DNA from: Methylophilus sp. 14
Lineage (GTDB): Bacteria > Pseudomonadota > Gammaproteobacteria > Burkholderiales > Methylophilaceae
NCBI RefSeq assembly: GCF_015354345.1
Contig: NZ_JADKYS010000001.1
Coordinates: forward strand, 1-64,000
Length of the DNA stretch: 64,000 nucleotides
Reading direction: 5' to 3'
Each line of letters opens with the position of its first letter. Position 1 is the first letter of the stretch. Below are positions 1 to 64,000 of this stretch, in pieces. Both the position numbers and the translations under genes were made by a program. The notes under the pieces are model-generated. The model worked only from the letters and a program-made list of their open reading frames with translations, had not been told where the DNA came from and did not search any database.

Positions 1-50
1 AATCTGACCGCTTCTTGTTTGAATTCCTCAGTGAATCTTTTATTGCTCAT
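1..50 (-). CDS. IS3-family transposase OrfA, N-terminal fragment (cut by window edge)
   Basis: The minus strand from 50 reads MSNKRFTEEFKQEAVR and then leaves the window. This is the usual opening of the short helix-turn-helix OrfA of IS3-family elements, which recognises the element ends before OrfB supplies the DDE catalytic domain. An AGGAG motif sits seven bases upstream of the ATG. Only 16 codons are visible, so intactness cannot be judged. Confidence 0.75.
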   Translation of the reverse strand, partial: MSNKRFTEEFKQEAVR

Positions 51-113
51 TTAATACTCCTGTTAACCTCAATTATGAGGCTAAAAAGTATCTAATGCAG
101 CCGGGGCGATTCA
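1..113 (-). mobile_element. End of an IS3-family insertion sequence (runs off the left edge)
   Basis: Read on the minus strand, the sequence from 113 inward begins TGAATCGCCCCGG, which fits an IS3-family terminal inverted repeat. About 60 bases later comes an AGGAG ribosome site and the start of an OrfA-like transposase. A short palindrome (CCTCA-ATTA-TGAGG, 67-80) lies between the tip and orfA. Only this end is in the window, so the other terminus and the target duplication cannot be checked. The element lies inside a small ORF that continues at 114-168. Confidence 0.75.
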
Positions 114-168
114 GCCCAATCGCAAAGACAGTACCAATAATGCTTAAGAAAATCGCTACATTCAGCAT
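114..168 (-). pseudogene. Small membrane-protein ORF interrupted by the IS3 element
   Basis: On the minus strand an ATG at 168, preceded by AAAGGGAG, opens MLNVAIFLSIIGTVFAIG, a single hydrophobic helix. At 113 the reading frame runs into the insertion-sequence tip and continues through it to a TAA within the element, adding an unrelated tail. I do not recognise the family. The good ribosome site and strong hydrophobic bias suggest a real small gene broken by the insertion, but 18 codons are thin evidence. Confidence 0.35.
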
Positions 169-497
169 GGTTGGCACTCCCTTTCAACAGAATAAATTAT
201 TAATATAATCACCTTATCAAGGTAGTCATTTATTGCAAATACAATTAACTCAGCGCAGAAGCTTCTTTAAGGGCGAACATATCTGGCAGATATGAGTTGT
301 CGAGGGGTAAAGAGGTGGCCTCTAACCGTCTATTTTGAGTTGCAGCTTATGTGTAATAAGGTTTGGATTAGTTGCAACTTATTTATGAATTTCGTTGTAT
401 CTTTTGCAGGCTTAATGTGAAGCTAAAGTACTGATTTAACTTGATTGCAGATTGCGATATTTGGGGGCAATAACAGCTACTAACTTTTGTATCAAAT
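169..497. other. Intergenic stretch with one short inverted repeat
   Basis: No supported gene was found here. It is AT-rich and holds a perfect inverted repeat (CATATCT-GGC-AGATATG, 278-294) with no T-run after it, so it is more operator-like than terminator-like. It probably carries the promoter of the downstream gene at 498, though no convincing -35/-10 pair stood out. Confidence 0.4.
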
Positions 498-1646
498 TTG
501 CGGGAGCGTGTAATTGCTACTACTCATGCAAATGGTGTTACTGCATGGGCATTAGGTGTAGCAATCCTTTATCTGCTTGTTCAAGCATTTCCTAGTATTT
601 CAAGGTTGGTTTTTTCGTTAATTGACCTAAATACATTCATATTATTTTTGGCGCATACACTTGGCTTACTAATAGGTTTGAGGTGGCTGCATATTGGTCT
701 AAAAGGGGATTCTAAGTTTTCTAAGTTTGATTATAGATTTCTAAAGCGTAATCCGACTCAAATAATATCCATTGCATTTAGTTTTCTTTTGATAGAGGGT
801 GTTTATTTTTTATGTTCAATTATTATTGTTTGGACAAGGTTTTCAATAGAGGTAAATGGGTATGAAAAGTGGTTGTTTTTAGTAAGCGCCTATTTTTTTG
901 GAGTTTGCATTGCGGCATTTATTTACTATCTTTTTGAGTCAATAAATGATTATTCGAGAAGTGAAGCACATCCGACAGCTTTTTCATTAAGAACAAGGGC
1001 TTACAATACTTGGAAGATTGATTGTGTTTTGATACCGTTGCTTTTATCAAACTTCGTGTATCTTATCTTCCCTACTTCCATCCTAGATATTGAGCAATAT
1101 AAAGAGCTAGTATTGTTATCTTTTCAGATTGGATTATTACTTTGTTGTGTATCGTATTATCTTAGTAATTTTAATAACTCAAATACTCTTCAGTTATTAA
1201 ATAAGCTAGAGCGAGACATCGTTTTACATAACCTAGGTGAAAAGGAAATTAAGAAAAGATTACAAGAAGAGTATTTTGGAAATGAGTTTCATACATGGCT
1301 CACAGATCAGTTTAATGAAATAAACGAATTGGTGTCGGTTTTAGAAGCTAAACTAAGTAGTTTTAATACTTTTGAGTCGGAGTTGGATCTCATCGATAAG
1401 GGTTTAAAGTTTGAGCGTGTAGGTAGAATTGGCAACTACCAAGACGATTTAAATGAAAATCTAAAATCCTTAAATAAGCTCAACACAGAACTAACTAACA
1501 GTTTGAGGAATTGTTTATTATCCGTGCGTCGCGACAACTATTTGAAAAGCGTTATAAATGAAAAATTGACTGAGTCTGAGATATTAAATAAGAGATTAAA
1601 TTCAGAGGTCGAGGCTGTACATTTCAAATTGAATGCTATGCTTTAG
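498..1646 (+). CDS. Orphan membrane protein with C-terminal coiled coil, unknown function
   Basis: 382 residues from a TTG start. The first ~215 residues hold about six hydrophobic segments (for example around 15-35, 42-60, 87-110, 122-145, 173-195 and 203-222). The last ~160 residues are charged and leucine/glutamate-rich (KLERDIVLHNLGEKEIKKRL; then a region ending NKRLNSEVEAVHFKL), as in a cytoplasmic coiled coil. No known family was recognised. The gene is strongly AT-rich (601-660 is about one third G+C) beside an insertion sequence, so recent acquisition is likely. The TTG start is weakly supported because no clear ribosome site precedes it. Confidence 0.6.
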   Translation: MRERVIATTHANGVTAWALGVAILYLLVQAFPSISRLVFSLIDLNTFILFLAHTLGLLIGLRWLHIGLKGDSKFSKFDYRFLKRNPTQIISIAFSFLLIEGVYFLCSIIIVWTRFSIEVNGYEKWLFLVSAYFFGVCIAAFIYYLFESINDYSRSEAHPTAFSLRTRAYNTWKIDCVLIPLLLSNFVYLIFPTSILDIEQYKELVLLSFQIGLLLCCVSYYLSNFNNSNTLQLLNKLERDIVLHNLGEKEIKKRLQEEYFGNEFHTWLTDQFNEINELVSVLEAKLSSFNTFESELDLIDKGLKFERVGRIGNYQDDLNENLKSLNKLNTELTNSLRNCLLSVRRDNYLKSVINEKLTESEILNKRLNSEVEAVHFKLNAML

Positions 1647-1651
1647 CTAAT

Positions 1652-1831
1652 CAATTGGGGTCAGGCTCGTGTTCAGTGATGAGAAGTGCCGCTTTTACCA
1701 GCTTGTTTCAATGATAAATGCCCACTTTGGTATCAGGTGTTGGCAAGAAAAACCAAGCATTTGTATATTTGCTTTTAAGTCGAATAATTGGGGTCAGCGA
1801 ATAATTGGGGTCAGAGTAAATTAATCCTCAC
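1652..1831. repeat. Dispersed repeat copies (AATAATTGGGGTCAGAG family)
   Basis: Three copies of one motif: a short one at 1652-1664 (CAATTGGGGTCAG), a partial one at 1783-1799 (AATAATTGGGGTCAGCG) and a full copy at 1800-1831. The full copy reads AATAATTGGGGTCAGAGT followed by AAATTAATCCTCAC. The last bases of the full copy contain the stop codon and final codons of the DUF1223 fragment on the opposite strand. The same cassette recurs near 2649, 3538-3617 and 4901-4952. Confidence 0.8.
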
Positions 1832-2051
1832 AGAAGCCTAATGCCAATGCCTGCAGAATTTTCCCCGTTGCTGAGTTCTGCACAAAAGCTACAACGTTGA
1901 GATCACGTTGGCTCCAACCTGATTGAAGTTGTATTTCACGACTTTGATTTATTTTTCCATCCGCCCCAACCTTAAACTCCCCTAACCACTGGCGCACGAC
2001 ATAATCGTGGTGCAACATCTCGCTATGGTTTTCACCGACTGTTGTAAGCAT
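1821..2051 (-). pseudogene. DUF1223 gene fragment (C-terminal third), copy 1
   Basis: The 76 encoded residues match the last ~75 residues of the intact DUF1223 protein at 2670-3449 (HDYVVRQWLG, FKVGADGKI, RDLNVVAFVQNSATG). They lack the signal peptide and the CSSCPP thioredoxin-like site. Similarity starts abruptly near residue 3. It ends GFCED-stop exactly at the dispersed repeat. Nucleotides 1821-1960 are almost identical to the fragment at 3608, so the two derive from a recent duplication. It is probably not functional. Confidence 0.75.
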
Positions 2052-2141
2052 AGAAAAGCTTATTTTATTTTTAGATGGTTTTTACTCTGCCTCATTTATT
2101 CTGTGGGGCTTGAAAGAGATTAAATTGCGGAAAGGGGCGTA

Positions 2142-2639
2142 ATGACTGGGCTGTTTTTAATTTTTATTTTGGCTTTGTGGTTTCTTTTTGCTAGGGCAAT
2201 TTCAAGGTTTATCACGAAAAATATTAGCAATTTCCCTTTAAAGGCGCTGACTAAAACAGTGGTGTTTATATTGATTTTTGTTTGCCCTTTTGCGGACGAG
2301 ATTATTGGGAGAGTTCAATTTAGAGAAATTTGTGCGACTGATGCTGTTGCTGTTTATGATGAAGTAAAGGTCCGTGGCAAGTCGGTTATATCTAAACCTG
2401 GAATTTTGACTAAATACACCAACACCATTCTGCCAATTTATAAGGATACATGGAGTTACGAAGACCCAATTTCTCATGAAGAGATAATTAGCTTTTCAGT
2501 GTTACATGCAGACGGTGGTTGGTTAAGCAGGTTGATCAACTTCAATAGTATTCATAGGCCATATACTTTTCACGGTGTGTGTGGTGGTCAATATAGAGAG
2601 TATTTTTTCCAAAATTTAAGAGTCAAAGATTTAAATTAG
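2142..2639 (+). CDS. Orphan membrane-anchored protein, unknown function
   Basis: 165 residues, ATG preceded by AAAGGGG. Two hydrophobic segments (about 1-18 and 38-52) precede a ~110-residue tail with several cysteines and aromatic residues and no motif I recognise. The tail is probably periplasmic. The gene is AT-rich, like the one at 498, and lies between two pieces of the DUF1223 family on the opposite strand, so it looks like inserted accessory DNA. Confidence 0.55.
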   Translation: MTGLFLIFILALWFLFARAISRFITKNISNFPLKALTKTVVFILIFVCPFADEIIGRVQFREICATDAVAVYDEVKVRGKSVISKPGILTKYTNTILPIYKDTWSYEDPISHEEIISFSVLHADGGWLSRLINFNSIHRPYTFHGVCGGQYREYFFQNLRVKDLN

Positions 2640-2648
2640 AGGACGGGA

Positions 2649-2680
2649 ATCATTGGGGGTGGAGTAAAGTTAATCTGCAC
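2649..2680. repeat. Degenerate copy of the dispersed repeat
   Basis: ATCATTGGGGGTGGAGTAAA followed by GTTAATCTGCAC aligns with the AATAATTGGGGTCAGAG cassette with several changes. It sits, as in the other copies, exactly over the stop codon of a DUF1223 gene, here the intact one. Confidence 0.6.
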
Positions 2681-3449
2681 ACAACCCCAACGCCAATCCC
2701 TGCAAAATCTCCCCGGTTGCTGAATTCTGCACAAACGCAACCACGTTCAGATCACGCAGCTTCCAGCTTGGTTGGAGTTGAATATCATGACTAGCACTTA
2801 TTTTTCCATCGGCCCCCACCTTAAACGGCCCTAACCACTGGCGCACAACATAATCATGGCGCAATTGCTCGCCACGGTTTTCACCTGCATTGACGGTGGA
2901 TTGCAGGTTGTTTTCTTGTAGCGCGAGGTAATAGACCAATGGCCCTGCCTCGGCGGTTTTGATGTTTGTGGCTACTTGTACTGACTTAGCTGTTTGTGCG
3001 TTAACCATCAGCCGAATCTCGGCTTTGGCTGGTATGCGATTAATGCTGGCGACTTCACTTTTAAAGCGCGCATCGTTTAACCAGCTGCGCGTATCTTGCC
3101 CATTAATAGCGAGTTGCGGGGTATATACGCCACGGGCACGCCCTAAGGTGGCCATTTCACGTTGCCGTTTGGCAAATTCAGGGTTGGCAAAGTTGTCTTT
3201 CCAGCCGATGTAATCCCAATAATCCACATGCAAGGCAATCGGCACGATGTTGCCAATCGGTTTACTTTGATTTTTTAAGCGGCTTAACCATTGGTCGGCG
3301 GGTGGGCAGCTACTGCATCCTTCTGAAGTATAAAGCTCAACCAGCGCATTGGTTTGCGGGCCGCTGACGGCGCTGCATTGTGGTTGTGCAATGGCGTTTG
3401 ACGTAAATACGATTGCGCATAAAGCGGTGAGCAGGGGGTGTTGTTTCAT
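2670..3449 (-). CDS. DUF1223 family secreted thioredoxin-fold protein (intact copy)
   Basis: About 259 residues. An N-terminal signal peptide (hydrophobic stretch ending SNAIAQ) is followed by VELYTSEGCSSCPPADQW, the conserved CxxC-type motif of DUF1223. The family has a thioredoxin-like fold, is exported, and has no firmly assigned function. The C-terminal half (NVVAFVQNSATG, GLALGLCAD) matches the neighbouring fragments. I chose ATG 3449 over GTG 3452 because GGAG lies seven bases upstream. It is the only full-length member here and the apparent source of three partial copies within 2.5 kb. Confidence 0.85.
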   Translation of the reverse strand: MKQHPLLTALCAIVFTSNAIAQPQCSAVSGPQTNALVELYTSEGCSSCPPADQWLSRLKNQSKPIGNIVPIALHVDYWDYIGWKDNFANPEFAKRQREMATLGRARGVYTPQLAINGQDTRSWLNDARFKSEVASINRIPAKAEIRLMVNAQTAKSVQVATNIKTAEAGPLVYYLALQENNLQSTVNAGENRGEQLRHDYVVRQWLGPFKVGADGKISASHDIQLQPSWKLRDLNVVAFVQNSATGEILQGLALGLCAD

Positions 3450-3537
3450 CACAGGACTCCAATTGGCTGGAGTGGATTGGTCGTGGCAGTGGTGGATGCC
3501 TTACACGTATTCCTGCTGGTACCGAAAGGCGTGAATC

Positions 3538-3617
3538 AATAATTGGGGTCAGAGTACAATAATTGGGGTCAGAGTAAATTAATCCTAATAATTGGGGTCA
3601 GAGTAAATTAATCCTCA
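3538..3617. repeat. Three tandem copies of the dispersed repeat
   Basis: Head-to-tail copies at 3538-3557 (short form ending GAGTAC), 3558-3586 (ending AATCCT) and 3587-3617 (ending AATCCTCAC). The last overlaps the stop and final codons of the DUF1223 fragment at 3608. The middle copy also keeps the TAA/GAT codon remnant, so the amplified unit seems to include the last codons of the gene. Confidence 0.85.
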
Positions 3618-3966
3618 CAGAAGCCTAATGCCAATGCCTGCAGAATTTTCCCCGTTGCTGAGTTCTGCACAAAAGCTACAACGTTGAGATCACGTTGGCT
3701 CCAACCGGATTGAAGTTGTATTTCATGACTTTGATTTATTTTTTCATCCGCCCCAACCTTAAACGGTCCTAACCACTGGCGCGCGACATAATCATGGCGC
3801 AACAGCTCGCCACGGTTTTCACCTGCATTGACGGTGGATTGCAGGTTGTTTTCTTGTAGCGCGAGGTAATAAACCAATGGCCCGGCCTTGGTTGTTTTGA
3901 TCCCTAAAGATACTTGCACTGACTTAGCTTTTTATGAGTTTGCTGTCAGGCGAATCTCGGCTTTTG
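3608..3966 (-). pseudogene. DUF1223 gene fragment, copy 2, with in-frame nonsense codon
   Basis: Minus-strand similarity to DUF1223 starts at KAEIRL (about 3965) and runs to GFCED-stop at 3608. A TAA at 3932-3934 replaces the glutamine of the intact protein's NAQTAKSVQ stretch (here NS-stop-KAKSVQ). There is no signal peptide or CSSC motif. An ATG-started ORF of 103 codons remains after the stop (3919). The 3' half is nearly identical to the fragment at 1821, but about 66 bases around 3815-3875 are identical to the intact gene at 2875-2930, so it is a mosaic. Most likely a decaying pseudogene. Confidence 0.75.
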
Positions 3967-4009
3967 TAATGGCTGTGGTTTGGTGCATCATAACGCGTAA
4001 CAATAGTCG

Positions 4010-4036
4010 ACACCCCCATTCGAGGGGTGTGTTTTT
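4010..4036 (+). terminator. Hairpin with T-run
   Basis: ACACCCC (4010-4016) pairs with GGGGTGT (4024-4030) and is followed by GTTTTTA. This fits an intrinsic terminator on the plus strand. No plus-strand gene ends just upstream, so it may be left over from a deleted gene. Confidence 0.5.
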
Positions 4037-4137
4037 ATTAAACATCAAGATAAATTATGCTATTGTATGCTTTGTGATAAGCGGTAAAATTTAAGGTATA
4101 TTTCTTTAACAACACTGTTTTTCAAGGGGGTAAGGAA

Positions 4138-4758
4138 GTGAATACATTTAAGCTAACTTTAATGGCAACACTATTTTTGTCCACCCATTTTGCGCAAGCT
4201 GGTGTGCTGGATTTTTCTGGAAACATCTGTGGAGATGGCTCTCAAGCATGCGTGAATTATTCAGCCATCAACCAATCATATGGCGATATTGCAGGGCAAC
4301 TGGACGTCATTTATGACGGTAATATCAGCGCTCCTTCAACCAGTAATCTTTCATGGTGGGATAACTATAGCGGTCAACCAGGCGTGGCATGGGGTGATAA
4401 TGGAGCCACTTCAGAAATTTTCTTGAGCCCACTTGCTGGTTATCAGGTGACACTGACCAGCCTGACGTTCGGTTCATATAATAATGCCACCAGAAACAGT
4501 CAGTTCACATTGCTGGACGGTAACAATAATGTTTTAAGTGCCAGCAACACTTTTAGTCTTTTGAACCCATTAACTTTTGCATTGAATGTGACCAGTACGA
4601 GTGGTATCAAGATTCAATGGGGGCCTGATGCTTATAATGTTGGGATTGATAATGTCAACTTTACAATCACCGCAGTGCCTGAAGCTGAGACCTATGCCAT
4701 GATGTTCGCTGGGTTAGCGTTTATGGGCTCTCTTGCGCGTCGTCGCAAAGTCTCTTAG
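4138..4758 (+). CDS. PEP-CTERM sorting domain protein
   Basis: 206 residues from a GTG start with GGGGTAAGGA upstream. A signal peptide ends near THFAQAG. The middle is a β-rich, Asn/Ser/Thr-rich secreted domain of unknown function. The C-terminus is a PEP-CTERM signal: a PEAE motif, a hydrophobic helix (YAMMFAGLAFMGSLA) and a basic RRRK end. Such proteins are exported and processed by an exosortase, usually for a cell surface or exopolysaccharide matrix. No exosortase lies in this window. A strong terminator follows at 4811, so it is monocistronic. Confidence 0.85.
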   Translation: MNTFKLTLMATLFLSTHFAQAGVLDFSGNICGDGSQACVNYSAINQSYGDIAGQLDVIYDGNISAPSTSNLSWWDNYSGQPGVAWGDNGATSEIFLSPLAGYQVTLTSLTFGSYNNATRNSQFTLLDGNNNVLSASNTFSLLNPLTFALNVTSTSGIKIQWGPDAYNVGIDNVNFTITAVPEAETYAMMFAGLAFMGSLARRRKVS

Positions 4759-4810
4759 CGCGCGGGGATGTTGGGTCCGGTCTTGTCACATCACATGTTT
4801 AAATAAATTA

Positions 4811-4835
4811 AAGCCGCGAATTGCGGCTTTTTTTA
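4811..4835 (+). terminator. Rho-independent terminator of the PEP-CTERM gene
   Basis: AAGCCGC pairs with GCGGCTT around a short loop and runs into eight T residues, 53 bases after the stop codon at 4758. Confidence 0.9.
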
Positions 4836-4900
4836 TTTGAAAATTTCATCTTTTAGTTGTTGAGTAAGTTTATTGTGGCTTGATTGCGATGCCATCTTGA

Positions 4901-4952
4901 AATAATTGGGGTCAGAGTACAATAATTGGGGTCAGAGTAAATTAATCCTCAC
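4901..4952. repeat. Two tandem copies of the dispersed repeat
   Basis: A short copy at 4901-4920 (ends GAGTAC) and a full copy at 4921-4952 (ends AATCCTCACA) lie head to tail, the same short-then-long arrangement as at 3538-3586. Confidence 0.85.
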
Positions 4953-4968
4953 ACAATCCTAACGTTAA
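4942..4968 (-). pseudogene. DUF1223 3' end remnant, copy 3
   Basis: Minus-strand codons read LTLGLCED-stop, matching the C-terminus of the intact DUF1223 protein (ALGLCAD) and of the two fragments (ALGFCED). Only nine codons survive, again fused to the repeat. This ties the repeat's spread to the 3' end of the gene. Confidence 0.6.
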
Positions 4969-4973
4969 TATAC

Positions 4974-4996
4974 GGCGCACCGTAATCGGGTGCGCC
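4974..4996. repeat. REP-like palindrome
   Basis: GGCGCACC (4974-4981) and GGTGCGCC (4989-4996) form an 8-bp perfect stem with a 7-base loop, followed by CTAC. GC-rich palindromes of this kind are common extragenic repeats in Proteobacteria. No second copy was seen in the window. Confidence 0.5.
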
Positions 4997-5082
4997 CTAC
5001 ATTTTTATGAGTCTGCCGTTGCAATACCATTGTATTCCCCTTGGGATCAGGTCATTGCAAACGACGTTGCTGCCTAAACTAA

Positions 5083-5099
5083 AGCCGCAAATTGCGGCT
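5083..5099. terminator. Hairpin downstream of the LuxR-type gene
   Basis: AGCCGCA-AAT-TGCGGCT is a near-perfect stem. Read leftward it is followed by TTTAG, and it lies about 125 bases after the stop of the minus-strand regulator, so it may end that transcript. The T-run is short. Confidence 0.4.
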
Positions 5100-5222
5100 G
5101 TTTGTTTCACGGGATTGATTGGGGGGGCGTGGGCTACTCAGTGGAAAACGATTTGGGATTCACTTTAGCTTTGATAGAACAGATGCCTGGTGTCAGTTGA
5201 TCGCGCTTTGTTGGTGAGTCAT

Positions 5223-6362
5223 TCAGGGATGGTCACTGCTGTTTAAGACTGCTTGCATCAGCGCTTGCCTGGTCGGGGCATTGAAGCGGGCAAGCAGTTC
5301 GTTGGTATAGCTTTTGAGTGTGCCAACCGAAATGTTGAGGTTTTGTGCGATCTGCTCTTGGCTGTTGTTGCGAGCTGAAATAATCAAGATACGCTTTTCT
5401 TGCGGTGACATCGCCCAGCCCCATAGCTTTCTGGCGATGGCGATATCTAATGGTTCGTGGTGACGAATGGTGATGTTCATCACGTCTTTAAGCGTGGGGT
5501 GGCGTGCCTGCATTTTCTCAAGCTGAAAATCAAATTTTCCCCATGGCAGCTGATGTGACACGGTTGTTTGTTGAAACGGCTCTGGGTGGTTAAACAAGGC
5601 CTGGGCGGCTTGAGTCACGGCTTCTGGCAAGGCGTGCCAATCATCCCGTGCCCATAGTGGCGGCCCCATGCCGGTTTGTCTGGCCAGAAATAATATGTTT
5701 TTGGTTGCCGGGCTTTGCGCCAGCATGCTGCCATCGGCGGTTAAGCACAGGCTGGCTGTCACGGCTTCTCTGCGCGCCGGGGGGGCGGTTTCGTCGCCTG
5801 ATGGCTGCGTGTGCTGGTGATCGTCGAGGGCAGTTAAAATTTCACCCGCGCTGGCCAGCGTTTGCCAGTCTTCTTCTGGGTAGGGCCCAAGCTCGGCTTG
5901 CCGATAGAGTGTGATAAACCCTAACCATTGCTTGGTGGTGATGGGGCATGATAATCCCCAGCGCGCACCATAGGCTTGCAACATATCTTTGTAGATGGGC
6001 GCCTGTTCATAGCCAGGCGAGGCTTCAATCATTTGCAAAAAACGGCCATGGCTGTCGCGCATCGCCTTAATTGGCACGTCGTCAAAAATATCTTGTGGGT
6101 TTGCCAGAAACTGCTCATAGACGTGCGGTTTAAGCGGATATACCCAGGTGGCGAGCGGATGTAGGGTCAGCAAATCGGCCCAGCCAAAATTCATGACGGC
6201 ACAAGGGAGGTGTGAACGAACAATGGCGCCTATGGCGGGCATCAGTGCCCAGCTAGGGTAGGCCAACTCGACCATCAATCTGAGCTGGTCAAGCCAGGCT
6301 CGCTGAGAAAGATAGTAGGAGTTGTGGGGAGTATTTGCGTGGGGGATTGTGCCTGGTGTCAT
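5223..6362 (-). CDS. LuxR-family transcriptional regulator
   Basis: 379 residues. The last ~60 form a LuxR/GerE helix-turn-helix (MSPQEKRILIISARNNSQEQ, then IAQNLNISVGTLKSYTNELL) with the expected recognition helix. The preceding ~310 residues resemble no sensor domain I can name, and no response-regulator receiver motif or autoinducer-domain signature is clear. ATG 6362 is preferred to an upstream TTG because GGAACGG precedes it. The gene is flanked by PEP-CTERM genes and is divergent from one at 6566, so it may control them; that is inference from position. Confidence 0.75.
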   Translation of the reverse strand: MTPGTIPHANTPHNSYYLSQRAWLDQLRLMVELAYPSWALMPAIGAIVRSHLPCAVMNFGWADLLTLHPLATWVYPLKPHVYEQFLANPQDIFDDVPIKAMRDSHGRFLQMIEASPGYEQAPIYKDMLQAYGARWGLSCPITTKQWLGFITLYRQAELGPYPEEDWQTLASAGEILTALDDHQHTQPSGDETAPPARREAVTASLCLTADGSMLAQSPATKNILFLARQTGMGPPLWARDDWHALPEAVTQAAQALFNHPEPFQQTTVSHQLPWGKFDFQLEKMQARHPTLKDVMNITIRHHEPLDIAIARKLWGWAMSPQEKRILIISARNNSQEQIAQNLNISVGTLKSYTNELLARFNAPTRQALMQAVLNSSDHP

Positions 6363-6398
6363 CGACCGTTCCAACCAACTAACTAATCTAACCGGATT

Positions 6399-6414
6399 GT
6401 AGAGTAAGTTCTAC
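6399..6414. promoter_or_regulatory. Candidate operator between LuxR-type gene and PEP-CTERM gene
   Basis: GTAGA-N6-TCTAC lies 37 bases upstream of the regulator's start codon in the divergent intergenic region, the size and symmetry expected for a LuxR-type dimer site. A second GC-rich palindrome (CCCACC-CTGG-GGTGGG) lies about 15 bases further on. Binding is inferred only from symmetry and position. Confidence 0.35.
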
Positions 6415-6565
6415 GACGCTGCTATCCCCACCCTGGGGTGGGTGTGAAACCAGCTAAACAGCGATGATAATTCTGCTGAAACATGCTGGCATTGCGTATG
6501 GATAAGGCATCGTGCAACACAAATGCCATCGGTATTACAGTGTTTAATCAGGAGGGGAGAGAGAA

Positions 6566-7144
6566 ATGGTACAGCAGTGTGTGAAATGGTTATTGATCGC
6601 AGCGTGCTACTTGCTTGGCACCGGCAGCGCGAGCGCAGGTGTGGTGACTGCGAGCTTGCCTCTGTTTAATGGCAGTGGCATCAATGAAACGCAAACCTGG
6701 GGAACGCTGACATTTACCATCCCGGCAGCAGAGTTCATCAACCCTTTGACGGACACCGCCATGTTCAGCGGGCAGTTTGGGAACGATGATCCATTGTATG
6801 GCCCTGTTGGCCAAATCTCTGGCACGTCGATTCATCAAGTCTTTGCCGATGGGATTGAGATTGCGCGTTGTGATTATGCAGACGCCTGCTACACCGGCCC
6901 TGGCTATATGTGGAACTATATTTTGAGCGGGGCAAATTTGTCGATTCTGGATGATGGCGAGGTGGTCATCACGACCACGCAGACGGATTGCTGCATTGTG
7001 CGTCAGGGGCCGTTGACCTTGATGATAGGCACGACCAGTGTGGTGCCGGAACCGCATCAGTCAAGCCTGTTGTTGGGCGGGTTGCTCATCTTTTATTTAC
7101 AGAGAAAAAGGCTGGCGGGCGCTCTGTCTCTGTTTCAACACTGA
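6566..7144 (+). CDS. PEP-CTERM-like secreted protein
   Basis: 192 residues, ATG with AGGAGGGGAGAG upstream. The signal peptide ends near GSASAG. The ~140-residue secreted part is unknown and contains two pairs of close cysteines (CDYADAC; DCC). The C-terminus has VPEPHQ, a hydrophobic stretch (SSLLLGGLLIFYL) and QRKR, a PEP-CTERM signal, followed by 13 extra residues beyond the basic patch, which is unusual. It is followed 58 bases later by a second PEP-CTERM gene and probably shares a transcript with it. Confidence 0.75.
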   Translation: MVQQCVKWLLIAACYLLGTGSASAGVVTASLPLFNGSGINETQTWGTLTFTIPAAEFINPLTDTAMFSGQFGNDDPLYGPVGQISGTSIHQVFADGIEIARCDYADACYTGPGYMWNYILSGANLSILDDGEVVITTTQTDCCIVRQGPLTLMIGTTSVVPEPHQSSLLLGGLLIFYLQRKRLAGALSLFQH

Positions 7145-7202
7145 GGTGTCAGGCGGGCCATGTTGGATATTTTCTTGGTGAATTTTTTAAGATAGGTGGT
7201 TG

Positions 7203-7802
7203 ATGATGAAAAAAGCCGTCCAAATTTTAATTGTGTTAGTCACGTGTTTGCTGGGGTCTGTGCATGCCTTCGCCACCGTCACTTATGATTATCTGGGGAC
7301 CCCATTCACCGATGATAATGACCCTATCGGCATGCTGGGAGCCGCCTCACAGCTTTCAGGCTATGTTGTGTTTAAGCATGCGGTGATCAATGGTGTGAGT
7401 AGCTTTGGGAATATTCAGGAAATATATTTCACTGATGGTCAATCGATAGCACATTTATTTGACACCGGGTCAGCAGACGGCACCAGCAGCATGACCTCTT
7501 ATTTTACTTTTGCAGGGGGCAATATTGTCAGTTGGGAGCTGATGCTCAGTCGCCCGTTTGTGGCGGGTAGCTACGGACTGGAATTTGCTACTTTAAATAA
7601 CGCTGCAGCCCCGCCTGTGAGCGATTACACAGGCTTTACAGATAGTGTGAGTGCAATGAATTACGCTAAATCTAATTTCAACGCACCTGGCGTGTGGACG
7701 CAAAGAACGGTAGTCACGCATGTTGTTCCAGAGCCTGGGACGTGGATGCTCATGTTAACCGGCGCATGGGTAGTGTGTCTGCGGCGACGCAATATGGCGT
7801 AG
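7203..7802 (+). CDS. PEP-CTERM sorting domain protein
   Basis: 199 residues. Of the adjacent starts TTG 7200, ATG 7203 and ATG 7206, I chose ATG 7203, with TAGGTGG upstream. The N-terminus is a signal peptide (KKAVQILIVLVTCLLG, cleavage near VHAFA). The body is a short β-rich secreted domain of unknown role. The C-terminus is a standard PEP-CTERM signal: VPEPGTWMLM, hydrophobic helix, LRRRN. It is expected to be exported and processed by an exosortase. It is the second gene of a probable pair with 6566. Confidence 0.85.
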   Translation: MMKKAVQILIVLVTCLLGSVHAFATVTYDYLGTPFTDDNDPIGMLGAASQLSGYVVFKHAVINGVSSFGNIQEIYFTDGQSIAHLFDTGSADGTSSMTSYFTFAGGNIVSWELMLSRPFVAGSYGLEFATLNNAAAPPVSDYTGFTDSVSAMNYAKSNFNAPGVWTQRTVVTHVVPEPGTWMLMLTGAWVVCLRRRNMA

Positions 7803-7815
7803 GTGCCGCTGCATC

Positions 7816-8565
7816 CTAGCAGCCTTTGAGCTGCTGGCTATTACATTGCACGGCCAGTTGTTTGGCTACCGTTTTCTGTTCCTCGGTCATTTGCGCAGAA
7901 ACATAATTGAGCATTTTGGTGTGGCGATTGATAAAGCGTTTGTCTTCGTTTTGGGTGGCGATCATCAGCCACATAGCGGCTTTGACGCTGTCTTGTTCAA
8001 CGCCAGCGCCTTGTTGGTAGAGTTGGGCCATATAGCCTTGGGCTTCACTATTGTTGTTGCTGGCAGCCAGGCTTAACCATTGCACCGCGGCAGACAGGTC
8101 TTGCGCGATGACGTCACCCCGAAAATACAACATGCCTAAATTAAGCTGCGATTTGACGTGCCCCTGTTGGGCTGCTTGCTCGTAATAGGTGACGGCTTGC
8201 GGGTAGCTGATGCTGTGAATCTGCCGCTGAAACACCAATGCGCCCAATGTGTATTGCGCCTCTTTATAACCGAGCTCTGCCGACTTGGTGTACCACTTGA
8301 CCGCTTCGTCCAGGTTTTTGGCCACGCCGTCGCCATCTTGGTACATCAGGCCTAAGTTGTAGCAGGCTTTGGCATCGTTTTGATTAGCGAGTGATAAGTA
8401 AATGGCATGGGCGGCGGCAAAGTCTTTTTCGGCGAGTTTTTGCTTGGCCCCTTCTAACGTGTTGGCTTGCGTCAGGCTCGTTGATAGCAGGGCGCATAAC
8501 ATCAAGCATGTGGATATTGTTCTCAATACTACACCCGCCAAACTCATTTTCGCTGCTGGTTTCAT
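7816..8565 (-). CDS. Sel1-repeat (TPR-like) periplasmic protein
   Basis: 249 residues. The signal peptide (LMLCALLSTSLTQA) is followed by four Sel1-like repeats at about 67-210, each with the pattern A-x-x-x-LG-x-x-Y-x-x-G-x-G-V-x-x-D and ending in A-x-x-W (YNLGLMYQDGDGVAKNLDEA; LNLGMLYFRGDVIAQDL; MAQLYQQGAGVEQD). Sel1 repeats form α-solenoids that hold protein partners, often in envelope stress or cell-surface assembly. ATG 8565 has AGGAG five bases upstream. It converges on the PEP-CTERM gene, 13 bases away. Confidence 0.85.
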   Translation of the reverse strand: MKPAAKMSLAGVVLRTISTCLMLCALLSTSLTQANTLEGAKQKLAEKDFAAAHAIYLSLANQNDAKACYNLGLMYQDGDGVAKNLDEAVKWYTKSAELGYKEAQYTLGALVFQRQIHSISYPQAVTYYEQAAQQGHVKSQLNLGMLYFRGDVIAQDLSAAVQWLSLAASNNNSEAQGYMAQLYQQGAGVEQDSVKAAMWLMIATQNEDKRFINRHTKMLNYVSAQMTEEQKTVAKQLAVQCNSQQLKGC

Positions 8566-8625
8566 GGCTGCTCCTTATGCGTGGTGCGATGGGTCACAAT
8601 CAATATCAGATATCTTAACGCTTAA

Positions 8626-9495
8626 TTAGGCCAAACCCATCCATTGCGCTGCGCCACGCGATGAGGCTTGCACTGCTTGTTGGTAGGTGGACATGGCTGG
8701 CAGATGGTCGGCGAGCTGGTGTAGCGAGAGATAGCCGGGGTCTAAACGAACATCCTTTTCGCGGAAGATGCTGTGCTCTTGGGCATAGGTTTCCGCTAGC
8801 GCTCTGAGTGATTCGGCCAAAGGCTTGTCAGGGTCGCTAGGGGTAAAGTCACCTAGCAGCCACAGGTGCACATCTTCTTCCTCGGTATAGCCATTTTTCG
8901 GGTCGGCGAGCTGGTAGGCATGCGCGATGTTTGCCTGGTTTTCTACCTTTGTTGGGTCGCCATAGGCCACCTCAAAATATTTCACCGCCTTGGTCAGCAA
9001 CGAGGTTGGGCCATCAATCGGCACATTGCCAACTGCATAGTAGCCAGCAATCGCGCGCACGCTTTGCAAATGGTGCTCTTTGCCCACAAAGTGGATGGTT
9101 TCACCGCCGGTTTGAAGTTCTTTAATGCCAGCCGCCATGTCTTTAGTGGCGGCGTAAATAAGCGCGGCGTAGCTAGGGACAGAATGGTTGCCAGCATCTT
9201 TGCGGGCCAGGCTGTAGTTGATCATGGCCGTGCCATTGCGATACAACTCCATTGCGCTGGTGGCGGCCACCTCGCCTTGCGCATCCAGCACCACCGAGAC
9301 CGCCATTTTGGTGCCGTTGCTATTACTGCCCGCCAACGCTGCAAGCCAGTTTTGCAATTGCTCGGCTGGCCATTCTGGGTATTGTTCTCTAGCCAATGCA
9401 AACACTTGCGGCAACAGCCTGGTTTGTTCTGGCACGCTGAGATTTTGTAGCCGAGCTGTTGTGTAGGTTGGCGGTAGGTTGAAGTCGTAGGCCAC
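8626..9495 (-). CDS. Hypothetical protein, conserved-looking, unknown function
   Basis: 289 residues from a GTG start with GAGGA nine bases upstream. It has no signal peptide or membrane segment. The central part (VVLDAQGEVAATSAMELYRN; then SYAALIYAATKDMAAGIKEL) recalls an acetyltransferase-like β-strand/helix order, but no acetyl-CoA loop is evident, so I do not assign a family. It is 23 bases downstream of the DUF2789 gene on the same strand and probably co-transcribed. Confidence 0.6.
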   Translation of the reverse strand: MAYDFNLPPTYTTARLQNLSVPEQTRLLPQVFALAREQYPEWPAEQLQNWLAALAGSNSNGTKMAVSVVLDAQGEVAATSAMELYRNGTAMINYSLARKDAGNHSVPSYAALIYAATKDMAAGIKELQTGGETIHFVGKEHHLQSVRAIAGYYAVGNVPIDGPTSLLTKAVKYFEVAYGDPTKVENQANIAHAYQLADPKNGYTEEEDVHLWLLGDFTPSDPDKPLAESLRALAETYAQEHSIFREKDVRLDPGYLSLHQLADHLPAMSTYQQAVQASSRGAAQWMGLA

Positions 9496-9518
9496 TAAAA
9501 TGCCGTCCTCATCTGGTT

Positions 9519-9755
9519 TTACTTCTTATGCAATCTTGCATTCAACTGATCAATTACCTCTGCCCAATCAGCATCTTTCAAAATCTCTTCACGCAAAAAG
9601 GCGGCTTGTGCTGGTGTCCAGTAGGGAGCGTCAGCCAGTGAAATGTAGCCTGCCAAATGGCTATGCGTTTGAATAAAGCTGTCGATTTCTGCATTACTGG
9701 CAGGCAAACCAAGTTGGGCGAAAAGGTTGTTCAGTGTGTGTAATGAAGCTTCCAT
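9519..9755 (-). CDS. DUF2789 family small protein
   Basis: 78 residues, ATG with TAGGAGT seven bases upstream. It matches the DUF2789 pattern: an N-terminal LNNLFAQLGLP, then LADAPYWTPAQAAFLREEIL and DADWAEVIDQLNARL. These are small soluble α-helical proteins of unknown function, frequent in Beta- and Gammaproteobacteria. First gene of a probable two-gene unit with the 289-residue protein. Confidence 0.8.
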   Translation of the reverse strand: MEASLHTLNNLFAQLGLPASNAEIDSFIQTHSHLAGYISLADAPYWTPAQAAFLREEILKDADWAEVIDQLNARLHKK

Positions 9756-9880
9756 GAGGCTGACTCCTAACGCGGTTAATGCTCAAAGTGGTGAATGTGA
9801 GGATTGATTCATTCTGCTACGCATTGCTTTTTATCACAACCAAAGCTGCAAATCGTGGCTTTCTATATTTGAAAAAGCCA

Positions 9881-10384
9881 CTACAAAACCTTATCCACGG
9901 CTTGCAAAGATGCGTGTGATGGTTGTTGTTGCAAGCGATTTTCAGCATTGTTTTGAGAGCTCGTTTCATAGGCTCGCCAAGGGTTGAGCACTGACAGGCC
10001 TGCCGCTAAAAACGGCGCCGTATCGCGCGTGACGATGATGAAATTGTGAGCGGCAGCGATGGCGGCGATATAACCATCAGGGACAGGGAAACCCTTGCCA
10101 TGCTGACGGGCGAGCGATGCAAGGGGGCCGTAGGCATCGGCGGCGGCTTGGTCAAAAGGCAGGATACGGCCATGAAACAATTGGGCAATACCATCTACCG
10201 CTTGTGATAATGTTTGTTTGCGTTTGCCTTCTGACAGGACGGCAATACCAAAACGGAGTTCTGCCAGTGTGATGCTGGTGAGATGTAGCGACTCGGCTGT
10301 CTGATTGTTTAGCCAATCCATCACCTGCGCATCAGGGGTGGGGCGCATGGTTTCGGAGACGACATTGGTGTCGAGAATAATCAT
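9881..10384 (-). CDS. PIN-domain toxin, FitB/VapC type
   Basis: 167 residues. PIN-domain acidic residues are all present: ILDTNVVSE near the N-terminus, the glutamate in LAELRFGI, and later PDGYIAAIA and VTRDTAPF. These coordinate the metal for RNA cleavage. The family is VapC-like, closest in pattern to FitB, whose cognate antitoxin is a ribbon-helix-helix protein. It starts three bases after the antitoxin stop codon. About 20 residues after the PIN fold (ENRLQQQPSHAS) are an extra tail of low complexity. Confidence 0.9.
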   Translation of the reverse strand: MIILDTNVVSETMRPTPDAQVMDWLNNQTAESLHLTSITLAELRFGIAVLSEGKRKQTLSQAVDGIAQLFHGRILPFDQAAADAYGPLASLARQHGKGFPVPDGYIAAIAAAHNFIIVTRDTAPFLAAGLSVLNPWRAYETSSQNNAENRLQQQPSHASLQAVDKVL

Positions 10385-10387
10385 GGC

Positions 10388-10642
10388 TTACTCAAGCGAC
10401 AGCGGTTGGGCGGGTGCGTTGTTTTGCTGTTGCAAGAGGGTGTCTATGTCGGCATCGGTGATACCTGCATCGCGGGCGAGTTGCATCATGGCATCGCCCA
10501 TCAGTAGCCGCGAGGGTGGCTTAACCGCTTGTGCGATGATCTCTCGTACCTCTGCCTCTGCACTTCGACCATGTTTCGCCGCTTGGAGCTTGAGCGCCCG
10601 GTGAATGTCGTCTGGTAAATTACGGACGGTTAGCATTGCCAT
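10388..10642 (-). CDS. FitA-like ribbon-helix-helix antitoxin
   Basis: 84 residues. The N-terminal ribbon-helix-helix (LTVRNLPDDIHRALKLQAAK then HGRSAEAEVREII) is typical of FitA, which binds DNA. The C-terminal ~35 residues would wrap and neutralise the PIN toxin. I chose ATG 10642 over 10648 because GAGGAG lies nine rather than three bases away. Antitoxin-first order with toxin three bases downstream is standard. The palindrome at 10664-10694 is the likely autoregulatory site. Confidence 0.88.
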   Translation of the reverse strand: MAMLTVRNLPDDIHRALKLQAAKHGRSAEAEVREIIAQAVKPPSRLLMGDAMMQLARDAGITDADIDTLLQQQNNAPAQPLSLE

Positions 10643-10663
10643 GATCATACTCCTCGAGCAGTT

Positions 10664-10694
10664 AATGCATGCATATTATGATTGTGCATGCATT
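10664..10694. promoter_or_regulatory. Probable FitA operator
   Basis: AATGCATGCA (10664-10673) and TGCATGCATT (10685-10694) are perfect inverted arms separated by 11 bases, 22 bases upstream of the antitoxin start. FitA-type proteins bind paired inverted half-sites as a tetramer with their toxin, and the spacing suits this. Confidence 0.65.
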
Positions 10695-10726
10695 TTGGCA
10701 AGGATATTGTGAGTGCTAACCAGGCC

Positions 10727-11590
10727 CTAGAGCAATTCTTCCACGTGTTTTTTAATATTCGCGGCCATTTTTGGCGTCGGCAGGTCGTTGGTGTCTGTGC
10801 CAAACGGGTCTTCAATTTCTTCGGCGATGAGTTCCAGGCTGGCGAGTACATAGAAAATAAACACGACGACCGGAATCACGTAATAGCCGAGGCTGAACAC
10901 AAAGCCAAACGGTAAAGTCATCACATAAAAGAAGATGAATTTTTTGATAAACGCGCTGTATGAATAGGGGATGGGCGTATTTTTAATGCGTTCGCAGACA
11001 CCGCATACGTCGGTAAACGATTTGAGTTCTTCGTGAATAATAAACAACTGGTCGCCAGTGATTTTGCCGCTGGTGTAAAGCTCGTTGGCTTTTTGGAAGA
11101 TGCGTTGCGCGATCTGGTTGGGGTGGTGTTCGTGGTGGTCGATTTCTAGATCGAGGCCATCAAACAGCATTTTGCTGACGTCTTCATTCATTAAATGTTT
11201 CGACAGCACGGCGGCGTAGGTCGGGATGATTTTTTTAAAGAAATCGCGGTCGCTTTCGTCGGTCAAATAAGCCGATAGCTTAATCGACAGGTTACGGCTG
11301 TTATTGACCAAGGCACCCCAGGCTTTGCGGCCTTCCCACCAGCGGTCGTAGGCGGTGTTGGTGCGGTAGGCGAGCAATAACGAGAGCACAAAGCCAACGG
11401 TGGTGTGGATCAATGAGAGGTTTTTCACATGGCTGCTGTCGGCCAGCTTCCAATACTCGATTTCAAGGTAGGCAATGCCACCTGCGTAAGCGCCGATGAG
11501 TGCCATCATGGGCATGAGTTGGCGGAAGGTATCTGACTCGTGAAAGCGGAAGATAAAGGTGAGCCAGTCTTTGGGATTGTATTGAATCAT
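10727..11590 (-). CDS. Bestrophin-family (YneE/UPF0187) ion channel
   Basis: About 287 residues from ATG 11590 (a GTG at 11629 is possible but its extra residues do not fit the family). It shows the family's N-terminal KDWLTFIFRFHESDT, a first membrane pair (35-80) with RTNTAYDRWWEGRKAWGALV, and the later hydrophobic hairpin around YSYSAFIKKFIFFYVMTLPF with the C-terminal EEIEDPFGTDTNDLP. Bacterial homologues form pentameric cation or anion channels in the inner membrane. It is upstream of and co-directional with the toxin-antitoxin pair but separate from it. Confidence 0.85.
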   Translation of the reverse strand: MIQYNPKDWLTFIFRFHESDTFRQLMPMMALIGAYAGGIAYLEIEYWKLADSSHVKNLSLIHTTVGFVLSLLLAYRTNTAYDRWWEGRKAWGALVNNSRNLSIKLSAYLTDESDRDFFKKIIPTYAAVLSKHLMNEDVSKMLFDGLDLEIDHHEHHPNQIAQRIFQKANELYTSGKITGDQLFIIHEELKSFTDVCGVCERIKNTPIPYSYSAFIKKFIFFYVMTLPFGFVFSLGYYVIPVVVFIFYVLASLELIAEEIEDPFGTDTNDLPTPKMAANIKKHVEELL

Positions 11591-11682
11591 GGTTCTTGTT
11601 TGGTTTAATAATGGACTTGAGTGTAGCACGACAGGCGGACAACACTTGTTGCTGCGATTGAACTGACGCTGAAATGTTATGT

Positions 11683-13419
11683 TTAAGGCAGGCTACGCTG
11701 ATAAGTGGCAGGGTTGTGCTGGTTTAAAAAAGCGGCAAAGTCATCCGGTGACAGTGGTTTGGCAAACAGGTAGCCTTGCAGCATATCCGCGCCTAGCTCG
11801 CGGCACAGGCTGGCTTGTTCCAGGGTTTCTATGCCTTCTACAATCACGTCGAGATCCAGGCTTTTTGCCATGACGATGAGGGCTTTGAGGATACGACTGT
11901 CGGCTTCGCTTTCTGGCACGTTTTGCACAAAAGAGCGGTCTACTTTCAACACTGAGGCGGGCAGGCGTTTTAAATAAGACATGGATGAGTAGCCGATGCC
12001 GAAGTCGTCCAGCGCGACCTGTACGCCTAAGGCTTTGAGATCATTTAATACGGCAGACGCTTTTTCAAAGTCTGAGACCAGTACGCTCTCGGTGACTTCT
12101 ATGGACAGGCATGCGCCTGGCAGGCCTGTGGCTGCCAAGTCATTTTGAATGTCCTGGTACATGCTCTCTTGCTGTAGCAGTTGTTCACTGGCATTCACCG
12201 CTAATACAAACGCATGGTTGATGAGTCCGTCGTTACGCCATTGCGCGACCTGCATGCACGCCAGCCGCCTGTTTTGGGCGTCGATAGCCGCTAAAAAGCC
12301 AAGCTCCTCAACGATGTCGATAAACGCAATTGGCGGTAGCAGGCCTTTGACCGGATGGTTCCAGCGCATCAGCATTTCAGCGCCGCACACCTGGAAATTT
12401 TTTGCATCGATGACTGGTTGATAATATTGCACTAACTGGTTTTGCAGGCGTTGCGAGCGCAGTTCACTTTCAAGCATGATTCTGTGCAGAATCTGGTCTT
12501 GCAGGTCTTCGCTGTAAAAGTGAAAGCCATTACGGCCTTCGCGTTTGACCTGGTACATGGCCAGATCGGCGTGCTTTTGCATGTCTTCTGCAGTGAGTGC
12601 ACACTTGGGGTAGGTGGCAATGCCTATGCTACAGGTGACAAAATGTTCGGTGTTGTTGATGATAATCGGCTCGCGCACGCTTTCGAGCACACGTTGAGCC
12701 AGCGCGCCAACCGAGGTTTCGGTATCCAGGTCGTGGACGACAATGGCAAATTCGTCACCGCCCAAGCGGCACACCACATCGCCATCGCGCACGACGGCCA
12801 GTAATCGCTGTGCAATCTGCTGCAATAGCTGGTCGCCAGAGTCGTGGCCTGAACTGTCGTTGATCAGTTTAAAGTTATCAATATCGAGATAAATCAGCCC
12901 GAGCTGGAAGTTGAGGCGATGCGCGCGTTGAATCGCGCCGCGCAAATGCTCTTCAAAATAATAGCGGTTGGATAACCCGGTCATGGGGTCGTTTTCGGCC
13001 AGGTATTTGAGGCGTTTGTGCGTATCAATGAGTTTGCTGTTGAGGGCGTGGCGTGCCTGCGCGTGTACCAGGGCCTTGGTCAGGTGCCGCTCAGATAACT
13101 CTTTTTTCAGCAGGAAGTCTTGCGCGCCGGCAAAGATGCAGTTGCGTTCTATCACTTCGTTGTCTTCCATGCCGGTGATGATGACGACGGCGGCATGCTT
13201 GTCGGTGTGTTGCGTGAGTTGATTTAAGACATCCAGGCACTCCATGTCGGGCAGGCGGTAATCCAGCAAAACGACATCAAAGTGATTTTCATCATAAAGT
13301 TTGAGCGCTCTCACCGCGGTATTTGCCTGCACGATGTCTTTGACCAGCTTGGGGTTTTGCAATACGCGGATCACCGCCATCCGGTCCAGTTCATCGTCAT
13401 CCACCAGTAGCAATCGCAT
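11683..13419 (-). CDS. Response regulator with GGDEF and EAL domains
   Basis: 578 residues: receiver domain (1-125; LLVDDDELDRMAV, phosphoacceptor in VVLLDYRLP, lysine in LLKKEL), GGDEF domain (about 150-310; LGGDEFAIVV intact) and EAL domain (about 320-565). The EAL signature reads EML (GAEMLMRWNHP), but the metal ligands and catalytic residues are retained (VNASEQ, SIEVTES, ALDDFGIGYSS, KVDRSFV, VEGIETLEQ). It probably makes and/or breaks c-di-GMP in response to phosphorylation. Last gene of a three-gene unit; its ATG follows the upstream stop by two bases, with AAGGA as ribosome site inside that gene's end. Confidence 0.92.
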   Translation of the reverse strand: MRLLLVDDDELDRMAVIRVLQNPKLVKDIVQANTAVRALKLYDENHFDVVLLDYRLPDMECLDVLNQLTQHTDKHAAVVIITGMEDNEVIERNCIFAGAQDFLLKKELSERHLTKALVHAQARHALNSKLIDTHKRLKYLAENDPMTGLSNRYYFEEHLRGAIQRAHRLNFQLGLIYLDIDNFKLINDSSGHDSGDQLLQQIAQRLLAVVRDGDVVCRLGGDEFAIVVHDLDTETSVGALAQRVLESVREPIIINNTEHFVTCSIGIATYPKCALTAEDMQKHADLAMYQVKREGRNGFHFYSEDLQDQILHRIMLESELRSQRLQNQLVQYYQPVIDAKNFQVCGAEMLMRWNHPVKGLLPPIAFIDIVEELGFLAAIDAQNRRLACMQVAQWRNDGLINHAFVLAVNASEQLLQQESMYQDIQNDLAATGLPGACLSIEVTESVLVSDFEKASAVLNDLKALGVQVALDDFGIGYSSMSYLKRLPASVLKVDRSFVQNVPESEADSRILKALIVMAKSLDLDVIVEGIETLEQASLCRELGADMLQGYLFAKPLSPDDFAAFLNQHNPATYQRSLP

Positions 13420-13421
13420 TG

Positions 13422-13865
13422 TTATTCCTTTGTGACCGGGAGTTCGACCAGCCGCCAGTAGTGCTCAATAAAGCCGATGACTTCAAGAAAATCACGGTCC
13501 ATGTGTTGCTTGAAGACATAGCCTGCGACGTGGTTGCGATAGGCGGCGACCAGGTCTTCATCGGATTTTGAGGTGGTGAGCACAAAGACTACGGCATGGG
13601 TCAGCAAAGGGTCAGTGCGCAAGGTTTGCAAAAACTCCAGGCCGTTCATGCGCGGCATATTGAGGTCTAGCAAAATAATATAGGGTGCGGGCACGGTGCC
13701 AGTGCGCAATAGTTCGAGCGCCTCGCGGCCATCGCGCGCCCGCAGCACGGTGTTTAACAGCCGCAATTTGCGCAGCGCACGTTCTAGCGCAATGGCGTCA
13801 ATGTCATCGTCATCCACAATAAGCAGGGTGACTTCTTTATAGTTTTGCTTCTGCAAGATTTGCAC
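13422..13865 (-). CDS. Single-domain response regulator (Rcp1-like)
   Basis: 147 residues, a receiver domain only. Acidic pocket LLIVDDDDIDA, phosphoacceptor in ILLDLNMPRMNGLEF, then VLTTSKSDED and a C-terminal HWRL-type helix (EHYWRLVELP) typical of Rcp1-like regulators paired with phytochrome-type kinases. Its start lies 29 bases inside the histidine kinase gene. It probably relays phosphate from that kinase to the REC-GGDEF-EAL protein downstream or acts as a phosphate sink. Confidence 0.9.
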   Translation of the reverse strand: MQILQKQNYKEVTLLIVDDDDIDAIALERALRKLRLLNTVLRARDGREALELLRTGTVPAPYIILLDLNMPRMNGLEFLQTLRTDPLLTHAVVFVLTTSKSDEDLVAAYRNHVAGYVFKQHMDRDFLEVIGFIEHYWRLVELPVTKE

Positions 13866-15348
13866 GCGTCAGTCTCTCTTCTATATTGATGGGCCAGGTA
13901 AAGCGGATGGAGCAACCTCGGATACCGTCGGACGCAATGCTGGTCTGGCCGCCATAGGTTTCCACTATCTTTTTCACTAGCGCTAACCCCATGCCGCTGC
14001 CTTCTACCTCATCACGTGGCCGTAGGGTTTGAAACATGATGTAGACGCGCTCCTGGTATTCTGGCGAAATGCCGGGCCCGTCGTCGGTCACGCTGAATTC
14101 ATAGTAGTTTTTACCGGCAAGCTTCCAGCTGAGTTGGATGCGGCCTTGCGACTGATCATGGTGTTTGATGGCATTGGTAAATAAATTACGCAGCACTTGT
14201 TCCAATGGCGTGGCGAGGGTGGTCAAGGTGGGCAGGTCTGCGGCGACTTCAAGGGTAAAGCCTTCTGGCGGGGCTTGCAGCTCAAAAATGTTTTGCGCCC
14301 ATTTGCCGAGGTCAACCTGGCTGACGCTGCCTTCCATGCGCCCGGCGCGTGAGTAAGCCAATAGGTCATCCAGCAAGCGTTCCATCCGGCGCAGGCGGCC
14401 GCGTAACAAATTCATGTGCTGTGGAATCGCGTCGACCTGGCCATTATTGAGGTCTTCTTCTATCCAGTGTGAAATCTGGAAGATGCCGCGCAATGGCGAT
14501 TTCAGGTCATGCGAGGCGACGTAGGCAAAGGTTGCCAATTCTTTATTACTTCTCTCCAGCTCATCGCGGTGCTCTGCCAGTTTTTCGCTGGCTTTCACAC
14601 GGGCAGAAATATCGGTAATCGCCGAGAGTACTTTGACCCCATCATCGGTTTCAATCGGGTTGAGGCCGACCTCTACCGGGAACTCGCTGCCATCTTTGCG
14701 GCGGCCAAATAGGTCGCGGCCGGTGCCCATGGCGCGTGGGCTGAGGTCAGAAAAGAAAGACGCTCTGTGATGTGGGTGTTGGTGACGGAAGCGCTCAGGC
14801 AACAAAATGTCGATGGCCTTGCCCAGTAACTCGTCCCGGCTGTAGCCAAAAATGCTTTCCGTCTGGTTGTTGACCATTTCGATGATGCCGGTTTTATTCA
14901 CCATCACCATGGCATTGGGGGCGGCTTCTACCACCTGGCGAAAACGCTCTTCCATGCGCTTGCGGGCGGAGATGTCGGTAATGGCTGATAGCACCTTGAT
15001 GCCATCATCGGTTTCAATCGGGTTGAGGCCGACCTCTACCGGGAACTCGCTGCCATCTTTACGGCGGCCAAATAAATCGCGGCCGGTGCCCATGGCACGT
15101 GGGCTGAGATCAGAAAAGAAAGAAGCGCGGTGATGTGGGTGCTGGCGACGGAAACGTTCCGGGAGAAGGATGTCTATCAGTTGGCCCAGCAGCTCGGCCC
15201 GGCTATAACCAAAAATGAGCTCGGTCTGGGTATTCACCATTTCGATGACGCCGGTGTTGTTCACCATCACCATGGCGGTCGGTGCGGCTTCCACCACCTG
15301 GCGAAAGCGCATATTTGCCCGTTCAATATCCCCAATGTCATCCTGCAT
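13837..15348 (-). CDS. PAS-PAS sensor histidine kinase (soluble, phytochrome-type HisKA)
   Basis: 503 residues from ATG 15348, chosen over TTG 15372 because AGGGG lies six bases before it. Two PAS domains (about 15-130 and 135-250) are near-identical, including LLPERFR-x-QHPHHRASFF and DLFGRRKDGSEFPVEVGLNP. A short coiled coil leads to the dimerisation/phosphoacceptor helix (YVASHDLKSPLRGI) and an HATPase domain with VTDDGPGISPEY and EGSGMGLALVKKIV. There is no membrane segment, so it senses a cytoplasmic or diffusible signal. First gene of the operon with the two response regulators. Confidence 0.93.
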   Translation of the reverse strand: MQDDIGDIERANMRFRQVVEAAPTAMVMVNNTGVIEMVNTQTELIFGYSRAELLGQLIDILLPERFRRQHPHHRASFFSDLSPRAMGTGRDLFGRRKDGSEFPVEVGLNPIETDDGIKVLSAITDISARKRMEERFRQVVEAAPNAMVMVNKTGIIEMVNNQTESIFGYSRDELLGKAIDILLPERFRHQHPHHRASFFSDLSPRAMGTGRDLFGRRKDGSEFPVEVGLNPIETDDGVKVLSAITDISARVKASEKLAEHRDELERSNKELATFAYVASHDLKSPLRGIFQISHWIEEDLNNGQVDAIPQHMNLLRGRLRRMERLLDDLLAYSRAGRMEGSVSQVDLGKWAQNIFELQAPPEGFTLEVAADLPTLTTLATPLEQVLRNLFTNAIKHHDQSQGRIQLSWKLAGKNYYEFSVTDDGPGISPEYQERVYIMFQTLRPRDEVEGSGMGLALVKKIVETYGGQTSIASDGIRGCSIRFTWPINIEERLTRANLAEAKL

Positions 15349-15540
15349 GACAGACCCCTTTTGAACCAACAAAAACTTGTCTGACGAGTGTGAATTTAAC
15401 TGCGAATGTTTCTGGAAAGCGTGTTACGGATACTTTATTCTATTGATGCTCAAGTATATCCATGTCATCGTTGGAAATGCAATGCGCTGGCCATTGTTTG
15501 CCGCGAATTTTTATTAGCAGGGGCGTGGCTGACAGAGTGG

Positions 15541-15720
15541 TTATGGAATGCCAATAATCTTTAAATACTCCTCCAGGGTCAGGGTGAGTTCCTGTAACGA
15601 GTTATTCACTTCGTCCAGGTGCGCATTGCCGTTGAGGTGCAGTTTTTCTAGCAACGCTTTATGTTTATCTACGGCTTCTAAATGCGCTTCCAGTTTGGCT
15701 TCTTTGAGTTGGTTGCTCAT
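15541..15720 (-). CDS. Small coiled-coil protein, 59 residues, unknown function
   Basis: ATG at 15720 with AAAGGGA upstream; the product starts MSNQLKEAKLEAHLEAVDKH and ends LEEYLKIIGIP. It is rich in Leu, Glu and Lys in a heptad-like pattern, so probably a short helical or coiled-coil protein. Codon use looks like the neighbouring genes. It lies upstream of the histidine kinase operon on the same strand, about 190 bases away. The function is unknown. Confidence 0.6.
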   Translation of the reverse strand: MSNQLKEAKLEAHLEAVDKHKALLEKLHLNGNAHLDEVNNSLQELTLTLEEYLKIIGIP

Positions 15721-15784
15721 GATGCATTCCCTTTACAAGATGTGTTTACTCTAACAGGCTTTGACCGTCTGGGTTTAGCTTATA

Positions 15785-15822
15785 TCAAGGCCTTGAAGGT
15801 TGGAGTGTGTTGCACTGTGCAA
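15785..15822. promoter_or_regulatory. Two perfect palindromes upstream of a PEP-CTERM gene
   Basis: TCAAGGCCTTGA (15785-15796) and TTGCAC-T-GTGCAA (15810-15822) are both perfect, 13 bases apart, about 125-160 bases before the gene at 15948. This is the distance of activator sites rather than of a repressor site. Neither occurs at the other PEP-CTERM genes here. Confidence 0.4.
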
Positions 15823-15947
15823 AGTTTTTTCTTAGGGCTGTTGTCGTGCTTCTATCGGGCTATTGTCTGTTAAATAGTTTTAATCTAGAGTGCTTGCTGT
15901 TGTCACAGTTTGTTTCTTCATGAAGATTAAAAAAATAGGAGCATTCT

Positions 15948-16733
15948 ATGGGAGTGAAATTAGCAATAGGCAAGTTAGCGGTTGCAGTGTTGGTAGGGGT
16001 GTCTGCCAGTGCTGCACAGGCGTTCACGCTGAATGCAGGGAGCTTGATTGGTGTCGATTATGGCACTAATACCTTGTATGCGTATTCAACGGCAGGTGCT
16101 GTGACGCAAACACTGGCGTTAAGCAATCTGCAAAGTAATATGGTGGGGGTAGAAGTGATCGGCAGCAATGTCTTTGTGGCTGATGTGGCTGGTGGCTTGG
16201 GGCAGATTGATCTGGCAACGGGCGAAGTGACTTCATTATTTAATGTAGGCCTCAGCGGTTTGGAAGGGCTTGCCAGCATTAACGATAACCTGTTGTTCCT
16301 GGATTATTCGACGGGTCAGGCGCTGGAGTATTCGGTGGCGGGCGCATTGCTGAACACATTTAGCATCAGCGCGAATAATACCGGTATCACAGGCTATGGT
16401 AGCGGCTTTGCGACCGTGAGTTATAACACAGGCGCGGTTGAGTTTTACAATGGCGCTGGCGTGCTGGCTGGCGGTTTTTCTACCTTTATTGGCGGTGCTT
16501 CTGGCCTGGCTTATGACAGCACCAGCAATAGTTTTTGGGTGAGCACCGGTTTTGGTAGCGATATGATTTACCAATACAGCACTGAAGGCATGTTGCTGAA
16601 CGGGTTTAGTGCTGCCAGCGACCAGTTAAACGGCCTGGACTTTATTCCTTCTACGGTACCCGAGCCAGGCAGTCTGGCTTTGTTTGGTGCTGGTTTGGCC
16701 GTGGTCGCATTCAGAAAAAAGCAAAAAGCTTAG
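15948..16733 (+). CDS. PEP-CTERM protein with β-propeller-like repeats
   Basis: 261 residues, ATG with ATAGGAG upstream. The signal peptide ends ASAAQAF. The body has repeated GLEGLASINDNLLFLDYSTG-like units (also GITGYGSGFATVSYNTG and ASGLAYDSTSNSFWVSTG), which suggests a six- or seven-bladed propeller of the NHL/SMP-30 kind. The C-terminus is a canonical PEP-CTERM signal: VPEPGSLALFGAGLAVVAF then RKKQK. Exported, then exosortase-processed. Two hairpins follow the gene. Confidence 0.9.
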   Translation: MGVKLAIGKLAVAVLVGVSASAAQAFTLNAGSLIGVDYGTNTLYAYSTAGAVTQTLALSNLQSNMVGVEVIGSNVFVADVAGGLGQIDLATGEVTSLFNVGLSGLEGLASINDNLLFLDYSTGQALEYSVAGALLNTFSISANNTGITGYGSGFATVSYNTGAVEFYNGAGVLAGGFSTFIGGASGLAYDSTSNSFWVSTGFGSDMIYQYSTEGMLLNGFSAASDQLNGLDFIPSTVPEPGSLALFGAGLAVVAFRKKQKA

Positions 16734-16749
16734 TGTGATGCTGTTTGTG

Positions 16750-16811
16750 CTGGCGGCGCATAAATGTTTTGCCGCCAGTCATTTTAAAGCCGCGTCATGC
16801 GGCTTTTATTT
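16750..16811 (+). terminator. Double hairpin terminator
   Basis: CTGGCGGC (16750-16757) pairs with GCCGCCAG (16771-16778), then AAAGCCGC (16786-16793) pairs with GCGGCTTT (16799-16806) and runs into TATTTT. The second is a standard intrinsic terminator for the PEP-CTERM gene. Confidence 0.85.
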
Positions 16812-16901
16812 TAACTCGCTTGCGTGAAGTTTTCCCATTGATTCCCCCTAAGGTCTGCACTAGTCTTGTTGGCAATATCAATACTAGAAAGGCGATTTGC
16901 C

Positions 16902-17150
16902 ATGTGGAGGAAAGATGCACTGCTAGTACTGCTGTTGATGGGGGCTTGTATGCAAAGCATCGCTGCAGATGCAACCCGTGACGGCAGGGTGTTTCAGTAC
17001 TTAAGTGCCAGCGATGTCGAGCAGCTGGATGCTGCAGACAAGTTGGCCTATAAAGATTGGGCAGATGCACAAGCGGCTGAGTCATCATCGACTGAGCAGG
17101 CCTCAGATGGGCCGAATACCATGGACCTGTCATCAGATTTTTCGATGTAG
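16902..17150 (+). CDS. Small secreted protein, unknown function
   Basis: 82 residues from ATG 16902, chosen because MWRKDALLVLLLMGAC opens a clean signal peptide (cleavage after SIAADA) and GAAAGG lies upstream; an earlier in-frame ATG at 16866 would mask it. The mature ~60 residues are acidic, hydrophilic and probably disordered (ADAQAAESSSTEQASDG). No family recognised. Confidence 0.55.
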   Translation: MWRKDALLVLLLMGACMQSIAADATRDGRVFQYLSASDVEQLDAADKLAYKDWADAQAAESSSTEQASDGPNTMDLSSDFSM

Positions 17151-17265
17151 AGTCTAAGTGAGTCGCCCATACCATCATTCAGTGTGTCCAGATCGCGTGA
17201 TATTTAAACCCGGACTCAAGTCGTGACAGGTTGTTTCAACGCGGGGAGCTCTTTAAAATGGCGGC

Positions 17266-17802
17266 ATGTCTGCTGCATTGATTCAACAATATCTCCCTGG
17301 TTATCCCGCTCATTTGCGCGCGCAAATCACACAGTTGCATGCGCAGGGGCAATTAGGCGCTTATATTCAACAGCGTTATCCGCAGGTGCATGCGATTCAA
17401 AGTGATAAGGCTTTGTATGACTTTTGTATTGAGCTCAAGCAGCGCTATTTAAAAAATGCGCCCTTGCTCGACAAAGTGCATTTCGATAACAAACTGACCA
17501 TTGAAAAGCAGACCTTGGGTTTGAATACCGCAATTTCCCGTGTGCAGGGCGGCAAACTCAAGGCCAAGAAAGAAATCCGTATTTCTGCGTTTTTTAAAAC
17601 GGCGCCCCTGGAGTTTTTGCAGATGATTGTGGTGCATGAGTTGGCACATTTGAAAGCGCGCGACCATGACAAGGCGTTTTACCAGTTGTGTCTGCATATG
17701 GAGCCCAACTATATGCAATATGAGTTTGATTGCCGCGTGTATTTGTTGTGGCTGAGACTGGATAAGGTTGAGGTGGCGACAGTCCTGCCGCCATCAGCAT
17801 AA
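17266..17802 (+). CDS. YgjP-like zinc metallopeptidase (M48-related)
   Basis: 178 residues, no signal peptide or membrane segment. The zinc-binding site is HELAHLKARDHDKAFY (HExxH plus a downstream histidine), as in the YgjP/WLM family. The preceding region (RISAFFKTAPLEFLQMIVV) and the following CLHMEPNY fit the family as well. The substrate is unknown for most members. There is no good ribosome site before ATG 17266. A strong bidirectional terminator follows. Confidence 0.8.
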   Translation: MSAALIQQYLPGYPAHLRAQITQLHAQGQLGAYIQQRYPQVHAIQSDKALYDFCIELKQRYLKNAPLLDKVHFDNKLTIEKQTLGLNTAISRVQGGKLKAKKEIRISAFFKTAPLEFLQMIVVHELAHLKARDHDKAFYQLCLHMEPNYMQYEFDCRVYLLWLRLDKVEVATVLPPSA

Positions 17803-17810
17803 GACGTAAT

Positions 17811-17838
17811 AAAAAAGCCCGCACAAGCGGGCTTTTTT
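17811..17838. terminator. Bidirectional Rho-independent terminator
   Basis: AAAAAA-GCCCGC-ACAA-GCGGGC-TTTTTT: A-run and T-run flank a 6-bp GC stem, so it serves both the plus-strand peptidase gene and the minus-strand reductase gene at 17840. Confidence 0.95.
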
Positions 17839-17839
17839 A

Positions 17840-18604
17840 TTATGCAGTGGTGGGTGCGCCGTGTTGTGTAGCAAACCATGATTGAAAGGTTTGTCTGCCT
17901 AATATGGCGTGTTGTTTGGGATTGAGCGACTGGTCATTCAGGTGCAAGCCGAAATACAGGGCTTGGCTATCTGCAACCAGGGGGCGGGTATCCCCTTTTT
18001 TCGCCAGGTAGTCCGCAATGAGTGCGGCGATGCTGACTTTTTCCGGGCCTGCGAGATCAATGATGCCGTTGACCGGCGCAGCGAGTGCAATGTCGACCAG
18101 GGCAGCTGCAACATCCTGTGCAGCGATAGGCTGGAATAAGGCTGTCGGTAAATGAATAGTATTGCCTACGGTGCTCCCCCCTGCAATGGCATCCATAAAC
18201 TCAAAAAACTGGGTTGCGCGGACAATGGTGTGCGGGGTTTTTGCTTGTGAGGCATGCTGCTCCTGCACCAGTTTGGCGCGGAAATAACCGCTGTCTTGCA
18301 AGGAGTCTGTGCCCACCACCGATAGCATGACATAGTGCTTTACGCCCGCCAAGGCTGTGGCTGTTGCCAGGTTGCGTCCGGCATGATCAAAAAACTGCAT
18401 GACTGCCTGGTCTTCAAAAGAAGGCGAGTTAGACACATCAATCACGATGTCTGCACCCGTTAATACTTGCTCCAGCCCAATACCCGTCACAATGTTGACG
18501 CCTGTGCTGGCGGAGGCGGCAATCGCCTGATGGCCTTGTGCCTTCAATAGTTCAACGGTTTTCCTGCCTATCAGGCCTGTGCCACCAATCACAACAATTT
18601 TCAT
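17840..18604 (-). CDS. NmrA-like NAD(P)-binding reductase (atypical SDR)
   Basis: 254 residues. The N-terminal Rossmann motif is VVIGGTGLIGRKTVELL. It has an HYVMLSVVGTDSL stretch in place of the classical YxxxK and IVRATQFFEFMDAIA. These are features of atypical short-chain dehydrogenases of the NmrA/NAD(P)H-binding type, which act on quinones or sense redox state. ATG 18604 has AAAGGA upstream. It lies 36 bases downstream of the azoreductase gene on the same strand, and both may be induced together. Confidence 0.8.
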   Translation of the reverse strand: MKIVVIGGTGLIGRKTVELLKAQGHQAIAASASTGVNIVTGIGLEQVLTGADIVIDVSNSPSFEDQAVMQFFDHAGRNLATATALAGVKHYVMLSVVGTDSLQDSGYFRAKLVQEQHASQAKTPHTIVRATQFFEFMDAIAGGSTVGNTIHLPTALFQPIAAQDVAAALVDIALAAPVNGIIDLAGPEKVSIAALIADYLAKKGDTRPLVADSQALYFGLHLNDQSLNPKQHAILGRQTFQSWFATQHGAPTTA

Positions 18605-18640
18605 ATCAATCCTTTCAGTGAGCGATTTAATCGTTTTGGG

Positions 18641-19291
18641 TTACTGTGTTTTTTGTAGCTGGTTTAACCAAGTGTTTGCTGCAGCATTGAGCGCTGTATA
18701 CGCGCGGTCTAATGCGGCTTCTCTGGCAGTTTGGTCTGAGAATTGCAGCGGTTGCGCATCGACGAAAACAGGATGCTCAACCCCCATGAAGGCAAAGGGT
18801 GCTTTGAGTGCAGGTGTGAGTGCGTCCATGTGTGACCATGGGCTCAGGCCAGGTCGCAGGTCTGCACCACGGCTGGTAATGAAAATGACTTTCTGGCGCG
18901 TGAGCGTACCAGAGGTGCTGCCATCTGCGTTAAAGGTGTAAGTGAGGTTGGTGCGCACCAGATTATCGATAAAGGCTTTAAAACAGGAAGGCATGGAGAA
19001 GTTATACATGGGCATGGCAAACACCAGCAGGTCAGACATCATGATGCGTGCACAGAGCTGGTCGGAATAGGCCAGGGTTTCTTTCATGGCAACCGTGCGC
19101 TGGTCTGCGGGCGTGTAAGTTGCCTTGGCAAAATCACCACTCACATGGGGTGGCGTGTCGATAGATAAGTCCAGGTAATCTATTTCCAGGTCAGGCAGTT
19201 GCTGTGTTAACTGGTTAACAAAGTAAGCTGACAGTTGTTTTGAGTTGGACAGGCTCTGTTTGGGGCTGGCGTCCACATGCATCAGTCTCAT
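18641..19291 (-). CDS. azoR: FMN-dependent NADH-azoreductase (AzoR family)
   Basis: 216 residues from ATG 19291 with AAGGAAAC upstream; earlier in-frame starts add a 23-residue non-conserved tail. It has flavodoxin-like features: MHVDASPKQSLSNSKQLSAY near the FMN phosphate loop, MPMYNFSMPSCFKAFIDNL and VIFITSRGADL. The family reduces quinones and azo compounds using NADH with a ping-pong FMN mechanism. Probably an operon with the downstream NmrA-like gene. Confidence 0.85.
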   Translation of the reverse strand: MRLMHVDASPKQSLSNSKQLSAYFVNQLTQQLPDLEIDYLDLSIDTPPHVSGDFAKATYTPADQRTVAMKETLAYSDQLCARIMMSDLLVFAMPMYNFSMPSCFKAFIDNLVRTNLTYTFNADGSTSGTLTRQKVIFITSRGADLRPGLSPWSHMDALTPALKAPFAFMGVEHPVFVDAQPLQFSDQTAREAALDRAYTALNAAANTWLNQLQKTQ

Positions 19292-19414
19292 GACATTGTT
19301 TCCTTGCGCTTGGCTTAATGAGTATGGCTGGCATGTTAGGCAATATGGCTTAGGCATCACAGTGCCAAAAAGCGCTTATATGACTAGGCCATATGGAGTG
19401 AGGCGCGGGTAGGC

Positions 19415-20851
19415 TTACGATAATTGTTGGAAGCAGGCCAGTAGTTGCTGCGTTGCGTGTTCTGCGGTGGCGCGGTTTGGAACATTGGTAAAACCAATAA
19501 TCAGGCCATTATGTGAGGAGGAGGCAGACCAGCGTGAGAGCGCATGGATGCCATAGCCATAACGGTTAAATTGATCGGCAATGACATGGTCTGCATGCGG
19601 ACTGATAATATTTGCGACAAAATGCATGCCATTTTTATGGGTGTTGATTTCAAGATGAGGCGCTAAATGGTCAACGAGTGTTTGCCGGGTGATCTCCCGA
19701 CGCTCTGCGTAAAGTGCCCGCATTTTTTTCAGGTGCTTGGAGAAGTACCCTTCCGCCATAAAATCGTTTACGATTAATTGCGGGCCAATCGCACCGCCTG
19801 GCTGGAATAACTGTGCTTTTTGCTGGCAAAGTGCAACGAGCGGTTGCGGTAAGACGAGATAGCCCAATCGCAATGCCGGAAACAGGGTTTTACTAAAAGA
19901 GCCTGCATAAATGACGCGATCATATTGATCCAGGCTTTTGAGCGATGGGAGTGGATAGCCTGAATACCGGAATTCACCATCATAATCGTCTTCAACTACC
20001 CAGGCTTCTGCTTTGCCTGCCCAGTCCAGCAACTGCATTCTGCGCGACCATGACAATGCCATGCCGAGCGGGCTCTGATGGGATGGTGTGACGATGGCCA
20101 AAGCTGCTCGTGGGGCGCGGAGAATGCCTTCCGAAATGACCAATCCTTCGTGGTCTACAGGCACTGGAATGCGTTTGGCGCCTGCTGCATCAATGGCGCG
20201 TGCGGCAAATAAATAGGCGGGGTCCTCCATCCAGACTTCCTGATGCTGCATAGGCAGGCACTTAAGCAAAAAATCCAGTGCTCCCTGATAGCCGTGCGTG
20301 ATGCAAATTTGGTGTGCGTCACACACCACACCGCGGGACAGTCGCAAATAGGCGGCGATGGATTGTCGTAATGGCAAATAGCCAAAAGGGTCTCGAAAAG
20401 ACAATTCGGTCGCGGATAAGCTGCGCGCACGTCGCGACGCCAGGCGAGACCATATTTTTCTGGGGAAGGCATCATAAGCCGGGCTACCAGGCAAAAATAC
20501 GTGCGATGGAGGACTATTGGCTGTGGCTAATAACGCGGGTTGAGCGGCTGGTTTGCGGCTACCTGCCGTCACTAAAACTGCTGTTTGCTTGTAAGGTGCA
20601 TTAATGTAACAACCTGCCTGGCCACGCGCATTAAAAATGCCTTCGCCCAGCAACATGGCATAAGCGTTTTCTACGGTGCCTCGTGCCACATTCAATGTGC
20701 TTGCCAGCACTCTGGTGGAGGGAACGCGATCGCCATGATTTAATGCACCGCTCTCTATTGCCTGTTTAAAACGGTTGTATATTTGCGCATGTATAGGCTC
20801 ATCTCTGGACTTGTCTATGTGTAACCAAGAATCGTGTGTCGAAGCTGTCAT
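19415..20851 (-). CDS. MocR-family regulator (GntR HTH plus aminotransferase-like domain)
   Basis: 478 residues: a winged-helix GntR domain (about 15-85; VPSTRVLASTLNVARGTVEN) and a fold-type I aminotransferase domain (about 115-478) with NxPSHQSP-like (TPSHQSPLGMALS), VEDDYDGEFRY and the PLP lysine in YAGSFSKTLFPALRLGY. MocR proteins use PLP as a ligand and often regulate the divergent gene. Here that is a GNAT acetyltransferase 89 bases away. It converges on no nearby gene and is separate from azoR (19291) upstream of it on the same strand. Confidence 0.9.
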   Translation of the reverse strand: MTASTHDSWLHIDKSRDEPIHAQIYNRFKQAIESGALNHGDRVPSTRVLASTLNVARGTVENAYAMLLGEGIFNARGQAGCYINAPYKQTAVLVTAGSRKPAAQPALLATANSPPSHVFLPGSPAYDAFPRKIWSRLASRRARSLSATELSFRDPFGYLPLRQSIAAYLRLSRGVVCDAHQICITHGYQGALDFLLKCLPMQHQEVWMEDPAYLFAARAIDAAGAKRIPVPVDHEGLVISEGILRAPRAALAIVTPSHQSPLGMALSWSRRMQLLDWAGKAEAWVVEDDYDGEFRYSGYPLPSLKSLDQYDRVIYAGSFSKTLFPALRLGYLVLPQPLVALCQQKAQLFQPGGAIGPQLIVNDFMAEGYFSKHLKKMRALYAERREITRQTLVDHLAPHLEINTHKNGMHFVANIISPHADHVIADQFNRYGYGIHALSRWSASSSHNGLIIGFTNVPNRATAEHATQQLLACFQQLS

Positions 20852-20940
20852 GGCCTAGTTACTTTTGCAAAATATGGTTCTTATTATTATGCCTTGGCTT
20901 GGTTATATTGGCGACCATGTTCAATGTTTGGAGGCCTTTC

Positions 20941-21381
20941 ATGTTGCACTTGCAAACGATGTCTACAGAGGCGCAGATCGTGCAATGTTATCCATTAATG
21001 AAGATGCTCAGAGCCACATTGGAAGGTCCACAAGACTTCCTGGCTAAGGTACGTCAGCAGGCTGCCGAGGGATATCGATTAATGGCGTTGCTTGATGAGC
21101 ATGATGTGGTTGCTCTGGCGGGGTATCGCTGCATGCAGAATTTGGTGCATGGACGGTTTGTATATGTAGATGATTTGGTGACCGACAGCGCATGCCGAGG
21201 GCAGCAGTTAGGAAGCCGATTATTTAATGGTTTGGTGGCCGAAGCCAGGCTACATGCTTGTGATACGTTGATTCTCGATAGTGGATTAACTAATGCATTA
21301 GCGCATCGATTTTATTATCGACAGGGTATGCTGGCCAAGGCACTGCATTTTAGTCTGTCGCTCAAAGAGGTGTCAGGGTAG
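20941..21381 (+). CDS. GNAT-family N-acetyltransferase
   Basis: 146 residues from ATG 20941, supported by GGAGG six bases upstream. The acetyl-CoA loop region is VDDLVTDSACRGQQLGSRLF (Q/RxxGxG/A-like), followed by a helix and FYYRQGM near the C-terminus. The substrate is unknown. The gene is divergent from the MocR regulator and is the likely target of it. Its stop codon abuts the KTSC gene, with no space between the convergent genes. Confidence 0.85.
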   Translation: MLHLQTMSTEAQIVQCYPLMKMLRATLEGPQDFLAKVRQQAAEGYRLMALLDEHDVVALAGYRCMQNLVHGRFVYVDDLVTDSACRGQQLGSRLFNGLVAEARLHACDTLILDSGLTNALAHRFYYRQGMLAKALHFSLSLKEVSG

Positions 21382-21642
21382 CTAGCCAAACAAGTCATCC
21401 AGCGGATTTTTGCCGCCGGTTGCAGGTTTGCCAGACACGCGGCTGGCGGTAAACTCTTCTTCGATATTGTCGCGGTAGTAGCTCCATGCTGCGCTGGCGT
21501 TTTTTAAATTGCGCCAAATGCTTTCGCCCACATTGGCATACTCCAGCGCGTTGCCATCTTCCAGTTCGACTCTTAAGATGCGCTTACTCGCGTCATAGCC
21601 AATGGCACGCAGTTTGCCGGAGTGGGTTTTAATCATGTCCAT
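21382..21642 (-). CDS. KTSC domain protein
   Basis: 86 residues. The KTSC domain (about 5-65) shows IGYDASKRILRVELEDG, a Y-x-NVGESIW turn and AAWSYYRDNIEEEF. KTSC is a small domain seen alone or fused to lysyl-tRNA synthetase-like and other proteins, of unknown activity. A short, flexible tail (GKPATGGKNPLDDLFG) follows. ATG 21642. It follows the YbdD-like gene on the same strand with nine bases between. Confidence 0.8.
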   Translation of the reverse strand: MDMIKTHSGKLRAIGYDASKRILRVELEDGNALEYANVGESIWRNLKNASAAWSYYRDNIEEEFTASRVSGKPATGGKNPLDDLFG

Positions 21643-21651
21643 GCGAATAGC

Positions 21652-21891
21652 CTAGCAGCAGCCACCCGTTTTGCAGCCGCAGGATTTGCCTGCTGGTTTC
21701 AAGCCTTTGTTTTGCCAGGCTTGTAAAAAAGCTTCTTTGCTCATGGGCTGGATATTGAGCGATTGCTGCAGTGCGTCATCGACGACTTGTGACTGGTAGT
21801 GTTGAAAGTGCGCCAGGTATTTGGCATAAGCGCGGTCGGCACCACGTATTTTCTGCCATTGCGTCCAGAGCCATTTTTTCAGTGCAAACAT
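21652..21891 (-). CDS. YbdD/CstA-associated-like small cysteine-rich protein
   Basis: 79 residues from ATG 21891, with a strong AGGAGG five bases upstream that rules out the earlier in-frame ATG at 21963. An N-terminal basic helix (KKWLWTQWQKIRGADRAYAKY), a central MSKEAFLQAW and a C-terminal SCGCKTGGCC resemble the YbdD/YjiX family, which accompanies CstA-type transporters and ends in cysteine pairs. No cstA gene is near, and the five-cysteine tail is longer than usual, so it may be a distant relative that binds metal. Confidence 0.6.
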   Translation of the reverse strand: MFALKKWLWTQWQKIRGADRAYAKYLAHFQHYQSQVVDDALQQSLNIQPMSKEAFLQAWQNKGLKPAGKSCGCKTGGCC

Positions 21892-21983
21892 ACAGCCTCC
21901 TGCGGGTTCATTGCGTGACTGACGACATATTAAACTAAATTTTGCCGTCAATTTAATGTGCATAATGATTAGAGCCTGTTTGT

Positions 21984-24266
21984 TTAGTCGAGTTCATAAC
22001 GCGTGGCCTGGATGCGTCTGACGGTGGCGGGAATCTCGCTGGCGGGCAATGGTTCTGAAAATAGAAATCCTTGCGCGCCATAGCAGCCTAGGGCAACGAG
22101 TTGTTGCAAGCAGGCAACGGCGTGTATGCCTTCGGCAATCACTTCTATCTGCAGGTTTCTTGCCAGCTCTAGGGTGGAGCGCACGATGGCCAGGCTGGAG
22201 GCATCGTGATGCATTTCGCGGATAAATTGCTGGTCTATTTTGAGGTAGTGCAGCGAGAGTTGTTGCAGGTACAGCAGTGAGCTATAGCCGGTGCCATAGT
22301 CGTCAATACTGATTTTGATGCCGAGGGCAATCAGCGCCGACAACAGCTTTTTCACGCGCCTCGGGTCGGCAATTGCGCTGGACTCGGTAATTTCAACCTC
22401 TATGCGGTTGGCAGGCGTAGCGTGTTTTTCCAGCGCTTGTGCCACCTCTTTTTCCAGGTCAAAATTCATCAGGTCACGGGCGGTGACATTCAGGGCCATG
22501 GTGAGGTCCAACTGCTGTTGATGCCAGTGTTGCCACTGCCGGGTAGACTCATGAAGCACCAGTTTGAACAGGGTATGGATGAGGTCTGTGTTCTCAATCT
22601 GCGGCACAAACTCGCCAGGCATAATCAGTCCGCGCACCGGGTGTTGCCAGCGTACCAGCGCTTCTACGCCCATCACTGTGAGCGTTTGCAAACGCACTTT
22701 GGGCTGGTAGTAGACCACAATCTGCCGATAATAAATGGCTTGCCGAAACTCACTGATCACCCAGCTTTTGTCGTTTGTTTTATCGCGGATGGCCTGGTAA
22801 AACTCGACTTGCGATTGGCTTTCTTTCGCCCATAGAAGTGCACGCTCACTTTCTCTTTGCATATTGGAAAACGTATGCTTGGTGAAAGAGTCTGCGATGG
22901 ATATGCCAATGCTGCAACTGACCTTGGCGGTTAAGCCGTTGACCATAAAGGGTTGCTCAAGCAAGTGGTGAATATGCCAGGCCTGTTGTTCCACCATGGA
23001 TTTGTCTGGCACGTTTAGCATGAGCAAAATAAACTCATCCCCGTCGACGCGAGCAAAGTGGTCACTGTGGATTTGGCTGTCATGATGGAGCCGTTTTGCC
23101 ACCGCTTTTAGAATCAGGTCGCCCAGGCCAAAGCCGAAAATATTGTTAAAAGCTTTAAAGCCGTCTATGTCCATCAGCAACATGGCGTTCAGGCTGTGCG
23201 GCAATGCACGCGTGGAATACAGGCTGTTTTCAACCACTTGCTCAAGATAGTTGCGGTTAGGAATACCAGTCAGGTAGTCGGTGCGATTTTGTTGTAGCAG
23301 TTGCTGTTTCACCTCGATGATATTGCGCATGGTGGTTCTGAGTTGATACCAGCCAATGATAAACACAATAAAAAATCCCAACAGAATGCCGATGGTGGCC
23401 GGATGCAGCGCCTGGAAATAGCGCAGCAGCAAAGCGACTGGAAACAGCATGGCCAGTGGCAACAGTAGCGTCAGGATATGGTTGGCATGACGGTCGTCTT
23501 CGCTGGCACGTGGTTTGCCAAGTTGCGCCAGCTCAGGGTGTAGCGCGACACTGCCAAAACTGACATAGCCTAAGAGCCAGAACATCAGGTTCAAGTCATT
23601 TGGCACGGCCAAACTATAGCTGGTGCCATGGAAAATGCATTCGCCGATGGCAAAAAACAGGATGGCCAGGCAGAGCTGTATAAACACCCGCGACGCATAG
23701 GCGGCACTACTGATCCATAACCACAGCAACATGCCCAATTCTACAAATGACAGTGAGGGATACAGCATGCGAAAAGCCTGTGGTCGGTCTAGCGAAAAAC
23801 CGTGCTGCAAGATGGTGGGTAGAAACAAAAACTGCCAGCCGATCAGCATGAGGCTGGTGGCCAGAATCCAGCCTTGAAAAAAACCATGGCGCGGAAATTG
23901 TGGCTGTTGGTGACAGGCCAGCAGCCACAAGCTATTGACCAGCGTCAGGTGGCCGGTGAGCAAGCATATATCTGCCAGCGATAGCTGCATGCCAAAGGCG
24001 CCGCTGGCGTCAGTGTTGGCTTCTATGAGTCCGCCCAGGCATTGGGCGCTAATGGCGATGGCAAACTGTCGCCATGGCCGGGAGGGCTGCGGGTGTTGTT
24101 GCCAAATGCCTAGCCAGATCACACCAGCGCTTAAGAAAGCGATAAAAAAATACCAGCTATCCCTGAGCCCCAACGGGCTGAGTAGTGGCAGGCAGCCCGT
24201 TGCTAGCAGGCCCAGCAGCCAGAAGAGCTTCCAGTCTAACTTCATGGCTGCCAAATACTGCGACAT
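21984..24266 (-). CDS. Membrane GGDEF-EAL protein (c-di-GMP turnover)
   Basis: 760 residues. The first ~320 residues contain about nine hydrophobic segments, a MASE-type sensor. The GGDEF domain (about 335-495) has the variant DGDEF (ARVDGDEFILLML) in place of GGDEF, so cyclase activity is uncertain. The EAL domain (about 510-750) is intact (VEALVRWQHP, SIDDYGTGYSSLLYL, KIDQQFI, VIAEGI), so phosphodiesterase activity is likely. ATG 24266 has GGGAG upstream. Integral inner membrane protein, 92 bases downstream of which lie two small genes on the same strand. Confidence 0.9.
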   Translation of the reverse strand: MSQYLAAMKLDWKLFWLLGLLATGCLPLLSPLGLRDSWYFFIAFLSAGVIWLGIWQQHPQPSRPWRQFAIAISAQCLGGLIEANTDASGAFGMQLSLADICLLTGHLTLVNSLWLLACHQQPQFPRHGFFQGWILATSLMLIGWQFLFLPTILQHGFSLDRPQAFRMLYPSLSFVELGMLLWLWISSAAYASRVFIQLCLAILFFAIGECIFHGTSYSLAVPNDLNLMFWLLGYVSFGSVALHPELAQLGKPRASEDDRHANHILTLLLPLAMLFPVALLLRYFQALHPATIGILLGFFIVFIIGWYQLRTTMRNIIEVKQQLLQQNRTDYLTGIPNRNYLEQVVENSLYSTRALPHSLNAMLLMDIDGFKAFNNIFGFGLGDLILKAVAKRLHHDSQIHSDHFARVDGDEFILLMLNVPDKSMVEQQAWHIHHLLEQPFMVNGLTAKVSCSIGISIADSFTKHTFSNMQRESERALLWAKESQSQVEFYQAIRDKTNDKSWVISEFRQAIYYRQIVVYYQPKVRLQTLTVMGVEALVRWQHPVRGLIMPGEFVPQIENTDLIHTLFKLVLHESTRQWQHWHQQQLDLTMALNVTARDLMNFDLEKEVAQALEKHATPANRIEVEITESSAIADPRRVKKLLSALIALGIKISIDDYGTGYSSLLYLQQLSLHYLKIDQQFIREMHHDASSLAIVRSTLELARNLQIEVIAEGIHAVACLQQLVALGCYGAQGFLFSEPLPASEIPATVRRIQATRYELD

Positions 24267-24570
24267 GATGACTCCCGGTGGTTAGTGCGCAATACGATAA
24301 GAACCTTGGAGCCGCTATTAAACACTGCTTTTATAACATATGTAAATATATGTTTTATTGCGTGTGGCTGGCTATTTGTGCATACCGTGCCTGACGAAAG
24401 ACAATCATGCTATGGGCAGCGGTTTAAACAGGTTTTACCTGTTTAAATCAACCTCTGCCTATGTTTTCCATTACACTCGTTCAGCGTCTGTAGAGGGCGT
24501 CATTTATGTGTGTTTGTCTTTGAAAGTATTGCTGGCTGCCCGCGGGTGGATGCCAGCGCATCCCTAATTT
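24267..24570. other. Intergenic region between GGDEF-EAL gene and antiporter gene
   Basis: A 304-base divergent intergenic region. It holds one strong hairpin (24423-24447) in the probable 5' leader of the antiporter gene. The bases around 24330-24360 (ATAACATATGTAAATATATG) are AT-rich and promoter-like. No small gene with a convincing ribosome site was found. Confidence 0.5.
24423..24447. promoter_or_regulatory. Perfect 11-bp stem-loop upstream of the antiporter
   Basis: TTTAAACAGGT and ACCTGTTTAAA flank a TTT loop, 124 bases before the antiporter start. No T-run follows, so it is not a simple terminator. It could act as an operator of a dimeric regulator, or as a cis element in the mRNA leader. 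Confidence 0.5.
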
Positions 24571-26148
24571 ATGTCTAACGAATTCTATTTCAATCTGATT
24601 TTATTTTTTCTGGTGGCTATTATTGCGCTGGAAGTCTTGGCGAAGAAATTACGCTGGCCACCTGCCGTGGCGCAACTTATCGGTGGCGCGCTGATTGCGT
24701 TTATCCCCGGATTGCCTGCGTTTGAAATTGACCCTGCGCTGGTGCTGGTGGTTTTTTTGCCACCGCTGCTGATGGCGGGCGCCTATTTCACGGTCTGGCA
24801 CGAATTCAGGCGTCATCTGGCGGGTATTTTGCTACTGGCGATAGGCGCCGTGCTGTTTACCACCTTGGTGGTGGGGTTGGCGCTGCATAGCCTCACCCCG
24901 GCGCTGCCGTGGGCGGCCTGTTTTGCCTTAGGCGCCATTGTGTCGCCGCCGGATGCCATTGCCGCCAAGGCGGTGTTGCAACGGGTGGCATTGCCGCGCA
25001 AATTGCTGGTATTGCTGGAGGGCGAGAGCCTGCTCAATGATGCCACCGGCCTGGTGCTGTACAAGTTTTCGATTGTCGCCATGCTCACCGGCGTGTTTTC
25101 GATGACTGGCGCGATTGAAGAGTTTGCCTGGCTCAGCGTTGGCGGCATTTTGCTCGGTGGTGCGTTTGGTTATTTAGTTTATAAAACCTTGCGCTATCTG
25201 CACGACACCGAACTCATGATTCTCGCCTCTGCCTTGCCAGGCTGGATTTGCTATGTGGTCGGCGAACATATTGGTGTGTCGGGTGTAATCGCCACGGTGA
25301 CTTACGGCATGATGCTGGGCTGGCACCAGCATGAAATCATGACCGCCACCGCTAGGCGTCGTGGGGCCGCTTTTTGGGAAATCATGATTTTTGTCTTTGA
25401 GTCGCTGGTGTTTATCCTGATCGGCCTCTCGTTGCGCGGCGTGTGGGATCGCATCGCTGAGGGCAGCAAATCGATTGCCGATTACAGCATGGAAGTGTTG
25501 CTGGTATTGGCGGTGGTGATTGTGTCACGCTTTGTCTGGGTGTTTGCCGTTGATGGCCTGGCCAGGTTGTTCAGCAAGCGTGCCTCACAGGCGCAAAGTA
25601 GCTGGCGCGAATCGTTTGTCACCAGTTGGGCTGGCATGCGTGGCGTGGTCACATTGGCGGCGGCGCTGGCCGTGCCTGCCGAAGTGCCGGGGCGGGACCT
25701 GATGCTGCTATGTGCGTTTGCCGTCATCCTGGTGACGGTGTTGTTTCAGGGCACGACCATTGGCTGGATTATCCGCGTGCTCAAATTAAAAGCCACGGCG
25801 CATGAGCGGGTTTATTTAAATGAACCGCAAACCTGGGCGCGCATAGAGCAGGCGCAATATGCGGTGGTGAACAAGCTGGCTTACGACGAACAAGGCGTGC
25901 TAAAACACCCGCGTTTGCTGGAGCAATATGGCTACCGGCAGAGCCTGTCAGACAAGCATAAAAATGACGCCATGTTGCCGGACGATATCCGTAAAGCCCA
26001 CTTTAATGTGGTGCTGGCCGCCGTAGCAGCCGGGCGCGAGGAGCTGCTTAAACTGCATCGCTCCGGCCAGATTCATGATGAGTTGCTGCATATGATGGAA
26101 CGCGACCTGGATATCCAGGAAATTGCCGCTTTGCACAGCCGCGGTTAA
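24571..26148 (+). CDS. CPA1-family Na+/H+ antiporter (NhaP/YjcE type)
   Basis: 525 residues. About twelve hydrophobic segments cover 1-415. The CPA1 signatures are present: ALGAIVSPPDAIAAKAVL and LLEGESLLNDATGLVLYKF with the aspartates and glutamate of the ion site, and SWAGMRGVVTLAAAL. The last ~110 residues (RVYLNEPQTWARIEQAQY onward) form a hydrophilic cytoplasmic tail. The ion could be Na+ or K+. The ATG lies just after an in-frame TAA (24566-24568). Ribosome site is weak. Confidence 0.92.
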   Translation: MSNEFYFNLILFFLVAIIALEVLAKKLRWPPAVAQLIGGALIAFIPGLPAFEIDPALVLVVFLPPLLMAGAYFTVWHEFRRHLAGILLLAIGAVLFTTLVVGLALHSLTPALPWAACFALGAIVSPPDAIAAKAVLQRVALPRKLLVLLEGESLLNDATGLVLYKFSIVAMLTGVFSMTGAIEEFAWLSVGGILLGGAFGYLVYKTLRYLHDTELMILASALPGWICYVVGEHIGVSGVIATVTYGMMLGWHQHEIMTATARRRGAAFWEIMIFVFESLVFILIGLSLRGVWDRIAEGSKSIADYSMEVLLVLAVVIVSRFVWVFAVDGLARLFSKRASQAQSSWRESFVTSWAGMRGVVTLAAALAVPAEVPGRDLMLLCAFAVILVTVLFQGTTIGWIIRVLKLKATAHERVYLNEPQTWARIEQAQYAVVNKLAYDEQGVLKHPRLLEQYGYRQSLSDKHKNDAMLPDDIRKAHFNVVLAAVAAGREELLKLHRSGQIHDELLHMMERDLDIQEIAALHSRG

Positions 26149-26365
26149 ATGTGTGCTGTCCACATTTTTTGTGGATAACTTTTTGGATGTGTTGTGGGTG
26201 AGTGCTGTAAGTGGTTGATTTAATAATGTAAAACAGCGGTGATTAAAATCTGTACGCTAAAAATATTTAGCAAAAAACCTTGCTGGACGCTATTTTTTGT
26301 GTATTGCCAGCCCGCAGTCGGCGGCGTAGCATAGGCTGATCACTGTTGCAAATCAGGAGGCCATG

Positions 26366-26587
26366 ATGAAACGTCTGTTTTATATCGATTATCCACAAGA
26401 GCATTTTGAAGGCCAGGCGCATCGTTATCGTTGTGCGTTTTGCAAACAGGAAACCACGCAGATCAACGGCCGTCTCGAAGGGCATTTGCCCAGTTGTGAA
26501 TACCGCGTGACGCTGGAAAAGGCAGGCTTTGAATGTAACCGCAACTCGCCCACGCCACATGAAGATATGGCGGATGAAGTGGACTAA
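26366..26587 (+). CDS. Small CxxC zinc-ribbon-like protein, unknown function
   Basis: 73 residues from ATG 26366 (AGGAGG five bases upstream; ATG 26363 is only two away). Cysteines at CAFCKQ and later LPSCEY and FECNRN, with a histidine in EGHLPSC, suggest a small zinc finger. The whole protein is hydrophilic and soluble. Function unknown. It precedes the YeeE pair by 51 bases on the same strand and might be co-transcribed with it. Confidence 0.6.
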   Translation: MKRLFYIDYPQEHFEGQAHRYRCAFCKQETTQINGRLEGHLPSCEYRVTLEKAGFECNRNSPTPHEDMADEVD

Positions 26588-26638
26588 ACGCTGCACGCCA
26601 TCGCCAGCGCATTTTTTCTTGGATAACAAGCTAACTTT

Positions 26639-27064
26639 ATGACGACCTTTACACCTTTGCCATCGCTGATTGGCGGTCTGCTAATCGGCTTTTCGACCCT
26701 GTTGATGATACTTTGGCTGGGCAAGATTGCTGGCATCAGTGGCATTGTCGGCCAGCTTTGGTCCGCCGCCGCGGGTGACCGTGTCTGGCGCCTTGCTTTT
26801 GTCAGCGGCCTGATGCTCGCCCCGCTATTGTATGCATGCTGGGCGCCTTTACCTGCTGTGCAAATAGTTACCAGCACGCCGGGCTTGGTGGTGGCCGGTC
26901 TGCTGGTCGGGTTTGGCACGCGCTTGGGCAGCGGTTGCACCAGTGGCCACGGCGTTTGTGGTTTGTCGCGCTTGTCCTTGCGCTCGCTGGTTGCCACGCT
27001 CACGTTTATGGCGACGGCGATACTGGTGGTCTGGCTGTTGCGTCACGGCCTGGTGGCCGCATAA
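26639..27064 (+). CDS. YeeE/YedE-family half transporter (PmpA-like)
   Basis: 141 residues with four membrane segments. The family's signature, FGTRLGSGCTSGHGVCGLSRL, has the conserved cysteine needed for sulfur passage in YeeE. Full-length YeeE carries thiosulfate; half-size pairs occur in sulfide-detoxification operons (PmpA/PmpB). It probably joins with the next gene to make one pore for sulfane sulfur. It lies 10 bases before it and converges on the FisR-like regulator. Ribosome site is unclear. Confidence 0.85.
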   Translation: MTTFTPLPSLIGGLLIGFSTLLMILWLGKIAGISGIVGQLWSAAAGDRVWRLAFVSGLMLAPLLYACWAPLPAVQIVTSTPGLVVAGLLVGFGTRLGSGCTSGHGVCGLSRLSLRSLVATLTFMATAILVVWLLRHGLVAA

Positions 27065-27074
27065 GGGGGGAGAC

Positions 27075-27494
27075 ATGTCGAGCGTGATTGCATTATTGGC
27101 GGGCGTGATCTTTGGCCTGGGCCTGGTTGTCGGTGGCATGACCAACCCCGCCAAAGTATTGGCCTTTTTAGACATTACGGGTGACTGGGACCCTTCGCTG
27201 GCATTTGTCATGATGGGGGCGATTGCCGTCAGTTTTTTTGCCTTTAGGTTTGCACGCAGGCAAGCTGTCAGTCAGTTAGGGCTGCCCATGCAACTGCCTG
27301 CCACCACCTTGATTGATCGCAAACTGGTGCTTGGGGCCATGTTGTTTGGCGCCGGTTGGGGCATCGCGGGCTTTTGTCCTGGCCCGGCGGTGGCGTCAAT
27401 CCTTATTGGTGGGCGTGAGGTGTGGATATTTGTGGCCAGCATGCTGGCAGGCATGGGGTTGTATACCTGGGCAGCCAGGCGCGGCTGGTTGTAA
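27075..27494 (+). CDS. YeeE/YedE-family half transporter (PmpB-like)
   Basis: 139 residues from ATG 27075 (GGGGGGAG upstream). Four membrane segments; the second-half signature FGAGWGIAGFCPGPAVASIL carries the conserved cysteine. It pairs with the preceding half transporter to form a complete inverted-repeat channel of the YeeE fold. It ends four bases before the convergent regulator. Sulfur compound import, or export of excess sulfane sulfur, is inferred from context. Confidence 0.88.
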   Translation: MSSVIALLAGVIFGLGLVVGGMTNPAKVLAFLDITGDWDPSLAFVMMGAIAVSFFAFRFARRQAVSQLGLPMQLPATTLIDRKLVLGAMLFGAGWGIAGFCPGPAVASILIGGREVWIFVASMLAGMGLYTWAARRGWL

Positions 27495-27498
27495 GTCT

Positions 27499-28857
27499 TT
27501 ATGTCTGATCCTGCCAGAGCTTGCGGTGGCGCCACAAGGTGGTTCGCCCCACGCCTAATTGTTTGGCGGCTTGGGTCAGGTTGCCGTGGTTAGCTGCCAG
27601 TGCCTGTAAGATATCTGCTTCTGAAAGCGTTTTTCGGCCCGTGCTGACAGTCGCCGTATTCGGAGTTGACTGCTGTGTGGGTTGTAACTCCGGCGGTAAA
27701 TCAGTCACCTCTATTTGTTTGCCATCACACATCACCAGGGCGTAGTGCATTACATTGCGTAATTCGCGCACATTACCTGGCCAGTCATAGGTCATTAATT
27801 GCTGCATGGCGGCTGTGCTCATCACCGGCAAGCGATCATCACTGAATTGTTGTTTTAACAGGTGGCGGATAATCAAGGGAATATCCTGCTTGCGCGCATT
27901 TAACGGCGGAATGAACAACGGGATCACGCGCAGGCGGTACAGCAAGTCCTGCCGGAACCGCCCGGCCTTGACCTCTTCGCGGAGTGCTTTGTGCGTGGCC
28001 GCCAGGATACGGACATTCGCCAATAAGGGTTTTTCCGCGCCCACAGGCAGGTATTCTCCGCTCTCTAACACGCGTAACAAGCGTGCTTGCAATGCAATTG
28101 GCAGCTCTGCGATTTCATCCAGCAGCAAGCTGCCGCCTTCGGCACGGCCAAACAGGCCTTGATGATCGCGCACCGCGCCAGTAAACGCGCCTTTGACATG
28201 GCCAAACAGTTCACTTTCCAGAATGCCCGCGTTCAGCGTGGCGCAGTTAATCGCCACAAATGGTGCTTTGTGGCGCGCACTTTCGCCATGAATGGCGCGC
28301 GCCACCAACTCTTTACCAGTGCCCGAATCACCACGGATCAGTACTGGCATATCGGTGTTGGCCACGCGGCGTATCATCTCGAACACTTTGTACATCTCTG
28401 GCGCATGGCTGATGAGGCCATATTTTTCTGCCATGTCGCTAACTGCCGGTAGCGCGTTGGATGTGCGCTGTGGTAGCAGGATTTCCAGGCCGCCGTCAAA
28501 GCTGCCGTCGGCAGCCTGAAAAGCCATGGCGTATTTGATCACGCCTTGTAACTGGCCATCGTCTCGCTGCAACTGCAGTGGAAACGCTGTGACTTTTCCT
28601 GACTCGGTGAGCCCGCAACCACGCATGCATTGTATGCAACGGTTGGCGGTGAGGCAGCTTTCCCCCTGCAAGGCTTGTGCTGCGTAGCCTAGTAGCTTTT
28701 CAGCGCCCGGGCTCCAAAAACTGATTTTCTTGTCGCGGTCCACCGTGAACACAGCGGCATCCGGCATGATCAATGCAATCATGCGTGCCAGTGATTCGCC
28801 TTGTGACTGGCTGAGTTGCGGCGGGTGCGCAAAAAAATCGATATTGGGTTGTTCCAT
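27499..28857 (-). CDS. fisR: FisR-like sigma-54 activator sensing sulfane sulfur
   Basis: 452 residues from ATG 28857; earlier in-frame ATGs (28899, 28926) would place the start within the palindromes upstream. Domains: PAS-like sensor (about 25-130) with four cysteines at about 68, 74, 77 and 81 ([14 protein letters not shown]), central AAA+ domain with Walker [16 protein letters not shown] and GAFTGA, and Fis-type helix-turn-helix ([18 protein letters not shown]). FisR of Cupriavidus uses cysteines to sense polysulfide and activates pdo and sqr via sigma-54. It is divergent from exactly such genes, so the role is well supported by context. Confidence 0.85.
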
Positions 28858-28890
28858 TTTATATTTTGAAACGTTCCGTGCTGAGGATTT

Positions 28891-28927
28891 GTGTTTCATT
28901 GAAACACTAACTGCATTGAATTTCAAT
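28891..28927. promoter_or_regulatory. Candidate upstream activator sites for FisR
   Basis: GTGTTTC-ATT-GAAACAC (28891-28907) and ATTGAA-T-TTCAAT (28915-28927) are two perfect inverted repeats, centred 22 bases apart, about two helical turns. They lie about 60-95 bases before the -12 element, the right place for enhancer sites of a sigma-54 activator. They share the core TTTC/GAAA. They also precede fisR, allowing autoregulation. Confidence 0.6.
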
Positions 28928-28983
28928 CGATATTTTAGATTAAGTGCATGATTAATTTAAATAATCACACCCTATGGAACATG

Positions 28984-28998
28984 TGGCACCGATTTTGC
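28984..28998 (+). promoter_or_regulatory. Sigma-54 (-24/-12) promoter of the sulfide cluster
   Basis: TGGCAC-CGATT-TTGC matches the TGGCAC-N5-TTGC consensus exactly, with the right GG-to-GC spacing. It is 33 bases before the persulfide dioxygenase start, giving a leader of about 20 bases. It is the only perfect match I found upstream of any gene in the window. Confidence 0.9.
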
Positions 28999-29031
28999 CT
29001 AGATCATTGTCATTCCCCAAGGAGAGTTCTC

Positions 29032-29736
29032 ATGATATTCCAGCAATTTTTCGATCCGGACAGCAGTACTTTTACCTACTTGCTCGGCTGTGAAGTCACC
29101 AGGCAGGCGGTGTTGATTGATACGGTGGAGCACGATATCGACAGGTATCTTGCGGCGCTTGCGCAGCAGGACTTGCATTTGGTGTACACCTTGGAAACAC
29201 ATGTCCATGCCGACCATGTCACTGCAGCTGACGCCCTACGCAGGCGTGTGGGCAGTAAAAGTGTGGTGCATCGTGATGCTGGTGCAATGTGTGGTGATTT
29301 ATTAGTGACGGATGGCATTCATGTGCAGGTGGGTAGCCTGGATATTGAGGTGAGATATACACCCGGGCATACCAACGGCTGCGTCAGCTATCTGGTGGGT
29401 GACCGCATCTTTACCGGAGATGCCTTGCTGATTGGTGGCTGTGGTCGTACAGATTTTCAGCAGGGCAATGCTGGCCAACTCTATGACAGCATACACAAGC
29501 AGATTTTCAGTTTGCCAGATGAGACCTTGATTTATCCTGGTCATGATTACAACGGCAACATCGTTTCTACGGTTGGGCAGGAAAAGCGCGAAAACAAGCG
29601 CCTGGGTGGCGAGAAATCGCGTCAGGAGTTTGTAGAAATCATGGCGAATTTAAAGCTGGCTTATCCGAAGCATATTGATGTTGCGCTGCCTGCCAATCAG
29701 GCTTGCGGCAATATCGCGGTCAAGCAATCCGCTTAA
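29032..29736 (+). CDS. Persulfide dioxygenase (ETHE1 type)
   Basis: 234 residues from ATG 29032 (AAGGAGAG upstream). Metallo-β-lactamase fold with the ETHE1 metal site: ETHVHADHVTAA (HxHxDH), YTPGHTNGCVSYL, FTGDALLIGGCGRTDF and YPGHDYNG. It oxidises glutathione persulfide to sulfite in the cytoplasm, consuming O2. First gene after the -24/-12 promoter. The next gene starts 20 bases on. Compared with Blh proteins of other bacteria, it lacks the N-terminal DUF442 domain, which here is fused to the following SQR. Confidence 0.92.
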   Translation: MIFQQFFDPDSSTFTYLLGCEVTRQAVLIDTVEHDIDRYLAALAQQDLHLVYTLETHVHADHVTAADALRRRVGSKSVVHRDAGAMCGDLLVTDGIHVQVGSLDIEVRYTPGHTNGCVSYLVGDRIFTGDALLIGGCGRTDFQQGNAGQLYDSIHKQIFSLPDETLIYPGHDYNGNIVSTVGQEKRENKRLGGEKSRQEFVEIMANLKLAYPKHIDVALPANQACGNIAVKQSA

Positions 29737-29756
29737 CCAGCCATAGGAGAAAAATA

Positions 29757-31439
29757 ATGAAATTGGGGAAGATTAATCAGGAGATCACAGTCGCTGACCA
29801 ATTGCTGGCCACGGATTTAGAGGCGGTTGCTGCGCAAGGCTTTAGATCGGTATTTTGTCATCGACCAGATGGCGAGGGTGCTGACCAGCCTAACTTTCAG
29901 GAGATCGAAACCGTTGCCAAGGTGCTGGGATTGCATGCCGTGTATTTACCCGTGACCAGCGGCAAAATCACCGATGCCGAAGTCCAATCGTTTGCTGAGG
30001 CTTTTGCCGCCGCACCTAAACCGGTGATGGCCTATTGTCGATCCGGCATGCGAGCTATTACCTTATGGAGCTTGCAAGCGGCGGGTAAAGTACCCTTATC
30101 CGAACTGTTGTTATTTGGTAAGCAAGCCGGCTATGATCTTTCGGGTTTGAGTCTGCGTCTGGTGTCAGGTGGTCAAAGTAAATCTGTGACTCAGCAGTCT
30201 CACCAGATCGTGATTGTGGGCGCTGGAGCGGCAGGCATTGCTGTGGCCTCAAGTTTGCTGGCACGTTCACCGGATTTGGATATTGCGATTATCGACCCTG
30301 CAGAAACCCATTATTATCAGCCTGGCTGGACACTGGTGGGTGGTGGCGTGTTTGATGCTGCCTACACCGTAAAAACCATGGCCTCGGTGATTCCAAACGG
30401 GGTGAAATGGATTAAAGCGGCAGTGGCCGGTTTTGAACCGCAGTCCGACCGTGTGATTCTGGAAGGTTGCCAAACTGTACATTACGAAAAATTAATCGTC
30501 TGTCCTGGTATCAAGCTTCACTGGGGTGGCGTTGAGGGACTCATTGAAACACTGGGCAGAAACGGCGTGACGTCCAATTATCGCTATGATCTGGCGCCTT
30601 ACACCTGGGAGCTGGTCAGTCAGTTCAAGGGGGGTAAAGCGGTCTTTACGCAACCGCCCATGCCAATTAAATGTGCAGGTGCACCTCAAAAAGCCATGTA
30701 CCTGTCGGCTGACCACTGGTGGCGTAGTGGCTTGTTAAGCAAGGTCGAGATTGATTTTTATAATGCAGGTGCAGTGCTGTTCGGCATTAAGGAATACGTA
30801 CCCGCCCTCATGGCTTATATCAAAAAGTATGGTACGCAACTCCATTTTAATCACCGACTGACCAAAGTGGATGGTGATCATAAAAAAGTGTGGTTTGCCC
30901 GTACGCTGGAAGATGGTAGCCAGGAAACCATAGAAACTGATTTTGACATGTTACATGTCGTGCCGCCGCAACAGGCTCCTGACTTTATTCGTGCCAGTGC
31001 TTTGGTGGATGGGGCAGGCTGGATAGATGTGACTCCGGACACGCTTCAACACAAAGTCTATCCCAATATCTACGCGCTGGGGGATGCCGCCAATAGCCCC
31101 AATGCCAAAACAGCTGCTGCTGCGCGTAAACAGGCGCCTGTGGTCGCCACCAATGTGTTGTTTGATCTCAAGCTGGACAATCGCCGCGCTGCTTATGATG
31201 GTTATGGATCCTGTCCATTAACTGTCGAACGTGGCAAAGTAGTGCTGGCCGAGTTTGGTTATGGGGGCCGTTTGTTACCCAGTTTTCCCAACTGGCTGAT
31301 TAATGGCCAGCAGCCTTCTCGTCTGGCCTGGATGCTGAAAGAGCGCCTGTTACCGCCGGTTTACTGGAAAGGTATGCTTAAAGGGCATGAGTGGCTGGCG
31401 CAGCCACAAGTATTGCAACAATCGCAGGAGCATGTATGA
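29757..31439 (+). CDS. DUF442 (TIGR01244)-sulfide:quinone oxidoreductase fusion
   Basis: 560 residues from ATG 29757 (TAGGAG upstream). The N-terminal ~140 residues form a dual-specificity phosphatase-like TIGR01244 domain with catalytic-loop cysteine in MAYCRSGMRAITLW. The rest (about 150-560) is a flavoprotein of the type II SQR group: VIVGAGAAGIAVASSL, HYYQPGWTLVGGG, IVCPG and PIKCAGAPQKAMYL, with two likely redox cysteines. SQR oxidises H2S to sulfane sulfur and reduces membrane quinone. The DUF442 part is a candidate sulfur transferase to glutathione. Its stop overlaps the SulP start. Confidence 0.92.
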   Translation: MKLGKINQEITVADQLLATDLEAVAAQGFRSVFCHRPDGEGADQPNFQEIETVAKVLGLHAVYLPVTSGKITDAEVQSFAEAFAAAPKPVMAYCRSGMRAITLWSLQAAGKVPLSELLLFGKQAGYDLSGLSLRLVSGGQSKSVTQQSHQIVIVGAGAAGIAVASSLLARSPDLDIAIIDPAETHYYQPGWTLVGGGVFDAAYTVKTMASVIPNGVKWIKAAVAGFEPQSDRVILEGCQTVHYEKLIVCPGIKLHWGGVEGLIETLGRNGVTSNYRYDLAPYTWELVSQFKGGKAVFTQPPMPIKCAGAPQKAMYLSADHWWRSGLLSKVEIDFYNAGAVLFGIKEYVPALMAYIKKYGTQLHFNHRLTKVDGDHKKVWFARTLEDGSQETIETDFDMLHVVPPQQAPDFIRASALVDGAGWIDVTPDTLQHKVYPNIYALGDAANSPNAKTAAAARKQAPVVATNVLFDLKLDNRRAAYDGYGSCPLTVERGKVVLAEFGYGGRLLPSFPNWLINGQQPSRLAWMLKERLLPPVYWKGMLKGHEWLAQPQVLQQSQEHV

Positions 31440-33166
31440 CCGCGATTCTGGACAAGACGGCGTGGCTACGTCGTTTGCCGGTACTGGACTGGGGGCGTCG
31501 ATATCAGCGCCAGCATGCGATTCATGACCTGACAGCAGCCGTGATAGTGACGCTGATGCTGGTGCCGCAAGCACTGGCTTACGCCATCCTGTCTGGCCTG
31601 CCGCCGCAGGTCGGGCTTTATGCGAGCATGTTGCCACTGGTTTGCTATGCATTGCTCGGCACCAGCTCGACGCTGGCTGTTGGGCCGGTAGCTGTGGCTG
31701 CACTCATGACGGCGAGTGCCATTGCGCCATATTCCGCACAAAACTTGCAGATGGGGTTGCAGGCGGCCATTGTGTTGGCCTGTTTATCGGGACTGTTTCT
31801 GCTTTTTGCTGGCGTATTCAGGCTGGGGTTTCTGGCTAATTTTTTGTCACACCCGGTGATTGCCGGATTTATCGGGGCCGCCAGTCTGGTCATTGCCAGC
31901 AGTCAGCTACCGACCTTGCTTGGGATTCAGGCCAGTGGTGACAATATGCTAACCCTGTGGCACGGCATATTGTTACAGATTGACGAGGTACATGGGGTCA
32001 CAGCCCTTTTATCGCTATTGACATTGCTGTTGCTGCTACTGTTCAGGCGCTACGGTGTCCGCGCCTTGCAAACAGCGGGATTGAGCTTGTTTTGGGCACA
32101 AACGCTTAGCCGCTCGGTTCCGGCTTTACTCGTGATTTCTGGTACCTGGGCCATCCGTCAGAACTTTACGATACTTGCCGGGGTGCGTACGGTTGGGCAG
32201 ATTCCAGCCGGCTTGCCGGCGCTCACCTGGCCACACTGGGACGCCCCACTTTGGCAGGCTTTATTGATGCCAGCCATACTGATTTCGATTGTCGGCTACG
32301 TTGAGTCTATTTCAGTGGCCCAGAACCTGGCAATGAAGCGACGTGAGCGTATCGACCCTGATCAGGAATTGCTGGCACTGGGTGCCGCTAATCTGGCGGC
32401 GAGCTTCAGTGCGGGACAGCCGGTGACTGGCGGTGTGTCACGATCGGTAGTGAATATGGATGCAGGAGCGCAAACCCCCGCAGCTGGCTTTTTCACTGCA
32501 GTGGGGATGCTACTGGCCACCCTGTTTCTGGCAGGGTGGCTGAGTGATCTGCCGCGATTCATTCTGGCAGCTACCATCATTGTGGCGGTATTAAGCCTCC
32601 TTGAGTGGCAAGTGTTTATTGATACGTGGCGACGTAATCGTAGTGACTTTCTGGCACTGTTGATGACATTTATGATTACCTTGCTGGTGAATGTGGAGAG
32701 CGGAATCAGCGCGGGGGTGCTACTGTCGGTAGCCATGCATCTTTATCGTAGCAGCCGTCCACATATTGCTATCGTTGGCCAGGTGCCTGGCACCGAACAT
32801 TTCAGAAACGTTGCACGGCATGCAGTCAAGGTGTGCCCCGATGTGGTGACCATGCGCGTAGATCAGAGTTTATATTTTGCCAATGCGAGGTATCTGGAGC
32901 AGAAGGTGCTGGAAGTGCTAGCTGACAATCCGGCAGTCAAGCATGTGATCCTCATGTGTTCAGCGGTGAATGAGGTGGATAGTAGTGCGCTTGAAGTGCT
33001 TGAAACCATTAATCAGCACTTATCTGCTCTTAAAATTGGCTTTCATTTGTCCGAGGTCAAAGGGCCGGTGATGGATACGTTACAAGATTCTTCTCTGAAG
33101 CAACAGCTTAATGGCAAGATCTATCTCACACAATATCAAGCCTATGCAGCGCTGGCATGTCATTAA
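31436..33166 (+). CDS. SulP-family anion transporter with STAS domain
   Basis: 576 residues from ATG 31436, which overlaps the stop of the SQR fusion (ATGA). AGGAG lies five bases upstream. Membrane part (about 25-440) with LMLVPQALAYAILSGLPPQ, GTSSTLAVGPVAVAALM and the QPVTGGVSRSVVNMDAGAQT signature; STAS domain about 455-560 (DVVTMRVDQSLYFANARYL). SulP proteins move sulfate, bicarbonate or other anions. In this setting export of sulfite/sulfate/thiosulfate or import of sulfate fits. Third gene of the cluster. Confidence 0.9.
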   Translation: MTAILDKTAWLRRLPVLDWGRRYQRQHAIHDLTAAVIVTLMLVPQALAYAILSGLPPQVGLYASMLPLVCYALLGTSSTLAVGPVAVAALMTASAIAPYSAQNLQMGLQAAIVLACLSGLFLLFAGVFRLGFLANFLSHPVIAGFIGAASLVIASSQLPTLLGIQASGDNMLTLWHGILLQIDEVHGVTALLSLLTLLLLLLFRRYGVRALQTAGLSLFWAQTLSRSVPALLVISGTWAIRQNFTILAGVRTVGQIPAGLPALTWPHWDAPLWQALLMPAILISIVGYVESISVAQNLAMKRRERIDPDQELLALGAANLAASFSAGQPVTGGVSRSVVNMDAGAQTPAAGFFTAVGMLLATLFLAGWLSDLPRFILAATIIVAVLSLLEWQVFIDTWRRNRSDFLALLMTFMITLLVNVESGISAGVLLSVAMHLYRSSRPHIAIVGQVPGTEHFRNVARHAVKVCPDVVTMRVDQSLYFANARYLEQKVLEVLADNPAVKHVILMCSAVNEVDSSALEVLETINQHLSALKIGFHLSEVKGPVMDTLQDSSLKQQLNGKIYLTQYQAYAALACH

Positions 33167-33201
33167 TAGATGTATTCTGGGTAACAGTAAGGAGACAAGC
33201 G

Positions 33202-33372
33202 ATGGCAAATAACATCAGTCAATTTGAGCGATATTTAAGAGTGATTGTGGGGGCGGGTTTACTGCTATGGACACTGTTTTTCCAGGGAGCGGCCTGGGGC
33301 TGGTTAGGCGTTATACCTTTAGCAACCGGGCTGATTGGCTGGTGTCCGGTGTACTTACTGTTTCGCAAGTAA
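33202..33372 (+). CDS. DUF2892 small membrane protein
   Basis: 56 residues from ATG 33202 (AAGGAGACA upstream). The whole protein is the DUF2892 domain: FERYLRVIVGAGLLLWTLF, then PLATGLIGWCPVYLLF, two transmembrane helices with a conserved GWCP cysteine. The domain also ends YgaP rhodaneses. It is recurrent in sulfide and persulfide operons. Thirty-five bases separate it from both neighbours. Confidence 0.88.
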   Translation: MANNISQFERYLRVIVGAGLLLWTLFFQGAAWGWLGVIPLATGLIGWCPVYLLFRK

Positions 33373-33407
33373 CACATCTGTCAATCTTTCCTGAATCTGG
33401 ACTGGTC

Positions 33408-33617
33408 ATGCACATTAAAAAACTGGTGACGCATTATCGCAACAGCGCCCTTTTTAGACATTTGACATGGGTATTGCTGATTAAAGTGATTCTGTTATGG
33501 ATGTTGTGGGTATGTATCGTCAAGCCGCAGAAGCAACATCCTGATACTGAAAGCGTGTTTAGGCACTTAGTCAGCGTATCGGCGCAATCCTCTGCAGAGA
33601 CTGGAGGTTCAAAATGA
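33408..33617 (+). CDS. cydP: CydP-like small subunit of cytochrome bd oxidase
   Basis: 69 residues from ATG 33408. One transmembrane helix (LTWVLLIKVILLWMLWVCIV) is flanked by a short basic N-terminus and a hydrophilic tail starting KPQKQHPDTESVFRHL. It fits the putative small subunit CydP, which precedes cydA in many proteobacteria. Its stop overlaps the cydA ATG (ATGA), so the two are coupled. An accessory role in oxidase assembly or stability is inferred. Confidence 0.72.
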   Translation: MHIKKLVTHYRNSALFRHLTWVLLIKVILLWMLWVCIVKPQKQHPDTESVFRHLVSVSAQSSAETGGSK

Positions 33618-35167
33618 TTTCTCACGAACTGGTAGATTTGTCGCGACTGCAATTTGCAGCCACCGCCATGTACCACTTTTTGTTTGTGCCGCTGACACTG
33701 GGCATGGTCTGGCTACTCGTCATCATGGAAAGTGTCTACGTCATGACCGGCAAGTTGATCTGGAAAGACATGACACGCTTTTGGGGCAAGCTGTTTGGTA
33801 TCAACTTTGCCCTGGGCGTCACCACCGGCATCACTATGGAGTTTCAGTTTGGCACCAACTGGGCTTATTACTCACATTATGTGGGCGATATTTTCGGCGC
33901 ACCGCTGGCCATTGAAGGCCTGATGGCATTTTTTCTGGAATCCACCTTTATCGGCCTGTTTTTCTTCGGTTGGGACAAGCTGTCCAAACCCAAGCACCTG
34001 ATGGTGACGCTGCTCATGGCCATAGGCACCAACCTGTCGGCGTTGTGGATACTGATTGCGAATGGCTGGATGCAAAACCCGGTTGGTGCCGAGTTTAACT
34101 GGCACACCATGCGCATGGAAATGACCAATTTCTGGGATATCCTGATGAATCCGGATGCGCAGGTGAAGTTTGTGCATACGGTGTCTGCCGGTTATGTTAC
34201 CGGCGCCATGTTTGTGCTCTCCATCTCCAGCTGGTACCTGCTTAAAAAGAGAAATGTAGAGTTTGCCAAACGCAGTTTTAGTGTAGCTGCCGCGTTTGGT
34301 CTCGCCGCTTCAGCCAGTGTGATTGTTCTCGGGGACGAGTCCGGTTATACCGTAGGCGAAGCGCAGCAAACCAAAATGGCGGCGATAGAAGCCATGTGGG
34401 AAACCAAGCCTGCCCCGGCCGGACTGACTTTGCTGGCGGGCATCAACGAGGCCGAGCACAAAAACAACTGGGAAATCGAGATGCCTTATGTGATGGGCAT
34501 TATCGGTACGCGCTCGCTGAGTAAAACCATTCCAGGTATAGACGAGATCAAGGCCAAAAACCGTGAACGTATTCTGAATGGTATCCCCGCCGTGGTGGCG
34601 CTGGAGCAATTGCGGGCCGATCGCAATAACAGCGAAGCCGAGGCTACGCTCAAGGCCCATATCCATGACTTGGGGTTTGGCCTGTTGCTCAAGCGCTATA
34701 CCGATAAGGTCGCTGAGGCCACGCCAGCCATGATTGCACAGGCGGTGGATGACACCGTGCCGCGCGTAGCCCCCATGTTCTGGTCGTTCCGCATCATGGT
34801 GGGCCTGGGCTTTGCCATGCTGGCGCTGTTTGCGCTGGCCATGTGGAGCAGTCTCAAAGGCTGTTTTACTGAAAAACTATGGTTGCTGAAGTGGGCGGTG
34901 TTGATGCTGCCCATGCCATGGATTGCTGCCGAACTGGGCTGGTTTGTGGCGGAATATGGCCGCCAGCCTTGGACCATTTACGGTGTGCTCCCTACGCATT
35001 TATCGGTGTCCACCCTGAGTCCGGCCAGTTTGTATGGCTCATTGATTGGTTTTGTCGGCTTTTACACGGTGTTGCTAGTGGTCGAGTTATATCTGATGGT
35101 CAAGTTTGCCCGGCAAGGGCCAGGCTCGCTGGGCACAGGCCGTTATGATCAGGAAGTACACGCTTAG
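33614..35167 (+). CDS. cydA: Cytochrome bd ubiquinol oxidase subunit I
   Basis: 517 residues. The N-terminal haem b595 ligand histidine is H21 (TAMYHFLFVPLTLGM); GLMAFFLESTFIGLFFFGWD holds the proton-path glutamates; the Q-loop is the long form (PYVMGIIGTRSLSK; GFGLLLKRYTDKV) as in E. coli CydA; and EYGRQPWTIYGVLP is the GRQPW motif. It oxidises quinol and reduces O2 without pumping protons, and bd oxidases resist sulfide inhibition. Follows CydP with a four-base overlap; CydB begins nine bases after. Confidence 0.96.
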   Translation: MISHELVDLSRLQFAATAMYHFLFVPLTLGMVWLLVIMESVYVMTGKLIWKDMTRFWGKLFGINFALGVTTGITMEFQFGTNWAYYSHYVGDIFGAPLAIEGLMAFFLESTFIGLFFFGWDKLSKPKHLMVTLLMAIGTNLSALWILIANGWMQNPVGAEFNWHTMRMEMTNFWDILMNPDAQVKFVHTVSAGYVTGAMFVLSISSWYLLKKRNVEFAKRSFSVAAAFGLAASASVIVLGDESGYTVGEAQQTKMAAIEAMWETKPAPAGLTLLAGINEAEHKNNWEIEMPYVMGIIGTRSLSKTIPGIDEIKAKNRERILNGIPAVVALEQLRADRNNSEAEATLKAHIHDLGFGLLLKRYTDKVAEATPAMIAQAVDDTVPRVAPMFWSFRIMVGLGFAMLALFALAMWSSLKGCFTEKLWLLKWAVLMLPMPWIAAELGWFVAEYGRQPWTIYGVLPTHLSVSTLSPASLYGSLIGFVGFYTVLLVVELYLMVKFARQGPGSLGTGRYDQEVHA

Positions 35168-35176
35168 GAGAATGCC

Positions 35177-36319
35177 ATGTTGGATTACACAACCCTGAAA
35201 ATCATCTGGTGGCTGCTGGTCGGTGTGTTACTCGTCGGGTTTGCCATCATGGACGGCCACGACATGGGCGTGGGCACACTGCTGCCTTTTGTCGGTAAAA
35301 ACGATGACGAACGACGCGTCGTCATCAATACGGTCGGTCCGCACTGGGATGGTAACCAGGTCTGGTTTATCACCGGTGGCGGGGCCATTTTTGCCGCCTG
35401 GCCGCTGGTCTATGCCACTGCCTTTAGCGGCTTTTACTGGGCCATGCTGGCGGTGTTATGGGCTTTGTTTTTCCGTCCGGTGGGCTTTGATTACCGCAGC
35501 AAAATTCATAATGCGCGCTGGCGCAGCACCTGGGATTGGGGCCTGTTTGTCGGTGGTGCCGTACCACCGCTGATTTTCGGCGTGGCCTTCGGCAATCTGC
35601 TACAAGGGGTGCCGTTCAGCCTAGACAACAATCTGGTTTCGTACTATAGCGGCAGCTTCTGGGCCTTGTTGAATCCGTTTGCGCTGCTATGCGGGGTGGT
35701 TTCGAGCGCCATGATCACCATGCAGGGCGGCGTCTATCTGGCGCATCGTACTGAAGGCCGCATCCAGTTGCGTAGCATGATGCTTGCCGGATACGCTGCC
35801 TGGGTCATGGTGGCGGCTTTTGTGCTGGCCGGGTTATGGTTGCGGTTTGGTCATATCGACGGCTATGTCATCACCTCCAGTGTGGATGCGGCAGCTTTAC
35901 CTGATCCATTGGCCAAAACTGTGGCGCGCTCAGCGGAAGGCTGGTGGCAGAATTATCGGGCGCAGCCCATGTTATGGTTGTTGCCTGGTCTGGCGATCTG
36001 TGGCGCTTTACTGGCCACCTGGCTGGTGCAGTCTGGCCGGACTTTACGCGCATTTATAACCTCATCGCTGAGTATACTCGGTGTCATTGGGACGGCAGGT
36101 GCTGCGATGTTCCCGTTTGTGATGCCTTCTTCCATCCAGCCAAATGCCAGCCTGACCGTGTGGGACAGTGTCTCCAGCCATCTGACGCTGCAACTGATGT
36201 TTTTTGCCACGCTGATTTTTATGCCGCTGATTATCTTTTATACCAGCTGGGCCTACCACGTCATGCGTGGCAAAGTCACCGTGGCCGATATCCAGGCCAA
36301 CAGTCATCAGGCTTACTAA
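35177..36319 (+). CDS. cydB: Cytochrome bd ubiquinol oxidase subunit II
   Basis: 380 residues, ATG with TAGGAGA upstream. About eight or nine transmembrane helices. The family pattern FAIMDGHDMGVGTLLPFVGK, VWFITGGGAIFAAWPLVYA, FFRPVGFDYRSKI and FAMLCG-like (FALLCGVVSSAMITMQGG) is present. It supports CydA and completes the bd oxidase. CydX follows 12 bases later. The length is close to the usual ~380. Confidence 0.96.
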   Translation: MLDYTTLKIIWWLLVGVLLVGFAIMDGHDMGVGTLLPFVGKNDDERRVVINTVGPHWDGNQVWFITGGGAIFAAWPLVYATAFSGFYWAMLAVLWALFFRPVGFDYRSKIHNARWRSTWDWGLFVGGAVPPLIFGVAFGNLLQGVPFSLDNNLVSYYSGSFWALLNPFALLCGVVSSAMITMQGGVYLAHRTEGRIQLRSMMLAGYAAWVMVAAFVLAGLWLRFGHIDGYVITSSVDAAALPDPLAKTVARSAEGWWQNYRAQPMLWLLPGLAICGALLATWLVQSGRTLRAFITSSLSILGVIGTAGAAMFPFVMPSSIQPNASLTVWDSVSSHLTLQLMFFATLIFMPLIIFYTSWAYHVMRGKVTVADIQANSHQAY

Positions 36320-36331
36320 AGGAGAATACAT

Positions 36332-36445
36332 ATGTGGTACTTTACCTGGTTGTTAGGCGTGGGTTTTGCCGTACTACTGGCCATCCTCAATGCTATGTGG
36401 CTGGAGTCGGGTGGCTGTGATCATTGCCGTCACGATGCTGAATAA
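36332..36445 (+). CDS. cydX: CydX small subunit of cytochrome bd oxidase, with CxxC tail
   Basis: 37 residues, ATG 36332 preceded by AAAGGAGA. The N-terminal MWYFTWLLGVGFAVLLAILN matches CydX (MWYFAWILG in E. coli), followed by the conserved glutamate in WLESGG. The tail GGCDHCRHDAE adds two cysteines and two histidines not usual in this subunit. CydX stabilises the haem site of bd oxidases. The stop is TAA at 36443-36445. A stem-loop follows. Confidence 0.9.
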   Translation: MWYFTWLLGVGFAVLLAILNAMWLESGGCDHCRHDAE

Positions 36446-36458
36446 TACTGCCCGCCTG

Positions 36459-36489
36459 AGCAAACGCCATGTTTAGCGTGGTGTTTGCT
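36459..36489. terminator. Long stem-loop after cydX
   Basis: AGCAAACGCCA (36459-36469) pairs with TGGTGTTTGCT (36479-36489), 11 pairs with one G-T wobble and a 9-base loop. It lies 14 bases after the cydX stop and before the convergent gene. No T-run follows, so it could be a terminator for either strand or a protecting 3' hairpin. Confidence 0.6.
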
Positions 36490-36502
36490 GTGTATGCAAG
36501 GA

Positions 36503-37510
36503 CTAAAACGATAAACAGATTTTGCCGACATGGCTGTTGCTTTCCTGGTATTGAAACGCCTGCACGATCTCTTCTACCGCAAATACTTTATCCACCACCG
36601 GTTGCATGCCGTTAGCATCTATCGCTTTGATCATGGCTTGTTGTTGCGCACGGTTGCCTACCAGCACGCCTTGCAGTCGTAATTGCTTGATTAAGGCTGT
36701 CACTAGCGGAAAGTCGCCCGCCAAGCCAGTCAAGATACCAATCACCGAGATATGGCCGCCGACACGCGCTGCCAGCATGGACTGCTCCAGCGTGGCGGGG
36801 CCACCAACCTCTACAATATGGTCGACGCCGCGACCGCCAGATATTTCACGCGCTAGCGTGCCCCATTTCGGCGTGCTTTTGTAATTGATGAGGTGGTCTG
36901 CGCCCAATGTGCTAAGTTTCTCCAGTTTGGCGTCGCTGGATGAGGTAGCAATCACCGTCGCGCCTGCCAGTTTGGCAAATTGCAGCGCAAACATAGACAC
37001 GCCGCCCGTGCCTTGCACCAGCACGGTATCGCCTGGTTTGAGGTGGTCATCTGCCATCAGGGATCGCCAGGCGGTAAGGGCGGCGGTGGTGAGAGTGGAG
37101 GAGGCAAGATGGCTCCAGCCTTTGGGCGCCAGGGTGAATGACTCCACACTGGCGGTGACCAGCTCGCGCGCATAGCCATCAACGCCATCGCCAGGCACGG
37201 TGGCAAAGCCTTCAACGTGCGGTTCGCCCGACTGCCAGGTGGGAAAGAAGGTGCTGACAACGGCATCGCCCACTTTGAATTCGGTGACGTCCGCACCTAC
37301 GGCAATCACTTCCCCGGCACCATCTGCCATCGGGATGCGTGGCTCACTCGGCCCCCACATGCCGCTGACCACGGCAAAGTCGTGGTAGTTGAGCGAGTTG
37401 GCATGCAGCCTGACGGTGATTTCACCAATCTTGGGCGCAGCAGCTTCACGGCTGCCTATGGTCACGTTTTGATACCCGCCGCCGGGTTGCACAATGATGG
37501 CTTTACTCAT
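36503..37510 (-). CDS. Zinc-independent MDR family alcohol dehydrogenase / quinone oxidoreductase
   Basis: 335 residues from ATG 37510 (GAGGAGACC upstream; an earlier in-frame ATG at 37546 is not needed). GroES-like domain with NSLNYHDFAVVSG and PMADGAGEVIAVG, then a Rossmann NAD(P) domain (PGDTVLVQGTGGVSMFALQF). The structural-zinc cysteine cluster is missing, as in the zinc-independent members. Substrate unknown; an NAD(P)-dependent alcohol or quinone reductase. It is divergent from the iorA gene across a palindrome. Confidence 0.85.
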   Translation of the reverse strand: MSKAIIVQPGGGYQNVTIGSREAAAPKIGEITVRLHANSLNYHDFAVVSGMWGPSEPRIPMADGAGEVIAVGADVTEFKVGDAVVSTFFPTWQSGEPHVEGFATVPGDGVDGYARELVTASVESFTLAPKGWSHLASSTLTTAALTAWRSLMADDHLKPGDTVLVQGTGGVSMFALQFAKLAGATVIATSSSDAKLEKLSTLGADHLINYKSTPKWGTLAREISGGRGVDHIVEVGGPATLEQSMLAARVGGHISVIGILTGLAGDFPLVTALIKQLRLQGVLVGNRAQQQAMIKAIDANGMQPVVDKVFAVEEIVQAFQYQESNSHVGKICLSF

Positions 37511-37643
37511 TGTTGGTCTCCTCAAAAATGTGATGACTATCATCATCGGGTGCGTGTGATCGTTGGATTGTGCCGTGTTGCTGTGGCGATGTAAATTCTT
37601 TGCCCTTCGTTATATACGGCCTTATATAGCGTGGTTCTAGATA

Positions 37644-37664
37644 AAATTTAACATCGTTAAATTT
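37644..37664. promoter_or_regulatory. Perfect inverted repeat in a divergent promoter region
   Basis: AAATTTAAC (37644-37652) and GTTAAATTT (37656-37664) with spacer ATC, between the MDR gene (start 37510) and iorA (start 37790). A symmetric 21-bp site of this kind is typical of a dimeric repressor such as TetR, MarR or LysR types. No such regulator gene lies adjacent. Confidence 0.5.
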
Positions 37665-37789
37665 CCTGTTTTATCGTGCAGGAAACACACATACATACAG
37701 ATGTGTATGTTAGTATATTTTTCACCATAGCCAACATTCAGATTGGTTTAGCCTGCAGGCACAACAGATACTCACAAGGAACCTACCCG

Positions 37790-38245
37790 ATGAAACTAAC
37801 GATTAATGGCAAAGAGACCGAGCTAAATGTCAGTGAAGACATGCCTATTTTGTGGGCGATTCGCGATGTGGCTGGGCTAACCGGCACCAAGTTTGGCTGT
37901 GGCATGGCGCAATGCGGTGCTTGTACCGTGCATCTGGATGGCCAGGCCATCCGTTCCTGCGTGACGCCGGTGAGTGCCGCGGTCGGCAAAAAAATCACGA
38001 CGATTGAATCCATGCAAGATGACAAAGTCGGGCAAGCCGTGCAGGCGGCCTGGCAGCAGATTGATGTGGTGCAATGTGGCTACTGCCAGTCTGGCCAGAT
38101 CATGTCTGCCACCTCATTACTCAAACAAAACCCCAAACCCAGCGATGCCGATATCGATGCCGCCATGAGTGGCAATATCTGCCGTTGTGGCACTTATCAA
38201 CGTATCCGCACAGCGATTCACGAAGCTGCTGCCAAACTGGCTTAA
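37790..38245 (+). CDS. iorA: Isoquinoline 1-oxidoreductase-like [2Fe-2S] subunit (alpha)
   Basis: 151 residues from ATG 37790 (AAGGA upstream). It binds two [2Fe-2S] clusters: plant-type [15 protein letters not shown] with the fourth cysteine in IRSC, and the C-terminal pair [10 protein letters not shown] and NICRCGTY. This is the small subunit of xanthine-oxidase-family molybdoenzymes of the two-subunit type that lack an FAD subunit. It passes electrons from the molybdenum site to a cytochrome or quinone. Eleven bases before iorB. Confidence 0.9.
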
Positions 38246-38256
38246 GGAGAGACACC

Positions 38257-40419
38257 ATGAACGATATGATTAATCTCTCGCGCCGCAGCTTTATCAAAAG
38301 TACCGCGCTGGTCGCTGGTGGCTTGGTGGTGGCTTTCAGCATTCCACAGGCCAAACGTTTTATGGGCGTGGCCAATGCGGCCGAGGCGATGCCGTTGCCT
38401 GCGCCCAATGCATTCTTGCGCATAGGGGCAGATGACAGTATTACCGTCATGTTGGCGCATAGTGAAATGGGACAGGGTGTTTGGACCACCTTGCCGATGC
38501 TGATTGCTGATGAGCTGGATGCCGACTGGAATACGATCAAGGTTGAGCATGCGCCTGCGGCACCGGCCTATATTCACACTGCTTATGGCATTCAGATTAC
38601 CGGTGGTTCATCGACCACCTGGTCAGAGTTTGACCGTTATCGCCAGGCAGGTGCGCTGACGCGCGCTTTGCTGCTGAATGCGGCAGCTAAACAATGGAAT
38701 GTAACGGTAGCCGAGTTGCGCACCGAAAATGGCGCGGTGATTCATGGCACACAACAATTGCGTTATGGCCAACTGGTAGAAACCGCCAGCCAGCTAGAAA
38801 CACCCACCAGCGTGACGCTGAAAAAACCAGAACAATGGAAATTTATTGGTAAAGCGACCAAGCGCCTGGATAGTGCAGAAAAAATTAATGGCACCGCCAA
38901 ATTTGGCCAGGACGTGCAATTTGACGGGTTGAAAGTGGCCATGGTGGCGCGTGCGCCGGTGTTTGGTACCAAACTGAAAAGTGTCGCTGACGGTGACACG
39001 CTGAAAGTACCGGGTGTGATCAAGGTGGTCAAAGTGCCTACAGGTGTGGCGGTGATTGCCGAGCATTACTGGGCGGCCAAGCAAGGCCGTGAAGCGCTCA
39101 AATTGGAGTGGGATTTGGCCGGGCATGATAAACCGGATTCTGCGGCCTTATTAAAGCAATACCAGGCCTTGGCACAACAGCCAGGCGTGCAGGCCGCCAA
39201 GGCGGGTGATATTGCCAGCGGTAGCAAACAGGCCAAGCAGGCCGTGACCGCCGAATATGTATTGCCTTATTTGTCACATGCGCCCATGGAGCCACTCAAT
39301 TGCGCCGTGAAAATTTCTGAGCAGGGCTGTGATATCTGGACCGGCACACAAATGCAAACCACCGACCAGGCCTCTGCTGCCAAAATTCTGGGCCTCAAGC
39401 CAGAGCAGGTGAAAATTCATACCCAGTTTTTAGGCGGTGGCTTTGGCCGTCGCGCCAATCCGCGCGCGGACTTTGTGTCTGAAGCCGTAGAGGTTGCAAA
39501 AGCCGCTGGCTTGCCAGTGAAAACCGTGTGGAGCCGTGAGGATGATGTGAAAGGCGGTTTTTACCGGCCGATGTTTGTGCACCGCGCCACGGTGTCCCTG
39601 GACAAACAGGGCAAACCATTGGCCTGGCAACACACCCTGGTCGGGCAGTCCATCATCAAAGGCACGCCGTTTGAAGGCGTGATGATCAAGGATGGCATTG
39701 ATGCCACCTCGGTGGAAGGCGTGGCGGATTCGCCTTATGTAAAAGGCACTGCCAACCACCTGGTGCAATTACATTCGGTGCAGAGCGATGTGCCGGTGTT
39801 GTGGTGGCGCTCGGTGGGACATAGCCACTCCGGCTTTGCTATGGAAAGCCTGATCGACGAGCTGGCGCATGCCAGCAAACAGGATCCGCTGGCCTATAGG
39901 CGGCAGTTGCTCAAAGACCACCCACGTCATCTGGCAGCGCTCAACCTGGCCGCCGATAAAGCAGGCTGGGGCAAACCATTACCTAAAGGCGTGTTCCGCG
40001 GCATTGCCGTGCATGAATCGTTTGGCAGCTATGTGGCGCAAGTGGCTGAGGTGTCGGTGAAAGAAGGCGAAGTTAAAGTGCACCGTGTGGTGGTGGCGAT
40101 TGATTGCGGCCTGGCGGTCAACCCGGATGGCGTGAAGGCACAAATGGAGTCTTCAGTGGCTTATGCCCTGGGCGCCACACTCAGCAGCGAAATCAGCTTT
40201 AAAGATGGGCAAGTGGTGCAATCTAACTTTCATGATTACCAGGTGTTGCGCATGAAAGACATGCCCAAGGTGGACGTGCATATCGTGGCCAGTACCGAAA
40301 AAATGGGCGGTGTCGGAGAGCCTGGCGTACCGCCGTTGGCGCCTGCGGTGGCCAATGCCGTATTTGCTGCGACTGGTAAACGTATCCGCCGCCTGCCGAT
40401 AGGCGACCAACTGGCTTAA
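38257..40419 (+). CDS. iorB: Isoquinoline 1-oxidoreductase-like molybdopterin subunit (beta)
   Basis: 720 residues from ATG 38257. A twin-arginine signal (SRRSFIKSTALVAGGLVVAF) sends the folded complex to the periplasm. Molybdopterin-binding motifs include GGSSTTWSEFDRYRQAGALT, FLGGGFGRRANPRADFVSEA, the C-terminal GVGEPGVPPLAPAVANAVF with the catalytic glutamate, and an RSVGHSHSGFAME loop. The substrate could be an aldehyde or N-heterocycle. Four bases before xdhC. The next gene supplies cofactor delivery. Confidence 0.92.
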   Translation: MNDMINLSRRSFIKSTALVAGGLVVAFSIPQAKRFMGVANAAEAMPLPAPNAFLRIGADDSITVMLAHSEMGQGVWTTLPMLIADELDADWNTIKVEHAPAAPAYIHTAYGIQITGGSSTTWSEFDRYRQAGALTRALLLNAAAKQWNVTVAELRTENGAVIHGTQQLRYGQLVETASQLETPTSVTLKKPEQWKFIGKATKRLDSAEKINGTAKFGQDVQFDGLKVAMVARAPVFGTKLKSVADGDTLKVPGVIKVVKVPTGVAVIAEHYWAAKQGREALKLEWDLAGHDKPDSAALLKQYQALAQQPGVQAAKAGDIASGSKQAKQAVTAEYVLPYLSHAPMEPLNCAVKISEQGCDIWTGTQMQTTDQASAAKILGLKPEQVKIHTQFLGGGFGRRANPRADFVSEAVEVAKAAGLPVKTVWSREDDVKGGFYRPMFVHRATVSLDKQGKPLAWQHTLVGQSIIKGTPFEGVMIKDGIDATSVEGVADSPYVKGTANHLVQLHSVQSDVPVLWWRSVGHSHSGFAMESLIDELAHASKQDPLAYRRQLLKDHPRHLAALNLAADKAGWGKPLPKGVFRGIAVHESFGSYVAQVAEVSVKEGEVKVHRVVVAIDCGLAVNPDGVKAQMESSVAYALGATLSSEISFKDGQVVQSNFHDYQVLRMKDMPKVDVHIVASTEKMGGVGEPGVPPLAPAVANAVFAATGKRIRRLPIGDQLA

Positions 40420-40423
40420 GCGT

Positions 40424-41407
40424 ATGCAATCGTCAGATTGGGAAGTGCTGCAACGTGCCAGCGATTGGCTGCAACAAGGCTATCGCGCACACCTGTTCAC
40501 CGTCATCCAGACCTGGGGCTCGGCACCGCGTTTGCCGGGCGCCATTCTGGTGGTGCGTGAAGATGGCCATCTGGTTGGCTCGGTATCTGGCGGTTGTATT
40601 GAGGATGACCTGGCAGATAAAGCCAGGCATCAGCAGTTGCCGACGCAGCCCGCTATTCTGGAATACGGCATCCACCAGGACGAAGCGCAGCGTTTTGGTA
40701 TCCCGTGCGGTGGACAGCTGAAGATATTTGCTGAGCCGCTCACACAGGCAACGCAGCTGGCACCCATGCTGCAAAGCCTGGCCCAACGCAGTTTGTTAAA
40801 GCGTTCGGTCAATTTGCAGAGTGGCGAAGTACGCCACCAGCCTGTGTTGCCAGAGGGCTTGCCTTACCTGGATAACGACTGGTTCCACAGTTATTTTGGC
40901 CCGCAGTGGCGCTTGCTGATTATTGGTGCCAACCAGTTAGGATCGGTGCTGGCGGCCATGGCGCAAGCACTGGATTTTCACGTCATGATTTGTGACCCAC
41001 GTGAAGAAATGCGCGCCGAATGGCATGTGGAAGGCGCGGACTGGTTGCCCGGCATGCCGGACGATGTGGTGCTAGACATTGTGCCTGATCCACACACGGC
41101 GATTGTGGCGGTGACGCATGACCCTAAACTGGATGACATGGCTTTGCTTGAGGCGCTCAAATCAGATGCGTTTTATATCGGTGCGCTGGGCTCAGTCAAA
41201 AACCAGGAGAAACGCAAACAGCGCCTGCGCAGTTTTGATTTAAGCGAGCAGGAAGTCAATCGCCTGCATGGCCCTGTCGGTTTGCGCATAGGCAGCCGCA
41301 CGCCAGCTGAAATTGCCGTGTCTATTCTGGCTGAATTGATTCAGGCGCGGTCACAGTTGCAACAGGTCGGACTTGCTCAAGCCAGTGCCAATCTGGCTGC
41401 GGCTTGA
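40424..41407 (+). CDS. XdhC/CoxI-family molybdenum cofactor insertion protein
   Basis: 327 residues. N-terminal XdhC part with IQTWGSAPRLPGAILVV and GSVSGGCIEDDLADKA, and C-terminal Rossmann-like part with LIIGANQLGSVLAAM, TAIVAVTHDPKLDD and FYIGALGSVKNQEKRKQRL. XdhC proteins bind and sulfurate Moco for xanthine-oxidase-family enzymes. Four bases after iorB on the same strand; its role is to mature that enzyme. A convergent MocA-like gene follows. Confidence 0.9.
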   Translation: MQSSDWEVLQRASDWLQQGYRAHLFTVIQTWGSAPRLPGAILVVREDGHLVGSVSGGCIEDDLADKARHQQLPTQPAILEYGIHQDEAQRFGIPCGGQLKIFAEPLTQATQLAPMLQSLAQRSLLKRSVNLQSGEVRHQPVLPEGLPYLDNDWFHSYFGPQWRLLIIGANQLGSVLAAMAQALDFHVMICDPREEMRAEWHVEGADWLPGMPDDVVLDIVPDPHTAIVAVTHDPKLDDMALLEALKSDAFYIGALGSVKNQEKRKQRLRSFDLSEQEVNRLHGPVGLRIGSRTPAEIAVSILAELIQARSQLQQVGLAQASANLAAA

Positions 41408-41418
41408 TCGGCATGGTG

Positions 41419-42030
41419 TTAAACCAGGTCTGCAGGCGTATCAATATCCTTCAAGATGCCTGCATCCTGGCATTCAAATCTTAAAATCTCCGCCTGATGC
41501 GCACGCAACACCGCGCGTGCACCCTGGTCTCCTTCAACCAGCAGTAATTCCGGCATCAGGTCACTGGCAAAGCCAACCGGGTGCCCGGGCTGGCCTTGAT
41601 GCATGGGCTGCACCAGTCCTGCTTGCGTCAGTTGTTGGGCGACGCGTGTAATGGTCGCTGTCTGAATGTATGGCATATCTGCCAGCGCAATGACCAGTCC
41701 AGATAGGTGTGGAAAAAGCGTTTGTGCCGTCACAACCCCTAGTTTCAGGCTGTCCGCCATCTGTTGATGCTGTTCTTCACAGGCCACTACCTTAAACCCC
41801 ATTGACATAAGCTGGCCAGCGAGCGGCGACGCATAGCCACGGATGACCGCAACGCTGTTCGGCAAAGCTTGGATTAAAGCTTGCGCCGCACGTAGCGCCA
41901 TGAGTTGCCCATCAGCGAGTGGTTGTAGCAGTTTGTTCTGCGCGCCAAAGCGGCGCGAAAAACCACCTGCCAGCAATAAGCCGACGACCGGTTGTTGTGT
42001 GGGGGCAAGTGGTGTCATATTTTTGTTCAT
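41419..42030 (-). CDS. MocA-like molybdenum cofactor nucleotidyltransferase
   Basis: 203 residues. The nucleotidyl-transfer motif is VGLLLAGGFSRRFGAQNKLL, then VIALADMPYI for the metal-binding aspartate and GHPVGFASDL. MocA makes molybdopterin cytosine dinucleotide, the cofactor form needed by IorB-type enzymes. It is on the opposite strand from iorAB-xdhC, 11 bases from the xdhC end, and so probably has its own promoter. ATG 42030 or 42018. Confidence 0.85.
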   Translation of the reverse strand: MNKNMTPLAPTQQPVVGLLLAGGFSRRFGAQNKLLQPLADGQLMALRAAQALIQALPNSVAVIRGYASPLAGQLMSMGFKVVACEEQHQQMADSLKLGVVTAQTLFPHLSGLVIALADMPYIQTATITRVAQQLTQAGLVQPMHQGQPGHPVGFASDLMPELLLVEGDQGARAVLRAHQAEILRFECQDAGILKDIDTPADLV

Positions 42031-42107
42031 GCATTGACTGAGGCAGTCAACAACTCACTTCACTGGCGCGTTCATGTATGCTTGCCATGGTCTTATCTGG
42101 AGCCGTT

Positions 42108-43028
42108 ATGATGTTACCTAAACGTTTATATTACCCTGTGTTGCTGGGTTTGCTGACTTTTCCTGCGCTGGCGTGGGCCGGTCTTGCGGCGGGCGATGCT
42201 GAATTTGCCGTGACGGTGAACGGAGACCAGCGTCCTTATCTGGTGCATGTGCCCAAGCAGGCACTGTCTGAACAAGCCTTGCCTATGGTGCTGGTGCTGC
42301 ATGGAGGCCTGGGCAATATGCAAGTGCAGGCCAATGAGCGCTTTTACCACCAAGTGTCGGCCGCTGAAAAATACGGTTATATCGTGGTGTTCCCAAATGG
42401 CTACAGCCGCCTGCCGGGCGGCAAGTTTGCGACCTGGAATGCGGGCAATTGCTGTGGCCCGGCGGTGAAGAAGCAAAGTGATGATGTGGCCGTCATCCGT
42501 GCCATCATCCAGGACATGCAGCAGCGGGCCAATGTGGATCCCAATCGTATCTTTGTCGATGGCATGTCGAATGGCGGCATGATGAGCTACCGATTGGCTT
42601 GTGAGCTATCTGATACCATCAGTGCCATCGCCTCGGTCGCAGGCACTGACAATACCCAACGCTGCCAGCCTGCCAAGCCGGTAGCCGTGTTGCATATCCA
42701 TGCCAAAGACGATGACCATGTGCCGTTTAATGGCGGCAAAGGTCAGCAGTCCATGGTCGATGTGAGTTTTAACTCCGTGCCTGCCACGATACAAAAGTGG
42801 GTACAGCTCAATCAGGCCATTCCCCAGGCAGAGCGCATCCTGGATGTGCCCGGCGCTTATTGCGAAATCCACCGTGGTGGGCTGGCGCCAGTGCAATTGT
42901 GCGTCACGGAGACTGGCGGCCACTCCTGGCCGGGAGGCCGCAAACCGCGTGGCGGCAGTGCCGGGTCTGATGCGTTGATTGCCAATGAGGTGATCTGGCA
43001 GTTTTTTAACGCTAACGGCCGTCGTTAG
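42108..43028 (+). CDS. LpqC/PHB depolymerase-like secreted esterase
   Basis: About 306 residues from ATG 42108 (TCTGGAG upstream). Signal peptide (LLGLLTFPALAWAG), then an α/β hydrolase with VLVLHGGLGNMQVQ at the oxyanion region, the nucleophile in FVDGMSNGGMMSYRLA (GxSxG), AKDDDHVPFNGG and GGHSWPGG for the acid and histidine. Close to the polyhydroxybutyrate depolymerase-like / feruloyl esterase group. Exported; the natural ester is unknown. Confidence 0.8.
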   Translation: MMLPKRLYYPVLLGLLTFPALAWAGLAAGDAEFAVTVNGDQRPYLVHVPKQALSEQALPMVLVLHGGLGNMQVQANERFYHQVSAAEKYGYIVVFPNGYSRLPGGKFATWNAGNCCGPAVKKQSDDVAVIRAIIQDMQQRANVDPNRIFVDGMSNGGMMSYRLACELSDTISAIASVAGTDNTQRCQPAKPVAVLHIHAKDDDHVPFNGGKGQQSMVDVSFNSVPATIQKWVQLNQAIPQAERILDVPGAYCEIHRGGLAPVQLCVTETGGHSWPGGRKPRGGSAGSDALIANEVIWQFFNANGRR

Positions 43029-43054
43029 CGGCCAACTGAGTTAAAACAGCTCAG

Positions 43055-43876
43055 TTAAAAAGGAATACTGTAGCCGACATACGCCATCGGCTGAATTCTG
43101 GTCTCGGTAATCGGGCTGTTATGTTGTGCGTTGCTCAGTCGCGTCACAAAAGCGCCAAACAACAGAGAGTGGTCTTTAAAGGCTGGCATCATGCCGTTGA
43201 CACCCGCCTGCCATTCGACGCCAGAACCTGCGCGGTAAACCGGGCGGCTGGCGGTCGCTTCGCTGCTGTCAACGCCGAAATAATAGTCGTTAAATTTCTG
43301 GTTGTTCCAGGTGGCGCCAATCACCCCGTTCAAGCGTAGTTGTGGAGCGCGCACCAGGCTTTTAATGTATTGCAGCTGAACCTGTTGGCCATTGCTGTTG
43401 CCGCTGGCATCTGTGGTCCATTGCGCATTAAACGTGCCATAGTCGGTTTGCCAGCGCAGCAAGGGGCCGACAAAAATCGAAAAATCGCGGTCATGCATGC
43501 CACGGGTGCGATCGCCTTTGCTGGCATCCCAGCCAAATTTGGCTTCAGCAGACAGCCCAAAGCGCACACGCTGGTCATCGCTGTCCAGCAGCCAAACGCC
43601 CGCTTGTAATGCGTTAATGAAAAAGCGGTCACCGTAGTTGGCATTGATAATTGGCAATGCAAGTACGCGGTACTCATCAGAGCCTGAAGTCTTGGGCAAG
43701 ACGCCTACGCCTATGCCGTATAAGTTTTGTGCCCTGGGCACGGCTGTTTCAGTTTGGCGGTCTATGCGAGACTCCGCTTCTGCCATGGCGCTAAATAAGG
43801 CGATAGTCAGCCCGGTGGTGGTGCGTGTTACTGCGTGTTTCATCATGTGTGTATCCATTATTGTTATGCGCTGCAT
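43055..43876 (-). CDS. MipA/OmpV-family outer membrane protein
   Basis: 273 residues; the signal peptide (GLTIALFSAMAEA) suggests the true start is one of the later ATGs (43846 or 43843), none of which has a good ribosome site. The mature part is a β-barrel-type sequence: LYGIGVGVLPKTSGSDEYRV, aromatic-alternating strands, and a terminal phenylalanine in AYVGYSIPF. MipA is a scaffold for murein enzymes; most homologues are simply outer-membrane proteins. Confidence 0.8.
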   Translation of the reverse strand: MQRITIMDTHMMKHAVTRTTTGLTIALFSAMAEAESRIDRQTETAVPRAQNLYGIGVGVLPKTSGSDEYRVLALPIINANYGDRFFINALQAGVWLLDSDDQRVRFGLSAEAKFGWDASKGDRTRGMHDRDFSIFVGPLLRWQTDYGTFNAQWTTDASGNSNGQQVQLQYIKSLVRAPQLRLNGVIGATWNNQKFNDYYFGVDSSEATASRPVYRAGSGVEWQAGVNGMMPAFKDHSLLFGAFVTRLSNAQHNSPITETRIQPMAYVGYSIPF

Positions 43877-43954
43877 GCTTGAACAGCATTTTTAAGCGAG
43901 AGTTCCCGCAAACCAGACTTTTTCTGGCCTGTTTTGCAAGTTTAACACGGCGTG

Positions 43955-44971
43955 TTAACTGCCTTGTTTCAGTTGAATAATTTGCTGCGTGACTTTGTCG
44001 CCCTGGTCTTTATCCACTGCGCTGATCGCCGGTTGCAGGGACTGCAATGTGCTGAGGTCTTTTTGCGTAAATGCCACGCGTGACAATGCCAGCATGGCGT
44101 CATAGTCGCGCTGGTTCAAGTCATAGGCATGCTTGAGGTCTTGTTCGGCCTGCGCGAACTGTTGCAGGCCTTCTTCTGCCAGGCCGAGAAAATACCACGC
44201 ATCGGCCGAGCTGGGCTCTTTATGCGCCCACTCACTGGCAATGGATTTCAGGTTAGCCCAATCTGCATTCTGGTAAGGAATCACCACCTGCATAAAATAA
44301 GGGCGTTGTTCGAGTGGCAGCGCCCAGAATGGCACCTCGTTGGTTTTAAGCGAGATGACTTCAGGCGCCTCCATCAGTTCTTTAATCCACTCCACCGGCA
44401 AACTGTAGAAAAACGCCTGATGTCCTGGGCTCTTGAAAGTGGTGAGCCCGATCAGATTAAAGTGTTGGTCAAACAGTGCACCGCCGCTGGAGCCCATTAA
44501 AAAAGCAGCATTCGAACGCACAATCATGCTGCCCTCAAAAGGATAAGTCCCTTTGATATTGCCGTAAGAAATTTGTGGTACCGGTGCCCCCGCCGGAAAG
44601 CTCAGGCTGAACACCTCTTCTTCGTATTGCAGTGTTTTGCTATCGCGCATGGGGATTGGTTTAAACGGCAGCGGATCAAACTTGAGTAAACAGACATCAC
44701 GTTTCCAGTTGGCCTTGAGGGCGATGGGCTGGTAGCCATCGCGGAACTTGGCAATATTGGCGCCATTGCTATTGGCAATCACGTGACAGTTGGTCGCGAC
44801 ATACTCAGGGCTCACCACCACACCAGAGCCGCGGCCATTAGAGCCGCCAGGCATATCGGTGGTGACCATGACAATGGAGTGACCGAGCTCCAGTGTATCG
44901 ACGATGCTGGGCTGTGCATACGCATGACCTGGCCCTGACAATAATATGGTCAATAATAGTAACTGTTTCAT
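43955..44971 (-). CDS. Secreted trypsin-like serine protease with TPR repeats
   Basis: 338 residues, ATG with GGGAG upstream. Signal peptide ends HAYAQ. Catalytic triad: histidine in VATNCHVIANS, aspartate in WKRDVCLLKF and serine in AFLMGSSGGALFDQ. The C-terminal ~120 residues form TPR-like helices (WYFLGLAEEGLQQFAQAEQD; then LKHAYDLNQRDYDAMLALS). It lacks PDZ domains, so it is not a DegP. Located in the periplasm, target unknown. Confidence 0.82.
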   Translation of the reverse strand: MKQLLLLTILLSGPGHAYAQPSIVDTLELGHSIVMVTTDMPGGSNGRGSGVVVSPEYVATNCHVIANSNGANIAKFRDGYQPIALKANWKRDVCLLKFDPLPFKPIPMRDSKTLQYEEEVFSLSFPAGAPVPQISYGNIKGTYPFEGSMIVRSNAAFLMGSSGGALFDQHFNLIGLTTFKSPGHQAFFYSLPVEWIKELMEAPEVISLKTNEVPFWALPLEQRPYFMQVVIPYQNADWANLKSIASEWAHKEPSSADAWYFLGLAEEGLQQFAQAEQDLKHAYDLNQRDYDAMLALSRVAFTQKDLSTLQSLQPAISAVDKDQGDKVTQQIIQLKQGS

Positions 44972-44999
44972 ACAGGCTCCCAGAATAAAAGGCTAACCG

Positions 45000-45018
45000 C
45001 AGTCATGTTGCATGACTG
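45000..45018. promoter_or_regulatory. Perfect inverted repeat upstream of the protease gene
   Basis: CAGTCATG-TTG-CATGACTG in the divergent region between the protease (start 44971) and the secreted protein (start 45176). Symmetry suggests a dimer-binding site; it lies 29 bases from the protease start, compatible with repression. No cognate regulator is next to it. Confidence 0.4.
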
Positions 45019-45175
45019 TATGTCCTCTGACCAGCATATCGCGTAAATGTTTTCTGCGGTATGCATTTTGTAGGTATTTTCTGACAAGCAAATCGGCACC
45101 TGCCTACTTATTCATTCTGCCCTGGCCCTCTACCATAGCGCATGAGATAGCCTGAGACGAAATTGAGTATTAACA

Positions 45176-45559
45176 ATGCGAAGAACCAAGTCCTATATGT
45201 TACCCAAGCTGATTCTCCTGAACATGCTTGCCTTAATGATGATTACTTTCGAGCACGAAGTCCCCGCCGACAATAACCCTTTGCTGAGCAGCGCTCAGTC
45301 TGGGCCGATGGTGGCGGCGAAGCCGGAAGCTCATGCAGTTGCGGTCGCTACGACTACGTTACCGCCTGCGATAAAAGTGGCGGCGGTAGAGGAGAGTAAA
45401 GTGGATGAAGATAAACAGACTGCCATGAAAAAACCGGCTGTTTACAAAAAGCGTGTGCAACAAAAGCATTCGGCAATTAAACCGCATGCGATGGTATTAA
45501 AGGCGAGTTATACCAGCAATACGCCGTTGGGATGTTGTTTCCGCGGCAACCGCATTTAA
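45176..45559 (+). CDS. Low-complexity exported or anchored protein, unknown function
   Basis: 127 residues. One N-terminal hydrophobic segment (LPKLILLNMLALMMITF) with basic residues before it, as a signal anchor. The middle is Ala/Val/Lys/Pro-rich and probably disordered (AVAVATTTLPPAIKVAAVEE), and the end is NTPLGCCFRGNRI with a CC pair. ATG 45176 has no clear ribosome site. No family recognised. A terminator follows 26 bases later. Confidence 0.5.
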   Translation: MRRTKSYMLPKLILLNMLALMMITFEHEVPADNNPLLSSAQSGPMVAAKPEAHAVAVATTTLPPAIKVAAVEESKVDEDKQTAMKKPAVYKKRVQQKHSAIKPHAMVLKASYTSNTPLGCCFRGNRI

Positions 45560-45585
45560 TGCTCACACATGTTTAAACATATAAA

Positions 45586-45607
45586 GCCTCCTCGCGGAGG
45601 CTTTTTT
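45586..45607 (+). terminator. Rho-independent terminator
   Basis: GCCTCC-TCGC-GGAGGC followed by six T residues, 26 bases after the stop of the gene at 45559. Confidence 0.95.
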
Positions 45608-45692
45608 GTTGCAGGTCTTTTCAAGAGCCAATACACTGGCAGAAAAAAGTTTTCTCATCAACATCTAAACAAAAACCGTCAAAGAAAGCGCT

Positions 45693-46919
45693 ATGTTTAA
45701 ATCCTTTTTTCCTGATTCACGCTGGTTCTGGCCGTCTGTCATTGTCTGGGCAACCATTTGCTGTGGTGTCTGGTTTGAGTTTTCTAACGCGATGGGGGCA
45801 ATGTTTGGCTTATCCGTGGCCGAAGAGCAGCCAGTGATCGGCCTGGGCCATTTTGTCACAGATTCATTCAAATTGTTTTACGGCTACTATGCCGTGAGTG
45901 TGGCGCTGTTTGCGCTGGCCTGGTTTCAGCTCAAACCCAGCCGCTGGCAGTGGTGGTCTATTGTCGGTTCGTCATTTATCCTGTTTTCGACTTATTACTC
46001 GGTGCAGGTGTCCGTGGCGATTAATAACTGGCGCCGACCATTTTTTGATGGCGTGCAGGCCGCTTTGTCGCCCAACTCCAAAGTGACCACCGCCGAGTTG
46101 TACACGCTAATGTTGCAGTTTGCCGAAATTGCGTTCGTGGCGATTTTTATCTACGTCATCACACGTTTTTTTGTCAGTCATTATATTTTCCGCTGGCGCA
46201 CGGCCATGAACGATTTTTATACCAGCCAGTGGACGCAAGTGCGTAAGATTGAAGGTGCCTCGCAACGGGTGCAGGAAGACACCATGCGCTTTGCCACTAT
46301 TATGGAAGGCCTGGGCGTATCTATGGTCGAGGCGATTATGACTTTGTTTGCGTTCTTGCCCGTACTGTGGAGCTTGTCTTCTTATGTGAGCGAGTTGCCG
46401 GTGTTTGGTGCCGTGCCAGCACCGTTATTTACCTCGGCGATTGCCTGGTCAGTCTTCGGTACCTTATTGCTGGCCGCAGTGGGGATTAAATTGCCTGGGC
46501 TGGAATTCAGGAACCAACGCGTGGAAGCGGCCTACCGTAAAGAGCTGGTGTATGGTGAGGACAATGCAGAGCGCGCACAACCAGCGACGCTGAGGTCACT
46601 GTTTTTAGATGTGCGTAAAAACTACTTCCGCCTGTATTTCCACTATATGTATTTCAATGTGGCGCGCAGCCTGTATTTGCAGGCAGATAATATTTTTGCC
46701 TACCTGATCCTGGTGCCGACGATTGCGGCCGGGCGTATCACCTTTGGTATTTTGCAACAGATCCTGACCGCGTTTTCACAAGTCAGCAACTCGTTCCAAT
46801 ACCTGGTTAACTCGTGGACGACGATTGTTGAACTGCTGTCTGTCTACAAACGTTTGACGGCCTTTGAAGCGGCTATCAAGCACGAAGCGCTGCCTGAGAT
46901 CGAGCAAACTACCGCCTGA
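45693..46919 (+). CDS. sbmA: SbmA/BacA-like peptide transporter
   Basis: 408 residues. Membrane protein with about seven helices and the family motifs: INNWRRPFFDGVQAAL, FFVSHYIFRWRTAMNDFY, EGASQRVQEDTMRF, KLPGLEFRNQRVEAAYRKEL and TAFSQVSNSFQYLVNSW. SbmA/BacA imports proline-rich and other peptides, using the proton gradient; it resembles an ABC transporter membrane domain without the ATPase. Single gene following a terminator, with a weak ribosome site (AAGAAAG). Confidence 0.9.
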   Translation: MFKSFFPDSRWFWPSVIVWATICCGVWFEFSNAMGAMFGLSVAEEQPVIGLGHFVTDSFKLFYGYYAVSVALFALAWFQLKPSRWQWWSIVGSSFILFSTYYSVQVSVAINNWRRPFFDGVQAALSPNSKVTTAELYTLMLQFAEIAFVAIFIYVITRFFVSHYIFRWRTAMNDFYTSQWTQVRKIEGASQRVQEDTMRFATIMEGLGVSMVEAIMTLFAFLPVLWSLSSYVSELPVFGAVPAPLFTSAIAWSVFGTLLLAAVGIKLPGLEFRNQRVEAAYRKELVYGEDNAERAQPATLRSLFLDVRKNYFRLYFHYMYFNVARSLYLQADNIFAYLILVPTIAAGRITFGILQQILTAFSQVSNSFQYLVNSWTTIVELLSVYKRLTAFEAAIKHEALPEIEQTTA

Positions 46920-46966
46920 TAAGCGACCTGACAAAAGCGACCTGACAAAAGCAGCGGTGGCCAGTG

Positions 46967-49132
46967 TTATCTGGCCACCTGCTGAAAATGATCGAACTTC
47001 GGCTGCTGCTCGCGCATAAACTGCGCCAACGCTTCATCCGACAACGGTCTACTGTAATAGTATCCCTGGCCGACATCACAACCACTATGCAGTAAAAACC
47101 GGTGCTGGTATTCGGTTTCTATGCCTTCCGCCGTCACCGATTTATGCAGGCTTTTGCCCAGGTTAATCAGCGCCAGTAAAATGTTGCCGTTTGTCACGCT
47201 TTGCTCCAGGTCTTGCACAAAGGCCTTGTCGATTTTTAACTCATCAATCGGATAGTTTTTGAGGTAGGCCATGTTCGAATAGCCAATACCGAAATCATCA
47301 ATCGCAATGCACACGCCCAGTCGCTTTAGCTGCTCCAGCGTGCGCGTGAACATGGCTTCGTCTTTGAAGCGCGCATTTTCGGTGACTTCTAGCGTAATTA
47401 AATGTGGCGGTACGCGCTCCTGCCGCAACACGCGCTGCACGGTTTCAACCAGGTTGCCACGCAAAAACTGAATCGGCGACACATTGACCGCAATCGGCAC
47501 CATATATCCCCACTCGGTTTGCATGGACTTGATCTTCTGGCAGGCGGTCTGCAACACCCATTCGCCAATGGCAAAAATATGGCCGGTTTCTTCAGCTACC
47601 GGAATAAACTGGTCGGGCGGAATCAGGCCGCGCTCAGGATGTTGCCAACGGATCAGTGCTTCCAGCGCGCTGATATTGCCATGCTGCATATTGATTTGCG
47701 GCTGGTAATACAGCATCAGTTCTTGCCGCTGCATGGCATGGCCCAGGCCATATTCAATTTCGTTGCGCTCGCCCAGTTGCTGGGCCAAGGCGCCGCTAAA
47801 CATCTGCACTTTGTTTTTGCCCGCGTTTTTGGCGCTGTACAGCGCCGAGTCGGCGCAACTCAGCAAAGCATCTATCTCTTTGGCATGATCGGGGTAAATG
47901 CTGACGCCGACGCTGCAGGTCATGTTAAATACATAATCGCCAATCGCAATCGGTTGCGAGATGGCTTCCATCACGCGCTCGAGCAAGGGCTCGGCATCTT
48001 CCGCCACGCGCAGGCCGGGGTAAAGCATGACAAACTCGTCGCCGCCAAAGCGCACAATGGCATCAGTCGGGCGCGTACTCTGGATCAGCCGTTGCGCAAC
48101 GTTTTCCAGCAGTTTGTCACCGGCGCGATGCCCCAGCGTATCGTTAATCAGCTTGAAGTGATCAAGGTCGATAAAGGCAATGGCAATCTTGTTGTGCGTT
48201 TTATCCGCCTCGGCAATCAGGCTGGCCAGTTTGCCACTGAAGGCATGGCGGTTGAGCAGGCCGGTCAGGTTGTCAGTGACGGCTAACTGGCGAATTTGCA
48301 ATTCATGGTTCTTGCGGTCGGTAATGTCTTCTACCGTGCCTTCGTAATAGAGAATATCGCCTTGCGGGTCACACACGGCATGGGCGTTTTCTGAAATCCA
48401 GATGGTTTCACCGTTGAGCCGGTAAACTTCAGACTCAAAATTATGTACCCGGCCTTGCGCGCGGATGGCGTCGGTAAACTCACCGCGCCTGCTTTCTGCC
48501 ACATAGAGCTGGGTGCTGATATTGTTGAGATCGCTGATGAGGGCTTTCGGCGACACATAGCCATACAATTTGGCCAGTGCCGGATTAGCATTCAGGTAAG
48601 TGCCGGACTCTGTGGTCTGGAACATGCCCAGCGTGGAGTTCTCGAACATGGAGCGGTACTTTTGCTCGGTACTGAATAATTCGTGCTCTATGCGTTTACG
48701 GCAACTGATGTCCTGGATAATGCCTTCCAGCGCCACGGGTTTCCCATCACTATCAAACACGGCACTGCCGCGCTCGGCGACCCAGGTGATGTCGCCGTTG
48801 GCGCGCACAATGCGGTATTCCAGCTCAAAACGCTCACCTTTTTTAATCGCAGCATCAATCACGGTGCGCGCTTGATCCCTGTCATCTGGATGCGTGATGA
48901 TTTCGTAAGAGGTGGTTTTATTGAGCAGCAACTCATGCGCCGGATAGCCAGTGAGGGCTTCGCAGCCCTTGCTCACATAAATCATGGTCCAGTTGCTGTC
49001 ATACAGGCAGCGGTAAATCATGCCATCCAGGTTATCCAGCAGCGTATCCAGCAATCGCTGTTGCTGCGCGGTGAGTAAGGATTCCATGATGTCGTTTTGC
49101 ATGAGTCCGAAAAGGGTCGTCTGACTATTCAT
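46967..49132 (-). CDS. PAS-PAS-GGDEF-EAL c-di-GMP protein
   Basis: 721 residues from ATG 49132, which overlaps the stop of the CheW gene upstream by one base (TGATG). Two PAS/PAC domains (about 30-150 and 155-275; ITHPDDRDQAR, GIIQDISCRKR, EGTVEDITDRK), then GGDEF (VRFGGDEFVMLYP, intact) and EAL (ALEALIRWQHPERGL, IDDFGIGYSNMAYL, KIDKAFVQDL, TAEGIETEYQ, intact). Soluble. It can both make and degrade c-di-GMP. Translational coupling to the double-sensor-CheW protein implies joint action. Confidence 0.93.
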   Translation of the reverse strand: MNSQTTLFGLMQNDIMESLLTAQQQRLLDTLLDNLDGMIYRCLYDSNWTMIYVSKGCEALTGYPAHELLLNKTTSYEIITHPDDRDQARTVIDAAIKKGERFELEYRIVRANGDITWVAERGSAVFDSDGKPVALEGIIQDISCRKRIEHELFSTEQKYRSMFENSTLGMFQTTESGTYLNANPALAKLYGYVSPKALISDLNNISTQLYVAESRRGEFTDAIRAQGRVHNFESEVYRLNGETIWISENAHAVCDPQGDILYYEGTVEDITDRKNHELQIRQLAVTDNLTGLLNRHAFSGKLASLIAEADKTHNKIAIAFIDLDHFKLINDTLGHRAGDKLLENVAQRLIQSTRPTDAIVRFGGDEFVMLYPGLRVAEDAEPLLERVMEAISQPIAIGDYVFNMTCSVGVSIYPDHAKEIDALLSCADSALYSAKNAGKNKVQMFSGALAQQLGERNEIEYGLGHAMQRQELMLYYQPQINMQHGNISALEALIRWQHPERGLIPPDQFIPVAEETGHIFAIGEWVLQTACQKIKSMQTEWGYMVPIAVNVSPIQFLRGNLVETVQRVLRQERVPPHLITLEVTENARFKDEAMFTRTLEQLKRLGVCIAIDDFGIGYSNMAYLKNYPIDELKIDKAFVQDLEQSVTNGNILLALINLGKSLHKSVTAEGIETEYQHRFLLHSGCDVGQGYYYSRPLSDEALAQFMREQQPKFDHFQQVAR

Positions 49133-51714
49133 CAGGCATACACCTGCTCTGCAGCTTGCGAGCGCACAGAAAGCACCTTGTCCCACAGGCTTTGGGCCGT
49201 GGTCAGGGTGAGCATGCTGTTTTGGGCGATATTGGCAATGGCAATGCCGGGGTTGTGGCTGGCGCCTCTAAAGAAGGTCGTCATCGGCTGAATCTGCGTC
49301 GGCGCCAGGTAAGGGATTTCGCCCAGTGCGGAGACAAACAGGCCGAACCTGAGTGAGGCCGCTTTGTCTTCAATCACAATGATCTGCCGGTAATCAGTGA
49401 AATAATGTGGATGCCCCAGCATGCGCGCCAGGTCGATCACCGGAATCACCTCTCCGCGGTAGGCGTGCATTCCGGCAATAAACGGTGCCGACTCCGGCAA
49501 GGTGCGCAACTGGTCTTCATCAATGGCTTCGCGCACAAAGCGCGCCTCTATGCCCATCCATGAGTCACCGACGTAGAAGGTGGCATATTCCTGGCAGTCC
49601 TGCCCGGATTGCGCAAACAGGTTGGGGTTGAATTTATTGTGGATGACTTGTGCTTCGGCGTGGATGCGCTGGTTAATTTCGTCTACCTTGCCCAACGGCG
49701 TGAAAATCAGGGCAACCACTTTATTGCGGTAGCTATCCTGTTCGCTCTTGAATTCACGATAGCCATAGGCCGCACGGGCGCCGACGGCATAATAGGTGTT
49801 CTGGTAAATGGCAATATCAAACAGCTGTTCACCTTCTTTCAGCTTGCTAATGGCGGGCATCAGCTCAAAGAGTTCGCCCATGGCAAAGTCTTTATGCGTA
49901 CTTGAAATCACATTCATTTGTTCATTCACGAACAGGGTGAAACTGCCATTGACCGGCGTATCTGTTTTATCGCGTGGAATCACATCGCGCAGCATGGCCT
50001 GGAATTGCGGGGTACTGTCAAACACGATAGCGATGCCACCGATGATGCTGCTACCATCCAGGTGCCGGATAGGCGCGGCATAAATATAAGTGTGTTTGTC
50101 GTTGTAGAGCGGGGTGGGTTCAAACGGCGAGACCACATAATCTTGTGTCGAGGCGCAACTGCGCGTTCGGCCTACCCATTCATCCGCCAGCTGGGTGCCG
50201 AGCAGATGGTTGTACTGGTGGTTAGACACCGCCATCACCTCACCTTTGCGGTCAAACACAATCAGGTTGTCATACACGGTGTACAGGCTATTGATATAGC
50301 GAAGCACCTCCGTCATGGTGCTTTTATCTTCAGCCTGCAGGCTGGTCTTTGCCAGCAAGTCCCTGAATACATGCGTCAGCGCCCACCAACGCACATCGTT
50401 GGCGCGTTCATACAGGTTGCGGTCCATGATTTCTACCGCCAGCTGCGCATAAAAACTAGAGTTTTCCAGCATCACAGACACCACGGTCTGGTAGAGCTCT
50501 GAGACCATGTTTTCGATGATCTGCTGGGTTTTGTGGCCGGTATGGCTGATTTCAGAAAGCAGGCTTTTGGAAAAGTTTTTCTGCTGTGTATTCACATCAT
50601 TGCTTTGCCGGATATTGCCGTTCCATACCGATTGATTCAGTTTGCTCTGGATATTGGCGGCCTGCTTGGGAATATTCAGCAGGCTTTCGGAAAAAATCAG
50701 CGGGCTACGCATGACTTTGCGCAGGATATCGGCATTAATCGTGTTGACCATGTCGTGGATGGTCTGGTTAAACGCGTGCTCTATCGGAATCATCGCCTGG
50801 CCTAACCAGCCTGGCCCCAGGTAACCCTGGTAGCCCTCAGACTGTTTGGTCACGCACAGGTATTCGCGCCCGCTAAAACGCGTAATAAACCAGTCGGTGT
50901 CAGTATCCACACATAGCGAAACACCCAGTGGAATCTGGTACGGATCGCTGGAGGCAATGACATGGCGCTCTTCGTCCAGCAACACGCCTATGGTCCAGTC
51001 GTTATGCGAAATCAGGTTGTGGAAAATGGTGTCCAGCTCATTGACGAACTTAAAGCACAGGCACAGCACGCCCAGCGTGCGCTGGCCATCTTTGCTGCGT
51101 ACGGCATGCGCATACACCAGCGATTTATGCAGCTTGCCGCCGATCTCTGTTTCATAAAAACGCTCTACGTATGGCTCTGTCGATTGCCGCGCCAGTGCCA
51201 CAATCGGGTGGTAATGAAATAAAGTGGTCTGTGTGTCGTCCAGTTGATGCAGTAGCTGGCCCTCTTCATCAAACAGCACAATGTTGTCGTAGACGGTGTA
51301 TTTTTTCTGGTATTCCTGAAAACGAAACGCAAGCCTGTCCTGGTCGGCATCTTCCACGATGTCCGCAGCCTGTTTTTCGAGATAGTCGCGCACATCATCG
51401 TCGGTGGCGAAAAATCCAATATCCGCCGTGCGCTCAAACAGGTTGCGCACCAGCAGGTTAATAATCTCAAACGCTTTTGATGACAGTTGTGCCGCGGTTT
51501 TATGCAGCGTTTCCTGCGATAAATGACGTAATACATCATTTGAAATAGTGTTAAACGCACTGCGGGTTTCTTCCATTTCGGAGCCAGTGCCGGAAAGTTG
51601 CGCCATCAATGCCAGGCTATCCCAGGCGTGTTGCAGTTGGTAAATGTGTGAACGAAAGTCATTGACCTTCTTGAAGTGGTTAGCCAAGTCCTCGGTTAAC
51701 GGTTGCGGGTGCAT
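49132..51714 (-). CDS. Double-sensor protein with C-terminal CheW domain
   Basis: 860 residues from ATG 51714 (AAAGAGG upstream; an ATG at 51738 is also possible). No membrane segment is visible. Two related halves follow each other: each has a helical lead with LYERANDVRWWA or LFERTADIGFFA, then YINSLYTVYDNLIVFD or YQKKYTVYDNIVLFD, with a Cache/PAS-like β-core. The final ~165 residues are a CheW fold (YATFYVGDSWMGIEARFVRE, HAYRGEVIPVIDLARML). It may link a signal to CheA arrays or to the coupled GGDEF-EAL protein. The combination is unusual. Confidence 0.8.
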   Translation of the reverse strand: MHPQPLTEDLANHFKKVNDFRSHIYQLQHAWDSLALMAQLSGTGSEMEETRSAFNTISNDVLRHLSQETLHKTAAQLSSKAFEIINLLVRNLFERTADIGFFATDDDVRDYLEKQAADIVEDADQDRLAFRFQEYQKKYTVYDNIVLFDEEGQLLHQLDDTQTTLFHYHPIVALARQSTEPYVERFYETEIGGKLHKSLVYAHAVRSKDGQRTLGVLCLCFKFVNELDTIFHNLISHNDWTIGVLLDEERHVIASSDPYQIPLGVSLCVDTDTDWFITRFSGREYLCVTKQSEGYQGYLGPGWLGQAMIPIEHAFNQTIHDMVNTINADILRKVMRSPLIFSESLLNIPKQAANIQSKLNQSVWNGNIRQSNDVNTQQKNFSKSLLSEISHTGHKTQQIIENMVSELYQTVVSVMLENSSFYAQLAVEIMDRNLYERANDVRWWALTHVFRDLLAKTSLQAEDKSTMTEVLRYINSLYTVYDNLIVFDRKGEVMAVSNHQYNHLLGTQLADEWVGRTRSCASTQDYVVSPFEPTPLYNDKHTYIYAAPIRHLDGSSIIGGIAIVFDSTPQFQAMLRDVIPRDKTDTPVNGSFTLFVNEQMNVISSTHKDFAMGELFELMPAISKLKEGEQLFDIAIYQNTYYAVGARAAYGYREFKSEQDSYRNKVVALIFTPLGKVDEINQRIHAEAQVIHNKFNPNLFAQSGQDCQEYATFYVGDSWMGIEARFVREAIDEDQLRTLPESAPFIAGMHAYRGEVIPVIDLARMLGHPHYFTDYRQIIVIEDKAASLRFGLFVSALGEIPYLAPTQIQPMTTFFRGASHNPGIAIANIAQNSMLTLTTAQSLWDKVLSVRSQAAEQVYA

Positions 51715-52010
51715 CTTGTTGCCTCTTTCCCTATACATATTTTATTGTTGCCAGGGCATATACAGCAAAAATGGTTCCCGTTTGAGTGGGTCGAATTGAA
51801 AAACAATGGCAAGAAAAATGCTTTTATTACAATATTAAGGCCCTAAATGCACTCAATGTGGCTTGAAAATCGCTTATGAATCGTTGAACTAACATTTAAA
51901 ACGCTATTTTTTCGCAGAATTGTTTTCTTCATGCTTTTTTTTAGTGCATCCAAAACCAAAAGAGTGCGTTTTTGGTGCCTGACTCTCCGTTTGCAAGTGC
52001 TCTCCCGCCT
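51715..52010. other. Intergenic region
   Basis: Nothing recognisable apart from an AT-rich stretch around 51800-51950, which may carry the promoter for the CheW gene and for the DUF2721 gene. No repeats, terminators or small genes with a good ribosome site. Confidence 0.4.
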
Positions 52011-52466
52011 ATGATTAATACCATGATTGAAATTCACAGTGTGTCTGAAGCCATCCGTGATGCGGTAGCGCCGGTGTTTTTATTAACCGGGATCGGCTCG
52101 ATTTTAGGGGTGCTGATTGGGCGATTGGGGCGCTCGATAGACCGAGCCCGTTTTTTGACCGATGCACCAGAAGAGAAGCGTGAACGCTTTAAAAATGAGC
52201 TGAGGATTATTGTGCGGCGCACAAAGTGGCTGCGGCGGGCCATTGCTGCGGCCACCTTTGCTGCCTTGTGTATTTGTGTCTCGATTGCCAGTATGTTTTT
52301 GTCGGTAGAGACCGGTTTACGGTTGCCGCACCTGGTGATGGTGTCATTTATTATTTCGATGGCCTCGCTGATTTTTGGCCTGTTATGCTTTTTGCGCGAG
52401 ATCGTGCTGGCGTCACGTGAAGTGATTGTGCCGTTTCAGCAGCGCGACAAGCCTGCCCAACCTTAA
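52011..52466 (+). CDS. DUF2721 membrane protein
   Basis: 151 residues from ATG 52011 (no good ribosome site; ATG 52023 or TTG 51972 are alternatives). DUF2721 pattern: AVAPVFLLTGIGSILGVLIG, then RLGRSIDRARFL and FKNELRIIVRRTKWLRRAI, with two C-terminal membrane helices and FLREIVLASREV. Integral inner membrane protein of unknown function. Its stop overlaps the convergent HPP-CBS gene by four bases. Confidence 0.8.
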   Translation: MINTMIEIHSVSEAIRDAVAPVFLLTGIGSILGVLIGRLGRSIDRARFLTDAPEEKRERFKNELRIIVRRTKWLRRAIAAATFAALCICVSIASMFLSVETGLRLPHLVMVSFIISMASLIFGLLCFLREIVLASREVIVPFQQRDKPAQP

Positions 52467-53605
52467 CGGTATAGCGCGCGAATCACGTCTGTTTGCGTCA
52501 GGATGCCGACCAGTTTGTTGGACTCATCGACCACCGGCAGCAATTGCAAATGATGGCTGGTCATGAGTGGGATGGTATGCATGAGATGCATGTGCTCGGT
52601 GATGGTGATCGCCGGGGTGGTCATGATCTGGCCGACCACTTCCGGTTTGTCGCTATGCGTGGTGGGGGACCAGCGGATCAGGCGTTTTAAGGCCGGTGCC
52701 ACTTCGCGGTAGCTTTCTGCCTTGGCGTGGCGCATAAAGTCAGACACGCTGAGCAGGCCTATCACCAATTGTGCCTTATTCACCACGGGAATGGCTGGTT
52801 CGGTTTGTTTGAGTATGGTTTGCCAGGCGGTTTCCAGTGGGTCGCCAAACTCAAGCATGGTTGAGACCGGGCGCATGATTTCCCTGCACTCAATGGCCTC
52901 CAGTTTGCGCCTGTAAGCAATCAGCTCGGTTTGTTCCAGCAAGCTTTGTAATTGTTCTGGGTGGATATCCAGCACCTCATGAAACTGCCCGAGCGCAGTC
53001 TGTAAGTCTTCTGTTTTAAACCCAAACTGGTAGTGCATATGGGTAGGCGAATTGGGCGCGTGCTCGTGATGTGCGGCAGGATAGCGATAGCCGGTCAGCG
53101 TATGGTACAGCCAGGCCGTGAGTACCAGTAACAGGCTGTTTGCCAACACTGGCCACCAGACAAAACTGTAGCCCAGGCTGTGAATGGCTTCGCCACCTAA
53201 CACGGCAGTGAGAGCGACCGCACCACTGGGTGGGTGCAGGCAGCGTAGCGCGAACATGAGTGCAATGGCACCCAGCATGGCCAGCGCCGCGGCAAACACC
53301 AGTTGTTGCGGTAATAGCTGTGCGAAAAACACGCCTGCCAGTGCCGCCAGGGTGTTGCCCGCTAAAATGGCCCAAGGTTGTGCCAGCGGGCTGGACGGCA
53401 GGCAAAACAGGATCACCGCTGATGCACCCATGGGCGCAATTAAAAAAACCGCACTATGCCAGTCCCCTGGCACCACACTCAGGGCAATCAGCCCGGTACA
53501 CAAAATCCCTAATCCGGCACCGATAGCCGCCCGCGCATAGTCGCGCAAAGTGCCTGTCATTCGGCGGGGCCAATAGGGCTTTAAAAAAGACGGTAACTCT
53601 GTCAT
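52463..53605 (-). CDS. HPP-family membrane protein with CBS domain pair
   Basis: About 380 residues. The HPP membrane domain (about 20-175) includes FLIAPMGASAVILFCLPSSP and LRCLHPPSGAVALTAVLGG, the HPP signature. A C-terminal CBS pair (about 235-380) is present (REIMRPVSTMLEFGDPLETA; GQIMTTPAITITEHMHL; DVIRALYR). HPP proteins are linked to nitrite uptake in chloroplasts; CBS pairs bind adenylates. ATG 53605 or 53623. A convergent overlap with DUF2721. Confidence 0.88.
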   Translation of the reverse strand: MTELPSFLKPYWPRRMTGTLRDYARAAIGAGLGILCTGLIALSVVPGDWHSAVFLIAPMGASAVILFCLPSSPLAQPWAILAGNTLAALAGVFFAQLLPQQLVFAAALAMLGAIALMFALRCLHPPSGAVALTAVLGGEAIHSLGYSFVWWPVLANSLLLVLTAWLYHTLTGYRYPAAHHEHAPNSPTHMHYQFGFKTEDLQTALGQFHEVLDIHPEQLQSLLEQTELIAYRRKLEAIECREIMRPVSTMLEFGDPLETAWQTILKQTEPAIPVVNKAQLVIGLLSVSDFMRHAKAESYREVAPALKRLIRWSPTTHSDKPEVVGQIMTTPAITITEHMHLMHTIPLMTSHHLQLLPVVDESNKLVGILTQTDVIRALYR

Positions 53606-53830
53606 TGCCTGGTCAAAAAACAAAGAGTGTGAAGTGTATCACGATCAATGCACTTTCCATTTTCTACCGCTGCACGGTCTGTACCGTGAGCGCCAGTGAG
53701 CCTGATAGATAGTGCGCCTGATACATCAAGATACAAAAACAGTGAAACTTCGGCACATTTTTACTGCTCATATGCGCAGAGGTTCTTTGAATGAAGTGCC
53801 AATATTAAAAAAGCAAGAAAGGATGTTGTG

Positions 53831-55291
53831 ATGCAATCGTTTTTACAATCAAGACTCACGCATTGGGTGACTGTACCGTTAGCCGTGGCCGCTTTGTTCG
53901 GCGCAGGCTATTTCATCAAGGGCAATACGCTGGTGAACCATGCGCAGGCCACTGCGCCGGTCTCGGCAAAAGCCATGACGGCGCCGAGTGCGTATATTAC
54001 CTTGCCTAACTTTGCCAGCATCGCGTCTAGCCAAGGTGCTGCGGTGGTCAATATCAGCGTCACCGGCACGGTGAAAACGGCAGGTATCCCGGGCGTGGAC
54101 CCTAATGATCCGATGTTTGAATTGTTCCGCCGTTTTCAACCCAACCTGCCGCAAACTGAAACGCCCATGAACGGCCTGGGTTCAGGTTTTATCGTCAAGT
54201 CTGATGGTGTGATCCTGACCAATGCGCACGTGGTCGACAAGGCAGATGTGGTCACCGTGAAGTTGTCTGATAAACGTGAGTTCCAGGCCAAGGTGATTGG
54301 TGTGGATAAACTGACCGATGTGGCGGTACTCAAAATTGAAGCCAAAGATTTACCGACTGTGCATATCGGCAGCACCAAAAACAGCAATGTCGGCGACTGG
54401 GTGGTGGCCATTGGCTCACCATTCGGTTTTGATAACACGGTGACCGCAGGCATTATTTCAGCCAAATCGCGTGCCTTGCCAGACGAAGGCTATGTGCCTT
54501 TCCTGCAAACTGACGTGGCGATTAACCCTGGTAACTCGGGCGGGCCACTGTTTAACCTGAATGGCGAAGTGATTGGTATCAACTCGCAGATCTATAGCCG
54601 TAGCGGCGGTTACCAGGGGCTGTCATTCGCTATCCCGATTGATGTCGCCATGGGCATTGAGCAGCAATTGCTGGAAAAAGGCAAAGTCAGTCGTGGCCGT
54701 TTGGGCATTGGCGTGCAGTCGATCAACCAGGACCTGGCGAGCTCGTTTGGTTTGCAGTCGCCGAGCGGTGCGCTGGTGAGTAATATTGAGAAAAATGGCC
54801 CGGCCGACAAAGCAGGCCTGGAACCTGGTGATGTGATTGTCAAATTCAATGGACAAAGCATAGACCGCTCCAGCGATTTGCCACCGATGGTGGCCAGTGT
54901 CAAACCGGGTAGCACCGTCAGCATGGAGGTCTGGCGTAACAAGCAGTTGAAGAAACTGTCTGTGCGCATTGATGAAATGCAAACGGCTCAAGCCGGTCCG
55001 GCGGTCGTGCCAGACAGCCAGCAATCCAAACTGGGCGTCAGCGTGCGTCCGCTAACGTCGCAGGAGCTGGCGCAAACGCAGCTCAAGCAAGGCTTGCTGG
55101 TCGAAGAAGTGGCTAAAGGGCCAGCGGCCACCGCAGGCATACAACCAGGAGATGTGATCCTGGCGGTGAATGGCGACCAGGTGAAGAATGTGGGCCAGTT
55201 GCACGACAAGCTGTCGCAAAACGGCAAGAACGTGGCCTTGCTGGTGATGCGTGGTGAAAGCAAGATTTATGTGCCGGTCAAAATCAGTTAA
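53831..55291 (+). CDS. DegP/HtrA-type (Do) periplasmic serine endoprotease
   Basis: 486 residues from ATG 53831 (AAGGATG upstream; GTG 53828 is in frame). An uncleaved or signal-anchored N-terminal helix (WVTVPLAVAALFGAGYFI). Triad: histidine in LTNAHVVDKADVV, aspartate in KLTDVAVLKIEAK and serine in INPGNSGGPLFNLNGEVIGI. Two PDZ domains follow (GRLGIGVQSINQDLASSFGL onward; KLGVSVRPLTSQELAQTQL onward). Degrades or refolds damaged envelope proteins. Its terminator follows immediately. Confidence 0.95.
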   Translation: MQSFLQSRLTHWVTVPLAVAALFGAGYFIKGNTLVNHAQATAPVSAKAMTAPSAYITLPNFASIASSQGAAVVNISVTGTVKTAGIPGVDPNDPMFELFRRFQPNLPQTETPMNGLGSGFIVKSDGVILTNAHVVDKADVVTVKLSDKREFQAKVIGVDKLTDVAVLKIEAKDLPTVHIGSTKNSNVGDWVVAIGSPFGFDNTVTAGIISAKSRALPDEGYVPFLQTDVAINPGNSGGPLFNLNGEVIGINSQIYSRSGGYQGLSFAIPIDVAMGIEQQLLEKGKVSRGRLGIGVQSINQDLASSFGLQSPSGALVSNIEKNGPADKAGLEPGDVIVKFNGQSIDRSSDLPPMVASVKPGSTVSMEVWRNKQLKKLSVRIDEMQTAQAGPAVVPDSQQSKLGVSVRPLTSQELAQTQLKQGLLVEEVAKGPAATAGIQPGDVILAVNGDQVKNVGQLHDKLSQNGKNVALLVMRGESKIYVPVKIS

Positions 55292-55316
55292 TTTTTGCGT
55301 GTGATCCTTCGAGCTT

Positions 55317-55340
55317 GCCCCGCTTAGGCGGGGCTTTTTT
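55317..55340 (+). terminator. Rho-independent terminator of the HtrA gene
   Basis: GCCCCGC-TTAG-GCGGGGC followed by six T residues, 26 bases after the stop codon. Confidence 0.97.
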
Positions 55341-55416
55341 GTGTGCTGGGTAAATTCAGGCCAGACACTGCATAATTCTGCTACGCTTTCGTTTTCGCTC
55401 GTTAAAATAATAAACT

Positions 55417-56463
55417 ATGCAAACCTTTCATATTGAGCCTACTCATGACGCGCTGTTGCAAACTGCGCTGGTGAGTCAGATTAATCAAAAGACCAAACCA
55501 CTTGGCGCATTAGGCCGTCTGGAAACTCTGGCTATGCAATTAGGCATGGTGCAGCAGACCGAGCGTCCTGTGTTGCAGCAGCCGACCATGCTGGTATTTG
55601 CCGGCGATCATGGCATTGTGGAAGAAGGGGTGAGCCCTTATCCGCAGGCAGTCACCGCGCAAATGGTGCTGAATTTTCTCAATGGTGGCGCAGCGATTAA
55701 TGTGTTCGCACGCCAGCATGGTTTTGATTTGCATGTGGTGGATAGCGGCGTGAATGCCGTGTTTCAGCCGCATCCGCTGCTGATAGATGCCAAAATTGGT
55801 ATGGGCACGGAGAATTTCCGGCATCACCCTGCCATGACGGCTGACCAATGTACGCAAGCCATTACGCGTGGTGCGCAAATTGCGCGTAATGCGATTGCGC
55901 AGGGCTGTAACGTCATGGCGTTGGGGGAGATGGGCATAGGCAATACGTCTAGTGCCAGTTGCCTCATGAGTGTGCTGTGTGACTTGCCTATGCATCAGTG
56001 CGTGGGGCGTGGCACCGGTTTGAGTGACAAAGGCTTGCAGCACAAGCTCTCTGTGCTGACCTCAGCCTTGCAGATGCATCATGTTGCGGCTGACGAACCG
56101 TTGCAGGCGTTGGCGGCATTTGGCGGTTTTGAAATTGCCATGATGGTAGGTGCATTGCTGGCTGCCGCAGAGGCCAGGACAACCTTGCTGATTGATGGCT
56201 TTATTGCGACCTCTGCCTTGCTGGTGGCTGCCAAACTGTATCCGCAAGTGATTGATTATTGTGTATTTGCCCATTGCTCTGATGAAAGCGGGCATAGCAT
56301 GATGTTGTCTCACCTCAAGGCACAGCCTTTGCTACATCTGTCCCTGCGTTTGGGGGAGGGCACTGGTGCGGTGCTGGCGTATCCCTTGTTGCAGTCAGCC
56401 GTGGCTTTCCTCAATGAAATGGCCAGTTTTGAAAGTGCTGGCGTGAGTGGGCAGTTGCAGTGA
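55417..56463 (+). CDS. cobT: Nicotinate-nucleotide:dimethylbenzimidazole phosphoribosyltransferase
   Basis: 348 residues. Family motifs: KTKPLGALGRLETLAMQLG, LVFAGDHGIVEEGVSPYPQA, VMALGEMGIGNTSSASCL and, near the C-terminus, SLRLGEGTGAVLAYPLLQSA with the catalytic glutamate. It makes α-ribazole phosphate for the lower ligand of cobalamin. First gene of cobT-cobS-cobC; its stop overlaps the next GTG. No cobalamin-riboswitch signature was visible in the 76 bases between terminator and ATG. Confidence 0.95.
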   Translation: MQTFHIEPTHDALLQTALVSQINQKTKPLGALGRLETLAMQLGMVQQTERPVLQQPTMLVFAGDHGIVEEGVSPYPQAVTAQMVLNFLNGGAAINVFARQHGFDLHVVDSGVNAVFQPHPLLIDAKIGMGTENFRHHPAMTADQCTQAITRGAQIARNAIAQGCNVMALGEMGIGNTSSASCLMSVLCDLPMHQCVGRGTGLSDKGLQHKLSVLTSALQMHHVAADEPLQALAAFGGFEIAMMVGALLAAAEARTTLLIDGFIATSALLVAAKLYPQVIDYCVFAHCSDESGHSMMLSHLKAQPLLHLSLRLGEGTGAVLAYPLLQSAVAFLNEMASFESAGVSGQLQ

Positions 56464-57266
56464 GGCTGGCTGTAGTGAAACTGCAATGGCGCTATTTCGT
56501 GTTGGCGGTCGGTTTTTTCACGCGACTACCGGTGCCTGCGGTGGTAGATTTTCAAGAGTCAGACCTCAATCACGCTGCCAGATATTTTCCGCTGGTCGGG
56601 TTGTTGATTGGCCTGTTGGCTGCCATCGTCTGGTGGCTGGCCAGTTGCGTTTTTCCACCGGCCTTGGCCGTGTTATGCAGCATGGCGGTGACCATTTACC
56701 TGACTGGTGCATTTCATGAAGATGGCCTGGCGGATAGCGCTGATGGTCTCGGTGGTGGCATGGACCGCGCGCGCAAGCTAGAAATCATGCAGGATTCGCG
56801 TCTTGGCAGTTACGGCGCGATTGCGCTGGTCGGCGTGTTGCTGTTCAAGTTTCAGGCTTTATCTGCGCTCACGCCTGCCATCTTGCCGTTTGCACTCATC
56901 TCCGCGCATGCCCTTAGCCGACTGGCGGCGGTGTATATCATGGCGAGTGCTAGCTATGTGCGTTTTGCCGGTAAGTCCAAACCCCTGGCGACTACACTTT
57001 CAAAGCAGGATATCTGGTGTGCCAGTGCCTTTGGCCTGGTGTGCTGGCTAGGCTTTTGCCTGATGCTGGGCGTGAATCATTCTGCGCTGAGTACGATACG
57101 CTTTGCCCTGATTACAGGGTTGCCTGTGCTCGCCATCTGGTGGTGGTGGCGTCGCCTGATTCTGCGCCATTTGCAGGGCTACACGGGCGACACTTTGGGC
57201 GCGACACAACAATTGACTGAGCTGGCCTTTTACTTGGGGTTATTGGCCTGGGAACATTTAGCATGA
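56460..57266 (+). CDS. cobS: Adenosylcobinamide-GDP ribazoletransferase (cobalamin synthase)
   Basis: 268 residues from a GTG that overlaps the cobT stop (GTGA). Integral membrane protein. Motifs: FFTRLPVPAVVDFQESDLNH, FHEDGLADSADGLGGGMDRA (the metal-binding aspartates), MQDSRLGSYGAIALVGVLL and TGDTLGATQQLTELAF. Joins the nucleotide loop to adenosylcobinamide-GDP. Its own stop overlaps the start of cobC by four bases. Confidence 0.95.
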   Translation: MRLAVVKLQWRYFVLAVGFFTRLPVPAVVDFQESDLNHAARYFPLVGLLIGLLAAIVWWLASCVFPPALAVLCSMAVTIYLTGAFHEDGLADSADGLGGGMDRARKLEIMQDSRLGSYGAIALVGVLLFKFQALSALTPAILPFALISAHALSRLAAVYIMASASYVRFAGKSKPLATTLSKQDIWCASAFGLVCWLGFCLMLGVNHSALSTIRFALITGLPVLAIWWWWRRLILRHLQGYTGDTLGATQQLTELAFYLGLLAWEHLA

Positions 57267-57829
57267 AACTGACCTTAGTCCGCCATACCAGTTTGCAAGT
57301 CGCCGAGGGCATTTGCTATGGTCAGAGTGATATTGATGTCTCGGTTAACTTTGCCAGTGAGTTATCACAACTCAAGCAGAAGCTGATTCACGAACAAATT
57401 GATGCGGTCTATGCCAGTCCGCTGCAACGCTGCAGCAAGCTGGCGCATGCCTTGGGTTTCGACGGCATCACGCATGACGAGCGCCTGAAAGAGTTGCATT
57501 TTGGCGATTGGGAAATGCAGTCTTGGAACGATATTCCACGTGAGTTGTTTGATGTGTGGGCACAGAACTACGCCGAGCTGGCGCCACCCAATGGTGAAAC
57601 GTTTGCCGGGTTGCAGCAGCGCGGTGTGGACTTTTTGCAGGAAGTGCAGGCGCGCCATGCAGGTCAGCATGTGTTGGTGGTCACGCATGGCGGCATGATA
57701 CGCGCCCTCATCGCGCATGTGCTCAATATGCAGCTCAAAGGCCTGTTCCGCTTTCACGTCGATTACGCCAGCCTGACGCGGTTGGATCTGTCGGGCGCGA
57801 TTCCCAAAATTGAGTTTGTGAACCGCTAA
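57263..57829 (+). CDS. cobC: α-Ribazole phosphatase (histidine phosphatase family)
   Basis: 188 residues. The phosphatase motif is LVRHTSLQVAEGICYGQSDI (RHx with the catalytic histidine), then YASPLQRCSKLAHAL, ELHFGDWEMQSW and VVTHGGMIRAL with the second histidine. It removes the 5' phosphate in the last steps of nucleotide-loop assembly. Third and last gene of the unit; the stop overlaps the convergent MocR gene by four bases. Confidence 0.9.
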   Translation: MKLTLVRHTSLQVAEGICYGQSDIDVSVNFASELSQLKQKLIHEQIDAVYASPLQRCSKLAHALGFDGITHDERLKELHFGDWEMQSWNDIPRELFDVWAQNYAELAPPNGETFAGLQQRGVDFLQEVQARHAGQHVLVVTHGGMIRALIAHVLNMQLKGLFRFHVDYASLTRLDLSGAIPKIEFVNR

Positions 57830-59235
57830 GCTTTTCTCAATAATTCAAATACCTTGTCATGCTCACAATGCGCCACGTTAAAACGTAGCCACGACGACGG
57901 CTGCTGGTAAGGCCGGAACAAGTTGCCTGGCGCCAGCATGATGTTCTGTCTGGATGCTTCGCTGGCCACCTCCGCAGCATTTTTGTCGTTGGCCAGTTTG
58001 GCCCACACAAACATGCCACCGGCAGGCTCGGCATGAATGCTCAAACCACATTCCTCCAGGGCACGTATTACCTGCGTTCTTTTCAGTTCCAGCCGGTTAC
58101 GCACTTTCTCCATATGCTTGCGGTACCGGCCTTCGACCAGAATTTGATACATCACGCGCTGGTTGATTTCTGAGCTAGTGAGGCCGGTGAGCAGTTTGAG
58201 GTCGAGCAAGCGGCTGGCCAGTTCGGCTTGGCAAGCGATAAAACCCACGCGCAAGCTGGCCGAAATGGTTTTGGAGTAGCTGCTGACGTAAATCACGCGG
58301 TTGAGTTGATCCAGTGCCGCCAGGCGCGGCGCATTTTGCGGATGAAAGTCGCCGTAAATATCGTCTTCCACAATATATAAACCGTATTTTTCTGCTAGTT
58401 GTAATATCTGGTGCGCCACCGCCAGGCTGGTGCTGGTGCCAGTAGGGTTATGCAATACGGTGTTGGTGAAAAACAGTTTGGGTCTGTGTTCTTGTAGGAG
58501 CTGCTGCAAGGCGCTGACGTCCGGGCCATTCAACAGTCGTGGCACCCCCATAATGCGTGCGCCCATGGATTTTAAAAATCCAAACAAAGTGTAGTAGCCA
58601 GGGTCGTCTACCAATACCACATCACCAGGTTTGATGAACAGCCGTGCGACTAAATCGAGGCCATGTGAAGCGCCATTGGTCATCAGGATGTGTTGCGCCT
58701 CTGCATGGATGCCAATGTCGGCCAGGTTCTTTTGTGCCAATTGTTGCCGTAATGGTAAGTACCCACTCACATCGCCATAACCGGTTAAAAAATACCCCGA
58801 TTTTCGTGACAACTCATTCAGGCTTTTTTGAATGACTTTTTCATCCAGCCAGTCTTTGGGTAACCAGCCACAGCCAGGCCGGATGGCATCTGGCACGTCC
58901 CTGAAAGTGTTATGCAGCAGCCATAACACATCGTCAGCCCTATCCAGGTAAGAGGTGCTTGCAACGCTTTCTTCAGGCTTGTTGAGCGGCGCCACATAAA
59001 AGCCTGAGCCGCGCCGTGACAGCAGATAACCCAGCGCTACCAGGCGGTCATAGGCGTCGACCACCGTAAAGCGACTGATGCCATGTTGCAATGCAAAGTC
59101 TCGGATGGAAGGCAGGCGCGTGCCTGTACGCAACACGCGTTGCTCCACCAGTTGTTTGATGCCAATGACAACTTGCTCGACCAGCGGTACCGGGTCTTGC
59201 AGGTTGATGGTAATGAGTGATTGCGTGACTGGCAT
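57826..59235 (-). CDS. MocR-family regulator (GntR HTH plus aminotransferase-like domain)
   Basis: 469 residues from ATG 59235. The winged helix (about 15-80) reads TRLPSIRDFALQHGISRFTV then VDAYDRLVALGYLLSRRGSG. The PLP domain (about 110-465) has HNPTGTSTSLAVAH, VEDDIYGDFHPQNAP and SSYSKTISASLRVGF with the lysine. It is probably a repressor or activator of the divergent unit at 59341. Two TGTACATG direct repeats lie between. Unrelated in sequence context to the cobalamin genes on both sides. Confidence 0.9.
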   Translation of the reverse strand: MPVTQSLITINLQDPVPLVEQVVIGIKQLVEQRVLRTGTRLPSIRDFALQHGISRFTVVDAYDRLVALGYLLSRRGSGFYVAPLNKPEESVASTSYLDRADDVLWLLHNTFRDVPDAIRPGCGWLPKDWLDEKVIQKSLNELSRKSGYFLTGYGDVSGYLPLRQQLAQKNLADIGIHAEAQHILMTNGASHGLDLVARLFIKPGDVVLVDDPGYYTLFGFLKSMGARIMGVPRLLNGPDVSALQQLLQEHRPKLFFTNTVLHNPTGTSTSLAVAHQILQLAEKYGLYIVEDDIYGDFHPQNAPRLAALDQLNRVIYVSSYSKTISASLRVGFIACQAELASRLLDLKLLTGLTSSEINQRVMYQILVEGRYRKHMEKVRNRLELKRTQVIRALEECGLSIHAEPAGGMFVWAKLANDKNAAEVASEASRQNIMLAPGNLFRPYQQPSSWLRFNVAHCEHDKVFELLRKA

Positions 59236-59246
59236 GGTATATGGAC

Positions 59247-59295
59247 CTGTACAGTGCTTTATATTGATATGTAAATTGTACATGTAGTGTACATG
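59247..59295. promoter_or_regulatory. Repeated TGTACATG sites between MocR gene and secreted protein
   Basis: TGTACATG occurs at 59277-59284 and 59288-59295 as direct repeats 11 bases apart (one helical turn), and the palindrome CTGTACAG lies at 59247-59254. MocR regulators of the GntR type often bind such direct repeats in the divergent spacer. The position before ATG 59235 and ATG 59341 fits autoregulation with control of the second unit. Confidence 0.6.
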
Positions 59296-59340
59296 TGTGG
59301 GGCGATAGTATGTGGTTTATATTTTCAGGATAAACCTTCG

Positions 59341-59589
59341 ATGAAATCCTCGCTTGCGCTCTTCATGTTGGCATTGATGACTTTGCCACTGTTGCTAAAC
59401 GGTCAACATCATCCAGTGCGTGATGCACGTATGGACGCTGCCAATCAACCGGTATGCCTGAGTAATCTACATGGCATGGAGGCGTGTGATGCCGCGGTAA
59501 TCTCACCGCAAACCATGCAGCCTGCCAGGCAAAAAACCATGGTGCTGGTGAGAGGGCAGTTGCTGCCACTCCAGCCGGACCATCACTAA
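59341..59589 (+). CDS. Small secreted protein, unknown function
   Basis: 82 residues from ATG 59341. Clean signal peptide (KSSLALFMLALMTLPLLLNG), then a mature ~60-residue chain with two cysteines (PVCLSNLHGMEACDAAV) that could form a disulfide. Divergent from the MocR gene, and 16 bases before paiB, so probably in the same transcript. No family recognised. Confidence 0.6.
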   Translation: MKSSLALFMLALMTLPLLLNGQHHPVRDARMDAANQPVCLSNLHGMEACDAAVISPQTMQPARQKTMVLVRGQLLPLQPDHH

Positions 59590-59605
59590 ATACCGCAATC
59601 TTCTC

Positions 59606-60238
59606 ATGTATACCCCCAAACATTTTTCTGCCCCCAGTGAGGCGGCGCTACACGAACTGATACGGGCATATCCATTTGCCACCTTGATCATGACCACAGG
59701 CAGTGGTCTGGAGGTGAATCATTTGCCGCTGTATTTAGAGGATCAGGGTGTGTTGAGCGGCCACCTGGCGCGTGCAAACCCCTTATGGCAAGCCGTGCCG
59801 GTTGAGCAACCGGTGATGGCGATTTTTCATGGGCCGCATACCTATGTAACGTCGTCGTGGTACGCCACCAAAGCCCAAACAGGCAGGGTAGTGCCGACCT
59901 GGAATTATGTGGTGGCGCATGTGCGTGGCACGTTGCGGGTGATCGAGGATGCCCACTGGTTGCGCGCCCACCTGGCAGCGCTGACGGCGCAACAGGAAGC
60001 GGCATTTGAGCCACCTTGGCAACTGGAAGATTCGCCCGCAGACTTTATAAATCAACTCATGCAGGCAGTGGTGGGCATTGAAATTGAAGTCACGCAACTG
60101 ACCGGCAAGTGGAAGGTAAGCCAGAATCAGCCGCTGGAGAATCAACTGGGTGTATTACAGGGGTTGGGTGCGAGTGAGGCCGCGCATGGCCAAGCCATGG
60201 CTGAGATTGTCCGGGCAGTCAACCACTTATCGACTTAG
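59606..60238 (+). CDS. PaiB-family FMN-binding protein
   Basis: 210 residues. PaiB motifs: MYTPKHFSAPSEAALHELIR, NHLPLYLEDQGVLSGHLARA, FHGPHTYVTSSWYATK and VPTWNYVVAHVRGTL, a split-barrel FMN-binding fold. In Bacillus, paiB affects sporulation and protease control; here the family name only is supported. It is probably regulated by the divergent MocR protein. Its 3' end overlaps the convergent cobD gene by 20 bases. Confidence 0.85.
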   Translation: MYTPKHFSAPSEAALHELIRAYPFATLIMTTGSGLEVNHLPLYLEDQGVLSGHLARANPLWQAVPVEQPVMAIFHGPHTYVTSSWYATKAQTGRVVPTWNYVVAHVRGTLRVIEDAHWLRAHLAALTAQQEAAFEPPWQLEDSPADFINQLMQAVVGIEIEVTQLTGKWKVSQNQPLENQLGVLQGLGASEAAHGQAMAEIVRAVNHLST

Positions 60239-61211
60239 AGGCTTTGTCTAGCGCTTGTGCTAGTCGTGACCAGGCGGTGGGTGGCGGTAACCCAAATCGC
60301 AGTGCTTGCGGCGCTGCAAAATAACGCGTCCATACGCCTTGCTCGGCCAAGGCCTGCTGCAACGTATGGCTGGCAGGGTGCGGCACATATTGGAATAAAT
60401 CTGTGCCACCTGTCGGAGTCAGTCCATGCTGGCTAAGTAGTTGTGCTAACTGTGCTGATTGTGTCGGCAGATGTTTGCGCATCTGCTGTTGCCAGTCGTG
60501 GTCAGCCAGTGCATGACCGGCGATAAATTGACTGGGGCCAGTGATGGTCCATGGACCGAGCAATGATTCCACTTGCGTCAATGCTTCTGGCTCGCCAAGC
60601 AGAAAGCCCACCCGTAGCCCGGCTAGGCCAAAAAACTTGCCCAGCGACCGTAACACCCATAACCCTGCTTGCCCGCTATGGCTGGCGAGGCTATGTTGCG
60701 GTGTGGTGTCCATAAACGCTTCGTCTACCACCAGCCAGCCGCCGCGTGCGGCCAGTTGGGTATGCCAGTCCAACAGCGTGTCGGTTGGGTATAAGTACCC
60801 GGTGGGGTTGTTGGGGTTACATACCAGCAATACGTCCATATCCTGCAACAGATGGTCATCTGGCATCTGGTCAAAAAATTGCACCTGATGCCCGGCACGT
60901 TGCCAGGCATGCGCGTGTTCTTGATACATGGTACGTGGCATGGCGACACGGCATGGCGCGCGTAAGGTGGGCAATGCTTGTAGGGCTGCCTGTGAGCCTG
61001 CGCAGGCCAGCAGATGTGCGCAACCATAATAAGCACGAGCTGCAGCCTGTAGCGCATCTGGCGCGGGGGGCAAGCGTTGAAACAGCGCGGGTGCTAATGC
61101 TGGAATCGGGTAGTGCTGAGGATGAATTCCGGTAGAGATATCCAGCCAGTCTGCCAATGGCCTGCCGTATTGTTGCGCGGCCTGCTGCAGGTTACCGCCA
61201 TGCTCAAGCAT
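60219..61211 (-). CDS. cobD: Threonine-phosphate decarboxylase
   Basis: 330 residues from ATG 61211, within the end of cbiB (overlap eight bases). Aminotransferase fold: GGNLQQAAQQYGRPLADWLD, LLVCNPNNPTGYLYPTD, VVDEAFMDTTPQHSL and RSLGKFFGLAGLRVGFLLG with the PLP lysine. It makes (R)-1-amino-2-propanol phosphate for the linker of cobalamin. Sits with CbiB, which uses its product. The convergent PaiB gene overlaps its end by 20 bases. Confidence 0.9.
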   Translation of the reverse strand: MLEHGGNLQQAAQQYGRPLADWLDISTGIHPQHYPIPALAPALFQRLPPAPDALQAAARAYYGCAHLLACAGSQAALQALPTLRAPCRVAMPRTMYQEHAHAWQRAGHQVQFFDQMPDDHLLQDMDVLLVCNPNNPTGYLYPTDTLLDWHTQLAARGGWLVVDEAFMDTTPQHSLASHSGQAGLWVLRSLGKFFGLAGLRVGFLLGEPEALTQVESLLGPWTITGPSQFIAGHALADHDWQQQMRKHLPTQSAQLAQLLSQHGLTPTGGTDLFQYVPHPASHTLQQALAEQGVWTRYFAAPQALRFGLPPPTAWSRLAQALDKASKSISG

Positions 61212-62157
61212 AAGTGATCGCTCCAAGCAGTACCGCAAGTGCTAGCCAACTCAGGATGCCATTACGTACCAATTGCAAGGCACGGGGAATATCCTCTTTG
61301 GTGGGCGCAATGTCGGTGCCCAGGCGCGGGCGCTCATGCCACTCACCGTCATAACGGGCGCGTCCGCCCAATTGCACATTCAACGAGCCTGCCCCGGCGG
61401 CCATTACCGGGCCTGCATTCGGGCTATCCCATAACGGCGCTTGTTGCCGCCAGGCTTGCCATGCCAGCCGTGTCTGTCCGAGTAATGCATAGGTGAGCGC
61501 CGTCAGCCTGGCGGGGACATAGTTCAGCACATCGTCCAGCCGCGCGGCTGCCCAGCCATAGTAAAAATAACGCGGTGTTTTATAACCCCACATGGCGTCC
61601 AGCGTGTTTACCAGGCGGTACGCCAATGCGCCCGGCCCGCCAGCAATAAAAAACCAGAACAATGCCCCAAACACACTATCGCTGCCGTTTTCCAGCACCG
61701 ATTCAATCGTCGCACTGACGGGTTCAATCGCGTCTACATCACGGCTGACCATATAAGAAGTCGCCTGCTGCGCCTCTTGAAACTTGCCATTGTGCAAAGC
61801 ATGGTAAACCGCCAGACCATGCTGGCGCAGGCTGCGGTGGCCGATGGCAAAGTATAGTAAATAGATATGCAAGGCGAGCGCTAGCCACATGGATAGCTGC
61901 ATCGCGTAGATGATCAGCAAGATAGGCGGCAGCACGAGTAAAACCACCCCCAAAGCGCCTGCGAGGCGTTGGCGAGCGTGTGGCTGCTGGCTGGGAGGAT
62001 TTAGGCGTTTTTCAAGTTGTGTCACCAGCCAGCCAAAGCCCACCAGCGGGTGCAAGCGCCTGGGTTCACCCAGCCAGCTATCAAGCACGACCGCACCACA
62101 GGCAAGCCCGGCGAGTGTGAGATAATCGAGTGATGGATAAACAGGCAGTGAAAACAT
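61204..62157 (-). CDS. cbiB: Adenosylcobinamide-phosphate synthase
   Basis: 317 residues from ATG 62157; the longer frame upstream is not conserved. Membrane protein with [40 protein letters not shown] and [19 protein letters not shown]. Condenses adenosylcobyric acid with aminopropanol phosphate. Its ATG lies 24 bases downstream (in minus-strand terms, inside) of the cobQ start at 62133, so the divergent genes overlap at their 5' ends. Followed by cobD with an eight-base overlap. Confidence 0.92.
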
Positions 62158-63611
62158 TAATGGTTCAGGGCACCACGTCGGATGCCGGTAAAAGTACGCT
62201 GGTGGCCGGGTTGTGCCGCGTATTGTACCGCAGCGGGGTGGCGGTGGCGCCATTCAAGCCGCAAAACATGGCGCTCAACGCCGCCGTGACCGCTGATGGT
62301 GGCGAGATTGGCCGGGCGCAAGCGGTGCAAGCCATGGCCTGTGGATTGCAGCCACATACCGATATGAATCCGGTGTTGCTCAAGCCGAATTCAGACACTG
62401 GTTGCCAAGTGATTATTCACGGCCAGGTGGTGGGTAACCAGGAAGCGAGCACTTACCACGACTATAAAAAAACGGCCATGCAGGCGGTGCTGCAATCTTA
62501 TCAGCGCCTGCAACAGCAGTATGACTGTGTGGTGGTAGAGGGCGCAGGCAGCCCGGCTGAAATCAATCTGCGCGCCAATGATATTGCCAATATGGGTTTT
62601 GCCGAGGCGGTGGATTGCCCGGTGATTCTGGTGGCCGATATTGATAAAGGCGGCGTGTTTGCACACCTGGTTGGCACCCTGGCTTTACTCAGCGAAAGTG
62701 AGCAAGCGCGGGTGGTGGGTTTTGTGATTAACAAGTTCCGCGGCGATATTGCCTTGCTGCAGCCTGGGTTGGACTGGCTGGAACAGCGCACGGGCAAACC
62801 CGTGCTAGGCGTGTTGCCCTATCTGCATGATTTGCATCTGGAAGCAGAGGATGCCGTGGCCAGGACGAGTAGCAAAAACACCAGTGCGCAATTAAAGGTC
62901 GTCGTGCCTGTATTACCGCATATCGCCAACCATACCGACTTTGACGCGCTGCGCCTGCATCCACAGGTAGACTTGCAGTTTGTGCGCTTGAGTGAGCCTG
63001 TGCCCGCCGCGGATTTAATTATTTTGCCTGGCAGCAAGAATGTGCGTGGCGATTTGGCGGCTTTGCGCGAGTCTGGCTGGGAGCCTGTCATTGCGCGGCA
63101 TTTGCGTTACGGCGGCAAAGTGCTGGGGATTTGCGGCGGCTTCCAGATGCTCGGCCAGCAGTTGCATGACCCCATGGCGCTAGAGGGCGAGGCTGGCAGC
63201 AGTGCTGGCTTTGGCTGGTTGCCCATGGATACCACACTGGAAGCACATAAGCAGCTCAAACAAGTCTCTGGCAAGCTGGCTTTTGCCGATGCGGAGTTAC
63301 GGGGTTATGAGATTCATATGGGCGTGAGTAGCGGCGCCGCATTAACGCGCCCGGCGCATCTCATCGCGGGCCAGGCAGAAGGCGCATTGTCAGTCGATGG
63401 CCAGGTCGCGGGTAGTTATGTGCATGGTTTGTTTGATCATCCGCAAGCCTGTGCTGCCTGGTTGCAATGGGCGGGGTTGTCTAATCAGGTAGATTACGAC
63501 TACATGCAATTGCGCGAACAGAGTCTGGAGCAACTGGCAGACAGTGTGTGCCAGCATATGAACTGGTCCGCACTCGCCTCGCATCTGCCAGCAGGATTTA
63601 AGCCAGGTTAG
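62133..63611 (+). CDS. cobQ: Cobyric acid synthase
   Basis: 492 residues if it starts at ATG 62133; an in-frame ATG at 62160 would give the typical family N-terminus ([20 protein letters not shown]). Domains: ATP-binding SIMIBI part with [33 protein letters not shown] and [20 protein letters not shown]; glutaminase part with [13 protein letters not shown] carrying the catalytic cysteine and [12 protein letters not shown] with the histidine. It amidates carboxyl groups b, d, e and g. Its end overlaps the S4 gene by four bases. Confidence 0.94.
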
Positions 63612-63826
63612 CCTGCCACCACTTTAATCGTCTGCTCAAAGGCTTGCACCACTTGCCCGGCGCGGATTTTGGCGGTTTTTCTGCGCTCAATGGCGCCATC
63701 GACCTTAATCAAGCCTTCGGCCACCATAGACTTTCCCTGGCCACCACTGTCGGCCACGCCTTCCAGTTTGAGCAAATCACACAGGGCGATAAATTCGCCT
63801 CTCAGTTCAAAAGTCGTCGTTGCCAT
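63608..63826 (-). CDS. S4-domain RNA-binding protein (YbcJ-like)
   Basis: 72 residues. The S4 fold is visible in [20 protein letters not shown], then [20 protein letters not shown] and AKIRAGQVV. Proteins of this size are YbcJ-type, proposed to bind structured RNA. ATG 63826 follows an AGGACTA stretch. It converges on cobQ with a four-base overlap. Confidence 0.88.
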
Positions 63827-63858
63827 GGTTAGTCCTGTGTTTAGCTTAAAACGTCATT

Positions 63859-64000
63859 TTAAGGCTTGTTTGCGGTTTCTGGCGGTAAATTCACTTCCAG
63901 TGTCAGTGAGGCATTCTGGCTTTCCCACAGGTGTTCATTCAACTGGTGATGCACGGTGACAAACAGAAAATTCAGCCCGGCTTTTTGCGGATGAAAGCTA
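63859..64000 (-). CDS. 3' end of an unidentified gene (start outside the window)
   Basis: An open minus-strand frame from the edge to TAA at 63859-63861, reading in part SFHPQKAGLNFLFVTVHHQL and ending PPETANKP. 46 codons are visible. It has no motif I recognise. Codon use looks like the neighbouring genes, and the stop is 33 bases upstream of the S4 gene start on the same strand, so it is likely an upstream gene of the same direction. Confidence 0.5.
   Translation of the reverse strand, partial: SFHPQKAGLNFLFVTVHHQLNEHLWESQNASLTLEVNLPPETANKP

Follow-up and report, generated by a model that had tools for sequence, protein, structure and literature searches.

Sulfide oxidation genes of Methylophilus probably joined to a bd-I oxidase in a single FisR-controlled operon

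It was in Cupriavidus that Li et al. (2017) reportedly described FisR together with pdo and sqr genes. In E. coli, the bd oxidase keeps the cells respiring in sulfide, and the bd-I genes cydABX are not known to be under sigma-54. The Cupriavidus work is cited in PMC9774590 and PMC12170894, and the Cys triad of its FisR is given as the published sensor in PMC7315123, whose sections drawn on here also describe the FisR operon of A. baumannii, in which A1S_1707, a sigma-54 activator like ours and likewise divergent, accompanies A1S_1708-1711 (PDO1-SQR-TauE-hsd). According to these sections, the deletion of fisR in A. baumannii abolishes the sulfide induction of a PDO/SQR operon of this type, and sulfide raises the cydAB RNA of A. 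baumannii, E. coli, and M. tuberculosis, with the A. baumannii cydAB located elsewhere in the genome; the sections used of the literature on sulfide-raised cydAB gave no explanation of the route by which the sulfide signal reaches cyd. In addition, the BigR/SqrR-controlled yeeE-yedE-pdo operons (PMC7315123, same sections) resemble our locus in their gene content, a YeeE pair and PDO with TauE or SulP, which there accompanies an ArsR-type regulator, and the Methylophaga mto-clusters (PMC6548844, as far as the sections used go) bring PDO, SQR (sqrB), and SulP together in a methylotroph but, unlike our locus, contain a methanethiol oxidase, with neither “cyd” nor “cytochrome bd” occurring in the main-text sections used. 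Plasmids with gene sets similar to the BigR/SqrR-controlled operons were also found, and no annotated bd oxidase lay within about 8 kb of PDO in five PDO plasmids, as far as their incomplete gene table goes.

We analyzed a window of 64,000 nucleotides from Methylophilus sp. 14, and its sulfide/oxidase block (Table 1) shares with the A. baumannii operon, besides the divergent activator, the order of PDO, DUF442-SQR, and anion transporter, as the published sections give it, and also a common palindrome core and a -24/-12 box (locus L206), whereas the A. baumannii operon lacks the oxidase and has a TSUP transporter in place of SulP. As in Cupriavidus (L088, L097, and L108, the first presumably being the published locus), a FisR gene adjoins PDO and DUF442-SQR, but there the cydPABX genes are on the other side of fisR (SQR-PDO / FisR-CydPABX), FisR is of the triad-Cys clade, and two sigma-54 boxes, one each way, take the place of one operon. 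The CydA, CydB, and CydX families are those of E. coli cydABX, which is not known to adjoin sulfur genes. We consider it probable that the block is a single sulfur-switched, FisR-controlled sulfide-oxidation operon bringing its own bd-I oxidase. The gene set from the YeeE pair to CydX had been listed in a first-pass annotation made from the letters, with which the families and coordinates agree, and whose interpretation as a whole is supported; it says nothing of the palindrome, of cyd being foreign, of a second bd oxidase, or of the recurrence elsewhere.

Table 1. Features of the sulfide/oxidase block in the window.
Feature	Position	Strand	Evidence
YeeE/YedE half 1 (Sulf_transp)	26639..27064	+	Pfam PF04143 32.6 bits, cut-off 27
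YeeE/YedE half 2 (DUF6691)	27075..27494	+	Pfam PF20398 181 bits
FisR-like sigma-54 activator: PAS, AAA+, Fis-type HTH	27499..28857	-	Pfam Sigma54_activat
Palindrome GTGTTTCATTGAAACAC, candidate activator site	28891..28907	.	Same core in L063, L065
Predicted -24/-12 sigma-54 promoter TGGCACCGATTTTGCC	28984..28999	+	Similarly placed boxes in L063, L065
Persulfide dioxygenase (PDO, ETHE1-like)	29032..29736	+	Lactamase_B; PDB sequence matches 4ysb, ETHE1 4chl
DUF442 sulfurtransferase-SQR fusion	29757..31439	+	Pfam BLH_phosphatase + Pyr_redox_2; TIGR01244 above cut-off
SulP-STAS anion transporter	31436..33166	+	Pfam Sulfate_transp + STAS; TIGR00815 415.7 bits, cut-off 380.45
DUF2892 / YgaP-like transmembrane protein	33202..33372	+	Pfam PF11127 (YgaP-like_TM) 64.7 bits, longer reading frame scanned
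CydP small membrane protein	33408..33617	+	NCBIfam NF045611 30.8 bits, cut-off 29.6; longer reading frame scanned
CydA, bd-I type, long Q loop	33614..35167	+	Pfam Cyt_bd_oxida_I; alignment to E. coli CydA 6rko
CydB	35177..36319	+	Pfam Cyt_bd_oxida_II; TIGR00203 502.4 bits, cut-off 117.3
CydX	36332..36445	+	Pfam YbgT_YccB; TIGR02106 45.5 bits, cut-off 31.6

All the Pfam families named for the block scored above their cut-offs in a scan in which several proteins were entered from the first start of their frame. The PDO has the HxHxDH motif and was aligned to 4ysb, the SQR part was aligned to the mitochondrial SQR structures 6mo6/6oi5 over 149-546, and the SulP core and STAS domain exceed the curated cut-offs. 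Of the features that mark a FisR-controlled PDO-SQR operon, the sequence shows a PDO with its metal motif, a DUF442-SQR, and a -24/-12 box preceding pdo together with a divergent sigma-54 activator. The SQR would convert sulfide into persulfide and pass the electrons to ubiquinone, PDO would turn the persulfide into sulfite, and SulP, probably a sulfite/sulfate exit, would let sulfite or sulfate leave the cytosol, while CydPABX would carry the ubiquinol electrons to oxygen when the haem-copper oxidases are blocked. YeeE/YedE half 1, conserved in both other Methylophilus islands, is probably one half of a thiosulfate/sulfur importer. The in-cis SQR is dispensable, given that the operon of genome G093 has kept cyd and lost sqr. 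The oxidase is of the bd-I class by its CydA, CydB, and CydX families and its long-Q-loop CydA, which aligns to E. coli CydA 6rko over 5-514 and keeps the residues that we take to be the haem ligands and the quinol-site residues; CydP passes its NCBIfam cut-off narrowly. Sulfide does not poison oxidases of this kind, and the one encoded here would be sulfide tolerant. CydX ends in an unusual CDHC tail, and the genome carries a second bd oxidase.

The -24/-12 promoter before pdo, already pointed out in the first reading, has one mismatch; matches with up to two mismatches number 71 in the window vs. 71.55 expected, so that a single box is not significant alone, but this one gains weight because a box occupies almost the same position in both other Methylophilus copies. 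The palindrome, with eight-base arms round one base, was spotted by eye and then tested, the inverted-repeat search not having reported it, and its 15-base core is found without mismatch in both of these copies. The distance from box to palindrome core is 92 bases in the window and 90 and 91 bases in the other two, with promoter and palindrome conserved in three species. Furthermore, the pdo upstream regions of the window and A. baumannii have the 14-base stretch GTTTCATTGAAACA in common, a length reached by 4 of 2000 base shuffles. The palindrome is likely the activator site, on which the FisR-type activator would sit and, responding to sulfide or to the sulfane sulfur made from it, would open the -24/-12 promoter.

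The N-terminal domain of the window regulator has four Cys residues arranged as C-x5-C-x2-C-x3-C, and not the C-x10-C-x6-C spacing of the Cupriavidus triad, which we take to be C53, C64, and C71; the L088 regulator has Cys at these three places, as counted by eye. In a tree that left out the A. baumannii FisR, the triad-Cys regulators formed one group (99/99) and the window regulator fell in another (100/100), with a warning of long branches from the tool. The A. baumannii FisR that adjoins PDO, SQR, and a TSUP transporter is 54.8% identical to the window regulator over 341 residues, with 358 bits against it and 210 against the Cupriavidus FisR. From these comparisons, the window regulator is assigned to the Acinetobacter-type FisR and not to the Cupriavidus FisR; therefore, the name “fisR-like” given at first holds in its broad sense, but not for the Cupriavidus type, which is of another clade and Cys pattern. 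The A. baumannii FisR is without the known sensor Cys (PMC7315123). The L199 regulator likewise lacks a Cys cluster, and the regulators of A. junii and G470, in their annotated or read form, have no sensor domain. The window regulator is predicted to sense sulfur. It is unlikely that the cyd-adjacent regulators respond to oxygen, to nitric oxide, or to a different thiol stress, with the bd oxidase recruited for that and PDO-SQR merely repairing persulfides, even though bd oxidases withstand NO, peroxide, and CO as well and the window regulator is devoid of the published triad: its nearest studied relative, the A. baumannii FisR, is needed for sulfide induction (PMC7315123, sections used). Besides, the Cys residues C36 and C102 of the ArsR-type regulator that replaces the FisR-like one in L081 are 66 residues apart (by eye), the spacing given for C34/C100 of A. 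baumannii BigR in the published sections used.

From PDO to CydX the intergenic distances are 20, -4, 35, 35, -4, 9, and 12 bases, never above the 35 bases that had been claimed. The first-pass annotation had also staked its reading on there being no terminator between sulP and cydA, and in the 10.5 kb scanned, no terminator-like site lay in any gap of the PDO-CydX run, the run's own sites all being inside genes (20 over the whole scan vs. 13.5 expected), with sigma-70-like sites at chance level (8 vs. 8.2 expected). This anatomy fits a single sulfur-switched unit in which one predicted transcript would extend from PDO through CydX, and the cydAB genes would be sulfide-induced. That cydPABX instead has its own promoter, answering oxygen or the redox state, and has only its island in common with the sulfur genes, we hold to be rather unlikely. 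The commoner arrangement in the family is indeed cydPABX without adjacent sulfur genes (among the 22 family genomes carrying a bd-I-type CydA, 16 show neither PDO nor SQR in the available sequence up to 10 kb away, some of these contigs being short), and a promoter could be inside the sulP or DUF2892 gene, with a sigma-70-like match at 32251-32280; however, promoter-like matches are no more frequent than chance, and L065 keeps the CydP/CydA overlap and the spacing, with 36 bases on either side of DUF2892. L063 differs in having about 160 bases between SulP and DUF2892. Also against a separate oxygen-controlled promoter, the related Burkholderiales cyd promoters look like sigma-54 and not FNR promoters: many of their boxes end in TTGAT, but a full FNR-like site overlaps only 1 of 79, and FNR sites were discarded.

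Among the Burkholderiales, 55 of 80 close relatives carry a triad-Cys FisR in the vicinity of cydA, and a sigma-54 box generally precedes cydP; the L088 box is 218 bases upstream of cydA. A first sigma-54 score over the 500 bases before cydA gave a weak signal, which became clear with a weighted score that included the G following TGGCAC. Controls came from the reverse strand, from order-1 Markov copies, from loci lacking an adjacent triad regulator, and from native Methylophilaceae loci; the counts of the weighted score are exploratory, given that it was chosen after the first result. Many of the boxes have GA at -12, where the canonical element is GC, which weakens the sigma-54 claim for them.

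The window-type CydA is found in 3 of 22 Methylophilus genomes, always within the same block, and is absent from the other 19; Methylophilus aquaticus VKM B-3159 is one carrier of the block. Other Methylophilaceae have the architectures ArsR-PDO-SQR-TauE-methyltransferase-CydPABX and PDO / BigR-like-DUF442-TauE-CydPABX; another family has FisR / PDO-TauE-CydPABX, and on the Acinetobacter plasmids L207 and L210 the set is FisR / PDO-SQR-TauE-CydAB, its bd oxidase being of the other class. The pairing of sulfur genes and cyd recurs in L064, L081, L199, and, more loosely, L066. In L199, the cyd genes could have their own start, because 131 bases separate TauE from CydP and TauE itself contains a further -24/-12-like match (10.5 of 12). 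In the order sample, PDO directly follows cydX in 5 of 16 loci (L179, L180, L183, L184, and L185), and SQR matches, compared by hand, occurred in 22 of 300 genomes, none beside CydA save in the window's own genome. A PDO-like gene also follows cydX in many Comamonadaceae loci, but most copies fail the metal motif and were not counted as PDO. The first-pass reading was to be refuted by a random joint arrangement in relatives, and the comparison spoke against randomness, with cyd together with PDO and/or SQR in several architectures, though most family members with such a CydA are without the pairing.

The cyd genes are foreign, with a CydA of Burkholderiales origin, the length of the flanking site varies between species, and the Acinetobacter copies are plasmid-borne; in one further plasmid, IS elements occupy the place expected of the operon. 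These features would suit a by-product of island shuffling, with mobile sulfur and oxidase genes landing together without a shared function, which we find very improbable, since several architectures, two bd classes, and different regulators unite the same two functions, mostly on one strand and closely spaced. The link between sulfide and the oxidase looks selected rather than accidental, because similar pairings occur in unrelated bacteria. We lean slightly toward a general design of sulfur-switched respiration, in which Burkholderiales FisR-type activators bearing the persulfide-sensing Cys triad would drive cydPABX directly through a sigma-54 promoter, while separate fusions would have brought an oxidase, of two different bd classes, into the sulfide-oxidation operon of Methylophilus and further Methylophilaceae, of a family distant within the same class, and of the Acinetobacter plasmids, giving cassettes, some mobile, of sulfide-oxidizing enzymes and a sulfide-proof terminal oxidase. 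An open-literature search found neither an operon-embedded bd oxidase with sulfide genes nor the FisR-cydA pattern described. These loci offer candidate promoters, regulators, and operons that would carry the sulfide signal to cyd in methylotrophs and Cupriavidus, and suggest that the electron exit, beyond the detoxifying enzymes, belongs to the module moving between bacteria.

The locus maps rest on tblastn, greedy gene calling being poor in G+C-rich loci, and with the window CydP as the query, tblastn detected this gene in only 2 of the 80 named loci. In a frame scan, a small frame preceded cydA in 95 of 95 loci, 90 of them with a loose CydP-like motif and 5 kept by a stricter filter, and 10 of 10 example small frames passed the NCBIfam CydP cut-off.

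Sulfide oxidation genes and those of a bd-I (long-Q-loop) oxidase follow one another on one strand, from a persulfide dioxygenase (PDO) to CydX, with intergenic gaps that measure, in order, 20, -4, 35, 35, -4, 9, and 12 bases. The first-pass annotation had claimed this gene set and order, with gaps of 35 bases or less, and the mapped run confirms both, 35 being the measured maximum. In a scan of 26500-37000, sigma-70-like sites numbered 8 (8.2 expected) and terminator-like sites 20 (13.5 expected, sd 4.7); the gaps of the PDO-CydX run contain none of these 20. The -24/-12 sigma-54 box before PDO, taken alone, is not above chance expectation across the window, and its position shifts by at most a base or two in two related islands. 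From this gene arrangement we infer that the sulfide oxidation genes and the bd oxidase may be jointly controlled. The window CydX (36332-36445) also ends in the tail GGCDHCRHDAE, its CxxC being found in none of the 98 other copies examined.

Features of the sulfide oxidation and bd oxidase island
Feature	Position	Strand
YeeE pair	26639-27494	+
Divergent sigma-54 activator	27499-28857	minus
Run of PDO, DUF442-SQR, SulP, DUF2892, CydP, CydA, CydB, CydX	29032-36445	+

The chemistry of each enzyme of the operon is established for its family. Sulfide entering the cell would yield persulfide as SQR hands its electrons to ubiquinone, PDO would burn the persulfide to sulfite, SulP would take away sulfite or sulfate, and the bd oxidase would turn ubiquinol back into ubiquinone. 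According to the E. coli work cited in PMC7315123, bd oxidase is of the kind that sulfide does not block. An oxidase under the same promoter would guard the step otherwise stopped by sulfide.

The proposed joining of sulfide oxidation with bd oxidase is supported, and the label “fisR-like” has to be narrowed, given that the window regulator clusters in the tree outside the Cupriavidus FisR group with its Cys triad (C-x10-C-x6-C) and carries C-x5-C-x2-C-x3-C instead. In the Cupriavidus FisR of L088, the cysteines lie at its positions 53, 64, and 71 (counted by eye), in agreement with the triad reported by Li et al. 2017. The three conserved cysteines of FisR make disulfide and tetrasulfide links, as stated in the review PMC9774590. 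The best studied relative of the window regulator is the FisR of A. baumannii (54.8% over 341 residues), on which sulfide induction of PDO-SQR-TauE depends and which lacks the Cupriavidus cysteines (PMC7315123). The upstream regions of pdo in the window and in A. baumannii share the 14-mer GTTTCATTGAAACA, a length equalled in 4 of 2000 base shuffles, and this together with the kinship of the two regulators makes FisR-type control of the window operon likely. We regard this operon as a variant of the known FisR-PDO-SQR operon.

Comparable pairings recur elsewhere. Within Methylophilaceae, one locus of genus g20 reads ArsR-PDO-SQR-TauE-methyltransferase-CydP-CydABX; in another (L066), a YeeE pair separates ArsR-PDO-SQR-TauE from cydA (truncated where the contig stops), cydB, and cydX, which lie roughly 3 kb upstream; and a locus of genus g22 has PDO divergent from BigR-like-DUF442-TauE-CydP-CydABX. 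In the class sample of 274 genomes, the window regulator has a relative with an E value of 1e-90 or lower in just one other genome, G553; there, FisR is divergent from PDO, TauE-like, CydP, CydA, CydB, and CydX, with TGGCACGGGTTTTGAT in between, a TauE-CydP gap of 131 bases, and a further -24/-12-like match inside TauE. A profile search across 369 genomes contributed just one further case, G470, with PDO and SulP nearby and no cyd found within the 19 kb examined. On A. junii pA and the A. haemolyticus JS-1us plasmid, a FisR-like gene is divergent from PDO-SQR-TauE-CydA-CydB (gaps of 12, 103, 13, and -4 in pA), the CydA being 65% identical to the second bd oxidase of the window genome and 32% to the window CydA. 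The Acinetobacter sp. A22 record contains a PDO identical to that of this plasmid operon, and on another A. haemolyticus plasmid, an IS element adjoins the regulator and no PDO match was found. In three Cupriavidus loci (L088, L097, L108), fisR is flanked by SQR and PDO on one side and by cydPABX on the other, with a sigma-54 box on either side of fisR; L101 (PDO, DUF2892) and L089 (PDO) are arranged likewise, and in L145, fisR shares the strand of a DUF2892-PDO pair preceded by a box, with cyd divergent. PDO with its metal motif (HxHxDH) directly follows cydX in 5 of 16 order-sample loci.

The pairing has its limits. In the family sample of 120 genomes, CydA of at least 52% identity to that of the window occurs in 22, and PDO and/or SQR lies within 10 kb of it in six (G000, the window genome, with G036, G093, G088, G058, and G111) and in none of the other 16 in the sequence stretch examined, the contig being short or ending there in four of them (G008, G023, G039, G064) and SQR lying 15 kb away in one (G004). 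On five further plasmids chosen from 34 PDO plasmids, no annotated bd oxidase was found near PDO. PDO sometimes stands near a haem-copper oxidase instead, as in Novosphingobium pentaromativorans pLA4 (L213), where some 2 kb separates PDO and an FAD oxidoreductase from an annotated cbb3-type oxidase subunit I and coxB. Several 3.6 to 5.4 Mb records of the plasmid collection (NZ_CP104448.1, NZ_CP077849.1, NZ_CP064203.1, and similar) look like misfiled chromosomes. In another Methylophilaceae genus (L167, about 10473-11001), an ArsR-type regulator is directly upstream of cydPABX, with no PDO or SQR found in the stretch examined.

Within Methylophilus, a survey keyed on CydA found the window type in 3 of 22 genomes, always inside the block, whose map is the same in G036 (contig C30) and M. 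aquaticus VKM B-3159; in G093 (L065 9258-9273), sqr is cleanly absent and PDO is followed directly by SulP, the rest of the island being complete. The distance between the flanking genes is 11.9 kb in the window genome and 10.7 kb in G093, both with cyd, versus 3.7 to 3.9 kb in G019, G110, and G081 and 1.9 to 8.8 kb in five other genomes without window-type cyd. A tree built from 45 CydA proteins nests the Methylophilus sequences in a Burkholderiales-rich group (100/99 with L084) and places the 13 native Methylophilaceae CydA in a separate group (100/100). The simplest reading is that the window bd-I oxidase was acquired from a foreign source. It is an addition, since the genome also has three COX1-family proteins and a second bd oxidase, here labelled CIO-type, whose CydA (a 481-residue frame) is 28% identical to the window CydA over its length. 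Two other SQR genes lie elsewhere in this genome. In its second sulfur locus (L196/L077, contig C8, about 499000-510130), an SQR is divergent from PDO and SulP, and some 5.7 kb farther along comes a triad-Cys FisR relative.

The window operon suggests that sulfur sensing and bd oxidase are linked more broadly. Among the best 80 of 404 confirmed CydA relatives in named genomes, a close-kin sample, triad-Cys FisR lies within 2.5 kb of cydA in 55 loci, divergent in 50 of them. In the order sample of 300 genomes, at the limits used, window-type CydA occurs in 87, Cupriavidus-type FisR in 60, and both in 30, at most 1 kb apart in 16. We scored TGGCACG-N4-TTGCW (maximum 12) in the 500 bases before cydA of 72 FisR-linked loci (55 named, 16 from the order sample, and L169); on the cyd strand, 64 reached 10, and the corresponding counts were 14 for the opposite strand and 10.45 for Markov copies. 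All these FisR, cyd, and box counts are non-independent events because the Burkholderiales loci share kinship. The same score was reached in 11 of the 23 named loci that had no regulator detected next to them and in none of 15 native Methylophilaceae loci; in a narrower region before cydA, 79 of 95 loci reached 9.5. The box precedes a small frame ending at cydA, which is CydP in all ten examples scanned (seven from Burkholderiales); TTGA replaces TTGC in many Comamonadaceae boxes, and outside that family several loci carry the complete TTGCA. Our literature searches, confined to open-access full text, turned up no description of a joint FisR-cydA locus, and a term search of the main text of the proteobacterial bd gene-cluster study PMC5322542 returned neither “sulfide” nor “FisR”.

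A PDO-like gene that keeps HxHxDH occurs, within the stretch examined, in 17 of the 80 named loci, that of M. aquaticus VKM B-3159 being one of them. In six others (L096, L100, L103, L110, L119, L134), a PDO-like metallo-beta-lactamase has the metal motif HHHDH, and in 27 more, a PDO-like protein otherwise fails the HxHxDH pattern; these proteins, mostly about 4 kb or less downstream of cydX, may be degenerate or repurposed persulfide dioxygenases.
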